Origin: Corallium rubrum
Lineage: Eukaryota; Cnidaria; Anthozoa; Scleralcyonacea; Coralliidae
Assembly (NCBI GenBank): GCA_964035015.1
Contig: OZ036017.1
Location: 6,224,080 to 6,288,079 of the forward strand
DNA: 64,000 nt
Reading direction: 5' to 3'
The notes beneath the pieces were generated by a model that saw nothing but the letters and a program-made list of their open reading frames with translations, had not been told where the DNA came from and searched no databases. Of this stretch, positions 1 to 64,000 are shown in pieces. How positions within the stretch are numbered: the first letter of the stretch is position 1; each line of letters starts with the position of its first letter. The translations under genes were made by a program, and so were the position numbers.

Positions 1-912
1 AACTGACAAGTTTTTAACTATCTTTATTTTGAGTGTACAAATCTCCCTTTCGGCCTATTGCTGGTGTGCATCTTACGTCATTGCCGCCATGTTGGTTGAC
101 GATTTCAAAAGATTTTCATATGCACTGTTTCATCCAACATGGCGAAAATATCTTTGTCCTTCGAATCTCAAGGGATTGGTTGCACACCACCTATATGCAC
201 CTATCATGTTTCCACCCCCTTCGGGGATTTGAACTTTTTAAATTTTTTCTTTTCAAATTCCCTACTCACAAGTTCGAGTAAGTAATTGTCAAATATCCCG
301 GGCAGGGGAAGCAAAATTTTATAATTAAGAAATCAAGATACACTCAAACCAGTAAAGCAAGACATAGCGATGAAAAAATCACTTTATTCTTGCTCTACTG
401 GTTTGAGTACAGTAGTAGAATTGCTAAAAATAAGGTAACTAGCTGTTTGACTCATTAGCAAGAAGCCAAGTTCAAACAACATTTATAAATAATAAACATT
501 AGAATTTAAAAACTCTGCTTTGAATCTCTGCCAAGTTGGGAAGTTGCTCCATGTTTAAAAATTATTTGTGGCATATGTCAAAGCAATGCAAGCACTCAAG
601 CGAGTATATGGTTCGTAACTAAACTCCAGCAAGAGGTTGGTCATTCATCAATTCCCCAAGCCTCAGGACACAATTCTTCATCAAATGCTCATTACTCTGG
701 AAGAAACCCTTTGTAAAGTCCCCCATGGTTGTCCGCCTGGCCAGCCCAGGGGTGGTGGAAACAAATGATAGGTGCATTACATGTCCAAACGTGTTTCAGT
801 GTGAATATAATTACACCAATTACCCGCTCGTTTATCAAATAGTAGACAGGTTGCATTGTTTAAATATAAACGACATTTGGATACGTTTGATTCAAATGAT
901 AAGCCACATAGG
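1..912. other. Non-coding stretch, no gene recognised
   Basis: AT-rich sequence. The open frames here are short and lack domain signatures or convincing splice sites. The only structure I see is an imperfect hairpin at 342-408, listed separately, and a short inverted CCAACATGGCGG-type sequence around 81-147. Confidence 0.6.
342..408. repeat. Short perfect-looking hairpin
   Basis: Two 21-base arms (342-362 and 388-408) are inverted copies of each other with one mismatch; they start ACTCAAACCAGTA and enclose a 25-base loop. This may be the remnant of a miniature inverted-repeat element. No coding role is seen. Confidence 0.6.
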
Positions 913-1136
913 GACCCAGGCAAACAGTATAGCTGTGACAATGTGTTTGTAAGCATATGAGTTTATATAACTGAGATTTTCATCGACAAATAAAACATAA
1001 AATAACTGAACTAATGGAGTAATGCGATAAAACCATTCCTGGTGTTGTTTTCTACTCCATTACTGTGCATTTATTTCACTTAACCTAATTCAGAAGTCCA
1101 TTGTTACAGCTATACAGTATAATGTTTGCCTGGGTC
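913..1136. mobile_element. Foldback MITE, about 224 bp
   Basis: The ends are inverted repeats beginning GACCCAGGCAAACA; the arms (about 35 bases) also share the inner string TATAGCTGT. An internal pair, TGGAGTAATG and its complement, lies close to the centre. No open frame is present. The family is unknown. Confidence 0.6.
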
Positions 1137-1279
1137 ATTGCCATTCAGATCTAATGAAAATTCACCCACATAAATTATTGTTGAATATAGTATTAAAATT
1201 GTCTGTAAAAAAAAAGGACAATGTGGACATGCGTATTGGTTTATTATTAGCCCCAAATTTTATGTTCCAACCTGTTTAA

Positions 1280-1968
1280 GGTGGCTTAACCTACTGTTTC
1301 TTGAAAACTTGGAAAAAAATAAGTGTCAACCTCGGAAAGTACTCATGAATAATTTGAAAAGTAATAAAACTAACATTATATATCTATTAGAATAATGTTC
1401 AAGACATTAAATAGTGTTAACAGATAATGTGTTTCAGCTGTTGCTAATATTGGCAACAGTGAGATTACAAAATGGCTGTAAATTTACATTTAATTCAATT
1501 TATTTCAAAAAAACGAGTTCAATCACCCACAACTTTTTTGCATGAAAACATTTCTTTAAATTTAAGTTGTAATCAATAGGCAAATCAATTTAAAAAAAAT
1601 TCTGTAGATCCAATTTTTTTTATCGAAGAAAAATTATGGTTTTCTATTCAGAATATTTGGATCTACAGAATTTTAAAAAAATCTTACTATTCATTACTTA
1701 AAGTTAAAGAAATGGTTTTATGCAAAAACAATTGGGGTCACCAAACTCGTTTTTAAAATAAATTGGATTAAATGTAAATTTACAACCATTTTGAAACGTC
1801 ACTGTTGCCATAGCAACGGCTGATACACATTATCGGTAACATTTGATGCACAGAACGTTATTTTATATGCATGACATTCACTCCACTCTTTTCCAAAATA
1901 TTCATGAGCACTTTCTGAGGTTGAAACTTGCATTATTTCCACTTTTGAAGAAACAGTACAGAGCCACC
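1280..1968. mobile_element. Long foldback element with TTAA target duplication
   Basis: The two halves are inverted copies of each other over roughly 330 bases per arm, from the terminal GGTGGCT to an AT-rich centre around 1620. Arms share blocks such as AACCTCRGAAAGT, CTCATGAAT and TGTAAATTTACATTTAAT. Both ends abut TTAA (1276-1279 and 1969-1972), the target duplication expected for Kolobok or piggyBac type insertion. There is no transposase, so it is non-autonomous. The arms have diverged by roughly a quarter, so the copy is old. Confidence 0.75.
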
Positions 1969-1972
1969 TTAA

Positions 1973-2259
1973 TTAATGTGAGTTATCTAATGGCAAAAAA
2001 TAAGCCACCTTTTCCCAAGCATGCATGCGACAGTCAGCTACCAGCATACCCTACTCAAGTTGACTTTGGAAGTTGCAGTGGTGTAGAAACTTGGGGGGGG
2101 GGGGGGGGTGTAGAGGGGGCCTGTGAACCCAACTTTGTTGTAATGTGTCCTTTTTGCAACAGAAAAGTGTCCTTTAATATATGGTATAAATTAAAAGCAA
2201 ACCAATGACATGAAGACACAATCTAGGGTGTTATTTAGACCCAAAGATTCCGATAAAAC
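1973..2259. other. Non-coding, with a G-run
   Basis: No gene seen. A run of 17 or so G residues sits at about 2092-2108. Confidence 0.5.
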
Positions 2260-2432
2260 TGTAAAGAATGGCGGGTTCGATAGTATAAAAAGGAGGAATT
2301 CCACAGGTACATGTATATTTAAACTTTATTCAACACAAACACAAAAAGTATACCCGAGGTCAGACGAGGACCAGAAGCGCTCTTCTGAGCCCACGTACAT
2401 TAACTAAAATACCGCTGATAATAATGTTAACA
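2260..2432 (-). repeat. Probable 3' LTR of the BEL/Pao element
   Basis: Read on the minus strand, the segment begins TGTTAACATT immediately after the end of the pol reading region and ends TTCTTTACA, giving the TG...CA ends of an LTR. It contains a polyadenylation-type AATAAA in its middle. The matching 5' LTR was not found near 7.3 kb, so the assignment rests on position, termini and the signal. Length about 173 bp. Confidence 0.5.
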
Positions 2433-2578
2433 CAGGAAGTTCTCGACATCCTCTGGGGGGGCGCCGAGTATTCGCGTCCATGTAGATATCCGTTTCGATG
2501 CTCTTCTAGCTCTTTCTCCACATTGGTCTTCGGGTGTTTCTTCAGGTTGGTCTTCGGGTGTTTCTTCAGGTTCATTAC

Positions 2579-3065
2579 CTACAACAGAATCAGATATGGC
2601 GTCGGTTGTAACTTCAAGAGGGTATAGTTTAGCAATTGGTCTATTTGTTCGACCATGCTGGTACGTATATTGGCGGCACAGATCAATCCGTCACCTCCTC
2701 TGATGAGGTCTTCAATTACTGCCAGTTTCCAGGTTGTTCTCGGACTCTCGTCGTGAACCACGACCACCACCTCACCAGTGGGTATTGTTTGGCTGTTGTT
2801 TCCTGTCATTTTGCATGTCAAATTCCCAAAGAGACGTCAGGTATTCTTCCTTCCATCGAGACCAAAAATGTTTGAGAAGTAGCGCTTGTTTTTTTGGCAC
2901 CCGCTTTGACTTGTGAAACACTTCCAAAGTCAGAGTCGTCAGCCTCGCCGTCCTCCACGCGTAAGTGGGGAAGGGAGGTGATGCGTCGTCCATACAGCAG
3001 ATGGGACGGTGCGAGGGGTTCTTGATCTCGGATGTCGGACGATATTTAGGTAATAGGTCGATCAT
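2579..3065 (-). pseudogene. BEL/Pao integrase-linked C-terminal domain (DUF5641-like)
   Basis: Two overlapping frames give LLLKHFWSRWKEEYLTSL followed, in another frame, by GEVVVVVHDESPRTTWKLA and an IRGGDGLI stretch. This is the usual order of the small domain after the integrase in BEL/Pao and related Pol proteins. The join between frames shows at least one frameshift. Confidence 0.85.
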
Positions 3066-3302
3066 TTAACATGGCTTCAATTTCAACAACGATTGTCTGG
3101 AGACTGGAAAGGGTGGTGTGTGCACGACCTAATACTTTCGTCAGGGCGTTCTTTGTAAACCGATTAGTCTCTCCCAAAATCCAACGTACCACGGGGCTCT
3201 TTTAGGAATGAAATGCCATTCTACACCTCGTTGCCTGAACGCTTTCTTCAATGATGGAGACTGGAACAAACGTTTAGGTTCCTCCGCGGCCGACAAATAT
3301 GT

Positions 3303-3530
3303 CTAGGCGTTGTCTGCAACTATTTTCTTTGGTAGTGACTTTCTACTGGCAAATCTCCGAAAAGCTTTAAGGAAGGTATCTTCGCTTAGATCATGAACTA
3401 TTTCCAAATGGACTGGTCGAGTAGCTGCGCATGTGAATAAGCAGATATAAACCTTCTTCTCCCTCGTAGTTGTTTGCACGTAGAGTGCTCCGGTAAAGTC
3501 CACTCCGGTGACTGTAAATGGTGTAGACAC
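3303..3530 (-). pseudogene. BEL/Pao integrase core fragment
   Basis: The frame contains GVDFTGALYV (the first acidic residue of the D,D-35-E catalytic core), RPVHLEIVHDL, and ends at IVADNA, the second acidic position. The third catalytic residue lies beyond a stop near 3303. The zinc-binding segment upstream was displaced by the SINE insertion. Confidence 0.85.
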
Positions 3531-3544
3531 TTGTAGCCGTCAAG

Positions 3545-3720
3545 CTCTCGGCAACGCCCTCCGTGACTCTGTGGTTAGAACATTGCACTAGAATCGCAAG
3601 GTTGTGGGTTCAACTCCTGCGGGAAGGCCTGTGTAGTTGCATGTCCCGGTTTGGTCTTAAAATATATATATTCTACACTCGACTTTTCCTTCACCCCAAA
3701 TCCTTAGAACATGTTTGCTG
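3545..3720 (+). mobile_element. tRNA-derived SINE inserted in the BEL integrase region
   Basis: At 3560-3635 the plus strand reads like a tRNA: GTGGTTAGAAC resembles an RNA polymerase III A box, GGTTCAACTCC a B box, and TTGCA..CGCAA an anticodon arm with a 7-base loop. The acceptor stem is not intact, and the stretch is followed by an AT-rich body rather than a terminator, so I read it as a SINE head rather than a tRNA gene. It splits the integrase coding region. End points are approximate. Confidence 0.6.
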
Positions 3721-3891
3721 GCACTTCGATATCCAACGGTTTTCTGCTGCGACATTCTTTGGAACGGTAAGTGGTCCCGACGTCTGCTTGGTTTGTTTGG
3801 TTAGGTTTCCCACAAATCTGAGAATATAGGCTGTGATGTGGATTACTTTAGCCAGACTGTTATATCTTGATATGTCGACAATAGGCGAGTT

Positions 3892-4136
3892 TCAGGGTGT
3901 TGCGCGCGCATCATTTTTCAAAAAAAACTGGCAAGCTCCACTCAAAGTAAATATACTAAAATAGGCAAAGTATAGATACAGTTTCTGGATATTTTATAAC
4001 ACTGTTATTCTGCTGTTGTTGGATCGCTAGCAAGTATGTTTGCCGTTGCTTATTTTGTGGGGAGCTCGCCAAGAGCCTGCCAATTCCTTTGCAAAATGAT
4101 GCGCGCAATACCCTGAAATTCGCATATACGGTGGAT
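3892..4136. mobile_element. MITE inserted between RNase H and integrase regions
   Basis: Arms of about 60 bases are inverted copies: both start near GGCGAGTTTCAGGGT or its variant and continue TTGCGCGC..ATCATTTT. The element is about 245 bp and its insertion removes continuity of the retrotransposon reading region. No open frame. No clean target duplication seen. Confidence 0.6.
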
Positions 4137-4718
4137 GCCTATCTCACCAGAGACGTTAGGGGTCGGCGTGGTCGTATCTTGTCGGGTCTGAACTTCTTGT
4201 ATTGGCTGAGGAGAGTGGGTCAGTAAAGCTGTAGTCGGAGTCCAGACGGGCCATTGTTTGTTAGATGACGTAAGCCATGATGGTCCGTTGCGCCACAGTG
4301 TCGATGATTGCATCTGAGAAGTTGTAGCACTGCGTGTTAATACGTCAGCTGGATTGTCGTTTGTAGGGCAGTAGTGCCAGCAGTTGAGAGGAAACAGTGC
4401 CTTGATGGGTTGAATGCGGTTAGCAACAAGTTGTTTGAGTTCTTTGTTACTGTAGATCCAGTGTAAGACGATCTGACTGTCAGACCAGAGGTGTACTTCC
4501 AAATCTTCATAGCGGGTCTTGATTGCGTTGTGAATGAATGAAGCTAGTCTGGCACGTACTACAGCTGCCATTAGCTCCAGTTGAGGTAGCGTCAACTTTT
4601 TGAGAGGGGCGACTCGTGTTTTCGCCATGACACGTGATGTTTGATCTCTTTGAGGTACGTTACTGCGCCGTATGCCTTTGTACTTGCATCCACAAAAATA
4701 TGGAGTTGTGATGCGCAC
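4050..4718 (-). pseudogene. BEL/Pao RNase H region
   Basis: The 222-codon frame contains RVAPLKKLTLPQLELMAAV and VHLWSDSQIVLHWI, the strongly conserved RNase H stretches of Pao-type Pol, then NRIQPIKAL and NPADVLTR. The last 30 or so codons run into the inserted MITE and are not retrotransposon sequence. Confidence 0.85.
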
Positions 4719-4804
4719 TGGGGTGATAAGGAAGTGTCAAAATAATGTCTTGGAATCACAGTGTCTCGTGCGGTCTGTAGATCATATGCAGTCTTAAGCC
4801 AATC

Positions 4805-5460
4805 TTGTTACAGCTGTCCGTCGAGTGGTTCCCAATCCATAGATTTTTGCCACAGTAGTTGCATGAACATCTTAGCTCGCACGGTTATGGGAGTGATCAT
4901 GCCGAATGGATCAAAGATACTTGAAGATTGTTGTAGGATTTTGCGTTTAGTGATATCGGTTTCTTGTTGGCTAAGGAAAGAGTATCGGTCGAGATGTTCC
5001 AATTGAGGCCAAGGACGTTGATTTCAGTGCTAGGGTCAGCAGTTTGTTCTTCAGATGTCTTGTGTTGTAGTGCAGTACTGTTTGACGCCCAAGAGCGGAG
5101 GTTGAAATTGGCTTGATTCATAATGGATCTGGCTTCGTCGTAGTACTCGATTGCGGCTAGTTCTGTATCAGAACCAGAAACGATATTATCGACATACATG
5201 TTCTCCTTCATGTTACGAGAAACAGATGATGTAAACGTGCTCATTTAACATAAACGGCGAACTCGTAGCACCAAACGGAACGGCTTTGAAGCGGTATGTA
5301 TCAAAGGAGCTATCTGGGTCGTGAGGATTTGAAAGCCACAAGAATCTAATAAAGTCCCTGTCACATTCAGCAAGATTGAGATGGAAAAAGGCTTTTTCAA
5401 TATCTGTTGTTATGCCGTAGGTGTAGGAACGAAAGCGAAGTAGAACAGCCGTCATGTCGT
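4805..5460 (-). pseudogene. BEL/Pao reverse transcriptase fragments
   Basis: Frames at 5213-5455 and 4897-5244 give DIEKAFFHLNLAECDRDF, RFLWL, VPFGATSSPFML and then MYVDNIVSG. The last matches the YVDD polymerase box with the second Asp changed to Asn. A frameshift separates the two pieces, and a third piece at 4808-5002 carries SSIFDPFGMITPITVRAK, typical of the segment after the palm. The enzyme is dead by frame and by the altered box. Confidence 0.85.
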
Positions 5461-5599
5461 TAAGTAATGGTGTGCCAGCTCTGAGGCAGTCGTTGAGACT
5501 TGCAGATGTTGGTGACTGACGACAGCTACAATCATAGACTATTCTGATGGGAGTCGTTGCCGAATCCTTTCTTACCGGGTGGTGGGGGATGTAATGAGC

Positions 5600-6640
5600 G
5601 TTGTTGGTCGACGCGGTGTTCGGTATCTTCTCAATAAATCCTCTTTCTTCTTGTTCTGCGATTATTGTTCCAAGGTGTGTAACAAGGCAGGTGTCCGATT
5701 CAATTGTTGAATTGTCGATCTGGTACGTTTCTCACAGATGGAAAGGTTCGACGGCAGAGGTGGGTGATCTTCTTTCCATGGAAACTTGGCAGTGTGTACC
5801 ATCTTTCTCGCGTGAGATGGAGGAGTTTTGATACTCACAGGAAAAGCTGTTTTCAACATCGTTATGCGCTTGGTGGAATGATGCCTTGAGATTCCAAGGA
5901 CCAGAATCGTTCCAGTTGACTGTCTTCGTCATGGTGGGAAATAATGATGTTGTACATATTGGTCGAGGTTCCTTCACCAGGTAGAGTCAATTGGTCCAGA
6001 TAACAGGTACCCTAACTTTGATTGCATTGCTGTTGGGCCATTTCCGCGGATGATGTGGTCCTGGACTATATGCCAATAATGATCTGCTCCGATTAACAGG
6101 GAAATCTCGAAATATCCATCATCTGTGACTGGATGGGCAAGCTTGAGCCCTTTCAGATAAGGAATATCCTTGAGAGACGTTCTAACTTGATTCTGTAGTG
6201 GAGTACAGTAGCGATGTTATATAGGTACAATGAGGACTTGGATTGGAATTTGTCCAAAGGTTTCTGTTTCGATGTTGATTGTTGCAACATCCAGGTTTCT
6301 CTTTAGTGTAGTACTAGCTCCAAATGTGGAAAGGCTAATGGTTTCACTTGTAACAGCATGCAAACCAACTTTTCTAGCGAGGGACTGTGTAATAAGATGA
6401 ATGGTTTTGCTTGCAGTAAACACACAAAGGTAGGTCGTTTTGGACGTGGCGGTGGCGGACGATGTGTGCCTTCAGCACCGGTGTAAAAGGATGAGGTAAT
6501 GGTTGATGATGTTTGCTTGTGTCCCCTACCATGCGAATTGACGAACTCTCCTGCTTCTAAAATCTTCAGTTCCTTACGTATGGCATTTCGCACTTCATCA
6601 ATCGTCCATTCTAAGGACCCATGTTCTCGTGCCATGTTCT
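5600..6640 (-). pseudogene. BEL/Pao gag C-terminus and protease-like region
   Basis: The piece starting at 6635 contains HGSLEWTIDEVRNAI, the usual Pao gag linker before a zinc-knuckle region. The piece at 6217-6423 has ITQSLARKVGL and IPIQVLIVP, fitting the aspartic-protease-like domain (DUF1758). Pieces between 5660 and 5977 cover the region before the polymerase. All are separated by stops or shifts. Confidence 0.7.
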
Positions 6641-6659
6641 TTCTGAATTCATTAGGCAG

Positions 6660-7040
6660 CTTTTTCTAATATTATAGGTATTATTAGTAGAAACTTACTA
6701 GTATTCTATTGCAAATGCTGCAATCTGATTGGCTACTCTACTCGATATCTATTCGTCGATAGATAGCGAGTAGCAAATTGAGTACCAGTTCTCGCGCGGC
6801 CATACAGTAAAACAACATTGAGGACACGAGGCGTGACAGATTGTTTTGCCTTGGTTTTCGCACAGAAACAATGGTTATGCTTCGTTTTTTGAAATAATTT
6901 GGAAGAACTAAGGTACACAAATTAGTTTCTACTAAAACAATTAGATTATTCGCTCTCAATTTCTATGAGATGATAGTTGACTCGAGCTCCGCTCTCGTCA
7001 ACTATTCACTCATAGAAATTTCGAGCTCATAATCTAATTG
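6660..7040. mobile_element. MITE-like insertion in BEL gag
   Basis: The gag frame reads up to about 7041 on one side and resumes at about 6650 on the other. The intervening 380 bp carries TGCAAATGCTGCAATCTGATTGGCT, shared with 14545-14640, and a palindrome at 6955-7025 (CTCAATTTCTATGAG... with its complement). Parts of 6785-6930 resemble 22850-22970. Boundaries are approximate. Confidence 0.55.
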
Positions 7041-7290
7041 TTAAATAGATCACCATAAGATTCTTGACTCTTTCCAAGTGATGCAAGACCTCGAATATTA
7101 GTCTCCAGAGTGTCATAGAAACTCTGAAAACTATCTAGATGTTCATTTGGGTTGGGATGTGCCAAGGAGAGCCTGCATGTGAGCATTAACAATTCTGTGC
7201 GGTTGGCCAAATCGATTCTTGAGAATGCTAATAGCTTGTTCGTAATTGCTATTAGGGAGTGAAGTATAAGTATTATTATAATCTTGCAGT
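7041..7290 (-). pseudogene. BEL/Pao gag segment (DUF1759-like)
   Basis: The minus strand encodes NSNYEQAISILKNRFG followed by AHMQALL and, after a frameshift, FYDTLETNIRGLASL. This is the pattern of the conserved gag domain in BEL/Pao elements. Upstream of about 7290 the similarity stops, so the 5' part of the element is missing. Confidence 0.75.
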
Positions 7291-8788
7291 CGTCGTATCT
7301 TGTGCATAATAATATATATATTCTTAATTCTTTGTAAATAGTTAATTCATATTTCTTATCTGTATTACGTTATATAATTGTAACTTTTCGACATTTTTCA
7401 CACGAGGGCCACTGGTTTGTCAGCGAAAGCTGTAATGTGTTTACCCTCTTTAAGTAAGGGTGTTGTATTGTTGTAATAACAGGAAGTACTCAACCTGCAC
7501 TCCTGTCAAATGTATCAGATTGCATATGACTCCTTTCATTTTAAAAGGTAAAATTATGTTCTTACTTAGGAGAACACAAAGTAAATTTAAAATATTTTAC
7601 CAAGTTTTCTATACTATTGATGGGATACTAGTTCTCGATAAACAAGGCCCATTACGCACAAGTCTCTTAAGTAAGAGTCAAAACTTTTGAATACTTATGG
7701 GAAATTAAATAAATATTACAACAGCATACACTATTAAACACCAACAGTAAGCAAACAGCTATTTTTATTTTTAACAAAAAAATTGAAAGTATTTTAATAT
7801 TATAGCTGTCAGAAATACATCGCCAGAAAATGACTCACTATATAATTTGTAATTAATAGATTTTATTATCACTTGAAACCATCTCATGTTTGATAATTTT
7901 ACTTATACAGCTACTGTACATATAAAGACCATTTCCATTCAATAATATTGTGATCATAAAGGATATGTCAGTCCCAAATGTTAACAGCTACACCACAGCT
8001 ACACATTGTTTTCTAGAAATATTAGCATGTCACATATATGCATTTATATAGCACAACATTTGGTACACCAAACCACATTATTTTCTACTTTCGTATTGCT
8101 TAACTAGTTGCTTTAGACATGGCAAATAAAATATGCTATTAAGTTGAAACATAAACGCATTTCATTCCAGACTTTACCTTCGATGACATGAAGCTTTTCT
8201 TGCTTTCAATAAGTTTCTTATATGTATTAAAGCCAATTATAGATCTATAAAGATCCGTAGAGACACCCATATTTGACTTGGTTCAATAATAATACCAGCA
8301 CAATGGTTCAGTTCAACAGCAATACCTTGAAGTTTCTGATAGTTCCTGATTTGTGCGTAGTCTTCACGCAAAATAACGCCTGACCGGCAGAGTGTTGGTC
8401 AGTGCAAAAATAATCGCCTGACCGTAATGGTCACTGTGAACACAGTAGCACCGATAAAATATAAGCAAGCAATACTTATAGTGATAAAAATCCCTGCACC
8501 AAACGTTCCTTTCCAGCACCGTTTTGAGAAAGCAAAAGTACACCGACTTGCTTGAGGAGTTGAGGCTTCAAAACAATATGGCGACCTTTCGGCGCTTTCC
8601 GTGTTTTATTCGTCTGTGACGTAGGTGCCACAAGCAAGATCCATGCACGATAACATAGTGTGCTGCGCATGCGCAGTAGACACAAAAATGTGTATTTGTA
8701 ATTTTTGTTGCCCATACCCTTTAATGTTTGCCAATTTTGCTGTATAACGTAAATAATCAAAAAGCATTATATAATAAATTATCTCCGT
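7291..8788. other. 1.5 kb without a recognisable gene
   Basis: AT-rich DNA with only short frames. A 94-codon minus frame at 8476-8760 has no motif I recognise and no convincing splice signals. Nothing else seen. Confidence 0.6.
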
Positions 8789-8970
8789 GCCCGAGCGTAG
8801 GGCCGAAGGTCCGGAGCCCGGTGAGGGTGCTAATCTCGACATGGAGTCATTTTACACGCGTGGACAAGCGTGATATCTGAACAGATTTCTGTGATCTGAA
8901 TATTTATTTATTTATTTATTTATTTCTATGCATGGTACGTTCACTTGCGCGGTAAGGATTGTGGGGCACT
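8789..8970 (+). repeat. Dispersed repeat family A, copy 1
   Basis: The block starts CCCGAGCGTAGGGCCGAAGG and continues GGAGCCCGGTGAGGGT, TAATCTCGACATG and GCGGTAAG. The same ordered blocks occur at 18402-18585. The head contains small GC hairpins (GGGCC-GAA-GGCCC in copy 2). An (ATTT)n run at about 8900-8925 lies inside. Possible SINE or MITE; no RNA polymerase III boxes recognised. Confidence 0.6.
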
Positions 8971-9705
8971 GGGAACAATAAAATCTATTTGAGAAAAAAA
9001 ACTTTGTTCTTGACAAAAAGACAGAAAAGGCTTTTTTTGGATACGTATATCCCGTTCAAAAGGACAGAAACAAATCAACGTTTACGTATAAAACAGAACA
9101 ACATCCTTAGTAGAAGAAAACCCGTCAAACCGAAACTCGAAAGGAGGAAAAAGCACTAGCGAAAAACCCAACGAAGAAAAAGGCCGAAATAGTTAAGCTT
9201 AATACGGTATTAAAGTTTCTCTGTTTTTAATATATCCTGTCACTGTTACAGTAATTTTGTTTTGGATTTCGTGTGTCCTTATTAAAGTATTTTAAACGTA
9301 TCCGTTATGTTTTTGCTTGCCCGTTGTTGACTGGCGTCTTATATTTCTCCTTTTAAATATTTTTCTTTTATAAGCTTATGGTAAAACCAATTCTACAGTA
9401 TTGTAAAACTTTTAATACCATATAGCTTGTTTGTAATTTGGCATAAAAATCGGTGAAGGAGCAATTCCTCGTCTGTTAAACATATAAATGCTGGATGTTA
9501 AATTTAAAGACTACATGAAAACAGTTATTTTCCAGGTGAAAACATGCAGATTTAACACAGTTTTTAACAGTTTTGAGACGAAACTTGTTTTTGCTATTTT
9601 ATAAATGAGTTTGAATGCAAATATTTTTACATGCTCTATAACAATATTCTTTGTAAACATGGAAAGAAAATATAACCCTAATATTTTGCTTATATTTTGA
9701 CGTTT
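8971..9705. other. Non-coding stretch
   Basis: No domain, tRNA or splice pattern recognised. A 66-codon, Lys/Arg-rich plus frame at 8959-9159 is probably chance in A-rich DNA. Confidence 0.5.
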
Positions 9706-9707
9706 GC

Positions 9708-9790
9708 TTCAGTAGGTGGTAAGATCGTCAGTTCGCACGCAAAATTGTCGAGTTCAAACCTTGGTGACGACCTGCGTTTTTCTTCATCTC
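9708..9790 (+). mobile_element. Possible tRNA-derived SINE head
   Basis: AGTAGGTGGTAAGATCG resembles an A box and GAGTTCAAACC a B box, spaced about 35 bases apart as in a tRNA. A T-run follows at about 9778. There is no complete cloverleaf. Evidence is weaker than for the 3545 element. Confidence 0.35.
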
Positions 9791-10027
9791 AATCTTTTTT
9801 CTGAATATTGTCTTCAAAATTTTCTTTGTTATTTATTACCTTTTTCTTTAAAAATTAGAGTTAAACAACTTTTTTTATTTCAAATATTATACTTTAATTA
9901 AAAGTTAGAACTATATTTTGAATTGTTCCAACGGCTATTTCCAGGCTCACAATGAAAAAGAGCGCGAAGGTGTTTTTCTAATCGGAGGGTATATGCAGAG
10001 GATATTCACAAAAATTCGTGTGAAAGA

Positions 10028-10068
10028 AGGCGAGGGGTTGTTGTGTTAACATATTTCTAGTAATGTAC
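10028..10068 (+). repeat. Dispersed repeat family B (five copies in window)
   Basis: Core GGCGAGGGGTTGTTG followed by CAT..ATTTCTAGT. Copies: 10028-10068 (+), 19450-19492 (+), 21882-21922 (-), 36806-36850 (-) and 46012-46052 (+, more diverged). It marks one end of a longer repeat at 19140 and 44230. Confidence 0.6.
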
Positions 10069-10073
10069 TAAAA

Positions 10074-10286
10074 GGGCGTCTATTATAGGTGGCCCGAACA
10101 TAACCGCGTTTTTGAGAAATCATTGCCAGTTCTCCAAAAAGTGTTCCAATACATTCTAAAATAAACTGTATATGGGGCGAACACTTCAAAGTTTTCCGCA
10201 AATCGGCCCGAAAAACTGGATGTGATCAAAATCCGCCCAAAAATAATTGCTATAAGACCGCCTAAGCGCCAAACTATAATAGACCC
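10074..10286. mobile_element. Small MITE, about 213 bp
   Basis: Ends are inverted: GGGCGTCTATTATAG on the left and CTATAATAGACCC on the right. The interior is GC-richer than its surroundings and non-coding. No clear target duplication. Confidence 0.5.
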
Positions 10287-11021
10287 ACTTGAAAAGTAAA
10301 TTCAACGACTTAATTGTACATATTGATGCTACATTCCTATTTGCATTTAAGAAAACATGAAACCTTTAATGAAATCAGAAGACACCCGCCAAGTCAAAGA
10401 GTTTGCTGCCGGTCCACGTGGTCTGCAGCAAAAAAATTACAGTAGAACCTGAGTTTGATGACTCTTCCTTTTTACGACATGCACCTGCTCTTCACGACCA
10501 GTTTTTCTGGCCAGGACGGTTTGTAATATAAATGTACCTACAATGAGCGACCACCTGCTTAACACGATTAGCGACCAAAGAAGATATTCACCTGTTATGA
10601 GCGACCATCTCAAAGTAAAACTGCCGAAATACGTTAAAGAAATACCCGTTTTTAGCAAACAAACGCGAATGCGACTACGTGTGAAAACAGGAAACCGGTT
10701 GTGGAAAACAGGAAAGTGTTGCGCAATATGCCGTGTTACCGCGTTTTAGTCTTGTTTCCCTTCTCTTTTGAGCATGAACAACTACTCTATCAAGTGGTCA
10801 ATTCTAAAGCGTGCAAGTGCCTGCAACGGTGGTACAAAGCATTGTAACTTACATGTATGTCTTGCAGAGAAAATTTGCATTTTAAACGAGGACAATCGAT
10901 TATTACTCAACAAAAGAATAGAACTTATCTCCAAATGTCGACATGAAAACAAATTTTATGCAAACAACGCAAGGCCTGACATATTTCTCAGTAATGATCA
11001 GGCATATTGTGATTTCTGTAG

Positions 11022-11304
11022 GTTCTTGAAGATTTGAGAGAAAGATTAGTCAAAGACTTGCAACCAGAAAAATTATTTGCCTTTTTACGATCAAAGAGGG
11101 TTCTCGATGAAGATGACTGTGAGGAGATCAAAGCAGAACGAACACGGAGGAAAAAAGTGGAACTATTTCTTGATATATTAGTGAGGAGAGGGCAATGTGG
11201 TTTTGATTACTTTTGTGAAGCATTTGTTGTGAATGGCAAGACCCAACTCCACTTGCTCAATCAGATGTTGGATGCATTTGAAAGTAAACTTAATGGCAAA
11301 GAAG
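11022..11304 (+). CDS. CARD-domain protein, exon with the CARD (gene exon A)
   Basis: The 94-codon exon encodes one caspase-recruitment domain: VLEDLRERLVKDLQPEKL, then LRSKRVLDEDDCEEI, VELFLDILVRRG and FDYFCEAF, matching the six-helix CARD pattern of adaptor and caspase prodomains (death-fold, protein-protein interaction). A TAG in frame directly before the first codon coincides with the acceptor (TTTCTGTAG, AG at 11020-11021), so coding starts at 11022. The donor is GAAG/GTACGT at 11305, leaving phase 1. That phase matches exons at 14365 and 24361, giving a 176-residue product from here on. An upstream first exon with the ATG is required and was not identified. CARD proteins act in apoptotic or innate immune signalling; the exact partner is unknown. 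Confidence 0.8.
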
Positions 11305-11324
11305 GTACGTTACTGCAGGGCCGG

Positions 11325-11352
11325 GGGGGAGAGGGGGAGGGGGGGGGGGGTT
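11325..11352 (+). repeat. G-rich run in CARD gene intron
   Basis: GGGGGGGAGAGGGGGAGG followed by a G-run, just 20 bases inside the intron. Confidence 0.7.
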
Positions 11353-11543
11353 AGTACTCCCATATGTTGGCTATACAGGTATGTGTCACTGGCCAGGGTA
11401 TGGTTTTTGCCATTGTAGTCTGGAACAGTGTATACAAATCACTCGATTAGTCTAGAACGAACACGGTCTATTTTTTTATGACACCAGTTACTTGTGACGT
11501 AGGCAAGCAGGGTATTCGAATTCCGGATACTCCAGTGTCGTTC

Positions 11544-13018
11544 GCCTGCGTGCAGCCTCTACCCAATTTCAAAACCCGATAGTATATAGTCTGCGAATCG
11601 CAGCGAGAAAGCTTGTATGGTTACGTGGATTTCCTGAATAATTTCCGGCACGTAAATGAACATTAATATTCCGGATTATATGCGAACTCTGTTTTGTCAA
11701 GCTAGAAAAGAAAGCTGATATTGTAATCTTCTTTCGGGCAAACGGACTGTCGATATAGCAGCTGAAATTGAAGACCTTGAATTTGTCATACAACCAATGT
11801 CACAGCATATTTGCCGTCCTTGTTTGAGTTTGATTACGGAGAGGTAAACTACCGAAGGAAGTTACATAACCTGAACGCAAAATTGTTTAGCGAATACCAA
11901 AAAAAAATACATGGGAAAGGCTGGCTTCTCGCATGAAGTCGTATGGCTGTGAAGTCGAAACAGTAGGCAAAGCGTTCTTTTTCATTCAACGAGACTAGTG
12001 CATGGTTCTAAATCTTCGCAACCAATGGAATCAAGACCGGACACGGCGTATCAAAGGTTAAGCGAAGAAAATGCACAACTGTACGACAGAAGCAACTGTG
12101 CGACCACCATGCACAAATCTTCCTAGCTGCTCGGTTAAAGAGGATAAAGGATAAAGGACTGGGTAGCCGGCTAATCATCCTTACTTGCAGCTAGCGGCTG
12201 AATTGCGAAGGACGCAGATCAACGTGGCCGTGTCGAAGCATATCAAAGGCGCTCGAAGCAGCCGCCAACGACACAGTTCAGACCACGGATCACAGCTAAG
12301 ATGTTAGGTGTTGATTTTATGGAGGGAGGAAAACCGGAGAACCCGGCGAAAAACCCTCGAAACACAGGAGAGATCAACTACAACTCTACTCATATGAGTC
12401 CAGGCCCGACAACGGGGTCGTTCCCAAGCGGTCACCCATCCAAGTACTAACCCCGTCTAACCGGGCTTAACTTTTTGGTGAGAGGCAGCGCGCTAACGGC
12501 GCACGCCACCCGTGCTCCCGCGAAAGATGATGTTTTGCCTCAACGAGATAAAAGAAAAGAAGGCAGAGAAAACAGTATAAAAGAACAGAGTGAAACAGTT
12601 GCTCCTATCGCGGCTATCAGTATGAGTAAACTCCGCGCAAAATATTTTTTAACACAACATGCCATCTTGGCGCTGTCGGTATCGCCAGACATTACACGAG
12701 GCCAAGAGTCTGAGACAGTTTTATTAAAGGCTTTTATTTTGGTCTACGTGAAAAATCCACAGACAACATTAAGAGCGTTCTTGAAAAGTTCAGCTTCGAG
12801 GTTTGAACGATCGACCGCCATTTTCTTGAGAAAACTAGTATTCACATTTCAGCTTCTGAGTTAAATTAACATTAAACTTGCATAATTAGCCCTTAACCAA
12901 TCACAAACCTTGCCAAGTTTTGTTGGGAGATCCACGTGATCATACAAGCTTTCTCGCTGCGATTCGAAGACTCTATATATTATCGGGTTTCGAAATCGGG
13001 TGGAGGCTGCACGCAGGC
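11544..13018. mobile_element. Inverted-repeat element in CARD gene intron
   Basis: Arms of about 85-90 bases (11544-11629 and 12929-13018) are inverted copies; they start GCCTGCGTGCAGCCTC and share CGAATCGCAGCGAGAAAGC. Outside the arms a direct pair, GTAGGCAAGC.GGGTATTCGA, lies at about 11500 and 13030. The element is about 1.47 kb and non-coding, and contains the composite SINE at 12308-12525. A 129-codon frame at 12475-12864 starts inside the SINE and has no motif. Confidence 0.7.
12308..12525 (-). mobile_element. SINE with tRNA-like plus 5S rRNA-like head
   Basis: On the minus strand the element starts with a tRNA-like part (12521-12478: GGGAGCACGGGTGGCGT, then GTTAGCGCGCTGCCTCTCACC). A 5S rRNA-like part follows (about 12473-12404) with AAGTTAAGCCCGG and GTTAGTACTTGGATGGGTG, the 3' half of eukaryotic 5S rRNA including its internal promoter region. 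The tail contains GTTTTTCGCCGGGTTCTCCG and GGTTTTCCTCCCTCC, blocks that I recall as common in coral transcripts. It is not a functional 5S gene because the 5' part is missing. Confidence 0.7.
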
Positions 13019-14364
13019 TACAGTGCCGTAGGCAAGCCGGGTATTCGAGTTTCAATACCCCAGAGACGTAAATGAGCGGGAAATTCGAGGTCTGGTATTA
13101 TAGGCTATTCATAAAAAATACCATTGTCACGTACGTGGCACAAATCTAATCTCTGATTGGACAATTTAACTGTGAGGTACAATATTATAATATTTACACA
13201 GCTTAATTGTCATGTCACCAACTTCCAACTTAATTATGCAAAGCATTGAAACAAGATGACGGATGATACGATTGCTGGAATTAGTAAAAAATTATGTTGT
13301 TATCAAATGCTCTACTTACTTGGATTATGTTTATTAACATTCTTGTCCGGCTCTAGAGCCATCCGCTACCAGTGACGGATCACTTCGATTTGTTGTGAAC
13401 CTGTGAGGTTTTGACCATCCTGAATGATCCCTTTTTTAAAACGAGACCTTTATAACGATATGCCATGAATATTACCCGAGCTCTGACCTGATTCCGGGTG
13501 TTCAATTTCCCTGCTTGCATCGTGGCATAGCGACAAGAAGAAAATGGCTTTTATTTGTCAATATATAAGCGAAACCAACCAAATTTTTTGCTGTAACAAC
13601 TCCTAAAGTAAATATAAGCATTTGTTCGTTGTAATTATTTCGTAGATTAGCAATAATTTGGTAAAATTTGACGAAAACCATCTCGGCCGATCAGGGAATT
13701 ATCGAACAAAATTTGCCTAGACTTGTCGGCGTTGTAATGGCAGACAGGAGTAAATATCGCACAAAATAACATCAAATTTGAATAGCTGACTTAAAAACGA
13801 TCTTGCTGATATATTATGGTCGTATGTTCTTGTATAATTCTGTTTTAATTTGTAAATTTCCAAAATAAGTTTATATGATCGCGCGCGGGCGGACCATGGG
13901 GGGTCACAATGGAAAATCTTAAAAAATCAATATAATCGCGTTTTATTATATTGCTTTAATTTTTTCAATTTGAATTTATGAAATGGTGCTTTTCATTTTA
14001 CTTCTGCTAAAGTTTGGTGCTAAAGTCATTTATTGTTTAAATATTTAACATTTTGTTATAGATTTTAATAGTATTTTTAATAATATTCAGCATAAATTAG
14101 CATAATTTGCAAAATGGTTGTCTGACAAGACCCAAAACCCCAAAATTTGAATAGTAGAGGTAAAAACGATTCAAATGATATATTGTGGTATTATTTTTGT
14201 GTTATTATGCCATTTTAATTCACAAATTGCCGGACAAGAATCAGAACCTCATGAATTAAAATTTATGATTTTTGTTTCCATTACCTCATATTGAGATCAT
14301 TAACAGAGCACGGAAATTCCCAAACATTTTTTTATGTAATTGATTTTGTTGTTTTTGTTTGTAG
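13019..14364. other. CARD gene intron, no gene
   Basis: AT-rich. Two diverged copies of a block containing AAATTTGAATAG..TAAAAACGAT and GATATATT occur at about 13760-13870 and 14140-14240. TTCTTGTCCGGC at 13345 and its complement at about 14228-14240 could be ends of an old element. Nothing coding. Confidence 0.5.
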
Positions 14365-14520
14365 TCGAACAGCTACCATTGACACAACACGAACACGAGT
14401 TTATAAACATAGAATTGTTGAATCAAAATTTGCCCAAACCAGGTGAACCAGGCGCCCCTTGTCTTCCTAGAGTTGTTGGGCTTGCGAGCGGTCCAGGAAC
14501 TGTTTTCGGAGGAGTAGCTG
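14365..14520 (+). CDS. CARD-domain protein, linker exon (gene exon B)
   Basis: A 156-base exon with acceptor TTTTGTTTGTAG and donor GCTG/GTAAGT. Phase 1 on both sides agrees with the CARD exon and with the last exon. It encodes EQLPLTQHEHEFINIELL and then a Pro/Gly-rich stretch (PKPGEPGAPC, ASGPGTVFGG). No known domain; it looks like a flexible linker after the CARD. Support comes from the clean sites and matching phases. Confidence 0.7.
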
Positions 14521-14544
14521 GTAAGTATTAGTACTAGAAACGTA

Positions 14545-14640
14545 TTAGTATACTATTGCAAATGCTGCAATCTGATTGGCTATTCTACTCGATATCTATC
14601 CGTTGGTAGATAGCGTGCACTGCAGGAAATTGAGTACCCG
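14545..14640 (+). repeat. Dispersed repeat family C, copy 2
   Basis: Contains TATTGCAAATGCTGCAATCT, GATTGGCTA and CTCGATATCTAT, in the same order as 6700-6775. Probably a MITE end. It lies 25 bases past the exon at 14365. Confidence 0.6.
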
Positions 14641-15537
14641 AACCCGATGGTGAACTCTATAAGAGACTGGAACGATAACTCATCCTGATATTTCGAAGCC
14701 AAAATGGCGGACCATGGGACTGACATGTAGGTATGCCCTAATCCCCGGGTCTTAAGTCCTTTTTCTAATATGGACGATGATAAAGTCTTCAACTTTTTTG
14801 ACTCAAAAAAAGAAAAGGTCAGCCAAATTATGAAGTTTTCAAAACATCGCACACTAAAACAGCTTCTGCCTCAAGTACTTTTGGCGACCAAAATTGTTTA
14901 AAACCGCGCGTTATTCAGTTTATTTTTATTTCTGTACTCTTTTCTGAAGATTTAAAGATTTTAAACCTCAATTTTATAAAGTTCATCATAAAACCTTGTT
15001 TCACATACCTTTTTTAGCCTCAAACATACTAAACTTAACGCCTGTATTCTAAAAGCTCACTAACCATTCAATTGAAAGGTTGGAGAGTGAGTGTAGTCTC
15101 ATATTCAGTGAGGGTTAGTGGAGACTCATTGAGTGTTGAGTTGCAACTTTAAGATGCTAGGACGACGCCGGCGGGTTAGAAAGCAAAATAAGTTTACAAT
15201 TTAAAGAAGTCACTGTTAACTGACTATTATATTTGATACTTGAGACTAGTTTAATGTCTTTCAAAATGTCCCTGTATTGCTAAAATGATTGTAATGTCCG
15301 TATTAAGGTCAATCCCAAGCAACAGTTCTCATATTTTGGCCGTTGACTTCGTCCTGAAGACGTGAAAACGCTCTATTAGTGGCGTTGTATAAAGAACGAG
15401 GACGGTGTTGACTCTGGGGACTAAAAATTCATTCTCTTTGTTTTGCAAAAATAATTATTTGGTTTAAAGGACGTCGTCGTTGAAGTTGACTTCGTAGATC
15501 ATAAAGGCCCTATTGAGTGTACGGGACCACTCATTGA

Positions 15538-15600
15538 ATGTGAATGTGAATGTGAATGTGAATGTGAGTGTGAGTGTGAGTGTGAGTGTGAGTGTGAGTG
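15538..15600 (+). repeat. (GAATGT)n/(GAGTGT)n tandem repeat
   Basis: About ten 6-base units, changing from GAATGT to GAGTGT. The same unit resumes at 21504-21552 on the far side of the inner element. Confidence 0.85.
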
Positions 15601-16194
15601 CACAGCAAAAAATCATTTTCTTGTTTCAAGAAAAAAACAACTTGTTTTAAGAAATTTTTTTCTTAAAATAAGAAATTTCTTATTTGGGAGAATAGCAAGA
15701 CATTTTTTCTTAGTAAGAAAATCTAAGAAAATTATTTCTTAAAATAAGAAAATAATTTTCTTGTTTTAAGAAAAAGAAATCTTAATCCAAGAAAAAACAA
15801 ACTTATTTCAAGATTTTTTTTTCTTGAAATGAGAAATTTCGTATTTGGGAGAATAGCAAGAAATTTTTTTCTTAGGAAGAAAATCCATGAAAAATATTTC
15901 TTAAAACAAGAATAAATTTATGTTTTTTTTCTTGCCAAGAAAATATTTCATAAAACGAGATTAAAATTATGTTATTTTAACTCATGCACTGCATGCCATA
16001 TTTCTCTCTTTCACGAATACATTTAAAAGGGTTGCCATATTTTCTTAAAATAAGAATATATTTTCTTATAGAGAAACTCTTGAAAGAAATCACATGCATG
16101 CAATAAATTATTATATAAGAATTATATGAATAATTATCTAGATTATATTATATTCTATTAGAATCTAATAATGTAATTTAAAAGGATTTTCTTA

Positions 16195-16197
<3 letters not shown>

Positions 16198-16236
<39 letters not shown>
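16198..16236 (+). repeat. (TA)n microsatellite
   Basis: About 19 TA units. Confidence 0.95.
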
Positions 16237-16237
<1 letters not shown>

Positions 16238-16387
16238 CACAATAATTATGCATGCATGCATGTCTAATTTTAACTAATAACAATGTTAATAAGCTGAAAA
16301 GTGATAAAAATATACCTTTCAATTAAACACCAATATATAATTTTTAAGTCCAATAAACATATATCCTTCAGTAACATATAGATAAAA

Positions 16388-16737
16388 CAGGGTTCGAAAT
16401 AGCAGCCGGCAGTTTTAGGACCTTGCCGGCGATTTCTAATTTCAAAATATAATTAAACTTTGGGTTATCGGCGAAATTACTTTAGCCAAGATCAACATTA
16501 TGGTAATTCGTTTTGATTTCTCTGTATATGATTGTAAAAGAAATCAGTATTTGCAATATTTGCTTATATTACAAAATAAATGCATTTAATTTTGCCATTT
16601 TTGGTTCACATTGCATTATTTGGGCTTATGTCCAGAATGTAACTTTGCTGCTTGGGAAACAGCCGGCAAAAATTTTGACCTACAAAAAACAGCTTACAAA
16701 ATTAGGCATATTTTCTGAACGTTATTTCGAACCCTGT
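16388..16737. mobile_element. hAT-like MITE, 350 bp
   Basis: Ends are ACAGGGTTCGAAATA and its exact complement. The CAGGG start and NNCGAAAT inner bases resemble hAT termini. The target duplication is unclear because both flanks are A-rich. Confidence 0.55.
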
Positions 16738-16955
16738 AAAAGGATATGGAGAAAGCAAATGCAGCCAACTGTTACTGTTTTAAAAAAGGTTTACTGAGTT
16801 TAGCTTTCGCTGTGCTATATATGACATCATCAGAACTCTGAACTCATCAGAACTCGGAAAGTTCTGATGATGTTGCAGTATGACGAAAGCTAAACTCATT
16901 AAACCTTTCTAAAAAAGAAACAGTTGACTGCATTTACTTTTTCCATATCTTTTTA
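16738..16955. mobile_element. Nearly perfect foldback element, 218 bp
   Basis: Arms of about 100 bases are inverted copies: AAAAGGATATGGA, GCAAATGCAG, AACTGTT and GAGTTTAGCTTTCG all recur in complement. The centre is a small GAACTC repeat. It directly abuts the hAT-like MITE. Confidence 0.65.
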
Positions 16956-16999
16956 CCAATACAGTATATAATAATAAAATTAAGGGAAAATGTTATAAG

Positions 17000-17900
17000 C
17001 TAAACAGATTCAGCTTTGTAGCATTTATACTGAGAAAGTTGGCTGTTAAACAAAGCTGCAATATCCTCAGGAATTGTTTTGCCCTCAAAAACCTAGTATT
17101 GTAAGATGTTCATGCCTACTTCATGTTGCTTTGGATAGTCGTAGTCCAGCATGATAAAAACATGCCGAAAACCCAACCACAGCTTCATCCATTTTCTTGG
17201 CATCCATCCAGTACACAACAACATAAATGTTTTCTTTTTCCACTATCATCATTGGCATATTTTATACATACTTTTTAATCCAAACATCTGGGTCTTCGTT
17301 TTCCTGAGAATTAATATAGCCTTAGCAAACAAGGATCAAGAAACTATTTCTTACATGTAAACATACATGTACCTGCATGTGCCTAACAGACATACAGTAA
17401 CAAGAAAATATTTAAATTTCAAGCATCTCACCTTCAATTCATGTAAAAGCTCCACTTTTTTTTTTCGATGTCTTCTGTCTTCCAAATATTGTTGGCAAGT
17501 ATTTCATTAGATACATGACTTTGGCATCTGTTAATTTCAAAATAAAGTAACCAAATCCATATATTAATAAAAACATTAGTGGAGCACATACAGCACACTG
17601 TCTCACCCCCAGACTCTTGTGTGGTGTTGGGACAGAGTTACACCACCAGGCCATGCTGGTATGCAGAGAGTAAACACAATTGCATAATTAATTTCAGAGA
17701 AACATGCTAGGTTGAAAATATATACATGTAACTTCCTTTTGCACTACACACATCACACTTGTACTTGTCATATGGAATGGAATGGAAGGTGAATGGCAAT
17801 GATTCGGCTTCATCAAGCAAGCAGGCAACACAGTCACCCATAAATTTAGAATCCAGCATGGACTCAATTCTACCTGACCCAGTTATGATCACATATTACC
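17000..17900 (-). pseudogene. Possible decayed transposon coding region
   Basis: Minus-strand pieces read EGKTIPEDIAALFNSQLSQ (about 17030-17090), KSLGVRQCAVCAPL (17439-17654) and IESMLDSKFMGDCVACLL with YDKYKCDVC (17707-17892). The paired Cys suggest a zinc-binding protein, but I do not recognise the family. Stops interrupt every piece. The position inside the 5.9-kb element suggests its former protein. Confidence 0.25.
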
Positions 17901-18401
17901 GTAAGTAAAATGATTGGTCCCTAAATATATAAAAGTGATACTCCCGTCTATCATACAACAAACATACTTAACTTAAGTCCAGGTATACTGCAATTATAAC
18001 TTTAATTATGGAAACTTTTTAGATTCAATTTTTAAAGAAAAAGCTCTATGGTGTGAAAATTCTTGAATAAAGATCTAATAATCTTTCAACACTAGAGATT
18101 TTGGCTGAAATGTGGTGTCGGCAATAGCACCTCTATATAATTAAAATGTGGTTTCATCACTACAGTATGATTAACTTTTTTATTAAGAAATGTGCTGACA
18201 TTAACTGCTGAACATTTGTTTAACTCTGAACAGCAGCAAACTAAGGGGGTGATGACATGGACCGGGCTAGCTGTCCTACAAAAATTGTATGTCTTTTCAA
18301 CATTACAATTACATGGCAAGCGAGCTAGCCCAGTTTGCCTGGATCCCGGTTGTCACAACCGGTTAACCGGGCCAGCCCAGTCCATGTTTAAATTTTAATC
18401 C

Positions 18402-18585
18402 CCGAGCCGGGCGTAGGGCCGAAGGCCCGGAGCCCGGTGAGGGTGGTAATCTCGACATGCGTGGAGTCCGCTTTACACGCGTGTTAAAATGCGAGACGAA
18501 ATCTTGAAATAGTTTATTTGTTTGTATATATATATGTTTGGTACGGTGTCACGCGGTAAGAATAGTTGGACACTGGTGACTAGCG
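18402..18585 (+). repeat. Dispersed repeat family A, copy 2
   Basis: Starts CCGAGCCGGGCGTAGGGCCG and shares all the ordered blocks of 8789-8970, including TAATCTCGACATG and the GCGGTAAG near its end. Confidence 0.65.
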
Positions 18586-19139
18586 ACGAAGAAAACTATA
18601 AAGTATAAACTCTCAAACAAATAGTATTTTGCTTTCGTTTATTAAAACGAAACGAAATGGAGCACGAAGAAAAGAAGGATACAAACAAGCCGTTTAATAT
18701 ATCTTGAAGAGAAATCAGAGAACTTGAAGAAACCAAACGCCGTATGGTAAACAAAAACGGTAGGATTCTTGTTGTTTTCAAGTTTTCGCTTAACCTAAAC
18801 TGTCCTAAACAATATACAGCTTCACGTTTTCGTGCTTTCCCTTTGCTCGTCCAAAGCATAAATCACCTTAACTAAAGCTAACTTATAACACTACCTTATA
18901 GACTTTATGTGGACGCGATGTTTTTCATTGGCATTGGATGCATCTTATTTATTAAATACTCATGGGCTTTGGCGATTTTTTTGGCTGTATTTCCAAATTT
19001 TCGACTGAAACGTTATCTGTTTAATACTTCTTTCTAGAATCCGATTCTACAGAATTGTTTTTATCTCAGACTCTATTATAAATGTAATTTTTGAGCTGTT
19101 GACTTTTAATTCTGCTTTTGCAAAACATGTATGCATAGG

Positions 19140-19492
19140 GAAGACATTCAAGGCTTGTTAAAAACAATCCCTTTTGAAACCTCCTAAAAACATATTTTGT
19201 ACAACCAGAATAACAATGAAATCTTAGTTTTGCTTTGATATGTTAAATCAGTTTAGTCATCTTATCCATAAATTATAGAATTATCTTGAGGATTATCATT
19301 TGTTTTTATATCTGTAAATTCTGTTTGTTTTTATATTGGCTGTATATCAGGTGTGCTTATTTTAATCAGGGTGGGTGGGTGGGTGGGTGGTTGGCTGGGT
19401 TGGCTGGGTGGCTTGGTTTGGGGGGTGTTTCAAAAAAGCATTTAATAAAAGCGGGCGAGGGGTTGTTGCATTCATGTATTTCTAGTATTCTT
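19140..19492 (+). repeat. Dispersed repeat family D, uninterrupted copy
   Basis: The blocks AAGGCTTGTTAAAAA, TTTTGCTTTGATATGTT, GAGGATTATCAT, TATCAGGTGTG and TTATTTTAATC, then a GGTG-run and the family B core, recur in the same order at 44230-44450 plus 45977-46055. This copy lacks the hAT insertion seen there. Confidence 0.7.
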
Positions 19493-20112
19493 TGAAAAAT
19501 GTTTAATATTCGTTGTAGTCTGGTTTATAGCATACATGCATAAGTTCACCCCAGACTCCAACACTGAGAACATTGCTGTCTAACAAGCCTTTTCTTAAAT
19601 TAAATATTGAAACATAACAGTTGTATACATCAAAAAGGGAATCAAATGGTCGACTTTTTGTAAATGAATTACCTATAGTATGTAGGGGGTATATATATTC
19701 AAAATTGCCGCCGTTGTTGATAACACAAAACAATTTGTCAATTCCCAAAACAAGCCATAAATCCTTTATGTAATTGTAATACTTATAAACTAAGAAAATA
19801 AACATATTTTGTAAGAATCAAACTGCAAATCGTTTGTGTTCCAACAATTACGAACATTTCTAGCGAATAAATTAAGAGCATTCTGTGGCGAATAAATATA
19901 AAATACCCCAAGTATACCTTGCCGACTATTTCAAATTTAATACATACAAATCAGTATACAAAATTGCTGATTAAAGAATCTATGACTTACCATCAATAAT
20001 ATGATCGCATCCATCGTCTGTATACGTCCAGCGAAGAACCATTTATAAACCAGAAGCAATAAATTACAAAGCAAAAGGCATGCAAATATATTGCAATCAC
20101 CAACGAACTTCC

Positions 20113-20544
20113 AATAGACGACTTTCAGGCTCATGCGCAGTAGCAACTTTACTTCAAATTTTCATCGGAGGTAAAAACAACTGTTTTAGCTGGAAAGATC
20201 ATATTGAAAATAGTAAAAGTGCAAAGTTTAAAATAAATCGGACAAATAGTGCGAAAGCTACGCTCTTCGGACGTTTTGCTCTCCACTAGGGATTTAATAG
20301 GGATTTTGGCTTGGCGTGCAACTCCCGCCCGCCAAGCCAAAGTCCCTATTAAATCACTAATAAATCCCTGTTGGAATGGTCAACTTTCCGCTTGTGAAAC
20401 TTTTTCCATTTGTTAAGCAATTTGATTCAAACTTTGCACTTCTACTATTTTCAATATGCTCGTTCCAGTAAAACAGTTGTTTTTATCTCCGACGAAAATT
20501 TGAATATTTGTTGCTACTGCGCATGATCGTGAAAGTCGTCTATT
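20113..20544. mobile_element. Foldback element with nested inner palindrome
   Basis: Outer arms of about 120 bases share AATAGACGACTTTCA, CATGCGCAGTAGCAAC, AAAAACAACTGTTTTA and CATATTGAAAATAGTA in complement. A second palindrome at the centre (about 20286-20370) has GGATTTAATAGGGA and GGCTTGGCG with their complements. This fits one MITE inserted in the loop of another. Non-coding. Confidence 0.7.
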
Positions 20545-21503
20545 CGAAAATGAACGCGTCACCCGGTTCCCGTGTCATCATGGGATAATAATCCCGCGTT
20601 AGCCTCGCGTGGTCTTAAGGTAGCACAAAACGTTTATGCAAATTCGCACATAGTCACTCGAAAGTCGAAAGCCATACATTGCATGAGTTTTACAAATTAA
20701 TATTTCTACTTTTTCATTCAACTTTATGGGCTAGTATAGTTAGGTCATTTGACAAGTTTTGTGTCTAATCAAATAGTGTGTAGCATGCTGCACTAAATAA
20801 CTGTTAGCAGAGGAATTTTGAAGATATGAAAGGTATATAGTTAAAGTTTGGTGGAAATATTGGTGAAACACTTATAAACAAAATATGACAAATGGTAAAC
20901 TTGGAAAAGCATTTGAAGCTCAATGTTATAACTTATAGAGATGAATAAAAAATCGAATAGAATATTCTAGTGGCACATATATGCATGCATGTGCTAGAAA
21001 ATATTTTTATTGAGAGAAACTGGGTTTTTTTGTTTTAAGAAAATGAAAAATGTTCGGCATGTTCTAAGAAAATATATTTCTTATTGTAAAAAAATGGTTT
21101 TCTCATTTTAAGATAATATTTTCTTGTTTTGAGAAAATGAAAAATGTTGAACATATGCTTGAAAATATTTCTCATTTTAAGAAACTGGTTTTCTCATTCG
21201 TATAAAATATTTTCTTGTTTTAAGATACTAGTAAATCTCGATCCTTGCAAAAAACTTTTTTCTCATTTTAAGAATTTTTTTTTCTTACTAAGAAAATAAT
21301 TTTCTTATTTTAAGAATGTTTTTTCTTACTAGGAAAATGGTGAAAATGATTTTCTTATTTTAAGAATTTTTTTTCTTACTGAGAAAATGATTTTCTTATT
21401 TTAAGAATTTATTTCTTTCTAAGAAAATTATTTTCTTGTTTTAAGAAAAATTTTCTTAAAATAAGAAAAAAAATTCTTAATAAGAAAATCATTTTTTGCT
21501 GTG

Positions 21504-21552
21504 TGTGAGTGTGAGTGTGAGTGTGAGTGTGAGTGTGAGTGTGAGTGTGAGT
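21504..21552 (+). repeat. (GTGAGT)n tandem repeat
   Basis: About eight 6-base units, the continuation of the repeat at 15538-15600. Confidence 0.85.
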
Positions 21553-21575
21553 GAGTTTTTAGAATACAGGCGTAA

Positions 21576-23100
21576 GGCTCGTTTACACAGGCGACTTTTC
21601 TCCTTCTGACACATGCTATTGAATGGATTGACTTACGAAGATATTTAATATTTGTGCAGAGCTATATGAGGTTCAATACTTTGGCGAGTCATTCATTCAA
21701 ATGCGTTCGCCAGGATGAGAAAAATTGCAACAAAAATCGCCTACGTAAACGGGCCTTTAGACGTAAAACATTTTAAAACGAAAAATTACGTGCAACTTTG
21801 TTTTTGTATATGTACTCCCCAGTCTTTTTTAATTGACAGAGCAACAATTGAGTTCAGGTATAGGTTAAAATATGTTATAAACTAGAAATACATGACCGCA
21901 ACAACCCCTCGCCCGTTTTATATGCATTTTGAAAACCACGCTCCTCCTACACACACCCCCCCCCCCCCCTCATTTCTGGTTTTGGTTTAATTAATTGGCA
22001 AAGTTCATCTGTAGTCATGTATTGACACACCGAAAGAACATGCAAAGTCAAAAAAAAAATCGAGATGAACCAAATGACAAATTCTCATTCAAAAAAAGAA
22101 AAGACACAGTGCCTGTATTGTGGTATCTAGCTCTAGCTTTTAAGCTTAGATCAAATACCAACGAACTGTGGTATACAAAGAACGCAAACATGACCAGTAA
22201 AAAGAAGAAACAATATGCCGAACCAAAATTGGTGGGGTTTTATCAATAAACAGAAAGTACATAATAGTCTCGGGTTTTAAATGAAGAGACTATTCATACG
22301 AATAATTAATTATAGATGAGCTTTTTAAATTTGCGGCAAAAACAATCAACAAAAATGCAGTTTTAGTATACTAAGAGTTTTACAAGTCCATATATAGTCA
22401 CTCGTCATGACATCGTGTAAAATGTCAGATTTGACAATTTCCCAATTGACATGGCACTGAAAGGTACAGTTTAACATTTACCTTAATAAATCTTGGCAAT
22501 ATAGTCTTAACGTGACACGAGTTTCGGGCTCCAATTTTCCTTTTGTTCGGCAGATATTTCGTCCTTCAATCCATTTTCGCCGCTAAAAATACGTCACACA
22601 AATGGCCGATGAGCCCAATATGTACTGCCTTTCTCTTTGTAACTTCTAAAACAGTTTCGTTCCAGAACATTTCTCGTTGCACAGAATGATTTTCAATGCT
22701 TCACTACCTCTCGAGAACTACACGCGAATCAACGCCCGTGTTTTTAATATAGGAACATGTCACGAGATATTTGGCTCCACTTATGGAGTTATCATTCCAG
22801 GCAATACAGAGTTCACTGGAACCTGCGCGGTCTTGCAATAAAACAGCATGGAGGCGACGAGGAGTGGAAGATTTGTGTTGCTTTGGTTTTCACACAGAGA
22901 ATGATTATACTTTGTTGGGTGTTTTTTAATTAATCCGCTAGAACTAATGTAGAAAAGTTAGTTTCGTATGTATATTAGCATAGGAAATAGCATGGTTTCG
23001 AGTGCAATTTGGGAAAAAAACATGCACGAGTGAGCTTTACAAAGATTATTAAAATAGTACGAGTCCAAACGACGAGTGTTATTTGAGATATTTGAAAAAC
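21576..23100. other. CARD gene intron, no gene
   Basis: Holds a family B repeat at 21882-21922, a C-run at about 21957-21970, and a stretch at 22850-22970 resembling 6785-6930. No coding signal found. Confidence 0.5.
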
Positions 23101-23113
23101 TCCAGAGTGCATG

Positions 23114-23118
23114 TCACC

Positions 23119-23149
<31 letters not shown>

Positions 23150-23152
23150 ACT
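23114..23152 (+). repeat. C-run followed by (CA)n
   Basis: About 19 C residues and then eight or so CA units. Confidence 0.95.
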
Positions 23153-23964
23153 CCAAATAGCAGGAAAAACCATGCTATTATTTATACATTATTTACAGTG
23201 CTCTTTCAAAATTACAGTCTACTCCCCGTATATTTGTTTGTTTAAAAATGCTTTGCTTCTTCTACAACTACTTGAAAAAGTTTACTCAAAGTACTAAAAA
23301 TCTTCTAGTTTTCTTGCAGATACTTCACTTGACAATATTAAAAAATATTATCTTCAAATTTGAACGAATTTCCCTCCACTGTTTCAAATCTTGGCCGCCA
23401 TCTTTGTCTACTTTGTGCACAAAGAAGAGCCTGGGTACAAGTTAGGAAATAGTATCCGTCAAAATCCGCTGTAGAACGTGATTGGTACTTTTCTGTTTTT
23501 ATTGTTTTTGATTGGCTCATTGGCTTCAAAAATTTGCTCTGTATTTCCTTTCTTCTGCACTGTATTTTCTTAAAACTGCACTGCTCTTATCGAATCAAAA
23601 TTGGGAAATATTTTCATATATATTAACACTAAAACAATGTTGTCATGTGTCAAAATTCCTTTGGTTTAGTTCTGATAACCAGGTGCTTTTAACCCTCTTT
23701 AAATAAAATTTCAGTTTTATTTTCATTTCGAACTTCGAAAATTCGTGGGCATTTTCAGAACGGAAGTCTTTTGTTCGGGCGCGATTTGTCAATTTCCAAA
23801 TATAGAACGCGACGGCAAAAGTTACCTGAAACCGCCTGTAATTTGCGTTGTAAATAGTATTTTAGCAGATAGTCAGTTCATTTTAAACATTTTATCTTTC
23901 GTTCTCAATTGTGAAACCCGCGAAAATAAGTTACAGGAAGAGGGCATGCACTCATAGACTGCAT

Positions 23965-24170
23965 GCTTATACCTCGATCAGCGGGTTATTAGACATGTTT
24001 AAAAAGAAAATGGGCCATCCCGCTAACCAGGCTGGCTGAATGAAAGCTCACAAATGTATGAATGAGTAAAATGCTTGATTGTACTTGTACCAAAATTATG
24101 CAAGAACGTTTACATAAAATAAGGTAATGAACGCAATCAAGCATTTTTTTCTACACGAAGAATCTTGTAG
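23965..24170 (+). repeat. Dispersed repeat family E, copy 1
   Basis: Contains CAGCGGGTTATTAGA, ATGTTTAAAAA, CTAACCAGGCT and TGTATGAATGA, matching 52318-52445 in order. It sits shortly before the last CARD-gene exon. Confidence 0.6.
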
Positions 24171-24360
24171 TGGTCAGATTTTTATTAATTTCTCATCCAA
24201 ATTCAACCAAAATTGAAAGGATTGGTCCTTGATTATGATCAATCTTTCCAGAAACCTCCTGGAGACAAACAGACTCACAGACGAACAGACAGACAAACCG
24301 AAGTAAAAACATAACCTGGCGGAGGTGATAAGGTAATATTATCTATGTGTTGATTTGCAG

Positions 24361-24452
24361 CTGGTTTTCCTGTACAGTCGCAGACAGTTGCAGGTGACTT
24401 ACCGGGAAGCTATGGTTTAGGATCACCTCCTCCGCCATACTCAGAGTATTAG
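24361..24452 (+). CDS. CARD-domain protein, terminal exon (gene exon C)
   Basis: Acceptor TGTTGATTTGCAG ends at 24360, and phase 1 continues from the exon at 14365. The exon codes for GFPVQSQTVAGDLPGSYGLG and ends PPPPYSEY then TAG (24450-24452). PPPPY is a PPxY motif of the kind bound by WW domains. The three exons total 531 bases. The preceding intron is 9.8 kb and mostly transposon. The short but clean open exon ending at a proline-rich tail, with matching phase, supports the model. Confidence 0.7.
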
Positions 24453-24873
24453 AACTGATGACAAATCCTGCAGTATTGTTAGTTCGTATATAATGTACTT
24501 CAATTCCATGTCGCTCATACAACTGTTGCGAAACTGAAAGGATTTCAAAAGGAACGTCGCCGAGCTATAACTTCACTATCTGTTCGCAAAATACGAGAAC
24601 ATTTTTGAAAAGCCATGGGTCATTTACTCGCAAAAGATAGTCCCACGGAAGATGTTGCCGTTGTGAAATACCATACGACTAAAAGATGCCACCTAAAGAG
24701 GAACTATACACGGAAAAGTGCTACTTTAGAATTCGCTAAAGAGTTGTGCGGGTAACAGCATGGTTTCGAGTGCAATTTGGGGAGAAAAACATGCACGAGT
24801 GAGTTTATCAAAGACTATCAAAATTGCAACAACTACTACATGAAAACCAGGCTTTAACTTTTTCACTACCGAG

Positions 24874-24935
24874 GGCTCTCCGCTTCACAAGTAAGATTGT
24901 CTGGCGTTAGACAGAGTGAAATACTAAAGTCTGCT
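24874..24935 (+). repeat. Dispersed hairpin repeat family F, copy 1 of 5
   Basis: The core is TCTGGCGTTAGACAGAGTGA then AATACTAAAG. Other copies are at 40308-40375, 46105-46170, 49020-49085 (all +) and 56327-56395 (-). Most copies have the hairpin CTGGC-GTTA-GCCAG. Confidence 0.7.
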
Positions 24936-25010
24936 TCGTTCGAAAACGAACGGTACGGTAGGCAAAGAGTTAAGTGCTTATGAAAGAAAAGTTCACTTAA
25001 CTTTTTTCAG

Positions 25011-25400
25011 ATTGTATTTGGAAGAACACCTAAGATAATGAAAAAATGGCTTTTACATGCCTTTCAAATCTTACCCCGTTCTTGAGGCCATACAATTTGA
25101 GTAGTGACGTCACACGTATGTGGGAGAAAACGGAAAATCAGTCATATCTTAGGATTGGTTTAAACCACACATTGCTGATGTAATCAGACCATACCCCAAG
25201 GAAAATTTCCAACGTTTGATTCAGTTTAGTAAAACCAGTCCTAAGATATGACTGATTTCCGTTTTCTCCCACATACAACGTGTGACGTCATTTCTCAAAT
25301 TGCATAAGCATAGCCAATAGCTCAAGAAAGGGATAAGATTTGAAAGGCACGTGCATGAAAATCAGTTTTCATTATCTTTAGGTGTTCTTCCAAATACGAT
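25011..25400. mobile_element. Foldback MITE, about 390 bp
   Basis: Arms of about 160 bases share GTATTTGGAAGAACACCTAA, GATAATGAAAA, GACGTCACACGT, ATGTGGGAGAAAACGGAAA and CAGTCATATCTTAGGA in complement. Non-coding. No target duplication resolved. Confidence 0.7.
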
Positions 25401-26149
25401 CGTAAAAAAATAGGTACGCATTGCGTACATGCGCATACTGGTATTCATTTGGCTTACAAATAATGATTGAACAATGTAAATTGTTCACAAAAACATACTG
25501 AAAGTGCTTGATAATCTTGTGAAATATCAGCATATACTCTCACGTATCACCTGTAATTGACAATAGTCATTATTTTTTAAACGCCCTTATTAAATAACTT
25601 TACAATAATGCTTAATTCTAGCCCTTACCCAAGCTCCAACCCTAATCTTAACCCTAATCTTAAAAGGATAATTGTAGGTAAATTGGGAAAAACAAGAAAC
25701 GCGTTCACTAATCGCATTGTCAAATGAAAGTGATACTATATCGCTTAATCTTTACTGATAGACTCTGGTAACACATGCATTGATTTGTATCAACAATGAT
25801 CATCGCGCTTTTTGAATAAGTATTGTATACGCCTACATGTACCTCAAGCAGTGCCAAGTACAGTTGATTTCTGCATATAAACTTAATAGCTAAGACATCT
25901 TGACCGAGGGCCTAACATGTTAACAGTACACTTGTAACATTAGTTAAAAGGCTATTCATATTTCAGAACGATCCTGATTCAAACCCAAACAAGCACTCGT
26001 CCATGTAACGCTTGTCGCGTCTCTTCGTCCATGGAAAGTATGTCGTTTGAGCGAGAAAGTCGAGGCGCGTTACGGAATAATTACAATAACATTTTGCATG
26101 TCTGGTTTTATTACGCGATGCTAAATTACTAAAGACTAGAATGTATTGC
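25401..26149. other. Non-coding, between MITE and microsatellite
   Basis: No gene recognised. A short degenerate AACCCTAATCTT run at 25640-25670 looks telomere-like only by chance. Confidence 0.5.
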
Positions 26150-26272
26150 TATGTATGTATGTATGTATGTATGTATGTATGTACGTACGTATGTATGTAT
26201 GTATGTATGTATGTATGTATGTATGTATGTATGTATGTATGTATGTATGTATGTATGTATGTATGTGTGTGT

Positions 26273-26356
<84 letters not shown>
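26149..26356 (+). repeat. (TATG)n then (TG)n microsatellite
   Basis: About 28 TATG units with two ACGT interruptions, followed by about 45 TG units. Apparent open frames of Tyr-Val-Cys or Thr-His repeats here come from the repeat. Confidence 0.98.
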
Positions 26357-26360
<4 letters not shown>

Positions 26361-26733
26361 ATGTTTTCGTCAATCACGTGATCAAGCCAAAAAGTTAATA
26401 GGCACACTTCAGAAGTCTTACTCGTATGTCCGAAGGGTTTCCAAACGTGTACCAAAACAACCAATGGGAGATTGGAAGTCGAGCTTCGCTTCAGGTTGTG
26501 GATAATTGCACGCAATCACAAGACGCCAAGAAATCCACGAGCTGACAGTGGTCTACTGGTCTGTCAATATAAAGTTTAATATTTTGTGAACATTTGCGAA
26601 TCAGTGACTGGTTTCTAAAGCATATACCTACATATAGACCAACAGTATATATTGCAGCATTTAGGTTTTTAACGTGTTCACCGTTATTTTTTTCTAAAGC
26701 AGTAAAGCAAGCGCGCGGTCAATGCTGATTTAA

Positions 26734-26867
26734 CATACATACATACATACATACATACATACATACATACATACATACATACATACATACATACATACAT
26801 ACATACATACATACATACATACATACATACATACATACATACATACATACATACATACATACATACA

Positions 26868-26896
<29 letters not shown>
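26734..26896 (+). repeat. (CATA)n microsatellite
   Basis: About 40 perfect CATA units. Confidence 0.98.
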
Positions 26897-26900
<4 letters not shown>

Positions 26901-27302
26901 TTATAAAAGAACCGGAAGTAAATGAACGACAACACGCACTCTGATTGGCTATTGAGTCAAAGAAGCGTGCCGTTATAACTCCATAACGGCACGGCACACG
27001 AGACACTTCGCGACGATTTTGTCGTTTTTGATGAATTTTATGTGGATTTAATCGTCAACGAAAGTCAAAAATTACTTGGATATATGTCTAATCACGTAAT
27101 TAACACAGCAGAATGTTATCAGTGCAACTTTAAGTGCATTTTCGTCGCTAAAATCGTCGACGTGTTGTACGGGGCCACGCGTGGCGCTAAATGATAATAA
27201 ACTCGTCCTGAGACAGCTAATCTGTTTTTTTGCTTACTTTTCTTGAGTTTATTGACAATTTAAAGTCATTATTTTATAAAAGAAAAAAAAACTTAGTCGC
27301 TG

Positions 27303-27410
27303 TGCGATTATCGAGTTATAATGCACTCGAGAAGCTAGTAAAACACTCGGCTATCTCCTCGTGCTTTACACGCATCTCTCGTGCATTATAACTCGATAAT
27401 CGCACGCGAC
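27303..27410. repeat. Palindrome, about 108 bp
   Basis: GTGCGATTATCGAGTTATAA and TGCACTCGAGA recur in complement at the far end. Similar AT-centred palindromes with CACTCG arms occur at 6955-7025 and 34837-34940, suggesting a common small element type. Confidence 0.6.
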
Positions 27411-27425
27411 ACGTTTTTTATTTCT

Positions 27426-27446
27426 TAAATATATATATATATATAT
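27426..27446 (+). repeat. (TA)n microsatellite
   Basis: Ten TA units; the left border of an inserted block that ends at another (TA)n run (27910-27931). Confidence 0.9.
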
Positions 27447-27448
27447 AA

Positions 27449-27909
27449 CAATCGAAATATGGTATAGTAGGTTAGTACTGCCGAAACAGAGAACGTGAGT
27501 GGTCTAACGTTTCGAGCGAAGGCCCTTCGTCAGAGAGAAACGTAAAGAGTAAAACAAACAACGAGCTTATATACGCGAGATAATCACTTGATAAAAATTA
27601 GCCAATCGGATAAAGGTAACCAAGACAAACTAATAATGAGATTCAAAAGAATAAGCCAATCAGGGCAAAGTAACAATAACAAATAAATAATGAGATGCGA
27701 AAGCCATTTGCTATTCTCACCATCGATAAGTAAAAAAAGGAGAGTAAAAAATAGAGAGTAAAGAATGGAGAAGTAAGTGAAAACACTGTTTATGTCTGCC
27801 CTTGCTAATACAAAAACAGCATCTTCAGAAGTGTTAAATAAAAGAAAAACGTTCATTGAGTCCATGAGGATGAATGGTTCCAATTTTGAAAATGAGACGC
27901 TTTTCCTGT
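27449..27909 (-). mobile_element. Dispersed repeat fragment bounded by (TA)n
   Basis: On the minus strand this contains CTGACGAAGGGCCTTCGCTC followed by GAAACGTTAG, a stretch I associate with abundant cnidarian repeats. A related AGTACTGCCGAAA stretch lies at 41037-41050. The 134-codon minus frame through it is AT-rich and has no domain. The class is uncertain; a Penelope-like or retrozyme-associated tail is possible. Confidence 0.35.
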
Positions 27910-27932
27910 CGTATATATATATATATATATAG

Positions 27933-27974
27933 CTACACTGATGAGCTGTAGTACAGCGAAACACGTGCCTGTAG
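27933..27974 (+). ncRNA. Hammerhead ribozyme motif 1, probably inactive
   Basis: Order of parts: CTACA (stem I 5'), CTGATGA, stem II GCTGT-AGT-ACAGC, GAAA, short stem III CACGTG region, and TGTAG (stem I 3'). All core bases are present. The triplet before the cleavage point is GCC (27967-27969) rather than GUC as in motif 2, which breaks the NUH rule, so self-cleavage here is expected to be lost or weak. Confidence 0.8.
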
Positions 27975-28207
27975 ATTGAACTATGCACGCTCCTTCACTT
28001 CGGTGTTGTTGAGCACTCTGTGAAGTTGCCGTGCGTACCTATTAGCGATATGCAACGCTCACTACCCTCGTGGAAGTTTGAGCACTCTGGGCCCATGCGC
28101 ACTTCACGCTATCTGATTGTACTTCACCAATGCTGTCCCACATGCGGTTGTCACCGACGATCGCATGTGTATAAGTAATTGATGAAATTCATTCAGATTG
28201 TTCCAAG

Positions 28208-28249
28208 CTACACTGATGAGCTGTAGTACAGCGAAACACGTGTCTGTAG
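28208..28249 (+). ncRNA. Hammerhead ribozyme motif 2, predicted active
   Basis: CTACA (28208-28212) pairs with TGTAG (28245-28249) as stem I. CTGATGA (28213-28219) and GAAA (28233-28236) are the conserved core, and GCTGT/ACAGC with an AGT loop is stem II. CACGTGTC gives a very short stem III ending in GTC, so cleavage is predicted after 28244. CAA and TTG outside stem I can pair further past a G/A bulge. Minimal stem III hammerheads of this kind usually work as dimers in retroelement transcripts. Confidence 0.85.
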
Positions 28250-28255
28250 ATTGAA

Positions 28256-28350
28256 CTATATATATATATATATATGTATATAACTATATATATATAACTA
28301 TATATATATATATAACTATATATAACTATATATATATATATAACTATATA

Positions 28351-28421
<71 letters not shown>

Positions 28422-28424
28422 AAC
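28256..28424 (+). repeat. TA-rich low-complexity run
   Basis: (TA)n mixed with TATAACTATA units; the right border of the retrozyme-like unit. Confidence 0.95.
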
Positions 28425-29141
28425 TCATCGTGCACATGTGACGTCAAATGTTTAATTTACATGTCATACAACCTGAAATATCTCAACAACGAAGCAAGAA
28501 AACGAAAAACTGCAAGCTATGTTACTCGGCAGTCATTTTATACGTGCTCAGTATTTCAAGTAAGACAGACTTAATGTTTGTTTTATAGCACTTTACATAT
28601 AATTTGAAACAACTCTTGAAATTATAAATACTGTGTTACGTGGCCGCTATACGCAACAAAAGTATAACCTCAGCTGTTTGGTTTTTACAATTATTTATTT
28701 AATTAACAAGAAACTTAGAACAGATATTGAAAATGTATATAAAGATTAAAACTAAACTAAAGTTCAGAAACTTATCTGTCGTCTGCGCACAACGAAACAG
28801 TCAATAAGAGATTCCGGCAACAGGTTAACAATCCGTATGGACTTGAAAAGGAAGGAATAATAAAACCAACGGCAGGAACTCCAGGACTGACTTCGTAACC
28901 ACTTTGATACATATAGCTCACTCTTATACATATGCATGCCTGAGAAATGTTCGACGGCTGCTTATATAGTTTCTAGAGTATATAATTATAGTAACATACT
29001 TCATTCTATATATATAATATATTTACGTAATTACTAAATGACATCATAGCTGACTCATGCTAAGTCACAAGTATGTACTAATTGATCACAAGTACTTCTT
29101 AAGTGTTCAGTGATCAAATAACGTCTAGTTAATTAACTGTC
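28425..29141. other. Non-coding stretch
   Basis: AT-rich, no domain, splice pattern or repeat recognised. Confidence 0.5.
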
Positions 29142-29144
29142 TTA

Positions 29145-29294
29145 AGCCGGTTTTCCACTAGGCGATTTTTTTCGCGCGAAGCGACTTTTTCTTTTGTCCC
29201 ATGAGCTCTGAGCTGGAACTAATCAGAAATATATTGAATTCGAACAAAAGAAAGTCGCTTCGCGCGAAAAAAGTCGCCTAGTGGAAAACCGGCT
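29145..29294. mobile_element. 150-bp MITE with TTA target duplication
   Basis: Arms of about 55 bases are nearly perfect inverted copies starting AGCCGGTTTTCCACTAGGCG and containing TTCGCGCGAAGCGACTTT. TTA flanks both ends (29142-29144 and 29295-29297). TWA duplication fits PIF/Harbinger mobilisation. The very high arm identity suggests a young copy. Confidence 0.75.
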
Positions 29295-29780
29295 TTAGAA
29301 TAGGCATATCCGTAACAACTGCCTTCTCACTCTTGTTCTCACCTTTTCAGCTGACCAGGCCTTTTACAATTTTTCTCTATCTGACTTTCATGGTTGTAAT
29401 TTCATGTCCAAAATAACCCAGGTATTTCAAGTTGGAAGTCAGATTATCAACCGATTCGACCAAAGGCTCTTCAACCTTTCCGCCTTGCCTCCCATTCTGC
29501 CTTGCTTCTATTCATGAGCGAGCTCCTCTCAAACAAACGAATCTTAAATACCCCAATGATATGAAAAATGAACAGTGAAAAATTTTTAGGCGAAAAATCA
29601 TCACCAGAAATTTGGGTCGTTTGTGCCGCCGCTGTCGGTAAGCAGCTATTCGCCTAATAATATAATTATGTATTCTAAGCGTCTTCTAAGGCGTGTGATT
29701 CTATTGTATTCTAGTGTTTCTCATTATTCAGGTCAATGAGGTCTTTGGAATTTCCCTAAATCGTGCATATAGGGTATATA

Positions 29781-30060
29781 CAGTGTGTATAAAAAAAACT
29801 GAACCCTTAGAAAATAACCTATTGTAGTAGTTTGAAAGCCCTAAAAGCGCTCCGTTATAAATTAATCAGCACATAAGTTAAACAGGAAGAGAAAAAGCTT
29901 TTAAATACTTTCACCATGCATACACTTCAAGTTATCTTAATTTCCCATGTGTATAAGACCGTGTGTTTTACGCATCTGTAGGTTCAGCGAAGTGCTTAGG
30001 GCTTTCAAACTACTACAATAGGTTGTTTTCTAAGGGTTCAGGGGTTTTTTATACATACTG
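29781..30060. mobile_element. 280-bp Tc1/mariner-type MITE
   Basis: Ends read CAGTGTGTATAAAAA and, in complement, CAGTATGTATAAAAA, each next to TA (29779-29780 and 30061-30062). The arms continue for about 65 bases with CTGAACCCTTAGAAAA and CCTATTGTAGTAGTTTGAAA. Non-coding. Confidence 0.8.
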
Positions 30061-30062
30061 TA

Positions 30063-31030
30063 TAAACAACCTGTATTGGCTGTAAACGACCACAAGGACT
30101 GTGAAATCAAGCAAGTTCAAACGCTTTTGGAAGTACTATGCATGCTAGGGACAAATGAGGACCTTTATGTGCTCTCGAAGTAGACTGACTCATGCCGAAT
30201 GCACCGCGAGTCGGGCACTTCGCATCGCCCGTAGCGTTGTTGGTTAATTTGGACAATTTCTAGCACCTGTTCAAAGATTACTATGGCTAATACTATGGAT
30301 AGTGGCACTTTCAGTGCAAAATTAAGACGAGTTAGGGAAGTACTTTGTCGTCAAATAAGCAAATGCTTTTTAGTTATAACTGTTGCTTAGTCCATGCTGA
30401 AGTCAGATGGAGTTGGGCAAAGAAGAAATATGTCACCGTTTAAGCAAAATTTGAATTATTATGTGCTCTCCTTATTATTTACTGTTGAGAATCTTCATTA
30501 TTATGGTCCTTAATACGCACGCGCGCCACCATCTTGTCACAAATTTCTGGTAATGTTTCATTACCGTAAAGTTCCCAAAGTAACGACCCCCGAAAGTAGC
30601 GAGCCCCCAAAAGTAACAGTAAAATTGGACGCACACCACCACCCACCCAAGCCGAAAGTTGCGATCCCAATAGTATAGCGCCTAAAGATGTCTGCAGGGT
30701 TCAATGTGGTGGTATAGAAATTGGTTGTGTCTACGGTGTCAAAGTTAGAAAGGGGCTCAAAAGTCAAAGAAAAGAGTTACGGGAAAAACTTAAACTGCTT
30801 ACCCCGACGGCTGATAACATGATCTAGATGTGGCATCCATGACACTGATCAAAATACAAAGTGAGCTACATTTCGTCAAAGTTATAATTAATGTAATACA
30901 CACAAATAAATCCTGTTTTAGCAACAATTGTTGATAGTAATTTGCGTCTTTTGTATAGGAGATAGAGCGTGTACCGGTGTAAAAAAAGAGCCTAAAGGCT
31001 TCGGAACTTAATTTACCGTATCAAAGAAAG
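30063..31030. other. Non-coding, includes the 3' flank of the fucosyltransferase-like gene
   Basis: No gene recognised. Any 3' untranslated region of the minus-strand gene would lie at its right end. Small frames at 30479-30767 have no motif. Confidence 0.5.
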
Positions 31031-32163
31031 TTACTTCTTAAGTGATTGTGGCAAAATACATTTAGTTTGATTATTTTTTAAAATGGCCCGTCCATTATTG
31101 TCATCACCTAGTGATATCTTCGAAATTGCGCCATGAAACGTCGAAACAGTTGTAAAAAGTCGAAAGTCTGATTGCTGAAGGAGAAAGAAATCAAGAAACA
31201 TGGACAAGTGTCCGATGTCTTCGTTCCCCTTTTTCGGATTTCCAATGTGCTCAATTGGACCATACAATGTTTTGATTTTATCGGGATGCTTTTTGCTAGC
31301 GTAGTTCCTAATTTCCTCAGTATCTGTGGCAAAAAACCAAATAACCTTTTTTGTTTTATACATTTCCTGTATACGTTTGTCTATTTCTTCGGCACAACGA
31401 AAAAAATGATCGGTGTCTTCAAATTTAGCAACCCTTACGTCTCTGCCGTTGTGAAGATCCACCACATCGCCTCGCCGAATGTGGATTCCCAAGACGATAT
31501 GTTTATCGAATCCCAGTTGGAGTTTTACCTGCGTAAGGCGATTTTCCAAGTACGACGATCTTTTAAATAAATAATGAAAACTGCAGCCGAAATATAAGAA
31601 CTTCTGAGGCCATGCAGGTAGATTGTATTTGAAATGTTTTTGCAAATAGAATGGGTCATTCTGCCTCCTGATGGCTTCGATGGAGTTGTTGAAGTATTCT
31701 TCAAAATCCGTATTTAAAAGTCCCTTTGGAAACGGACGATGAAATGGAGTTTGGAACCTAACCGATAGTCCAGTGGTATTTATTTGATAGTTCCATTTGA
31801 TGAAATTTGGTTCCAAATACTTTACAAGAGGGCTTGGTTTCGGGCAGTCAATGATGAAGGCTCTTTTGGATATCACAGCTAAAAAAAAAGAACTTAATAG
31901 TCCGCGAACGCGATTTCCCCAACCAGTATGATCACATATGTATAGCAAGAATCGTTTTGACTTAAGCGCGTTTTCGTGAAGCTTTTGGTAGTTAATCTGC
32001 CACGGTCCACGACAAGTTTCGTTGTACTTTTTGTCAAGGTTCGGTGGTTCTTTTGGCCTCGCCATCATTTTTTCGGTATTGTCGGCACTGACATGGTCTT
32101 TTGTCGTATAGTTCTTGCTGTTGGCTCTAGCATTTAAGAAGTTTCCGCGAGACAAAAGAACGT
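31031..32163 (-). CDS. Fucosyltransferase-fold type II membrane glycosyltransferase, exon 2
   Basis: This 1133-base exon carries the catalytic domain of a predicted 410-aa Golgi enzyme. Visible motifs in spliced numbering are GWGNRVRGLL (about 114-123), typical of the N-terminal part of GT-B fucosyltransferases, and HIRRGD (261-266), the donor-binding motif of GT11/GT23/GT37-type enzymes. WFFATDTEE and a C-terminal HGAISKISLG follow. Several N-glycosylation sequons fit a lumenal domain. Acceptor TTTCTACTGTTTATAG lies at 32164 onward; phase 1 fits exon 1 at 34235-34334. The domain is full length and uninterrupted. The substrate cannot be deduced; transfer of fucose from GDP-fucose is inferred from family motifs. 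Confidence 0.85.
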
Positions 32164-34234
32164 CTATAAACAGTAGAAAAAAGTGACTAATGACGTTAAG
32201 ACTTTTATTGATTTTAACAGTGTATGCGTTGTGATTGCAGCTGCGAGTTTGCAGTAGCCCGAGTGAACGCCTGACCAGGCGTCTTGTTCACAATATGGAC
32301 CTGTTCGCATGATACGAGTCATCTCGGTGCATGAGATACCCGGATGTTAGTTTGTCACATGCATGTTTAAGTAAAGGTTAATCGTTTATCACAAGAGTGA
32401 ACATTGTGTAATCTCATGACTCTTCTTCAAGGAAATATTTTTTTATTTAAAGAAGTGTTTTGAACCTGAAGTAGGTAAAGTTTTTTTTGATTTGTTTTTA
32501 CTTTACCAGCTGTCGTAAGTTAAACTCAGAGGTTAAGTTCCGGCCTGTGTAACAGGGCCAGATGCCCCCCCCCCCCCCCTTCAGAATGCCCCCAGGGCAT
32601 CTGGTACTAGGACCAGATGCCCCCCTCAGCAGCAGAGCCCCACTTGTGAGATCCTTTAAAATACTTCTTAAATAAAGTTCGAAATGTATTGAAACTTGTT
32701 TCGAAACTAACAAATGTCTCCCAAACGTACACCATGGAAATGTTAATCGCGGTCGGCAATGATTAATGGTTGTTTTTCTATTTTTGAAACAGTGATTCGG
32801 AGAATATTCCGTGCCGAAATAGTGCCTTTTTCACAGTATTCCAGATCCGAAAACCAAGGTCTAATTCAATGCTTCGAAATATCAGCTCAACGACGTTACA
32901 ATCAATAATACACGAAACTTGAACTCTGCACCCAGTGCCCCCCCCCCCCCCCCCCAGTTCCGCGGCCTCTGCACAACGAAGGTTTGTAGGTTTGTTCATG
33001 AAGACATAATGAACGAGTTGCACAAAGATATGTCACATATGTTGAACTGCTCGGAACTGTTTGCATGTCGAGTACGAAAGCCCAACAGCCTCGTTGGCCG
33101 TTGCAAGCGATTTCAGATCCACCAAACCGTGGTGGTTGTGTCAATGAATAACAGACGCAGTGATCTCCTAGAGCTCTAAAATCCAAATCTGAAAACTGTT
33201 TCAGCAATTCTCCATAATATTATGAAGATACGAGAAAACACAGAAGGTTTGTTCATGAAGACAGAATGAACGAGTTATATACAGCACACATGGCTTCGTG
33301 AAGACGCTTTCGTGGCAAGTTGTATGAATATTTGAAATGATTAATACAATAAAATTGACATAAATAACGAATATAGAAAATCCATCCCACTTTGCCGAGT
33401 TAACAGGAGAAAAGTGTTTTTATGGAGAAATATTTATATTGCTCTGCCGAGATCCCGGCTGCCTGTGCGGAGTTCTCGCCAGGGCGAGTTTATACTCGTC
33501 TGTCTCATAAAACTGCGGTGGGAAAACAGTGTTTGCTCCATCGACCGGGACCTCGCCATGTGCCCAGTAACTTCACAGGAAATTTCCCCTTCCCCCGAAA
33601 ATTTGTCCTCCCGGACTACATTTCCTAAGAAATTTGTCGCCCTTGGGATATATTTCCTATAAAAAATTTGTTCCCCTCTTTGGAAGTTTGTCCCCCCATA
33701 ACAACATGCTTTACTTTACCTTATAACGTACTATACGCTCAGAAACCAAGAAGCTATTTCTGAAACCAAATTTCTAAAACTTTCAGTATTACCCACTATA
33801 CATTATAAATAATACTTGGTTTCTCGGTTTCTGAGCATACGGCATATACAGTATGCATAATTAGGAATACCAAAGTGTTAACAAAGCAAAATCCTTCATC
33901 TTTAATATTATGTTTCCCTCTCAAAGATAACCTGCACTTTGTATTCTAATCCAGTTCTAAATACTGACAGTATTTAGAAAGTAGTAAGTAGAAGATAAAA
34001 TTAAAGCGTGTTCTTGAGGAGGACAAATCTCCGAAGAGTGGGACATTTGAAATTTCTGAAGAGTGGGACATAATTCCTAGAAAATTTGTCCCCCTGGAGG
34101 GACATATTCCTTAGGAAATTTCGCCTGGGGGAACCAATTTTTTTTGGGGGGGGAGGGGCGGGGGGACACAAATTTCCTGTGACACCTGCAACTCGTCTCC
34201 ATATAAACTGACCCTTATTAGAGATAGGATTTAC
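32164..34234 (-). other. Intron 1 of the fucosyltransferase-like gene
   Basis: 2.07 kb with a canonical GTAAAT donor and TATAG acceptor. It contains a CCAGATGCCCCC hairpin (32557-32632), C-runs at 32565 and 32938, a stretch at 32340-32420 related to 34880-34980, and an inverted-repeat block at about 33565-34190. Confidence 0.7.
33565..34190. mobile_element. Degenerate inverted-repeat element in intron
   Basis: CACAGGAAATTT at about 33571 has its complement at about 34170, and between them AAATTTGTCCCC or GGGGACAAATTT units recur many times in both orientations. It looks like an old foldback element rich in C/G runs. Ends are uncertain. Confidence 0.45.
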
Positions 34235-34334
34235 CTGAATGTAGATGCCGCATGACGCCGAGCACTAGACAAAGGATGATGCTTGAAAAAAGTGCCAATA
34301 CGGTGAACATCTTGTCTCTTCCAGACCATGCCAT
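34235..34334 (-). CDS. Fucosyltransferase-fold type II membrane glycosyltransferase, exon 1
   Basis: The exon codes for 33 residues plus one base: MAWSGRDK and then a 19-20 residue hydrophobic run (FTVLALFSSIILCLVLGVM), a signal anchor with a short cytosolic tail, as in type II Golgi enzymes. The ATG (34332-34334) has G at +4, and an in-frame TAA lies two codons upstream, so this is the start. The donor TCAG/GTAAAT joins exon 2 in phase 1, giving a split Asp codon. Confidence 0.8.
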
Positions 34335-34836
34335 TGGTTATATCAGTTATTCTTTTGGACTTGTTTATATGGCTAAAATTCACGAAAAAATGAGAGAAGA
34401 GAACGTTTGTAAGCCAATATAGTAAAGTAAGACGCAAGTGCCTTATTAGCATATTCCTTCAGAGACAATGTTTTTACAAAAGATATAAAAAATATATTAA
34501 GGAACCGAGTAAATAGTGACGGAGTATTCCTTAGTTTTGTCACTATGAGGAGGTTAGTCAGCTACTAATAACAAGAAGATACTAACTTAATTTTTTGGGG
34601 GGAAAATAAGAATTTGTTACGGGTTTTTTTTTACATATGATATTTACATATCAAAAAAACTGGAATATCTTAGAACAAGCAAGGAAACCAAAGACTGTAA
34701 AAGTTGTTACTGTGTCATTTTAAGCGTTCTTTTAAATAAGACAAGGTTTATTTTCGTGTCATATCGACTTTAACCCTTTTGCCGCCAGCTGGCGCCGGTT
34801 GTGTAAAAATGTAGTTAACTCTAACTATGTATAGGT

Positions 34837-34940
34837 TAATTGATGGCCACGAGCGAGTGTGATATAACATCGTGAGTAAAGCTTTAAGCTTCACGAGCGA
34901 TGGTAAATCCCATATCACACGAGTGAACATCAATTAACCA
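34837..34940. repeat. Palindrome, about 104 bp
   Basis: GGTTAATTGATG and CGAGCGAGTGTGATAT recur in complement (ATATCACACGAGTGAACATC). The right half is repeated at about 32365-32420 in degenerate form. Confidence 0.55.
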
Positions 34941-35009
34941 TTTTATCTCATGACTCTCTCGCAGTGAAATCATTTTCTTTTTTTTTTAACTTACCGAGAA
35001 AGAATCATG

Positions 35010-35451
35010 AAGGTGCTGTTACACGATGAGATTTTTCTTGCAACAAATCACTGAATGTTGTAAGTTGCATAAAAAAATCGCACCGTGTAACACCCCTTAG
35101 CAACTTGTGATTTTGTCATTTTTACCGTGTTGCAAGTTGCAAGAAAAGTTGGATGGGTTCTACTTTTTGCTGCAACTTACAACAAAAATCGCAAGTTGCT
35201 GAACGTGTAACACCCTTCTTCAACTTGCGATTTTTTTCCCATATGTAAATGTTTGAAAATAACGTGGCAATTGATCCATCTGAATTAAAGCTTGTTATCA
35301 AACAGACTCTTTGTCTTTTGGGTTCGACTAACACCCAGCTGTCAATCTTGCGCCGAATTCGAAAGAAAGTTCGGGCTTCTCTAAACCAGATCAAAGCTAG
35401 ATCTGGCTATTCAAGCCTTACCAAACGCCAAGAAGTGTGTAACAGCACCTT
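35010..35451. mobile_element. MITE with AAGGTGCTGTTACAC ends, 442 bp
   Basis: The ends AAGGTGCTGTTACAC and GTGTAACAGCACCTT are perfect 15-base inverted repeats. The interior repeats a GCAACTTGCGATTTTT-like unit several times with GTGTAACACCC. No coding role. Confidence 0.65.
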
Positions 35452-35638
35452 GAGTTAGAATGGAAGATACTCATTAGTATGTGATAAGCAGTCAAAACAA
35501 TGGTATAACTAGTTAGATCCTAGTGGGATATCTAGTTATCCCACTATGCGTACTCATCTGCATGCTAATCTGTTTAATAAAGGATTTAACAGGTCTATTC
35601 GAACAACGAAATGTGGGTGTGTCATGAGATAAAGTTAA

Positions 35639-36131
35639 AGGGTGTTGGGAATAAAAATTAAGTTTATCTCATTTGAAAGAACTCGTCAAATGGTATAAGA
35701 AGAACTTTTACAATTTTTCCGTATCTCGTTTGGTTTGGGAAATATTTTGACGAAAGAAAGCGCGCTTCCGCCATCTTGGAATTATTTTCGATATGCAAAA
35801 TTATGCATGTGACGACATAACTAGGGTAAAGTGAAATTTTTATCTTGCCAACCTTATGACATTATGAGCTAGAAACTCGATTTTTTGTTGCGCTATTTCC
35901 ATTTTAAATTGACCCACAACATTTAAAAAGCCTTCCGTGGAAATTTGGTCACCCACGGAGTAGTTTCATCAGGTTTACGCTGGTTGTGACGTCACCAATT
36001 TCTTTAGTTAATTACGCTGTCTTTCGTCGAAATATTCCAAAACAAATACGGAAAAATTGTAAAAGGTCTCTTATACCATTTGACGAGTTCTTTCAAATGA
36101 GATAAACTTAGTTTTTTATTGCCAATACCCT
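35639..36131. mobile_element. Foldback MITE with TTAA target duplication, 493 bp
   Basis: Arms of about 125 bases start AGGGTGTTGGGAATAAAAA and share TTTATCTCATTTGAAAGAAC and TCGTCAAATGGTATAAGA. TTAA flanks both ends (35635-35638 and 36132-36135). Kolobok- or piggyBac-type target. The loop is non-coding. Confidence 0.8.
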
Positions 36132-36135
36132 TTAA

Positions 36136-36246
36136 CATTAACCACCTAGTTAACCTTCTTAAGTATGGTTAGTTAACTAGGTGGTTAAATTGCGTTGTAT
36201 AAAACGTAGTTAGTCGGGAAGTTAACTAGCCGCAAACTCTCTGGGA
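36136..36246 (+). repeat. Harbinger TIR-like sequence, possible left end
   Basis: GCGTTGTATAAAAC followed by GTAGTTAG, and GTTAACTAGGTGGTTAA palindromes, resemble in inverted orientation the repeats at 40130-40297 (GGTTGTATAAAAC, CTAGTTAA). This may be the left end of the Harbinger element whose transposase lies at 39575-40108. Confidence 0.45.
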
Positions 36247-36773
36247 GGCGCGGGCGTGGAGTACGGCGGAGTTGAAAGAGAGCCTGCTACTGAAGCAGTA
36301 ACTTTCCAGATTTATGCGTACAGAATGTACGCAAAATTCCCATTGGCTAATGCTTTTTAATTAGTAACTTAGGCCTGGTGTTTCTGCAAAATATCGCATC
36401 AGACGCTCTCAACTTGGTATTTTTATGGCTTTTATATAGTTATTTAATCCAGTAAAACTTGTTAAAATGTCCAAAATCTGCGAACCGCTGTTCGAAATAT
36501 AAAATATGACAAATAAACAGGAAATTGACTTCTTACAAGTGTTAATAGAGAATTTTAGAATTCTTTAATTGATTTTACAAATGAAATATATATCAATCAG
36601 AAGCTATTGAAAAATGTTATTTGGGGTAGAAATTTCTAGTTTTTAGCTAAACGGGAAATATTTGTTTTTAGCTAAACGGAAAATATCTCTAGTTTTTTGC
36701 TAAATGGGAAAACGTCGGTCATTTGATTTATTAGCAGGCTCTCTTTCAACTCCGCCCACTCCGCGCCCGCGCC
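36247..36773. mobile_element. MITE with GC-rich 40-bp ends, 527 bp
   Basis: The left end GGCGCGGGCGTGGAGT..GGCGGAGTT and the right end are inverted copies over about 40 bases, continuing GAAAGAGAGCCTGCTA. The interior is AT-rich and carries a TAGCTAAACGGGAAA unit repeated three times. Its base composition at the ends stands out. No target duplication recognised. Confidence 0.7.
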
Positions 36774-36948
36774 GAACTGCCCGATGATAGTTAAAACGTA
36801 GTTAACATAAACTAGAAACACATTAATAATACAACAACCCCCTCGCTTCATGTACTTTACCTTTTCAGTTTTTATGCATATGTAGACCAGTATTTATATA
36901 AACTAATTAAATATTCTAATTATTTATGTAGCGAGCGGAGCTTTAGCA

Positions 36949-36964
36949 CACGCACACACACACA

Positions 36965-37004
<40 letters not shown>

Positions 37005-37005
37005 A

Positions 37006-37064
<59 letters not shown>
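36949..37064 (+). repeat. (CA)n microsatellite with CAAA interruptions
   Basis: About 55 CA units with four interruptions; it explains the Cys-Val frames. Confidence 0.97.
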
Positions 37065-37065
<1 letters not shown>

Positions 37066-39512
37066 CAGAGTTGGAGTGGAGAACCACTTAATAAAACAAA
37101 GTACAATCTTTTATAACATAACATTGCGTGTGAACCTCACCCAAAGTAGGAACTATGTCATTTACATATTTCGTGATAACCACACCTTAAGACAACTACA
37201 GGAAGAACCCTAAGGTTCCTACTACCTAATCCGATTAGTACCACGACGTAAGTTTAATATGTAATAACAATCTCAACCGCAACATTTATCCACCAGATAA
37301 TTTTCTTCCAAACACCACTTCATAAAAATTGAGATAAATATTTGATTGTTGTTGCTATGGCTACAATGCTGAAATTTACAAACCTGAAAAGTGTGGAAGT
37401 TTACAAAGTCACATATACACTGTCAACTATTTGGCAGCAGTAGATGTGTATACTGTACAATAAATACAATCATGTTATTATGCAAAAATAATAAATTATG
37501 CAGTAGATGATTCATATACACTACAGGTAATATTTTATTTAGTAAAACAATGGAAATATCAATTTTTTAATTACATGTACTAAGTTCACCTATTCCTGCC
37601 AAGCTGGCCTCATATTATTAATCTACTCTGGCTATCATACTGTATGACACAATATTTCAGGCAGGAATGGATTGAACACTTGAATGAGTATTTAATATAT
37701 GCACATTTTTTATATTATCCATTTCTGTGTGGACTGCAAACTCTTGTATAATTGCATATTACTAAAACAAATTAGATTTACTGTCAACCAAATAAAAATT
37801 TCTCACTTTGTTAGCATTCATCAAATATAAAGGTGATAGAATTAAGTCCCTACACAAAGGACATGCTTTTAATAAGTAAAATGCAGTGACAGAATGCAGT
37901 GAAATGGCAACTAAATTCAAGAGATAGTGAAATACTCACGAAAGTTTTATTTTATTTTGGCTATTAAAATAATTCACGCACTCAATGGTCTAGAATGAAC
38001 GAGTGCTTACCTTCTATATTTCAACTTTTCTCCTTTCGCTTTTTGTATTTAAAAACAAACTCTGAACTAAAATATTTTCTCTAAAGCTAAGACAAATTTT
38101 CAAGGTATAATGTTTCGTGGTATTAACTTTCATTTCGTTTTCACCCTTGGCTGCTACACAGGCTTTACACAGCTTACTTTTCCTGGTAATTTCCTGGTTA
38201 AATTTGCAGTAGTTTGTCTGAATTTGGTAATGACGCAAGCACAATGAAAGTGACCGGAGTTGATGCATACAAACATAGAAACATTTTGCTCGATTACTTT
38301 CGCATAGTTTTCCAACTCGCGTGTACATCATTTTTTTGTTCTTACCACGTTGTGACGTCAACTGTGCATCTATAACTGAACACAGACATCGGCAAAATAG
38401 AATCTATTTGTTAAATATTAAAAAAAAAATTAATACAGTACGTACTATTCAATCTGAACTACAATAATGCGTAGATCTCCACTAAAATTTATCATGGACC
38501 GCTTGTTTAATAAACATTAGGTCACTAGGTACACACAAGTATAAACACAGTTTACGAGTTAAACAGATATAAATCAATGGGAATTCCTTTCAAGTTTAGG
38601 TATTCCAAGTAGGAACACTTGAAATAGTGTACCTGTATTAAACATATGATTAGCTTATCATTTATACACAAATATTTGTCTTCTGTAGACAACAATTCAC
38701 ACAGAGTCAATACAGTGTCTGAAGCAGAGGTACCGGTACCGGTACCAGTGGCTATTTGGGAGAAAAAATGTTGTTCACTCGGGCTACTGATTTCTGCAAA
38801 TATTGGCGCAGCCTTCGCACATCTGGAAAACCTGTGGAACAGCGGGTGTATAATTAAGTGTTTGTTAAAAAGTACAAAACTCTCAGAAGCAATCATTAAG
38901 CAATTTAATGTTATGTATTTGGGAATGGGGCGCTCGACAAAATTCTCTATATATGGTCTTATATGAAGTACTTGGTTGCATGAAGCGTTTAGCCGAATAA
39001 TTAAACAATCTTTTAATTTCAGTAGACTAAACAAAACGAGTGACATGACCCAGGCCACTTGGCTACAACATTTGTTATTTAAAACAGATATTTAAATTTG
39101 TTTATAACTGAATAAAACCAAATATTTTAAAAGTAGAAAACTAAAGTAAATAAATAACCAAATAATAACCCAAATGAGGTTGTATGTATTAGTTGCATGG
39201 CCATTTCCCTCCACTCAACACTATCATGTGAACAACTCTATTATGAATTTTGAAATCAATGTGTAAATAGCATTTCTGTTTTATGGACATTTTTTTTCAT
39301 TCAAATTTATTTTGCATTTGCAGCCCCCCTGCGATATTTTTACCAAGCCTTTTCTGGGCCCCAGCAGTAAGTTATGTGATATATCTTCATAGACTAATTT
39401 CTTGTGGGTTCCTTCTGGGCATGGGCTCTGGGGTAATTACCCCGCCTACCTCCCCCCCCCGTCCCTCCCTCGACCGTACTGGATACATATTGCATAAATA
39501 AATAATTAAAAT
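37065..39512. other. 2.4 kb without a recognised gene
   Basis: Minus frames at 38014-38361 (115 codons, several Cys) and 38552-39058 (168 codons) have no family I recognise. They could be decayed parts of the Harbinger element, whose second protein would lie here, or chance. A GGTACCGGTACCGGTACC repeat lies at 38730-38748. Confidence 0.4.
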
Positions 39513-39535
39513 CAAATCAAATCAAATCAAAATAA
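39513..39535 (+). repeat. (AATCA)n short tandem repeat
   Basis: About four AAATC/AATCA units. Confidence 0.85.
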
Positions 39536-39574
39536 TTAAATCAAGTCACCCATAGACATTGAACAAACAATTTT

Positions 39575-40108
39575 CAACTAACCTTTTTCATCACAAACTA
39601 CTTGTAATTTATGCTGTGGTTCCCTTTCTGGTTAACGTAGTTTGGTTCGTTGTGGCTGGGGGACTGAATTCGGACATGTGTGCAATCGATACATTCAATG
39701 ATGCAAGGAAAACCCGCAAATTCGTACATGCCAGAGCGTACTCGCTGTTTCTCTACGTTTGTTGTTGGGAATACAATAAATGTTTCGTGTTTTACTGCCA
39801 GTGCAAGGTACACTCTTCTCACAATTCTGGAAACTGTTCCTTTACCGCATCCAAAAGTATTTCCTATAACCTGGAGAAAACTTCCGGAGGCAAAAAAACC
39901 CCGAAGAGTAATCAAGACCTGCTCCTCAGTGGAAATGACATTTCTTTTTGTTATTTGTTTCACCTCATTTTCAATCAATGCCGCAATAAATTGGATTGAA
40001 TATCTGCCAACCGATATCGCATTCGTAGCTCTTCGTCGGATATGCCTTCGAAATGGATATAGCGATTGAAAACTCGTCGTAAATAACATCTCTACACAAA
40101 ACCGCCAT
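39575..40108 (-). pseudogene. PIF/Harbinger transposase (HARBI1-like), broken
   Basis: The long minus frame contains VLITLRGFFASGSFLQVIG, GCGKGTVSRIVRRV (helix-turn-helix) and CIIECIDCTHVRIQSPS followed by NEPNYVNQKGNHSIN, the start of the HARBI1 DDE domain with its first Asp. The N-terminal part (YIHFEGISDEELRMRY) is in another frame, so a frameshift lies near 40010. After HSIN a second shift leads to LQVVCDE, and the rest of the catalytic domain is missing. A GGTTAG donor-like site follows. Non-functional copy of a transposase, not the host HARBI1 gene. Confidence 0.85.
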
Positions 40109-40299
40109 GTTTACCTAGATTTTGGGAATTTAACTATACTCTGGGAGCATCCTTAACTTTAACTACGTTTTAACTGTAGTTAATGCTAACTACAGTTTTA
40201 TACAACCGACTTAACTACTTGGTTAATTTTAACTAGGATTTAACTACTCGACGGGTAGTTAAATCCTAGTTAAGAGTTTTATACAACCGCCGGCCCCAG
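40109..40299 (-). repeat. Harbinger 5' end / terminal repeat region
   Basis: Reading leftward from 40297 the minus strand begins GGGGCCGGCGGTTGTATAAA and then holds alternating TTAACTAGG and CCTAGTTAA palindromes plus a second GGTTGTATAAAACTG. These lie directly upstream of the transposase start, as expected of the element's 5' end. Confidence 0.6.
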
Positions 40300-40307
40300 A
40301 TCTTCTC

Positions 40308-40375
40308 TCTCGACGAGTGAATTCGTCTGGCGTTAGCCAGAGTAAAATACTAAAGGGCCACCACAGCCCTGAAAG
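40308..40375 (+). repeat. Dispersed hairpin repeat family F, copy 2
   Basis: GACGAGTGAATTCGTCTGGC GTTAGCCAGAG then TAAAATACTAAAG, with a perfect CTGGC/GCCAG hairpin. Confidence 0.7.
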
Positions 40376-40533
40376 GGTTAAGATAAGTAATATTTCTTAG
40401 CTCAAACTTCTAGTCAGTGAAGCGACACATTCCATTGCATACATTTTTGACCACTTTCCTGTTTAACACTTATCATAAGTCCATGCATATACGATTCTAT
40501 TTACATACCTATAGCTATGCGGACACCTTGTAA

Positions 40534-40935
40534 GGCCCTGTTTACATGAAGCGGCCGATTAAGTGTTCAAGTCAAATCTCCCATATGTTGTTTCTCCTTG
40601 TTGTGTTTACAATTTTTACATGAAGCGGATTGAAGGTTTTCGATCTGATCGAAACGAATGGCTGAAGTCAATTTACGCGGTGGAGTGGATTGACTTGACT
40701 TGAGATTCAAGCAAGGAACGACTTGGATGTCTCCAATCTGATTCATGTGAACACTTGAGTTGTTGCGTATCGTGCCGAATGGGAGACATTGAGAGAAGCA
40801 TAGAAAATAGTGTTCCAAAACCGAAAATAATGTTCCAAACAGATCGGATTCTTCATGTAAACATGCACATGTGCCCAGATTGACGTTTTTCGATCCGATT
40901 AGACTGCCAATCCGCTTCATGCATTAAACAGGGAC
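40534..40935. mobile_element. 402-bp MITE with TAA target duplication
   Basis: Ends GGCCCTGTTTACATGAAGCG (left) and GTCCCTGTTTA..ATGAAGCGG (right, in complement). TAA at 40531-40533 and 40936-40938. PIF/Harbinger-type duplication. CATGAAGCGGATTG is also repeated inside. Confidence 0.7.
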
Positions 40936-41398
40936 TAAGCTCGTTGACACTAAGTATAAGACCCAATTAGATTATTATAAAAGTAGTACACAGCGTAGGC
41001 AGTATTGAAATACAAATCGACATGTAGTAAGATTTGAGTACTGCCGAAATTACTGAACGTAGTTTCTAACGTTGTGTTCACAATTAGTTGGCTTTGTCAT
41101 CAGCTGCCATTACGTCTGTTTGATTGAGTTTCTATTTGTTTATACTTACATCGAATTAATTCCATACACGAAGGATTTCAACGGCAAGTCGAGCCGTCAA
41201 GAATTTCGCTCACGACGATTGACAACATCCACTTTCAGTCGCTATTAAGCGAAGCTTTCTGCTAAATTCGTTCCTTTAATCATATGCATGCATGCTCGAT
41301 TGATTACCGATGTTTAGTCATTCACTGTTCCTCCCACGTCTTGTGGTGGATAAAAGAGGGTCACACAGTACTTTATACTTTGTAAACCATGCACGCCG

Positions 41399-41750
41399 GT
41401 TATACACACCGATTTATGTCGCCAATTTGTGTCGCAACCGGCATTGCGAGATAAATCGGTGTGTGTAACATACCCAGTCGACGCCGATTTATGCGTTGCA
41501 GAAGCATTGCAAGTTTTTGATAAGGGATCAAAAACTTGCAACGAAAATCTGCAACGCCGACAAGTGTAACATACCTGTCGCCTATTTGTGTTGCAATCAT
41601 GCCAAATTTCTTTTGTTCAAGCTCCGTCCATCCTTGGTTTATTTTTATACTTGATTTTCCCTCAACAAATTGACGTGTGTAGCCAGGTGACCGATTTATC
41701 TCGCAATACCTCGCGACACAAATTGGCGACATGAATCGGTGTGTGTAACC
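41399..41750. mobile_element. Foldback MITE, 352 bp
   Basis: Arms of about 65 bases share GGTTAYACACACCGATT, ATGTCGCCAATTTGTGTCGC and ATTGCGAGATAAATCGGT in complement. A second palindrome near 41505-41545 (GCAAGTTTTTGA/TCAAAAACTTGC) lies inside. Confidence 0.7.
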
Positions 41751-42392
41751 GTAGCTTTAAACACGAACGACAGTGTTCTATCATCCGAGTTAAATGGACA
41801 GTTATAATAAGAATAGCCTTTTTCTTAGCCTTTTTCTTCGCTTGTTTAATTTCTCATCTTGTTCCAACCTGTGCAAGACAGGTTTCAAGACAGATTGCAA
41901 CGTGTAACATCTCGTTCATTAGGAATCAGGGTCGCTTTGCATTGCGAGACACGCAACGGTTTGTGAAATCTGTCTCGCAATGGAAGTAGTCAGGCAGATA
42001 GGTGTACGAAAACGTACGGTAGCGAGGGACAATTCAATTTTGCCGTAAAACCATAGTTGGAAGTCTAAATAACTTGTTTGTGAATGTTGGAAGTGTTGAT
42101 ATTACTTGTGGTCTCCAGCCAACAACGTTTTGCTTGGCCACTCTGGCTCGAGGGGAGCCCTTGGGATATTTGGTATTGTGGTTTTACGGCATTATTTATA
42201 CAGTATTTCGGGAATTGCACAGCTATAAGCACAGCATTTATGTAATTACGGCATTCCATTAATTTTTAATTCGATTTTCGCGTTATGCGGTTATCCCACC
42301 CTTCCTCCCTAACTTCGAACTTCCCAATTTCCTGATTTGAATAGTAAATGCTACAGTATAATACAAAATACTTTTAATAAAATAATTGTTAC
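41751..42392. other. Non-coding stretch
   Basis: An 82-codon frame at 41741-41989 begins in the MITE arm and has no homology I can see. Nothing else recognised. Confidence 0.45.
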
Positions 42393-42515
42393 CTTGGGTA
42401 CATATTGTCTTTTCTTTTAATTTCTTATGTTTTTTTGATCGACTTGAAGATTTCTGTATGTTTTCGTTTAAATTAGCGTATTGAGGAGTACCTCCCATAA
42501 CCAACTCACCAGGCA
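42393..42515 (-). CDS. Candidate internal exon, lysine-rich
   Basis: A 123-base open stretch between a CCTGTAG acceptor and a CAAG/GTAACA donor, phase 1 at both ends. It encodes PGELVMGGTPQYANLNENIQ followed by a basic SRSKKHKKLKEK run. No partner exons were found nearby, and the family is unknown. It could be chance, but coding composition and symmetrical phase favour an exon. Confidence 0.3.
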
Positions 42516-44229
42516 CTACAGGTTATTCGTGCACCATTAGATGAATGAACAGAAGGGTTTATTAATTAGTTTAATCACTGGACTCAGGAGTTATAACCGG
42601 TCGCGATAGGCAACATAACGGGTTTAATTTAATAACACTTATATTACTGCAAATTTTAACAGTGTTTCAGCGATAGGCACAATATTACATGAAAATGCAT
42701 CCAGGACAGTCGCAGTAATCTGCGCGTTTGAGAATATTGCAATCCGGTAAGATTCCCGGGGAGTCAGATATCTTAGCCTCCTTTGCAGACGTCTCCTTTG
42801 CCGACGTTCTCTTAAAATCTTAGGGTCGTACGACTTAAAAAACGTTCACGAAGAAGGCTAGCTTGGGTGATCATATCATGGACGTCGACATATTGACTCG
42901 GGCCACAAGGCCATCGAAGCGATTGCTAGCTTTCCCCGATGCCATTATCATTGCATTTGTATAGCTAGCGCATACTTACTGAAACGGACGGCTGAACAGT
43001 CTAATCTGAATACCTTGTTTTTCAGTTAATATGCGGTTCCCACACAAGCGATTTCCTTGCATTAGCGCGCGACGACGCAACGGCTTTTTTATCCAACTGT
43101 CGGCGTTCTGGAGCACGGTAAAACGGCTAGATAAGGCGACAAACTTTGGCAACAAATTTGTGACCATAATAGAGCACTAGGCTAAAAAGTATGAAAAATA
43201 GGTTTTGTAGTCGTTTCTTAAAAGAAATCCACAAAAGCTCTACGTACTAATTAGATTTTTCGAAACTTTTTTGTGCAACTGTAACAGCTGTCGCGTCGTT
43301 TTTGCAAGCTCCACATGCGATTTTCACCCGCGTTTTATGTGCCATTTGTACGTGCGATTTTTACGGACCCTGCTTCTCGTGCAATTTTAACAGCCCGTAC
43401 TGCACGTGAGAATTTTACGAGTGGTGCTCTATGTGCGATTTTTACGGACCGCGCTTCAGTATTTCAAAATTATTAATTCCATCACTTGCAGTTAGACTTG
43501 CATCCAAAAACCATTTCATTTTAACACCTTGGAGGTCTGGGACTCAGGAACGAGTCAATCCAAAACAACTACGTTTCGGCTTATTGATTCACAAAATATA
43601 TTTTTGACTGAAAAATCGAAATGTAGAGCTCACACCTGTTTTCCATGCAGTACGCACGAGAGTTCCAACTAACGAAGACGGTCGGCTTAGGTGAGTCCCA
43701 GGCGCCCGTGCTTAAAAATGAACGACGGAAGTTTTTGGCGAAAAGCCGAAATTGGCATGTTTAAAGGCTTATATATCAGAAACTATTAAAGTAAATCAAA
43801 AACGGCAAAATAACTTATTTCTCTATTCAAATATACGCTAAAACCACAAGTGATATAAGCACTTTAAGTCTCTTTTTCAGTCATCGCATAAACCAATTAA
43901 AAACAACGCGCAGTGCTTGTTTTATCGGCTGTGAGTTCTTTTTAATGAGATACAAGTACTCGCAGCCATCTGCGAACTAGTTTCTGCAATGAGTGGAAAA
44001 TAGCCTTTACTCTTGATGGCAGTTTTTAACACGTTTTTCACATTGCTTTCATCTCCTTGCACTTATTGCTCTATATTTTAGTCCTGAAAGTCGAATTGGC
44101 AGTCAGTCATGTCACGTATAATAGATATTGATGATTTTGTAAATTAGCGCCACGGATGTTTAAAAAGATGGAAACCTGGGGGCGCCAAATTCACTGTTGG
44201 CCTCTCCTGACGAACAAAGGCCAGCACGC
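42516..44229. other. 1.7 kb without a recognised gene
   Basis: A local cluster of GTGCGATTTTTACGG-like units (43350-43450) forms a degenerate tandem repeat. No coding signal seen. Confidence 0.5.
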
Positions 44230-44450
44230 CTAGCAAATAAAGGCTTGCTAAAAATAATTCTTTGGAAACCTTCTAAATGGCTAAAAATAACATATTTTTA
44301 CAACCAGAGTTTAATGTGAAATCTATAAGTTTTGCTTTGATATGTTCAACTTTTATTTTAGTCACCCTAATAATAAATTCTGTAATTATCCTGAGGATTA
44401 TCATTCGGTTTTCAGTATATCAGGTGTGTTTATTTTAATCGGGGGTGGGT

Positions 44451-45976
44451 CAGGGGCGGATCTAGGAAAATATTTGACTGTTGCACGCATGGTGTGGTTC
44501 ACTCCATCAAGGGGGGTACGGGGGCATGCCCCCCCCGGAAAATTTTGAAAATTAGGACGTCTAAAAACGCATTTCCCGCATTCTGAGAGCAAGTGAAAGC
44601 CATCTTGGAAGACCGTTTTGTATATATTTAAGATAACGTATTGTAATTAGATACACAATTAAACATAAATACAACCGAGAAGCGCTTAGTAATACTATAC
44701 TGTACAAAGCATAAACGAGAGAAAGAGACTAGTCTAAACTCAAAATGTATTTAATATGGAAAGTGACTGTCAGACTTGACTCACTGACTGCAGTAAATAT
44801 TGAAACCGAACAGCGGAGAGCTGACTCCCATGAAACACTGAGTGAGGACTCATTAGCATACAGTATAATATAATATTAAAAGTGTGACGATTCCCGTGGC
44901 AAGGCAGCACTTCCCTTGCGATAGTAACTCCTAGTTTATAGAATATTATTCATAAGCTAAGCTGCTAAGGCTTACCTCACTGGGTAGTGATTCGAGGCGC
45001 GCGATTCCTGCACAAAGTACAGCGTAGATCTTCACCAAGATTCTTTCCGCATCCTTTTGAAATATTACGCTCGCACTCGCGCTTGAGAGCGATAAGTTTA
45101 CAGTCTGTCTCCTCTCGAGAATAACCTCCATCAATATATTCAACAGCGGTTGTAACACGTATATACATCGTTAGAAGCCATTTATTCTTGAAAGAAGCCG
45201 AGTAGGTCGAATGAAGCGTACTCAATAACATCATCTGAGAAGCGAAACAGATTTCGCAATCTGTTGCAACTGTTGCACAGTCTATTGTTTTGATTGGACA
45301 GCTACCCCTAGCTGTTGCACAAATGCTAAATATAGCCGGTTTCACGGACTATATTTAGCTCAACTGTTGCACAAACGACTTCAGACTGATCCGGTGCAAC
45401 AGCGGACCAGGCCTGTTGCACAAGGATGTTGCACAAGGAGATGGGGGGGGGGGGGAAAGAAGCCGAGTAGGTCGAATGAAGCGTACTCAATAACATCATC
45501 TGAGAAGCGAAACAGATTTCGCAATCTGTTGCAACTGTTGCACAGTCTATTGTTTTGATTGGACAGCTACCCCTAGCTGTTGCACAAATGCTAAATATAG
45601 CCTGTTTCACGGACTATATTTAGCTCAACTGTTGCACAAACGACTTCAGACTGATCCGGTGCAACAGCGGACCAGGCCTGTTGCACAAGGATGTTGCACA
45701 AGGAGATGGGGGGGGGGGGGGGGGGGGGTTCGGCCGGAAATATTGTATATTGCGGGTTTTCTGGGTGATGACAATCTCACCCAATTGCGGGTTAGAATTT
45801 TCCCGGATTTTGCTCGAAGCGAAGACTGGAGGGCCGAGGCTGTGCTTTCGAGTTATAAACCGTTAGGTAATTTTGCAAATTGAATTATTCTTATTATATT
45901 TTAATGTCGTTTTCGTTTTTCTGGACATTTTGACTGTTGCATTTGCAACAGTTGCAACAGTCTAGATCCGCCCCTG
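44451..45976. mobile_element. hAT-like element, 1.53 kb, 5-bp target duplication
   Basis: Ends are CAGGGGCGGATCTAG and its exact complement (45962-45976), with GACTGTTGCA further in. TGGGT flanks both sides (44446-44450 and 45977-45981). CAGNGGCGGAT termini and a 5-bp duplication agree with the 688-bp element at 51301. The interior has a GCATGCCCC.CCGGAAAATTTT module at about 44520 and a 265-bp tandem duplication. No transposase, so non-autonomous. Confidence 0.7.
45190..45720 (+). repeat. 265-bp direct tandem duplication
   Basis: The copies at 45190-45454 and 45455-45719 are almost identical (one G/T difference noted at GCCGGTTT/GCCTGTTT plus G-run length). Each contains several CTGTTGCACAA units and a hairpin with arms GCTAAATATAG and CTATATTTAGC. 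Each ends in a G-run, which may have mediated the duplication. Confidence 0.9.
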
Positions 45977-46104
45977 TGGGTGGGGGGCCGGGTATTTCAA
46001 AAAAGCATGTAAAAGCAGGCGTCGGATTGCTACATTGATGTATTTCTAGTATTTATATAAATACGAAGCGATTTTCTTACTTTAACTTGTTCCTAACTGT
46101 CCGA

Positions 46105-46170
46105 GAGGGCTTCCCCAGAGGTGAAGAAAATCATCTGGCGTTAGCCAGAATAAAATACTAAAGACTAAGT
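46105..46170 (+). repeat. Dispersed hairpin repeat family F, copy 3
   Basis: GAGGTGAAGAAAATCATCTG then GCGTTAGCCAGAATAAAATA; followed by GTCGGACAGGAAAGAGTTAG, which also follows copy 4 at 49020. Confidence 0.7.
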
Positions 46171-48430
46171 CGGACAGGAAAGAGTTAGAGAGCTAGTTAC
46201 TCGCCGAGTCTAGGTTTCGGTCGTGTTTTTGGGTTTTTTGGGTTGCGATATTGCCCCAACAGGCTTTGCGAAACTGAGATATGTGACTATATCTATGCAT
46301 GTGACCAATGCATGTTTCTTTTTTATCAATGCTTGGAAGTGTTTGATCAGGCATTTATGCGGCTGGCAAGAATCTTGTTTATAAACGTCTCCGCCGGTGT
46401 TCACAAAACGGCGTTTTCGAGCTCTGCCGAAGCTGTTGCATCCAAGTGGCAACCGACGAAATTGGGACTGGAACTGGAACCGACAACGATATCAGTATAT
46501 TTTTCCCATGGCTAGTACAACGTTGAGGATCAAAAGGCTAACATTCGGTATCTTTATATTGGCCTTTCTAATGCCTTTGGTCGAGCAATTGCAATGTTCA
46601 TAGGTTAATTTTCTACATGGCTTCAGAACACAAGGAACATTCCCAGGGTGGATTCCATGTTATTGTCACGCCGGAGATACGCCAAATTGTTTCCAGTCAT
46701 GCACCAAAGGCAGGCCTGCAGCAAGCCGGTCAGGTGAAGGGGTTGGCAAGCGCCGAAGGCGTGAGAAACATCTAGGGGGGTCCGAGGGCATGCTCCCCCA
46801 GAAAATTTTGAAATCCAGAGTCCCTGAAATGACATTTCCTGCATTTTGGGGGGAGATTTTACAGAATTCTGAAGTATAAAACGCCATATAAAATCCCAAA
46901 AAGACAACACATTTCAGGACTTTGAATATATATATAGACGTTTTAGAATCTTTTGGTTCTTCTATATTTCTATTGTGGTTTTGAACACGCATAAATACAC
47001 ACATGGTATCAGTCAGTAATCTATTGTTTGAGTGTTTATTCATCACCAAGTTCATTTCACGTCATGATATTTTTTGATTAAATGCGACAGAGCTTCCAGT
47101 CTTTTAGTCTTGGACATCTAAACCTGGCCTTTTAACAGGCTGACAGACAAACCATGAATCAGGTGCAAAAGAGCTTTGCGCGCAGATCTCTGATGATTAG
47201 CTCTTAACCAATCACGTTGCACTGTTCTCACGGTGTCGATTTCAAAACAAACAAGACGTCCACAGTAGCCCGAGTAATAACGTTTGCTGTACGTTTTATT
47301 GGAGCAGAAAAAAATACTCTGTATTCCGCCAAACTGAGAGTCTGAGACGCCACAACTTTGCAAATTATACAGCGTACGCCAATGCGCAGTGACAGAGAGC
47401 GATGTTACGCCAGTACGCCGATGACGACTGGAACTTCACGCCGGATATCTCCGGTGTATTCGAACCACCCTGGGAACATTCACTGATGACAGACTTTGAG
47501 GAAACAGTTTGTTGACATTGACAGTATCTTTATATTTTTTCCATTATTATGTGCTTTATTACTGCTAAACGAGTTTTATATTTGTTATGCTGAGTATAGG
47601 AAGCTTGTACACATGATGTATAGTCGGTTCTATGTACCATTTGTATTTTTGCTGACTGTTGCTTGTCGCCTTGTCTTTGAGTAGTTTGAGATTGACAATG
47701 GATAGTAGTTAATGTAGCTTTATTGATCCATTAGGATTTGTATTCACAATGTTGTAAGTGCTTTGAACCTTTGAGCATGTAATTTTGTCACAAGTGTTAT
47801 CCATACCTTGATGTTCATTTTGATATAAATTTTGATGCATAGATTGAGTAAAAATATATTCATAGAAACAACTTTGGACCAGTAATACTTTAATGACATA
47901 TTGGCCATTATAACAACAACAGCCAAGTATGTGTTATTACTTATAATTATGCTGATGGTACCAAAATCTATAGAGAAATTACAGTGTCTGACATTCACCT
48001 ACAGGCAACACCACTATAGAGTCAAAGAGCCTTCTCAACATGCTCTAAAGCAAAAACATGGAATCAGGATTCATGTTGTATGAAGATTGCAGATGTAGGG
48101 TGCGGGTATATTTACCTATTGCATAGTTGCTAGTGCATCTATACCTGGCCTACACACGTTATATTTGGGCAGCTCAGAAAAAATTCTAGTCACCGCTGTG
48201 GTACAGAGAAGTCCCCTAGGCTTCAGGATACACCTAAATTCTAAACACTTTCACAATTCAGGATAATCCTTTTCACCAATGTGAAGTATGCACCACATTA
48301 AGCCTTCGATCTGAACTTCCTGGGTCCACTCTAAGGCTGGAAACCGAGCCTAGGTCCACTCCCACTTCTTTGCTCGTGCGTTATAGAGACCTCCGCATTT
48401 TTTCAGCAGCCCGAGTGAACCTGAGTCCAT
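46171..48430. other. 2.2 kb, no gene assigned
   Basis: Contains a hAT-related module at 46765-46880. The 90-codon plus frame at 46243-46515 and others are unrecognised. A 62-codon hydrophobic plus frame at 47496-47684 (FIFFPLLCALLLL) could be chance. Confidence 0.4.
46765..46880 (+). repeat. hAT-family internal module, copy
   Basis: GCGCCGAAGGCG, GGGGGGTCCGAGGGCATGC, CAGAAAATTTTGAAAT, TTTCCTGCATTTTG. The same module lies at about 44505-44585, 51430-51545 (+) and 49280-49385 (-), each linked to hAT-like elements. Confidence 0.65.
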
Positions 48431-49014
48431 CCTCGTTCCCAGGGCCTCCTCGGTACACTGGGAAATCGGAGGCCATGGTCAGATGAAAACCGGATGTCCT
48501 AGATTCTAGGACATTGACTCGTTGAATACATCACATCGCCCTGGGTGCAAGCATGGACATAATATAACGAAACAAACTAGATACACTCAGATATTTGAAG
48601 AAAAGCTGCTTTATTATGACGTCCGAAAGGTTTGGTGTTTACTGTTCTTCCCGCTGGACAAAATAATACAATTTCGCTTCGGTTGTTTACGAACATAATT
48701 TGCCGTCGCCGACGAATGAATCACCGAGTCACGCTACGTCTAAAATTGTTCGATTTTGAGAGTTAACTGATGAAACTCATCGCAGTTCCGACTCGCTTTA
48801 TGAATCCTACTTTGTTGGCTTTATTTGTAGACTTTTTCGGTGTTATCTGAGCGATAATCTTCACTCTATTCACACCGTTGTTGACAGTTGAAAATATATT
48901 TGCCCACTTCCTGTTTTAGACAACCTTCGTCCAGCCAATCACACGCTTCAATCGTTTTCATCTGACCAGGGCCTCCGATTTTCCAGTGTACCGAGGAGGC
49001 GCTGGGAACGACGA
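48431..49014. mobile_element. Foldback MITE, about 584 bp
   Basis: Arms of about 65 bases share CGTTCCCAG.GCCTCCTCGG, TACACTGG and ATCGGAGGCC.TGGTCAGATG in complement. Non-coding. Confidence 0.7.
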
Positions 49015-49019
49015 TGCGC

Positions 49020-49085
49020 CTGAGGGCTTCCCCTGAGGTGAATTAAATCGTCTGGCGCTAGAGAATAAAATACTAAAGACCAATT
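49020..49085 (+). repeat. Dispersed hairpin repeat family F, copy 4
   Basis: GAGGTGAATTAAATCGTCTG then GCGCTAGAGAATAAAATACT; the hairpin is broken by a short deletion. The flanks match copy 3. Confidence 0.65.
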
Positions 49086-49279
49086 CGGACAGGAAAGAGT
49101 TAGAGAGCTACAATCCTGGACAAAAGTGCTTGGGACCCTATGCGATAATCGTCAAAATCGGCAAAGTGTCCCAAAGTGTCTAGTAATTGTCCATGAAATA
49201 TCCCATACAAAGACCTGAAATGTGTAGTTTTTAGTGTTTTTTATGACGTTTTATAATTTTAAAAATTTTGTAAAATCTC

Positions 49280-49414
49280 CCGCGAAATGCAGGAAATGGC
49301 ATTTCAGAGACTCTAGATTTCAAAATTTTCCGGGGGCATGCCCCTGGAACCCCCAAGTGCTCGTGCCTTCGGCGCTCGCATTGTCCCCCCACTTCTCATA
49401 CCCTGGCGCCGCCA
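49280..49414 (-). mobile_element. hAT-like fragment with one terminus
   Basis: Contains the GGAAAATTTTGAAAT / GGGGGCATGCCCC module in reverse, and ends CGCCGCCACTG at 49414, the complement of a CAGTGGCGG start. No left end found, so probably truncated. Confidence 0.5.
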
Positions 49415-49939
49415 CTGGTCAATGCAATCAAATGGTCATGGAAATGTACAAACACAGTTTTGTTTTATGAAGTCGCCAGCTCTACAAAGAATCGCTGAAG
49501 ATCACGAGAAAATAGTAAAGAAGCGAGGCGTAGCCAAGTTCTCCTTAGAGTGCCTTTATCAAACTTTTCCAAGGCCTGCGCTAAACGTCGCACAATCGGC
49601 CGACTAAACTCGTAGTGTGTGCGCCAGGCTTAATCGAAAAGTTAACTCGAGACTGCAATGTGTCGTTTGCCTGAGAAAGAATTCACATGTGAAAACAAAA
49701 ACGTAAACTCGAACACGGCTGCAGTGTCCGTAAACATTCGCCGAAGTCATGTTTCAAGTTGAGCATTTTCGATGTCCAAAAATTCTACCAGCCCATTACC
49801 AGCCCCTATTTTACTGTAACACACTAAAGGTCCCAAAATTAGGTGTACTATACAAAGAATGTTTTAAACCCTGATTGGTTTTGAAGCCACGGTAAAAATA
49901 TTAAAATATTTGTATGTTTTCTTCAGACGCCAGAATAAA

Positions 49940-50206
49940 TTATACCACAAAATATAAACAGCAAAATTTAACTTCATCAAGCAGAAAAAAACATCGGGAT
50001 TTCCAATAGAGTGCAACTAGGAACGTTCCTACAATACTTTTAAAACAAACACAGGTTGTCGATTCATTTCTAAAGCTAAATTTTGGCGCACAAGCTGACT
50101 CGGGTTCAAATAGAAAGTTTCTCATGTCAGCTGTTATTTTCCCATATCCAAGTGTGGCATGACTGAACACAAGAAAGGTATATAGCAATGTCGTTTTAAG
50201 ACCCAT
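49940..50206 (-). CDS. Candidate first exon of a secreted protein
   Basis: The ATG at 50204-50206 has G at -3 and +4. The N-terminus MGLKTTLLYTFLVFSHATLG looks like a signal peptide. Then comes ITADMRNFLFEPESAC and a short Cys-containing stretch (NESTTCVCFK). A possible donor (AAAA/GTATTG) occurs directly after CVCFK, and beyond it the frame becomes hydrophobic and intron-like, so the true exon is probably shorter than the open frame. No family recognised and no second exon found. Confidence 0.4.
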   Translation of the reverse strand: MGLKTTLLYTFLVFSHATLGYGKITADMRNFLFEPESACAPKFSFRNESTTCVCFKSIVGTFLVALYWKSRCFFLLDEVKFCCLYFVV

Positions 50207-51295
50207 TTCAAGTTGAAGACATGTGCAAATTTTTTGACAATATCTAGTTGAAAACGAGGCATTTTCGTAATAATTGTAGAATCACCAATTTCGACGCCCT
50301 CGTAATTCATGCTTGAACTGTTGAAATTAACCTCTTAAACATTTTGTGGATAAAACTGATTTCAATTTACCATGAATTCGTAGATAAAATCATAATTAAA
50401 CTGCTTGGTCGAGGCAAGCAACATGCGTTAAAATTATGCAAAATGCAATTTCTTCCATGTTTTCTCGCAGAATCCACTGCTTTCCCTTCCTCCAATTGTG
50501 AAAAAACGTTTCCCCAAAGAAAGTGGTGGTGATCACTTTCGAAAAGAATAATGAATGGCTCGATTGTTAGCCTGCGAGGAGAGAAGGGGAAGAGTGCCTG
50601 CACGGATCCCTATGAAATTTGAAAGCCGCCGTCACAAACAATTAAAAATGACCAATCAGCGCAAGTCGGAAATACACTTCGATAATGTAAACAAACAAAT
50701 CTACTGTGAGTAAATCCTGGCAAAAAAACATGGCTAGCAAAGAAACACCAAAGAAATTAATTCGATGGTGACTCGTGCAGGAAGTCTATTTCTATTGAAA
50801 ACGTAGCCTGCGAGCAGGTTCTTTGCTTATAGATACATTGTTATCGAGTGTATAAGTCCGTAAGTCGTTAAGTTAACAATAGACAGGTGCCACAAGTTGT
50901 GTAATATTTTGATGCGCAGACACCCAAGAATGACATTTTAACGGGAAAATTGAAAATATAAGACTTTACATAAACAAATGGATTTTTCTATTTTAATTTT
51001 AATTTGTTTGTCACTTATGTATTTCAACGAGTAGTCCGCAGCAGGTGTATGCACGCCCTGGCGTGTCTATTATGCTCCTCTGCCCAAACAATAACTACAA
51101 CCACCAATCAGTGCTATATTATAATTAGACAGCGAGTAACTAAACAAGATATAACTTAACCTCGGATTTAACCGTCATCGACCACAACATTGCAAGGACA
51201 ATAAATAGTTAATTGTCGATTAACATACTCAGCATTTTTGCAGTTTGTCCTATAGGTATTTTAAAACGCGTTTTAAATTGCCGATTATCGTAAAC
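50207..51295. other. Non-coding stretch
   Basis: No gene, repeat or structure recognised apart from a GTAGCCTGCGAGCAGG short palindrome near 50806. Confidence 0.45.
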
Positions 51296-51300
51296 AATGG

Positions 51301-51988
51301 CAGTGGCGGATACAGGATTTTTGCAAGGGGGGTGACTATAAGGTGCTCAGTTGTTTCTTTCAGAGTATTTAACAAGGGCGGGGGGGGGGGGCAAAATAGG
51401 CAATACTTACTACGTGGGGGCAGGGGAGCGCCGAAGGTACGACAAACTTCCAGGGGGGTCTGGGGGCATGGTCCCCCCGGAAAAATTTTGAATTTTAGAG
51501 TCTCTGAAATAGCATTTCCTGCATTTTGAGGGGGATTTGAAAGAGTTTTGAAGGATATAAATTACCAAACAAAATACCCAAATATATGAATACACCATAT
51601 GTCGTCATTGTCGTGGACTCATGGGGATATGTTTAATACGTTTATGTTCCAAAATTACTGTGTATATTCAGATTTCAGATTGAGATTGTATTCAATACGT
51701 CTATATAATCGCGATTCTTACTGTTTTAAAATTGGGGTTTCAAATTTACAAGATATTAGCGTATCATGATGTCCAATCTTATTGCAAAGGAGAGGCCATA
51801 GCTACGGCCTGTATCAATAAGTATTGTTATACAATATAATTTATGCACGTTTTACACACGAGTGACTGTTGTGATTTGTATAAACAGCTGCTAGTGTATC
51901 GCTGTATAATCCTGTATTGGTTGGGACAGGGAAGGGGGGTGACTAGTCACCCAGTCACCCCCCCCCCCCCCCCCTGTATCCGCCCCTG
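51301..51988. mobile_element. hAT-like MITE, 688 bp, 5-bp target duplication
   Basis: Left end CAGTGGCGGATACAGG and right end CCTGTATCCGCCCCTG (one mismatch). AATGG flanks both ends (51296-51300 and 51989-51993). Just inside the ends GGGGGGTGACTA.. repeats in inverted form with a long C-run. The internal module is shared with 44451-45976. Non-coding. Confidence 0.8.
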
Positions 51989-52197
51989 AATGGTTGAACG
52001 GGGTTTCCACAATGACTCAACCCCCAGGAAAGCCTTAATAACCTTAGACGGCTTAGACCCCCAAACAAGTGTCAAATTCCCCATATAACACCCGCTGTCG
52101 CTACTAAATAGAATGAATGCAAAGTTGGCTCTCCCAGAGTGGCTCGGGGGGTAGGGTGACCCTTCTAGTAGGGACAACTCTTGTCCATATAAACGGG

Positions 52198-52306
52198 ACC
52201 TTAGCATAGCTAAACAGGTCTACGCATAGCTAAGTTTAGCTAAGCATGCCGTATGTCTAAGCATAGCTAAGCAGGTCTGAGAATAGCTAATAAGCATAGC
52301 TAACTA
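52198..52306 (+). repeat. CATAGCTAAGCAGGTCT tandem repeat
   Basis: Five or six degenerate units of GCATAGCTAA(GCAGGTCT). Confidence 0.8.
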
Positions 52307-52317
52307 AAGGATACCTC

Positions 52318-52445
52318 CGCCAGCGGGTTATTAGAGATGTTTAAAAATAGAACGAGCCTCCCACTAACCAGGCTAGTGAGGAGACCAACACATGCATGTA
52401 TGAATAAAATGGTTGCATTGATTGCTGGATCATAAGTTTTCTTAC
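52318..52445 (+). repeat. Dispersed repeat family E, copy 2
   Basis: CCAGCGGGTTATTAGAGATG then TTTAAAAATA, CTAACCAGGCT, ATGTATGAATAAAATG; matches 23965-24170. Confidence 0.6.
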
Positions 52446-52555
52446 TAATAGATCACAGAGGGTTAAATTAGGAAAGGAATGTTTTTCGGAGTGGGGAGTT
52501 GTTCCATCGGGGGGGGGCCCCAAGGAACTAAGTTGGGGCCTTGCATGGTTGTTCT

Positions 52556-52866
52556 TGGTTATGATCAACGATCTCAATATCGCAGATCCATTTAGCATAT
52601 GGAAACATGTTGATGACACCACTGTGTGAGACCATCGTTAGGGGAGAGCAGAATAAAGCACAGCGAGGTTCATGAGTGGTCAAGAAAGAACTTGTTTCAA
52701 CTTAACTGCGACAAGAGAAAGGATCTCGTCATCAGTTTCTACCGTTCTTTGCAAGATCAATCATTTCCAACTGTTTACATAGAAGGGAAACCCATCCGTA
52801 CTGTGACAAGGAATGACCACATCGAAGACCTTATTAAAAGAGCATATAGGAAGCTCTACTTCCTTG
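52556..52866 (+). pseudogene. Non-LTR retrotransposon (LINE) reverse-transcriptase fragment
   Basis: Frames give MINDLNIADPFSIWKHVDDT (Y/HVDD polymerase box) then, after a stop and shift near 52627, EVHEWSRKNLFQLNCDKRKD, HIEDLIKRAYRKLYFL. This order is that of CR1/L2/RTE-type LINE reverse transcriptases between the palm and thumb. It is 5'-truncated and cut at the 3' side by a sequence starting CAGGGACGGATTTTCAT, itself perhaps a hAT-like terminus. Confidence 0.75.
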
Positions 52867-53472
52867 CAGGGACGGATTTTCATATTTTTGTTTGGGGGTG
52901 GGGTGGGGGGGGTGGACAAATATCGGGGGGGGGGTGCTACTGTTTGCTTTGGCATGGGTCTGGAGGCAACTGCAAGGTCAAGGAAAATTTTAAAAGAATA
53001 CGTTTGCTAGGACGCACGGTTAATATTCCCTCATGCGTCATGTAATATAAAGCCTCTGCGGAGGAGAGAGTTGGACGCATCTGTGATTCTGTGGCCATCA
53101 TATCAGTAGAATAATCAAATTATTCAAATAATCTACTTTTTTTATCTACATAATTATATAGTGTATTTCGCTAATGGCTACCATTATTACTTTCACTCGT
53201 AGCAGTTAATTTATATATTACTTTATAAAATACGCCTAACAGTGACAATGTAAACTCGAAGAACGACCCGGTGAACTCGAAAGTCACAAATGTTAGCACA
53301 ACCTTTTCATGCACTTAATCACAAATTCACAATTATTATGTATAGTGAGTTCAGTAATAGCACAGTTAACTGAGTTAAGCAGAAGTTCTGAAGTAGAACA
53401 GACTGAACAGTCAAATATCTTGAACGATCAAATCCAGCAGACGTCATTGCTCATTATCACTTACTGCATTTT
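52867..53472. other. G-rich insert and non-coding DNA
   Basis: Begins with a hAT-like CAGGGACGGAT and G-runs at about 52894-52932; no matching right end found. The rest has no gene. Confidence 0.4.
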
Positions 53473-54222
53473 CTACACATTCACCCTTCTGTTTCCTTTT
53501 GAAGCCCAGGAATTAATGAGTACATCAATCTCGAGTTTCGGTACCAGATCTTTGTTTAGGGTTATGCATAGAAGGTCCCCGAGTCTGCTTGGAGTTAGCT
53601 TTGATCGTAACTTGGAACAGACTCTGTTCATTGCTGAAAAGCTCCGTTCCACAGTAGCCGTACTCGTTGCAATGGTGTTCTTTAAGTTGACGAGCTTCAT
53701 TAGGTTAACAGATCTCTTTTCACTAATCGGTAGCCCCCGTTGGAAATCTTCTCTGGCACGCAACAATTCCAGTTTGAGGATGGATCTGTTAATGCCCAAG
53801 CAATCAAAGTGCTGAACAAGATAATCCAGAGTCTCGATGTCCAAGTAGCACGGTTTGGACGCATCCAAAGCTTCGAAAGCTTTCATTATTTTGATGTTCT
53901 TGCTGTCGAACCGGATTTGGAACTCTTCCTCGATCTTGCTTTTCAGGTAAGAGTTGAGGTCAGAGATGATGTTATTGATTGAATCTTCAGCAGTGGCTGA
54001 TGATGATGATCTTGTTCGGTGTATTGGCATGGTGAGTTCAAAAGGTATGTCGGTCTTTTCAGAATACTCGTTTAGCTTCACTCTTATCCGATCATCGTCT
54101 ATTAGGGAAACCGATTTGCGGGTCCTTTCAATCTCATACTGAACATCTGTCCAGTTGATGCTCTGACTCTGCAGCTCTTTGGACAGGAAGAACATTCTAG
54201 CTACATCCGATAAATATTAAAA
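53473..54222 (-). pseudogene. hAT transposase C-terminal fragment
   Basis: The 240-codon frame ends with STATVERSFSAMNRVCSKLR and TPSRLGDLLCITLNKDL, the hAT dimerisation domain signature of the ZMYM/DUF4371-type transposases. Upstream the frame stops at TAA near 54220 and no catalytic core or zinc finger is seen, so it is 5'-truncated. No terminal repeats located. The plus-strand 168-codon frame over it is its antisense shadow. Confidence 0.85.
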
Positions 54223-54294
54223 AAGATTTTTGTGATATAGCTGAGATGATGGTTTTTGGAGGTCTACTAGCCCGGCGTATATTAGAAATTACTA

Positions 54295-54600
54295 TATTAT
54301 TTGAAAGTAGTCGTCCGCCGTCCGCGTCAGCCTTTCATCTACAACTACTCCGAACCTCGTATATGCAACCAGGGAAAAGTACGGAAATATTATTTTAAAA
54401 AACCAGCACAACAAAACAAACGACAAAATCCCAACATTTCGTCAGTAACCATCCGCCGGGGGAAATACCCCGGTTAAAAATACCCCACAAATAACTACCG
54501 GGGATAAAACCCCGGTTAAAAATACCACGAGTTCGTCCGCCGTCCGCCGTCCGCCGTCCGCCGTCCGCCGTCCGCGTCCGTGTCCGCCTTTTATCTACAC
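54295..54600 (+). repeat. GTCCGCC minisatellite and CCGGGG/CCCCGG block
   Basis: At 54534-54586 the 7-base unit GTCCGCC repeats about six times, with a shorter run at 54308-54325. Between them ATACCCCGGTTAAAAATACC is repeated around CCGGGG, giving small inverted pairs. Confidence 0.85.
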
Positions 54601-55469
54601 CCGAATCAATATAACGACTTTGACACGTTTTGGGATAATCTGGCTAGGGGTAAAATTCCCCTAGCCGCTTGATTAAAACTTTCAAAACAGAAATTATAAA
54701 GTATGTATTTTACAAACGTGCTAAAATGGTTTCACCCAGTGAAGGTGAGGGCCAGATAACGCCAAAGCGTCTTCGCACAGCGAAGATGCGCCCCACCCCA
54801 GGCAAATGCAACACCAATGTGAATGTCACGCAACATAATAATTAATATGAATTTGATGAATTAAAGTTAATTAACAGTCACCCTTGCTAAATAGACGAAT
54901 CGTCACGCTCGCACAATAGACGAATTTAATTCGAATTAACTTCGTCGGTAATGCGACGTCGAGTTAACGTCGAATCTCAGTCGAATTTAATGGTTTTTAC
55001 TTGGACCCGTGGAGCCTGAAAACAATTTCCTGAAAACGTGGTGGTGAATTGCCACAGATAGAAGAGAAACATTTAATTCGACGCGACGATAATTCGTCGT
55101 GTAACTCGAACACGCATTATCGTCGCATTATCTGTCTGACTCAGACGAAGTGAATTGCCCAGACGATTTATTTTGTGAGTCGAATTTAATCGAGTTATAC
55201 GTCGCAGTTTCGTCGAATAAAATAAAATTCAAACAATTAAATTCGTCTGAATTAAATTCGTCGATTGTGCGACGTTTAGCGCAGGCCTAACTGTCTTTTT
55301 TTAATTTTTATTTTATTTTACAAGATCTGCCAGATAATACACACATACAAACAATCAACAAATATGAAGGAAATAAATAGTGATATAAATTAAATACAAA
55401 GGCAGGGACTGACCACAGAGATGTCTCCAATATCGGGGTCCCACAGTCTATGACCATATTGAATTATAA
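54601..55469. other. Non-coding, TCGAATTTAAT-rich
   Basis: At 54890-55270 variants of GACGAATTTAATTCG and CGTCGAATT recur in both orientations, giving many short palindromes around a loose inverted repeat. No gene. Confidence 0.5.
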
Positions 55470-55752
55470 AGTGAGCTACGATAATCGACGACCAGTAAGA
55501 TGAGGAGATACCTCAAGCAAACTTTTGAGGATTGGTAACGTTATAGGCACGCGACTATCTGAACGAAAGCCATTTTTGCCATAGCCTTTTAACATTTGAA
55601 TAATATATAGAACACTCGCGTTGGATCTGGTAAACCAGGCAGTTTGTGAGAGTAACATATAAGGCTGATACGTAAGTGTTGACAGTAGATGGTGCGTAAT
55701 GGAGGTCGAATAAATAAGCTATAAAAAGAGTTAATGTAGCTAATGTCAACTT
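55470..55752 (-). pseudogene. Tyrosine recombinase fragment (DIRS/Crypton-like)
   Basis: Minus frames give ATLTLFIAYLFDLHYAPSTV then NTYVSALYV, and, after a frameshift, MLKGYGKNGF and DSRVPITLPILKSLLE. This is the N-terminal core-binding domain of the tyrosine recombinases carried by DIRS/Ngaro/Crypton elements and common in cnidarians. The catalytic R-H-R-Y part is absent. Inactive fragment. Confidence 0.7.
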
Positions 55753-55897
55753 GTCAATAAACAGCTTTATTTACAGTACTCTGACTATAGCAAATTTTTA
55801 GAAGATCATTTATCATTCTGCTACAGTAATTAGTGCCTTTTCCAACTTATGTGTCCTTTTTTCTTATGTGTATATATTTTTATAATTTCCATTATAG

Positions 55898-55930
55898 CTA
55901 TCATTGGTTTCTTATAATAATTACTCCATG
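55898..55930 (+). CDS. ULP1/SENP-like cysteine protease, exon with catalytic His
   Basis: A 33-base exon (acceptor CATTATAG, donor CATG/GTAAGC) coding YHWFLIIITP. HW is the catalytic-His motif of C48 proteases. It leaves two bases (TG) that complete a Trp with the first base of the exon at 56086. Very short, but motif, phase and sites all agree. N-terminal exons were not identified. Confidence 0.6.
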
Positions 55931-56085
55931 GTAAGCAGTATTTATTTTAAATTACATCTTTAACATTTGTTTCAAACTATATTATTTTAAAGTATTGTAG
56001 TATGATAAAGTATTGTAGTATATAGTATTGCAAAATTTCTTAGGATAACATTCCATAATTTGAAGTTAATGAACATATGTTGCAG

Positions 56086-56157
56086 GCACATTCTTGTGTT
56101 GGACTCACTGGCATGGGATCTGTCCAGCAGAGGAAATGAGCTTCATCTTGTCAACAG
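56086..56157 (+). CDS. ULP1/SENP-like cysteine protease, exon with catalytic Asp
   Basis: The exon codes HILVLDSLAWDLSSRGNELH. LDS holds the catalytic Asp, spaced from HW as in the family. Acceptor TATGTTGCAG, donor ACAG/GTATTT. The phase is consistent with the exons on both sides. Confidence 0.7.
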
Positions 56158-56232
56158 GTATTTTTTTATATTCTGATAGTAATATAACTATTACTTGTAA
56201 AGTTCCATTAATTGTTTTTTTTATCTCAATAG

Positions 56233-56305
56233 GTATCTCGACTACATGTGCTCTGTGAACAAGCTAAAAGGAAAGCATGCCAATTTGCAACATAACATTC
56301 TAAAG
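56233..56305 (+). CDS. ULP1/SENP-like cysteine protease, middle exon
   Basis: Codes YLDYMCSVNKLKGKHANLQH, the helix between the Asp and Gln/Cys motifs. Acceptor TCTCAATAG, donor AAAG/GTACTT. Ends in phase 0. Confidence 0.65.
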
Positions 56306-56326
56306 GTACTTACAGTAGATGCTCCT

Positions 56327-56395
56327 TTAGTATTTTACTCTGGCTAAAGCCAAACAATTTTACTCATCAAGAGAAGACCCCTGGTAGCCAAGGGG
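56327..56395 (-). repeat. Dispersed hairpin repeat family F, copy 5
   Basis: Minus strand: TCTTCTCTTGATGAGTAAAA, then TTTGGCTTTAGCCAGAGTAA and AATACTAAAG. Sits in an intron of the protease gene. Confidence 0.65.
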
Positions 56396-56451
56396 TTAAA
56401 CAAACTAAAACGTTCAACACAACAACTGACAATGTATTTTGTTTGGAACAG

Positions 56452-56523
56452 GTTCCATTGCAAGACACTTCAGGCAATGATTGTGGAATTTACACAGCTT
56501 TGTTCCTAAAGTATTTCTTGCAG
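56452..56523 (+). CDS. ULP1/SENP-like cysteine protease, exon with catalytic Gln and Cys
   Basis: Codes VPLQDTSGNDCGIYTALFLK. Q (oxyanion Gln) and NDCG (nucleophile Cys) are diagnostic of the C48 family, which cleaves SUMO or other ubiquitin-like tags. With the exons at 55898 and 56086 the full His-Asp-Gln-Cys set is present. Acceptor GGAACAG, donor GCAG/GTACAG, phase 0. Could be a host gene or carried by a transposon, since C48 domains occur in several transposon families. Confidence 0.75.
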
Positions 56524-56638
56524 GTACAGTAGCTCTTTGTATATGTGCTATTTTGTTTAGTGAACTAGTTTTGCAACCTTTATAATACAAACAGATACCA
56601 ATAAATACATTACCGTAATGATATCTTGTACTTTAGCG

Positions 56639-56773
56639 GGACATAAACTGTATGAGAGTGATCCAAGTTCATACATAGAGAGGACACATTCTTGGTTTAC
56701 CTCTGATGAAGCCCATAAAAAAGAGCTGAAGCTAAAAGACTTTATACAACTTTTCATGCCCTTCATGTTTTAA
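56639..56773 (+). CDS. Probable last exon of the ULP1-like protease
   Basis: A 44-codon open stretch ending TAA (56771-56773): YESDPSSYIERTHSWFTSDE and LKLKDFIQLFMPF. Its frame does not fit the acceptor TTTAG at 56636 if the previous exon ends in phase 0. It does fit an acceptor at TATGAG/AGT (56656), or an unseen exon may intervene. Confidence 0.4.
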   Translation, partial: GHKLYESDPSSYIERTHSWFTSDEAHKKELKLKDFIQLFMPFMF

Positions 56774-57029
56774 AAAATAAATAATGCATAAAAATAGGTA
56801 AATACCAACTATTAAGATACCTGTACTACATTATACTAAACCAGCTTGAGTTAGTACATGACACTTATGTATATAACTTGAATTAGTTTAATTAAATACC
56901 AGATTTTCGTAATTGTTAATTATCATGCTAAAAAAGTTTTTATTTATAGTGGGGTGCAAATTATAAATTTAGTGAAAGGTTCTTTAGAGCAGGTGTTTAT
57001 ACTGTAATTACTACTCGAAACTTATTAAA

Positions 57030-58215
57030 CTTGGTTGTAAATTTACAATAGAAGCACAGGCTCTGACAATAGATGTTACATAAGACTTAAAAGTCAATGG
57101 AATAACTCCTCACAATATACCAAAACATTTAAGTTTTCTTATAATTCGTTCTACATGTACTCTTGAATGCTGTTGCTGTTGATGCATGAGATGAGACTTT
57201 ATTCTTTGTCATATTAATGGGAGGAGCTATTAGACGTGAATTGCGAATTTCCAGTAAATCTTGGATATTGAATCCCTTGTCAGCCATTGTGGTATCTCCC
57301 GGTTCTATGACATCAAGGAATCCACTCCTACGTACAATTTCATTATCACTTATACACCCACTGTAAAATTTAGACACAAAGTTAAAGTGACATAACTTCA
57401 AGGTATTATAAGACTTATATTGACTATATGTGCGGCGTTGACTAGATGGCAGTTTCAATATACATTTCAGTACAGTCTATAACACCTCTCAAGCTCTGAT
57501 ACTTTGCACCTTTGTAAACTTTTGGCCTTGGTAGTCCTTCCATGTCAGATAGCGTTGAGAAGTTAAAGTGTCTATGAAATGAAAAAATTCGTTGGCATTT
57601 TTTCTTGTTTTATTGTACAGAGGAGCATGACAGGAGCACTCACTGAAAATTTCAAGAGAATCTGATGCGTAGTTTTCGCGCTATCAACTCTCAAAATTTG
57701 CCGTGGATAGTTTGTTTTGGCGAAATTTGGGCTTCTTGGTAACCATGCCTTATGACGTACGCAGATGGATCATTAACAGTGAAATCTATTGTTCTTATGC
57801 ATAGTTGTCCATCTGCGTCCGTCATAAGCATTGTTTCCGAAAGCCCAATTTTTCGCCAAGAACGAACTAGCCATGACAAACTTTGAGAGTTAACAGCGCG
57901 AAAAGTACGCATTAGATTCTCCTGACATTTTCAGTGAGTGCTCCTGCCATGCTCCTCTGTACAATAAAACAACAAAAATGCCAACCAATGTTTCATTTCA
58001 TAGACACTTTAAGCAGGAACTCTAACTCTTTTTCAAAGAATAACACCCAGGTTATAGAAATTTTGCTGCCACTTCCAAGGGACATACCAAAAGTGGTACA
58101 ACATAACCAAGGTAGGGCGATGCCGAAGTCTTACAAGAGTAAAAATAAGTTGCTCCCATATGGTCAGTTTTGTCCATTTTTGTTTTTGCTAAACAAAAAG
58201 TCAAAAGAAATGGTA
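57030..58215 (-). pseudogene. DDE transposase (DDE_Tnp_4 type), split by a MITE
   Basis: Minus-strand pieces in order: a helix-turn-helix-like stretch (EQLIFTLVRLRH, about 58150-58190), then MEGLPRPKVYKGAKY and VIDCTEMYIE (first catalytic Asp). After a shift come SQYKSYNTLK, SGFLDVIEPGDTTMADKGFN (second Asp), and after another shift SRVHVERIIRKLK (catalytic Glu) and IPLTFKSYVTSIVRAC. There are at least two frameshifts and a TGA. The pattern is that of DDE_4 transposases (ISL2EU/THAP-associated or Harbinger-related). The MITE at 57567-58008 lies between the first two pieces. Confidence 0.8.
57567..58008. mobile_element. Palindromic MITE with TTAA target duplication, 442 bp
   Basis: Arms of about 200 bases start AGTGTCTATGAAATGAAA and share ATTGTACAGAGGAGCATG, AGGAGCACTCACTGAAAA and GACGTACGCAGATGG-type blocks in complement. 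TTAA at 57563-57566 and 58009-58012. It interrupts the DDE transposase; bridging the insertion while keeping one TTAA leaves that reading frame continuous. Kolobok-type target. Confidence 0.85.
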
Positions 58216-58862
58216 TATATAAAAAATTAAGGTTAATTTAAACAATTTTTGGTAAAAAATTATCAAAGGGTTAGTTTACAGTATCTCGTAATATTTCTTT
58301 TTCAAGGTTGTAACATTTACATTAGTTTTCTTGAAGCCACTCCACATGTCAGTGAACTTGCTTTAGTTTTGATTGTGTTGTAAAGCACCTCAAGATATTC
58401 CTTCGACAAGCCTTAAAATAACAGAATCAACCAACAGAGAATTACTGCAGTTACAGTTACCTACAGCCCTACAGGGTTAATTAGTTCCACATGACTACTG
58501 CTATCTTATACACATGGGATTTACAAACCTGTGTAGTAGTATGTTAATGCGGGGTTATCCACCGCCGCTATAAACAAATATCTTCTTAAAGATTTGCTGT
58601 CCTTCAATGTTTATTTGATATCATTATTTTTTAATTATCAAAATTGTACTTTGTATATAATATACCTCGTAATATATAGTATTAAATGAGCAACTTCGTA
58701 CCTGTATGCTGACACTTCGCGGTTTATTCTCTGAATGATCCATCGATGTAGCGGCAGTACCGTCCTGAATTTTGTCTGGACATTCTCAAGGACAATGATC
58801 GGTAGTAAAGCTCGGTGACTGTGCTTCTTGTGGTGGTGGATTAACAGTGCTATTCCCTAAGC
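58216..58862. other. Non-coding stretch
   Basis: Upstream flank of the transposase pseudogene. No gene or repeat recognised. Confidence 0.5.
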
Positions 58863-59048
58863 TTATAGGAGGCTTTCAGAAGCCAATATTTCTTCGAGAG
58901 TTCTAGTAGCATTTGCTATAGTCGGTGTCTGCAAATCTAACAACGACATTGCTACGTCCTTTTCTGCTGTGCGCCTTTTCTTTTGTCCCATACCCATGTC
59001 TAGTACACGTTGTTTGGGGACTTTACGTTTGCGATGAAGTCGCTCCAA
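58863..59048 (-). CDS. Candidate last exon, basic protein of unknown family
   Basis: Open from an acceptor (ATTCTTAAG, minus strand) for 61 codons to TAA: LERLHRKRKVPKQRVLDMGM then GQKKRRTAEKDVAMSLLDLQ and TLEEILASE. The composition, basic then amphipathic, looks coding. No family recognised. The promoter could be shared with the plus-strand gene starting near 59270, but no first exon was seen. Confidence 0.35.
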   Translation of the reverse strand: MERLHRKRKVPKQRVLDMGMGQKKRRTAEKDVAMSLLDLQTPTIANATRTLEEILASESLL

Positions 59049-59233
59049 CTTAAGAATATAAATATACCAACGTGAAACACATACAAACCGACAAACACTA
59101 TTATTATACAATACTGATACAATCTCGATTGTGATTGGCTAAAAACCTACAGACAATTCTTGATGTCTTGCCACCTACAAAATATCAAAAGTTGTCTGTA
59201 ACTATGACGTAATTTTTGCGAGCTGGCCAGCGG

Positions 59234-59270
59234 CAGGCGGTGTGCGCACTACGCTCCGGGGAATTATGGG
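59234..59270 (+). promoter_or_regulatory. 37-bp inverted promoter-proximal repeat, left copy
   Basis: Starts CAGGCGGTGTGCGCACTACG and ends GGGGAATTATGGG. The identical 37 bases occur inverted at 62333-62369. It lies about 50 bases upstream of the SANT-like start; the GTGTGCGCAC part resembles an NRF1-type site. It could be a shared promoter module or the end of a transposon. Confidence 0.65.
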
Positions 59271-59318
59271 AAGTTGTATTTCCTGCTTCGAGAGAAATGG
59301 CGGAATTTTAACGAAAAT

Positions 59319-59321
59319 ATG
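59319..59321 (+). CDS. SANT/Myb-like gene, start codon exon
   Basis: AAAATATG/GTAAGT: the ATG is the last codon of the first exon and is followed directly by a strong donor. Joined to the exon at 59670 in phase 0 it opens a reading frame starting MADVLVAEKR. An upstream ATG at 59297 (ATGGCGGAATTTTAA) gives only a 5-codon frame and may be an upstream ORF. Confidence 0.5.
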
Positions 59322-59669
59322 GTAAGTTTGTACGTATATTGTTGTATGTTTCTTTTGTATTTATCTTTTAAATTTAACTTTTTAATAAAGTTTAATCGTC
59401 ATATTGTTCATTATTGCTCATTTCTTAACTGTGTGTTGCAAAAGTGAGTATAAACCATCGTGCACACGTGTAGCATGCTATGTTGATGTTTGACAAGTCT
59501 CTTTGTACGACTTTTTGCTCTTGCTACTTTGAATTATGAAAGATATTTTTCATTCCACATGTGTCCATATAGTTAATAGAATATGTGATGAAAGACTGAG
59601 ACTAAACGCTCCCCAACGCGCCCCACCTTTTGACAGTGATTTTCTTTCATAAAGTTATCGAATTTTTAG

Positions 59670-60016
59670 GCAGATGTATTAGTAGCTGAAAAGAGATCGT
59701 GTGTTCCTGAAGGCAATACACCTGGAAAACCACCTGCAAAAGTTCGCACACGAACAGAATCAGAAGCTGGTCGTAAGAGATGTTTGTTTGGGAAAGATAA
59801 TGTTAGTTCAGAGAAGTCATCTTGGTCAAAATGGACAACTTCTGAAGATTCTGCTATTGTCCAGTATATATGTCTTTTCTGGGAAGATGCCCATATAAAC
59901 AAGTGGCCCATATAAACAAGTGGCCAACATTGAAAAGCCCTCATTTTTGGGATGGTTGTGCACAAGCTGTAATGAACATGTGCAAAATAACGAGAACTGG
60001 CGAGAGCTTGTATTAG
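59670..60016 (+). pseudogene. SANT/Myb-like domain exon, frame broken by 17-bp duplication
   Basis: Acceptor CGAATTTTTAG. The frame reads ADVLVAEKRSCVPEGNTPGK, an Arg-rich stretch, then SSWSKWTTSEDSAIVQYICL, a SANT/Myb-type DNA-binding start with spaced Trp. At 59890-59923 a 17-base unit (CCCATATAAACAAGTGG) occurs twice in tandem, causing a shift and a TAA. Reading only one copy, the frame goes on with SPHFWDGCAQAVMN, the expected end of the domain, to TAG at 60014. Either a disabled gene, a polymorphic allele or an assembly error. Confidence 0.6.
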
Positions 60017-60243
60017 TTTTTATATAGCCTAATATATTAAAGGTACATGCTGATGTTATTTTCGCATTGCAGCTTATAGTAGTAAGATTTACCCTACTTT
60101 TTATGGCCATACCTTATATTTTATTCTATCTAAGGGCATTTTTATGGGCCAGTTGGCAAGTCAGCCCGCTTAGCAATATTGCTTTATCTCTCCATGTAAT
60201 TGTGTGTGTGGGGTGGAGGGGAGGGGTAATAATTACTGTATGT
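60017..60243. other. Presumed intron or flank
   Basis: A possible acceptor (TTTTCGCATTGCAG) lies at 60072, but the open stretch after it is hydrophobic and unconvincing. Confidence 0.35.
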
Positions 60244-60430
60244 GTATATGGACAAGTGGGCTGGCCTGTTTCATGAGATCTTGGTTGACAAATGCAAGAT
60301 CTCAGTTAGAGGAATGAAAATTTCCCCAAATGAAGAAACACTTACTAACTGGGTCTTATCAATGTTCAAAGACATTGTCAAAACAGTGTCACAGGCCGGA
60401 ACAACAAAATTATCATGGCAAGGGGGATGA
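60244..60430 (+). CDS. Candidate exon, unknown protein
   Basis: Open stretch DKWAGLFHEILVDKCKISVR, GMKISPNEETLTNWVLSMFK, DIVKTVSQAG. The composition looks coding and it follows the SANT-like exon on the same strand. No family recognised, and splice sites are ambiguous. Confidence 0.3.
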
Positions 60431-60585
60431 ACTGTTCTGAGATAAACACAAGCCAAATTCATCCTGGTTAATGGCTGGTATGGTTCCCTAATACCAAATG
60501 ATTTTACTTCTCAATGGGAATGTTTTCTGTTTAAGTGGGTTTATGAAAATATATTGCCTTACGAGGTGGATCATGTCGTTTAAGA

Positions 60586-60864
60586 GTGAGTAAGTATTTG
60601 GCAAAACATTATGCAACTCTCATGGAAGCAGAAGATGCTTTGGGAATAGACTATGTGCTCGATGCGTCCAGTAAAAACCTCATAGACCCTAGTTCTTCGG
60701 CAAGTAGTCACAACCAGCTACTATACACATTTCAAGGAAATTACTTTGAGTCATGCCAAGATGTGCAAGGGCTTGGTTTAGTTCAATGCAATCGCACATT
60801 CCATTCATTTGCATTTGAAACAAAACCTGAAATACAGTATGAAGAATACACAAATATAATTTTT
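60586..60864 (+). CDS. Candidate exon, unknown protein
   Basis: Open stretch YLAKHYATLMEAEDALGIDY, then VLDASSKNLIDPSSSASSHN and FETKPEIQYEE. Coding-like composition, same strand as the SANT-like gene. Could be its downstream exon or a separate remnant. Confidence 0.3.
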
Positions 60865-60939
60865 ATTGTTATTAAATATCTCAAGGGGATGTTCACACAG
60901 GGGCTGTAGGATGCAGATCCTATGTTATGACCAGAATAC

Positions 60940-60965
60940 CCCTCCCCCCCCCCCCCCCCTCCCCC
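60940..60965 (+). repeat. C-run
   Basis: About 24 C with one T interruption. Confidence 0.9.
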
Positions 60966-61328
60966 AAGTATTTTCAGCAATCAGAAATTTACACATTATA
61001 ATTCTGTAAAGTCTTGCAATGTACATGAATGGCATTTTTGAAGAGCCCAAATATATATTTTTATTGGGGAGCATAACCCCATAGCCCAATTGAGGCATAC
61101 ACTATTAATATAAATGCACCATCGGCATTCAGTACTCGTACCTTAGAGACTCGTGGTTTAACCCAGTTTTACATAGCTTCCTTATACACCCATGTGTGAA
61201 CATACCAGATGTTGACAAATGTTTTATAAAACACTTCAAAGCCAGCCTTTTAAGAGCTAGTGTTCTTGAACCAGGCTGGGTGCAGACTTCACCCAGTCTA
61301 GGAAATACCCTGACTGACCAAGTCCTAC

Positions 61329-61466
61329 CTTTTGGCATCCAAATGCAAGTAAGTCAGAATCTTCACTTATTGCGAAGTCGGCTTGTCCGTTTTTAACAAT
61401 ATAAGCAATTTGTGCATCTGCTTCATACGGGGCAACAATATAGTCGATATTTTTATCACGACACAA
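61329..61466 (-). CDS. EXO1: Exonuclease 1, coding exon 4 (XPG-I core)
   Basis: 46 codons in phase 0 on both sides: [20 protein letters not shown] then [23 protein letters not shown] and EDSD carry the metal-binding acidic residues (E151, D153, D172, D174 in the spliced numbering), at nearly the human EXO1 positions. Donor AAAG/GTAGGA, acceptor TTGTTCTAG. EXO1 is the 5'-3' exonuclease/flap nuclease of mismatch repair and end resection. The exons that should follow were not found to the left within this window, so this may be a truncated copy. Confidence 0.85.
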
Positions 61467-61595
61467 CTAGAACAACAAACGTACAGGTATAAAATACGAG
61501 TATAAAAGTCATCAAAATTTATTACGTATACAATATAAGATGTTAATAATACCGAGTGGAGTTTCAAATAGAGTATTTCACTAAACTAGTGATAC

Positions 61596-61731
61596 TTTTA
61601 AAATATTACTGATAAATTCAGTTGTCATGGCGTATGTGATGCGAGTTGCTCCAGCCAATAGCTTGTTCGCCGCCATTACTTCACCTTTATCTCGAAGTTC
61701 GGTTGCTTTTGCTCTGGTTTCCTCTCGGCGT
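61596..61731 (-). CDS. EXO1: Exonuclease 1, coding exon 3
   Basis: Codes RRETRAKATELRDKGEVMAA-like sequence (with an extra E after RRE) and NKLLAGATRITYAMTTEF, the helical segment between the XPG-N and XPG-I parts. Acceptor AACGTACAG. Two donors are possible: AAA/GTATCA at 61595 keeps phase with exon 4 but adds about four residues, while ATCA/GTAATA at 61609 gives family length but the wrong phase. I chose the former. Confidence 0.7.
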
Positions 61732-61901
61732 CTGTACGTTTATATTTAAAGCAAAATCGTGGAATAAATATATTTATATTAACACTGAACGGCGTCCTCG
61801 TGTGTTTTGTGTGCATTCAAGCAGTCAATTACTACAAATTATAATAAAATGGACAGGCGAAGTAATTTACATAAAGTTGCGTCGACAAAGACAATACTCA
61901 C

Positions 61902-62021
61902 TTTGTCCTTTTTACGCGTTCATGCTCTTTCGCTGGCAATCTTAATCCATCAAACACAACGTACGGTTTAATTTCGTTTCTTTTAAGAAGATCGACGTAG
62001 GTATTAAGAAGATCAAGCAAT
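61902..62021 (-). CDS. EXO1: Exonuclease 1, coding exon 2
   Basis: Codes LLDLLNTYVDLLKRNEIKPY then VVFDGLRLPAKEHERVKRT. VFDG has the active-site Asp (D75; human D78). Donor ACAAA/GTGAGT, acceptor GCAATTTTAG at 62022. Begins with one base that completes the Arg codon split with exon 1. Confidence 0.85.
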
Positions 62022-62110
62022 CTAAAATTGCACGGTATTTGCAAATTTATAGCTTTCTACGCAAGTAAATTACAAAAATTTATGAACACATTGAAACACT
62101 AAAAATATAT
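62022..62110 (-). other. EXO1 intron 1 with AT instead of GT donor
   Basis: The 89-base intron is fixed by the protein frame on both sides. The exon ends AGCAG and the next bases are ATATATTTTT, so the first two are AT. The 3' end is a normal TTTTAG. It does not match the U12-type ATATCCTT donor well. A G-to-A change in a former GTATAT donor is the simplest reading. Confidence 0.6.
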
Positions 62111-62262
62111 CTGCTATCGTCGCCATTTCGACTGAAGCTTATAGATAGCGCTCTATGCAACCAGCACGAAGCGTCCACTGCAGCAGTTTGTCCTTTAAAC
62201 TCGTCAAGTTTTGCTTTTCGTGTGACATCTCGCAAGTACGGCAATAATGTAGTGATACCCAT
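62111..62262 (-). CDS. EXO1: Exonuclease 1, coding exon 1 (N-terminus)
   Basis: Starts MGITTLLPYLRDVTRKAKLD and contains GQTAAVDASCWLHRALSIS; G2 and D30 are the conserved N-terminal and metal-site residues of EXO1/FEN1 nucleases. The ATG is at 62260-62262, and the start is fixed by the universally conserved MGI. Four exons total 546 bases, 182 codons in frame. The shared 37-bp promoter-proximal element lies 71 bases upstream. Confidence 0.85.
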
Positions 62263-62332
62263 CGCTTTCTTTGTCTCTGGAGCTGTTCTCTATGCGGCAT
62301 CGCATGCAAAATGAGCAATTTTTGTGATTTTA

Positions 62333-62369
62333 CCCATAATTCCCCGGAGCGTAGTGCGCACACCGCCTG
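62333..62369 (-). promoter_or_regulatory. 37-bp inverted promoter-proximal repeat, right copy
   Basis: Identical in reverse complement to 59234-59270. It lies just upstream of the EXO1 start and downstream of an ATGGCGGCC-rich stretch. CCGCTGGCC on its outer side also recurs near the left copy. Confidence 0.65.
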
Positions 62370-62895
62370 GGCCAGCGGTTTGAGCAAAACAAACATGGCC
62401 GCCGGAACCTTTAGGAGTGACGATCAGAAGTGAATTAATCGGCCGGATTTGGCAAGTTTTGTTGACACCAAAACCAAAAAGAAAAACCAAGCGAGCTACA
62501 CATATACAGCTGTTAGAGTTTAAAGCAGTATTTGAAAGAGAAAAAATAAAAATATTTCTCAAGGAAATATGGTTTTTTATGTCAAGCCTGAATTATAGCG
62601 ATAAGCTAAAAGTAGGAAATAGTTAAATTGGATTGTGGTAGATCAAGGCGGGGCTTGGCGGAGAAGGAAATTCTACCGACTTCGCCTACGTAAGAGGCAT
62701 AAAGTCAAGGCCAAATTTTAGCTATTTGAAGCAAGGCTAATTATCCGCTTCCACAATTCAACCTTTCTCGCGATCGAGTGAAGACATACGAATTTTCCAT
62801 TGACGTTGTTGGACTTCGTTTCTTTTACCTTTATTCAGGTGAGATCTTAAATTGATATTCTTTATATAATTTTATATAAATATAATTTGGGTATT

Positions 62896-63444
62896 ATGGA
62901 ATTGTCGCGCCCAAAAGTTCTTGTTTTTGGACACTCGTTTGTCAAACGTCTCCACCGCGATTTGCGCTCTAACTTCGACGTTCGTGCGGTCCTAAATTTT
63001 AAAATACAAAGAGCGTCAATCAAATTGCATGGAATTGGGGGAGGCACAGTAGACAAATTGATCGCGTTCGATTTAGATAAAGTTAGTTCATTTCGACCAA
63101 CTGTTGTAATTTTAGAAATTGGGACTAACGACCTTAGCCATAGCAAACCCGAAGTAGTGGGTTCCAAAATCGATGAACTAGTTCATCTTTTACTCCAGCT
63201 CCCTTATGTTCGGATGATAGGGGTTTGCCTCATTACAAGTCGGGCAGCATCCCCGGAGTTCAACCGGCAGGCGTTAATTTTGAACCAATATTTAGTGGTC
63301 GTACTGGACAAGGGTTTCTTACAGCGCGTAAAATCTCCGTTTTTACCAGACGGTGTTCATTTTAATCGTAGAGCGCACTACACACTGTATCGCAGTTATC
63401 GCGGTGCTATTCTAAAGGCTTTAGCAAGCCTCCCTAGTTGTTAG
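62896..63444 (+). CDS. SGNH-hydrolase-like protein, probably retroelement-linked
   Basis: 182 codons from ATG at 62896. KVLVFGHSFVKRL is block I with the nucleophile Ser14, HGIGGGT fits the block II Gly, VVILEIGTNDLS is block III (GxND), and LPDGVHFN is block V with the Asp-x-x-His pair. All four SGNH (GDSL-type esterase) signatures are present, so the fold is intact. Small stand-alone SGNH proteins like this are frequent in cnidarian genomes, often next to tyrosine-recombinase retroelements; that link is recalled knowledge. A CAG/GTGAGA donor-like site at about 62838 may end a 5' untranslated exon. A minisatellite follows the stop. Confidence 0.75.
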   Translation: MELSRPKVLVFGHSFVKRLHRDLRSNFDVRAVLNFKIQRASIKLHGIGGGTVDKLIAFDLDKVSSFRPTVVILEIGTNDLSHSKPEVVGSKIDELVHLLLQLPYVRMIGVCLITSRAASPEFNRQALILNQYLVVVLDKGFLQRVKSPFLPDGVHFNRRAHYTLYRSYRGAILKALASLPSC

Positions 63445-63524
63445 TCTTTATCTTCATTTGTATGTCTTTTACACTTCTGTGTCACCATATACGGTTTTAA
63501 TTTTATTTTGATTTCTTTATTGCA

Positions 63525-63640
63525 CGAGGCTACGTCCTCACTACTCAATACTTTGTGTTGGCTACGTCCACACAAACTATGGTTTACTTGGAGAAGTTCT
63601 CCCAATACTTTATAGATCTTATGAGATTTTGTTCTCGTCT
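63525..63640 (+). repeat. Degenerate units of the GGCTACGTCC minisatellite
   Basis: GAGGCTACGTCCTCAC at about 63528 and GGCTACGTCCACAC at about 63559 are diverged units before the regular array. Confidence 0.7.
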
Positions 63641-63826
63641 GTTTGTGATGGCTACGTCCTCACACTTGTTAGTTTGTGATGGCTACGTCCTCACACTTGT
63701 TAGTTTGTGATGGCTACGTCCTCACACTTGTTAGTTTGTGATGGCTACGTCCTCACACTTGTTAGTTTGTGATGGCTACGTCCTCACACTTGTTAGTTTG
63801 TGATGGCTACGTCCTCACACTTGTTA
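63641..63826 (+). repeat. 31-bp minisatellite, six perfect units
   Basis: The unit runs GTTTGTGATGGCTACGTCCT then CACACTTGTTA. Units start at 63641, 63672, 63703, 63734, 63765 and 63796. A further core GAGGCTACGTCCTC follows at 63831. It lies about 200 bases after the SGNH stop and may be in its 3' untranslated region. Confidence 0.97.
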
Positions 63827-63844
63827 ATACGAGGCTACGTCCTC

Positions 63845-64000
63845 TTTATTTCTTAGTGGCATTTTATTGGGCGAGTGGTGCGGCCACATTGTTGTGTGCC
63901 AGGCTCGACCCAGCCAATATTTTAGGTTTAATTTTATCTTGTTAGACTTTATACCTAACATCATCAGATTTTACTATTCTCTCCCTACGTTTCTTCGACT
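63845..64000. other. Window end, no gene
   Basis: AT-rich with no recognised feature. Confidence 0.5.

Follow-up and report, generated by a model that had tools for sequence, protein, structure and literature searches.

Two hammerhead motifs lie in direct orientation between TA microsatellites in the window analysed here, a 64,000-nt stretch of Corallium rubrum DNA (all coordinates are positions within it), and they raise the question of what kind of element carries them and by what route it came to lie in TA-repeat DNA. The insert occupies 27931..28259 on the plus strand and is 1.19 units long. It contains a 54-nt hammerhead unit twice (27931-27984 and 28206-28259; spacing 275 nt; identity 53/54), and the 37-nt core of this unit was found at 2 positions, with up to three mismatches permitted, versus zero in 100 shuffles. 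The motif comprises stem I (CTACA/TGTAG), CTGATGA, stem II (GCTGT-AGT-ACAGC), GAAA and the very short stem III (C-ACGT-G) that had been pointed out in the initial annotation. On its 5' side the insert meets a (TA)n tract at 27912..27931, which also borders the 5' edge of a Penelope-like remnant and is thus common to both elements, and on its 3' side it is flanked by (TA)n with GTATATAAC interruptions (28257..28417). The 3' end of the insert (28245..28259, plus strand) reads ATTGAAC, followed by a TAT common to the target, and is the putative start point of reverse transcription.

Both motifs keep the core at a spacing of exactly 275 bases, as had been described, but they are not equally complete, and the notion that they are equivalent was rejected. 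The second (28201..28255, plus strand) is a complete type I hammerhead with upper stem I TTC/GAA, a stem III palindrome (ACACGTGT) and a predicted cut at 28244/28245. Its core is whole, 15/15 pairs of the drawn structure are formed, and it represents the commonest form in its family (61/106 copies identical; 40 loci, up to three substitutions). The single base separating the two units is position 16.1, within GTGTC in the second and GTGCC in the first (27931..27984, plus strand), where U16.1 is lost and the cleavage triplet is changed from GUC to GCC. The first ribozyme, although its core is present, also lacks upper stem I, because (TA)n occupies the upstream position. Under the NUH rule, a change from GUC to GCC cripples hammerhead cleavage. 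The GCC triplet is found in 1/106 family ribozymes, and one other (L035) carries G at position 16.1. Judged from these letters, the window copy is probably impaired, and its transcripts should be cleaved at 28244/28245 and hardly at 27969/27970. The 275-nt monomer (27970-28244) originally proposed as a product of this copy is therefore doubtful, since the upstream triplet is GCC rather than GUC and upper stem I is missing; with its first ribozyme damaged, the copy should be a poor monomer maker.

In cleavage register the unit spans 27970..28244 (plus strand) and is a predicted circle of 275 nt, the window copy having a 1-nt deletion relative to the usual family unit of 276 nt. Folded as a circle, it has a predicted energy of -86.3 kcal/mol, which is 3.8 sd below 200 dinucleotide shuffles, 0/200 of which were as stable. 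Its G+C content is 0.476, no open reading frame of at least 160 aa overlaps it, and inspection revealed no LTR at the unit.

Elsewhere in the window, several other repeats and frames were recorded. An AT-rich array at 21025-21495 contains inverted units (TTTTCTTA...TAAGAAAA), a 265-bp unit stands twice at 45190-45720 with 99% identity (a recent duplication), and a perfect sixfold repeat of a 31-bp unit (63641-63826) lies at the right window edge, beside a GDSL-lipase-like frame (62851-63444). Pieces of a BEL/Pao-type retrotransposon were found at 4050-5731 (minus strand), with a Peptidase_A17 match and an RVT_1 match below the cut-off. A single-exon frame of 418 aa at 31031-32287 (minus strand) has a sub-threshold match to alpha-1,6-fucosyltransferase and 16 relatives in a protein search.

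The initial annotation had held that the lack of a hammerhead model hit above threshold would speak against its reading, and no such hit was obtained from Rfam. Across the whole window, 0/4227 families reached the gathering score, and the best hammerhead match in 27800-28500 at a loose threshold was HH9 (23.3 bits versus a cut-off of 52; E 0.0029). We do not take this as a refutation, because 61/106 ribozyme copies across the 40 loci are identical and a sister family has a compensatory change. In the sister family, composed of 188-nt units (L025), one A-U pair of the window's stem I is replaced by G-C; this covariation is weak alone, since it consists of a single pair with both bases altered, seen in two rows from one locus, and is equalled by 155/500 shuffles. 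The underlying alignment consisted of 12 ribozymes chosen from 35 distinct forms, all with helices unbroken, and its 100% paired cells are consequently uninformative. A family covariance model, searched against the window and 15/40 loci, matched only these two ribozymes in the window.

In isolation, the ribozyme has a minimum-energy fold other than the hammerhead (-10.4 versus -5.8 kcal/mol for the hammerhead), which agrees with a reading in which it acts as a dimer. Stem III is ACGUACGU in the 188-nt family versus ACACGUGU in the window; four letters differ, and both are perfect 8-nt palindromes. Because the innermost stem III pair is impossible within one short hairpin and the palindrome is kept in two families, the sequences hint that two ribozymes may be joined through stem III, that is, as dimeric hammerheads. 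Against the dimer reading, three copies in L028 and one copy each in L007, L018 and L039 have an interrupted palindrome.

Further genomic copies, which had been suggested as a check, were sought in 474,352,983 bases on 312 contigs, and a dispersed family was found. A 20-nt motif from the 3' side of the ribozyme has 463 exact occurrences genome-wide and the 21-base ribozyme-to-(TA)n junction has 342, the reversed pattern occurring 0 times in each case. A 326-base query returned 753 candidates, and the 40 best-scored of these (100 matches) constitute the sample of loci referred to throughout, which is biased to long, recent copies. Units of ~276 nt are arranged head to tail. The 64 monomers in cleavage register include 42 of 276 nt, and their divergence from the majority sequence is low (median 1.8%, range 0 to 8%), indicating a recent spread of the family. 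Unit number ranges from 1.16 to 9.93 (L014) among the 40 longest inserts, and inserts of ~50 nt are also present (L007, L022). Contig C1 carries 78 separate TA-ended clusters, and few ends on this contig have an intact second motif upstream, so that a layout with two ribozymes, as in the window, is in the minority; L005 is one insert in which both ribozymes carry GUC. The sister family was found at L025:1495-2257 (C1, ~87547794-87548556) as 188-nt units that lie in (TA)n and carry four ribozymes, the loop of stem III being GUAC; this array is followed by an insert from the 276-nt family within one TA tract, namely the 3' tract of the 188-nt array. With its type I hammerheads, unit size and G+C below 50%, the dispersed family resembles metazoan retrozymes (PMC7229834). 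The retrozyme call was right, and the locus is a new member of the metazoan retrozyme kind already known.

Insert ends were then placed on the circle, with positions numbered from the first base 3' of the ribozyme cut. The 3' end falls at or about circle position 10-15 (ATTGAAC, then TA) in 40/40 loci. A point change halts exact matching at 1-3 in L016, L038 and L040, where the aligned 3' end is unmoved, and L002 is a rearranged array with the standard 3' end in its last segment. Of 48 aligned segments, 6 have a different end point, namely three 14-nt pieces belonging to the 188-nt family and segments of L002 (end at 82), L003 (at 255) and L007 (at 238). The 5' ends, by contrast with this fixed terminus, are scattered over circle positions 13 to 270, with none at 147-204 in the sample. 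A tract of (TA)6 or more is present no further than 20 nt from the 3' end in 38/40 loci and from the 5' end in 36/40. Outside the locus, such tracts account for 58 of the window's remaining 63,459 bases, and in distal flanks for 839/72,000 bases (1.2%).

A less biased sample of ends was drawn from the 463 motifs by taking the first 100, which all lie on contig C1. Of these, 57 run directly into TATATATATA, 18 are followed by a further copy at a distance of 150-420 nt and 25 fell into neither class. When 21 of these 25 were re-read, 5 proved internal to the element (L069, L075, L081, L085, L087), 6 have a TA tract that is short or imperfect (L070, L071, L074, L083, L084, L086) and 10 lie outside TA (L072, L073, L076, L077, L078, L079, L080, L082, L088, L109), L073 being in (TC)n and one flank being common to L078, L079 and L082. 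The remaining 4 comprise L031 and L034 in TA, L022 in (CTAT)n and L040, which is internal. Altogether, 65/76 C1 termini stand in TA and 11/76 outside it, which bears out the suggestion that the element inserts into TA microsatellites. At the 5' joint, microhomology of at least 1 nt was present in 19/27 cases (47% expected, p 0.012) and of at least 2 nt in 10/27 (17% expected, p 0.011).

The fixed 3' end, the scattered 5' ends, the fractional unit numbers running through the cut site and the microhomology together fit target-primed reverse transcription round a circle. We consider it probable that the window holds a non-coding, non-autonomous copy of the retrozyme kind, derived from a hammerhead-cut circle by TA-primed reverse transcription, with a Penelope-like element as the likeliest source of the enzyme. 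Weighing against this account are the sub-threshold Rfam scores, the non-hammerhead fold of the lone ribozyme, the 11/76 C1 termini outside TA and the gap in 5' ends at circle positions 147-204. Transcripts of tandem copies would be cut by their hammerheads, probably as dimers via the stem III palindrome, and the cut monomers would be ligated into circles. A retroelement protein would nick a TA repeat, and the freed ...ATA-3' end could pair with the UAU beside GAAC of the circle. Reverse transcription would start at GAAC/UAU and run ~0.2 to 10 turns round the circle, after which the cDNA would be joined to TA on the other side. A start just past the ribozyme would leave an insert that ends in a whole ribozyme.

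The Penelope-like remnant that meets the TA tract where the retrozyme starts occupies 27448..27911 (minus strand). It is a 5'-truncated element consisting of its last codons (frame RQEKRLIFKIGTIHPHGLNERFSFI, then stop) and a 3' untranslated part, with its 3' end in (TA)n (27429..27447). A minimal hammerhead-like core (CTGACGA...CGAAA, then CGTT) without stem III was recognised by inspection at 27510..27533 (minus strand), and the C-terminus of 24 residues has 87.5% identity to the C-termini of other copies. Pfam searches of Penelope-like pieces gave GIY-YIG only (E 0.0096) and no RT hit, and comparison of a Penelope-like piece with solved structures gave 0 matches. The Penelope-like label is one that we take from a GIY-YIG-like YIGETGRRLGDRF stretch, the minimal hammerhead and inverted tail copies, all read by eye. 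With an RT-endonuclease C-terminus, a minimal hammerhead and 5' truncation, the remnant at 27448-27911 is, as far as its sequence can be read, a Penelope-like element. (TATG)n and (ACAT)n arrays lie close to it (26150-26357 and 26733-26897).

The family of this remnant yielded 2572 candidates, and scoring of 40 of these gave 39 other full-length matches of the 3' part, 97-98% identical. A second Penelope-like family, encountered in L015, yielded 5763 candidates and 122 scored matches, with several open frames of at least 914 aa. Penelope-like pieces occur in 8/40 retrozyme loci, the window counted, and one tract is common to both elements in 4/40 (the window, L007, L015 and L024, the last with imperfect TA). 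Penelope-like elements would be the likeliest helper because they are abundant, have long open frames and minimal hammerheads, terminate tens of nt beyond these, and have TA tracts in common with the retrozyme.

The share of ends in TA differs between the two kinds of element, and this is the argument for another mover, a retroelement with a strict TA-repeat endonuclease that is not Penelope-like. Ends in (TA)6 or longer were seen in 5/20 cases for the window Penelope-like family (L089, L098, L101, L106, L108) and in 4/20 query-matched ends for the second family (L054, L056, L058, L067), both samples being biased towards TA by queries that ended in TA letters and four of the second family's 20 ends being one repeated composite. 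The same composite of Penelope-like tails, joined tail-to-tail and apparently a repeat in its own right, was observed in L049, L052, L053 and L055. Penelope-like elements thus lie at AT-rich sites and at times in TA tracts, and the retrozyme, with 65/76 termini in TA, is far stricter, so the habit of the helper alone does not explain the target. Nevertheless, no TA-strict element was met within the loci examined, and pairing of a TA primer with the retrozyme UAU could lend apparent strictness to a loose AT-rich cutter; we regard a mover of another kind as doubtful. Such pairing of RNA with a TA primer would explain the stricter targeting of the retrozyme. Tentatively, and with rather less than even confidence, we suggest that the retrozyme RNA itself selects the target: copying could begin solely at a nicked TA repeat paired to the UAU beside the ribozyme, which would give TA-repeat specificity, turn a loose AT-rich Penelope-like cutter into a TA-repeat-specific inserter and regenerate a whole ribozyme.

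The template could instead be a linear multimeric read-through transcript, with the hammerheads only trimming the RNA or being incidental to insertion. The observed junctions are equally compatible with a linear multimer, and in vitro the Penelope-like protein of an anole inserts hammerhead-mutated RNA, initiating inside the RNA (PMC11167929). Two indirect points weigh against this template: most inserts seem to exceed or fall short of a whole number of units while keeping a single fixed start, as expected from a circle, and published metazoan retrozymes accumulate circles (PMC7229834). We judge the linear template unlikely and retain the circle.

It is more improbable still that the TA tracts were produced by insertion, through slippage of reverse transcriptase on UAU, and were not a chosen target. 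The UAU at the start point could serve as template, and LINE ends often carry 3' microsatellite tails (PMC8969392), but TA stands on the 5' side too (36/40 loci) and the window tract also borders the Penelope-like remnant, on which grounds slippage as the only source of the tracts was rejected. Amplification as a conventional satellite, through unequal crossing-over and without passing through RNA, might be suggested by arrays of up to 9.93 units (L014), but it is scarcely credible for 78 separate TA-ended clusters on C1 alone with one fixed 3' end and scattered 5' ends, and was likewise rejected.

Metazoan non-LTR retrozymes are described as non-coding tandem units of ~170-400 nt with type I hammerheads and G+C below 50% (Cervera and de la Pena 2020, PMC7229834). 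Penelope-like elements co-exist with them and are named as the likely helper (PMC7229834), while the route of animal retrozymes back into DNA and the source of the enzyme are left open (PMC7229834, PMC7761336). A partial literature search (mostly titles and abstracts) found neither TA-repeat targeting nor a fixed start described for retrozymes, also not in passages of papers that mention both retrozymes and microsatellites, and we claim no novelty in print. The junction footprint obtained here, with a single start point, unconstrained 5' ends, a predominant target and TA tracts common with Penelope-like elements, makes the circle-template and Penelope-helper models testable, and it illustrates that TA microsatellites can gather nested retroelements.

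Compared with published metazoan retrozymes, the coral family is alike in type I hammerhead, unit size, dispersed tandem copies, G+C, lack of coding capacity and predicted compact circle (PMC7229834). It differs in having 65/76 ends in (TA)n and a 3' end fixed past the ribozyme; the main text of PMC7229834 does not use the word 'microsatellite' and mentions target duplications where they occur. Most invertebrate retrozyme ribozymes act as monomers according to the same source, whereas the stem III seen here resembles that of amphibian ribozymes in its weakness. Hammerhead repeats of the amphibian satellite 2 type share a one- to two-pair stem III, a palindromic tetraloop and expected dimers, but their units are 330-350 bp and found in salamanders (PMC7229834), and the likeness is drawn from their description. 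Nematostella retrozyme-like repeats are likewise invertebrate type I hammerhead repeats, flanked by 15-bp target duplications (PMC4918200) where none is recognisable in (TA)n. The carnation small viroid-like RNA, related to retrozymes by PMC9695139, has DNA copies reported in microsatellite-like genome sequence, but it belongs to a plant and is tied to a pararetrovirus, and is again likened by description. Penelope-like elements are alike in having a hammerhead, tandem or truncated copies, a start inside the RNA past the hammerhead and AT-rich sites; they encode RT and a GIY-YIG endonuclease, whereas the retrozyme is non-coding and has a fuller ribozyme (PMC11167929, PMC7761336). The start of the anole Penelope-like element is unpaired with the cut DNA (PMC11167929), whereas for the retrozyme described here a 3-nt UAU match is possible.
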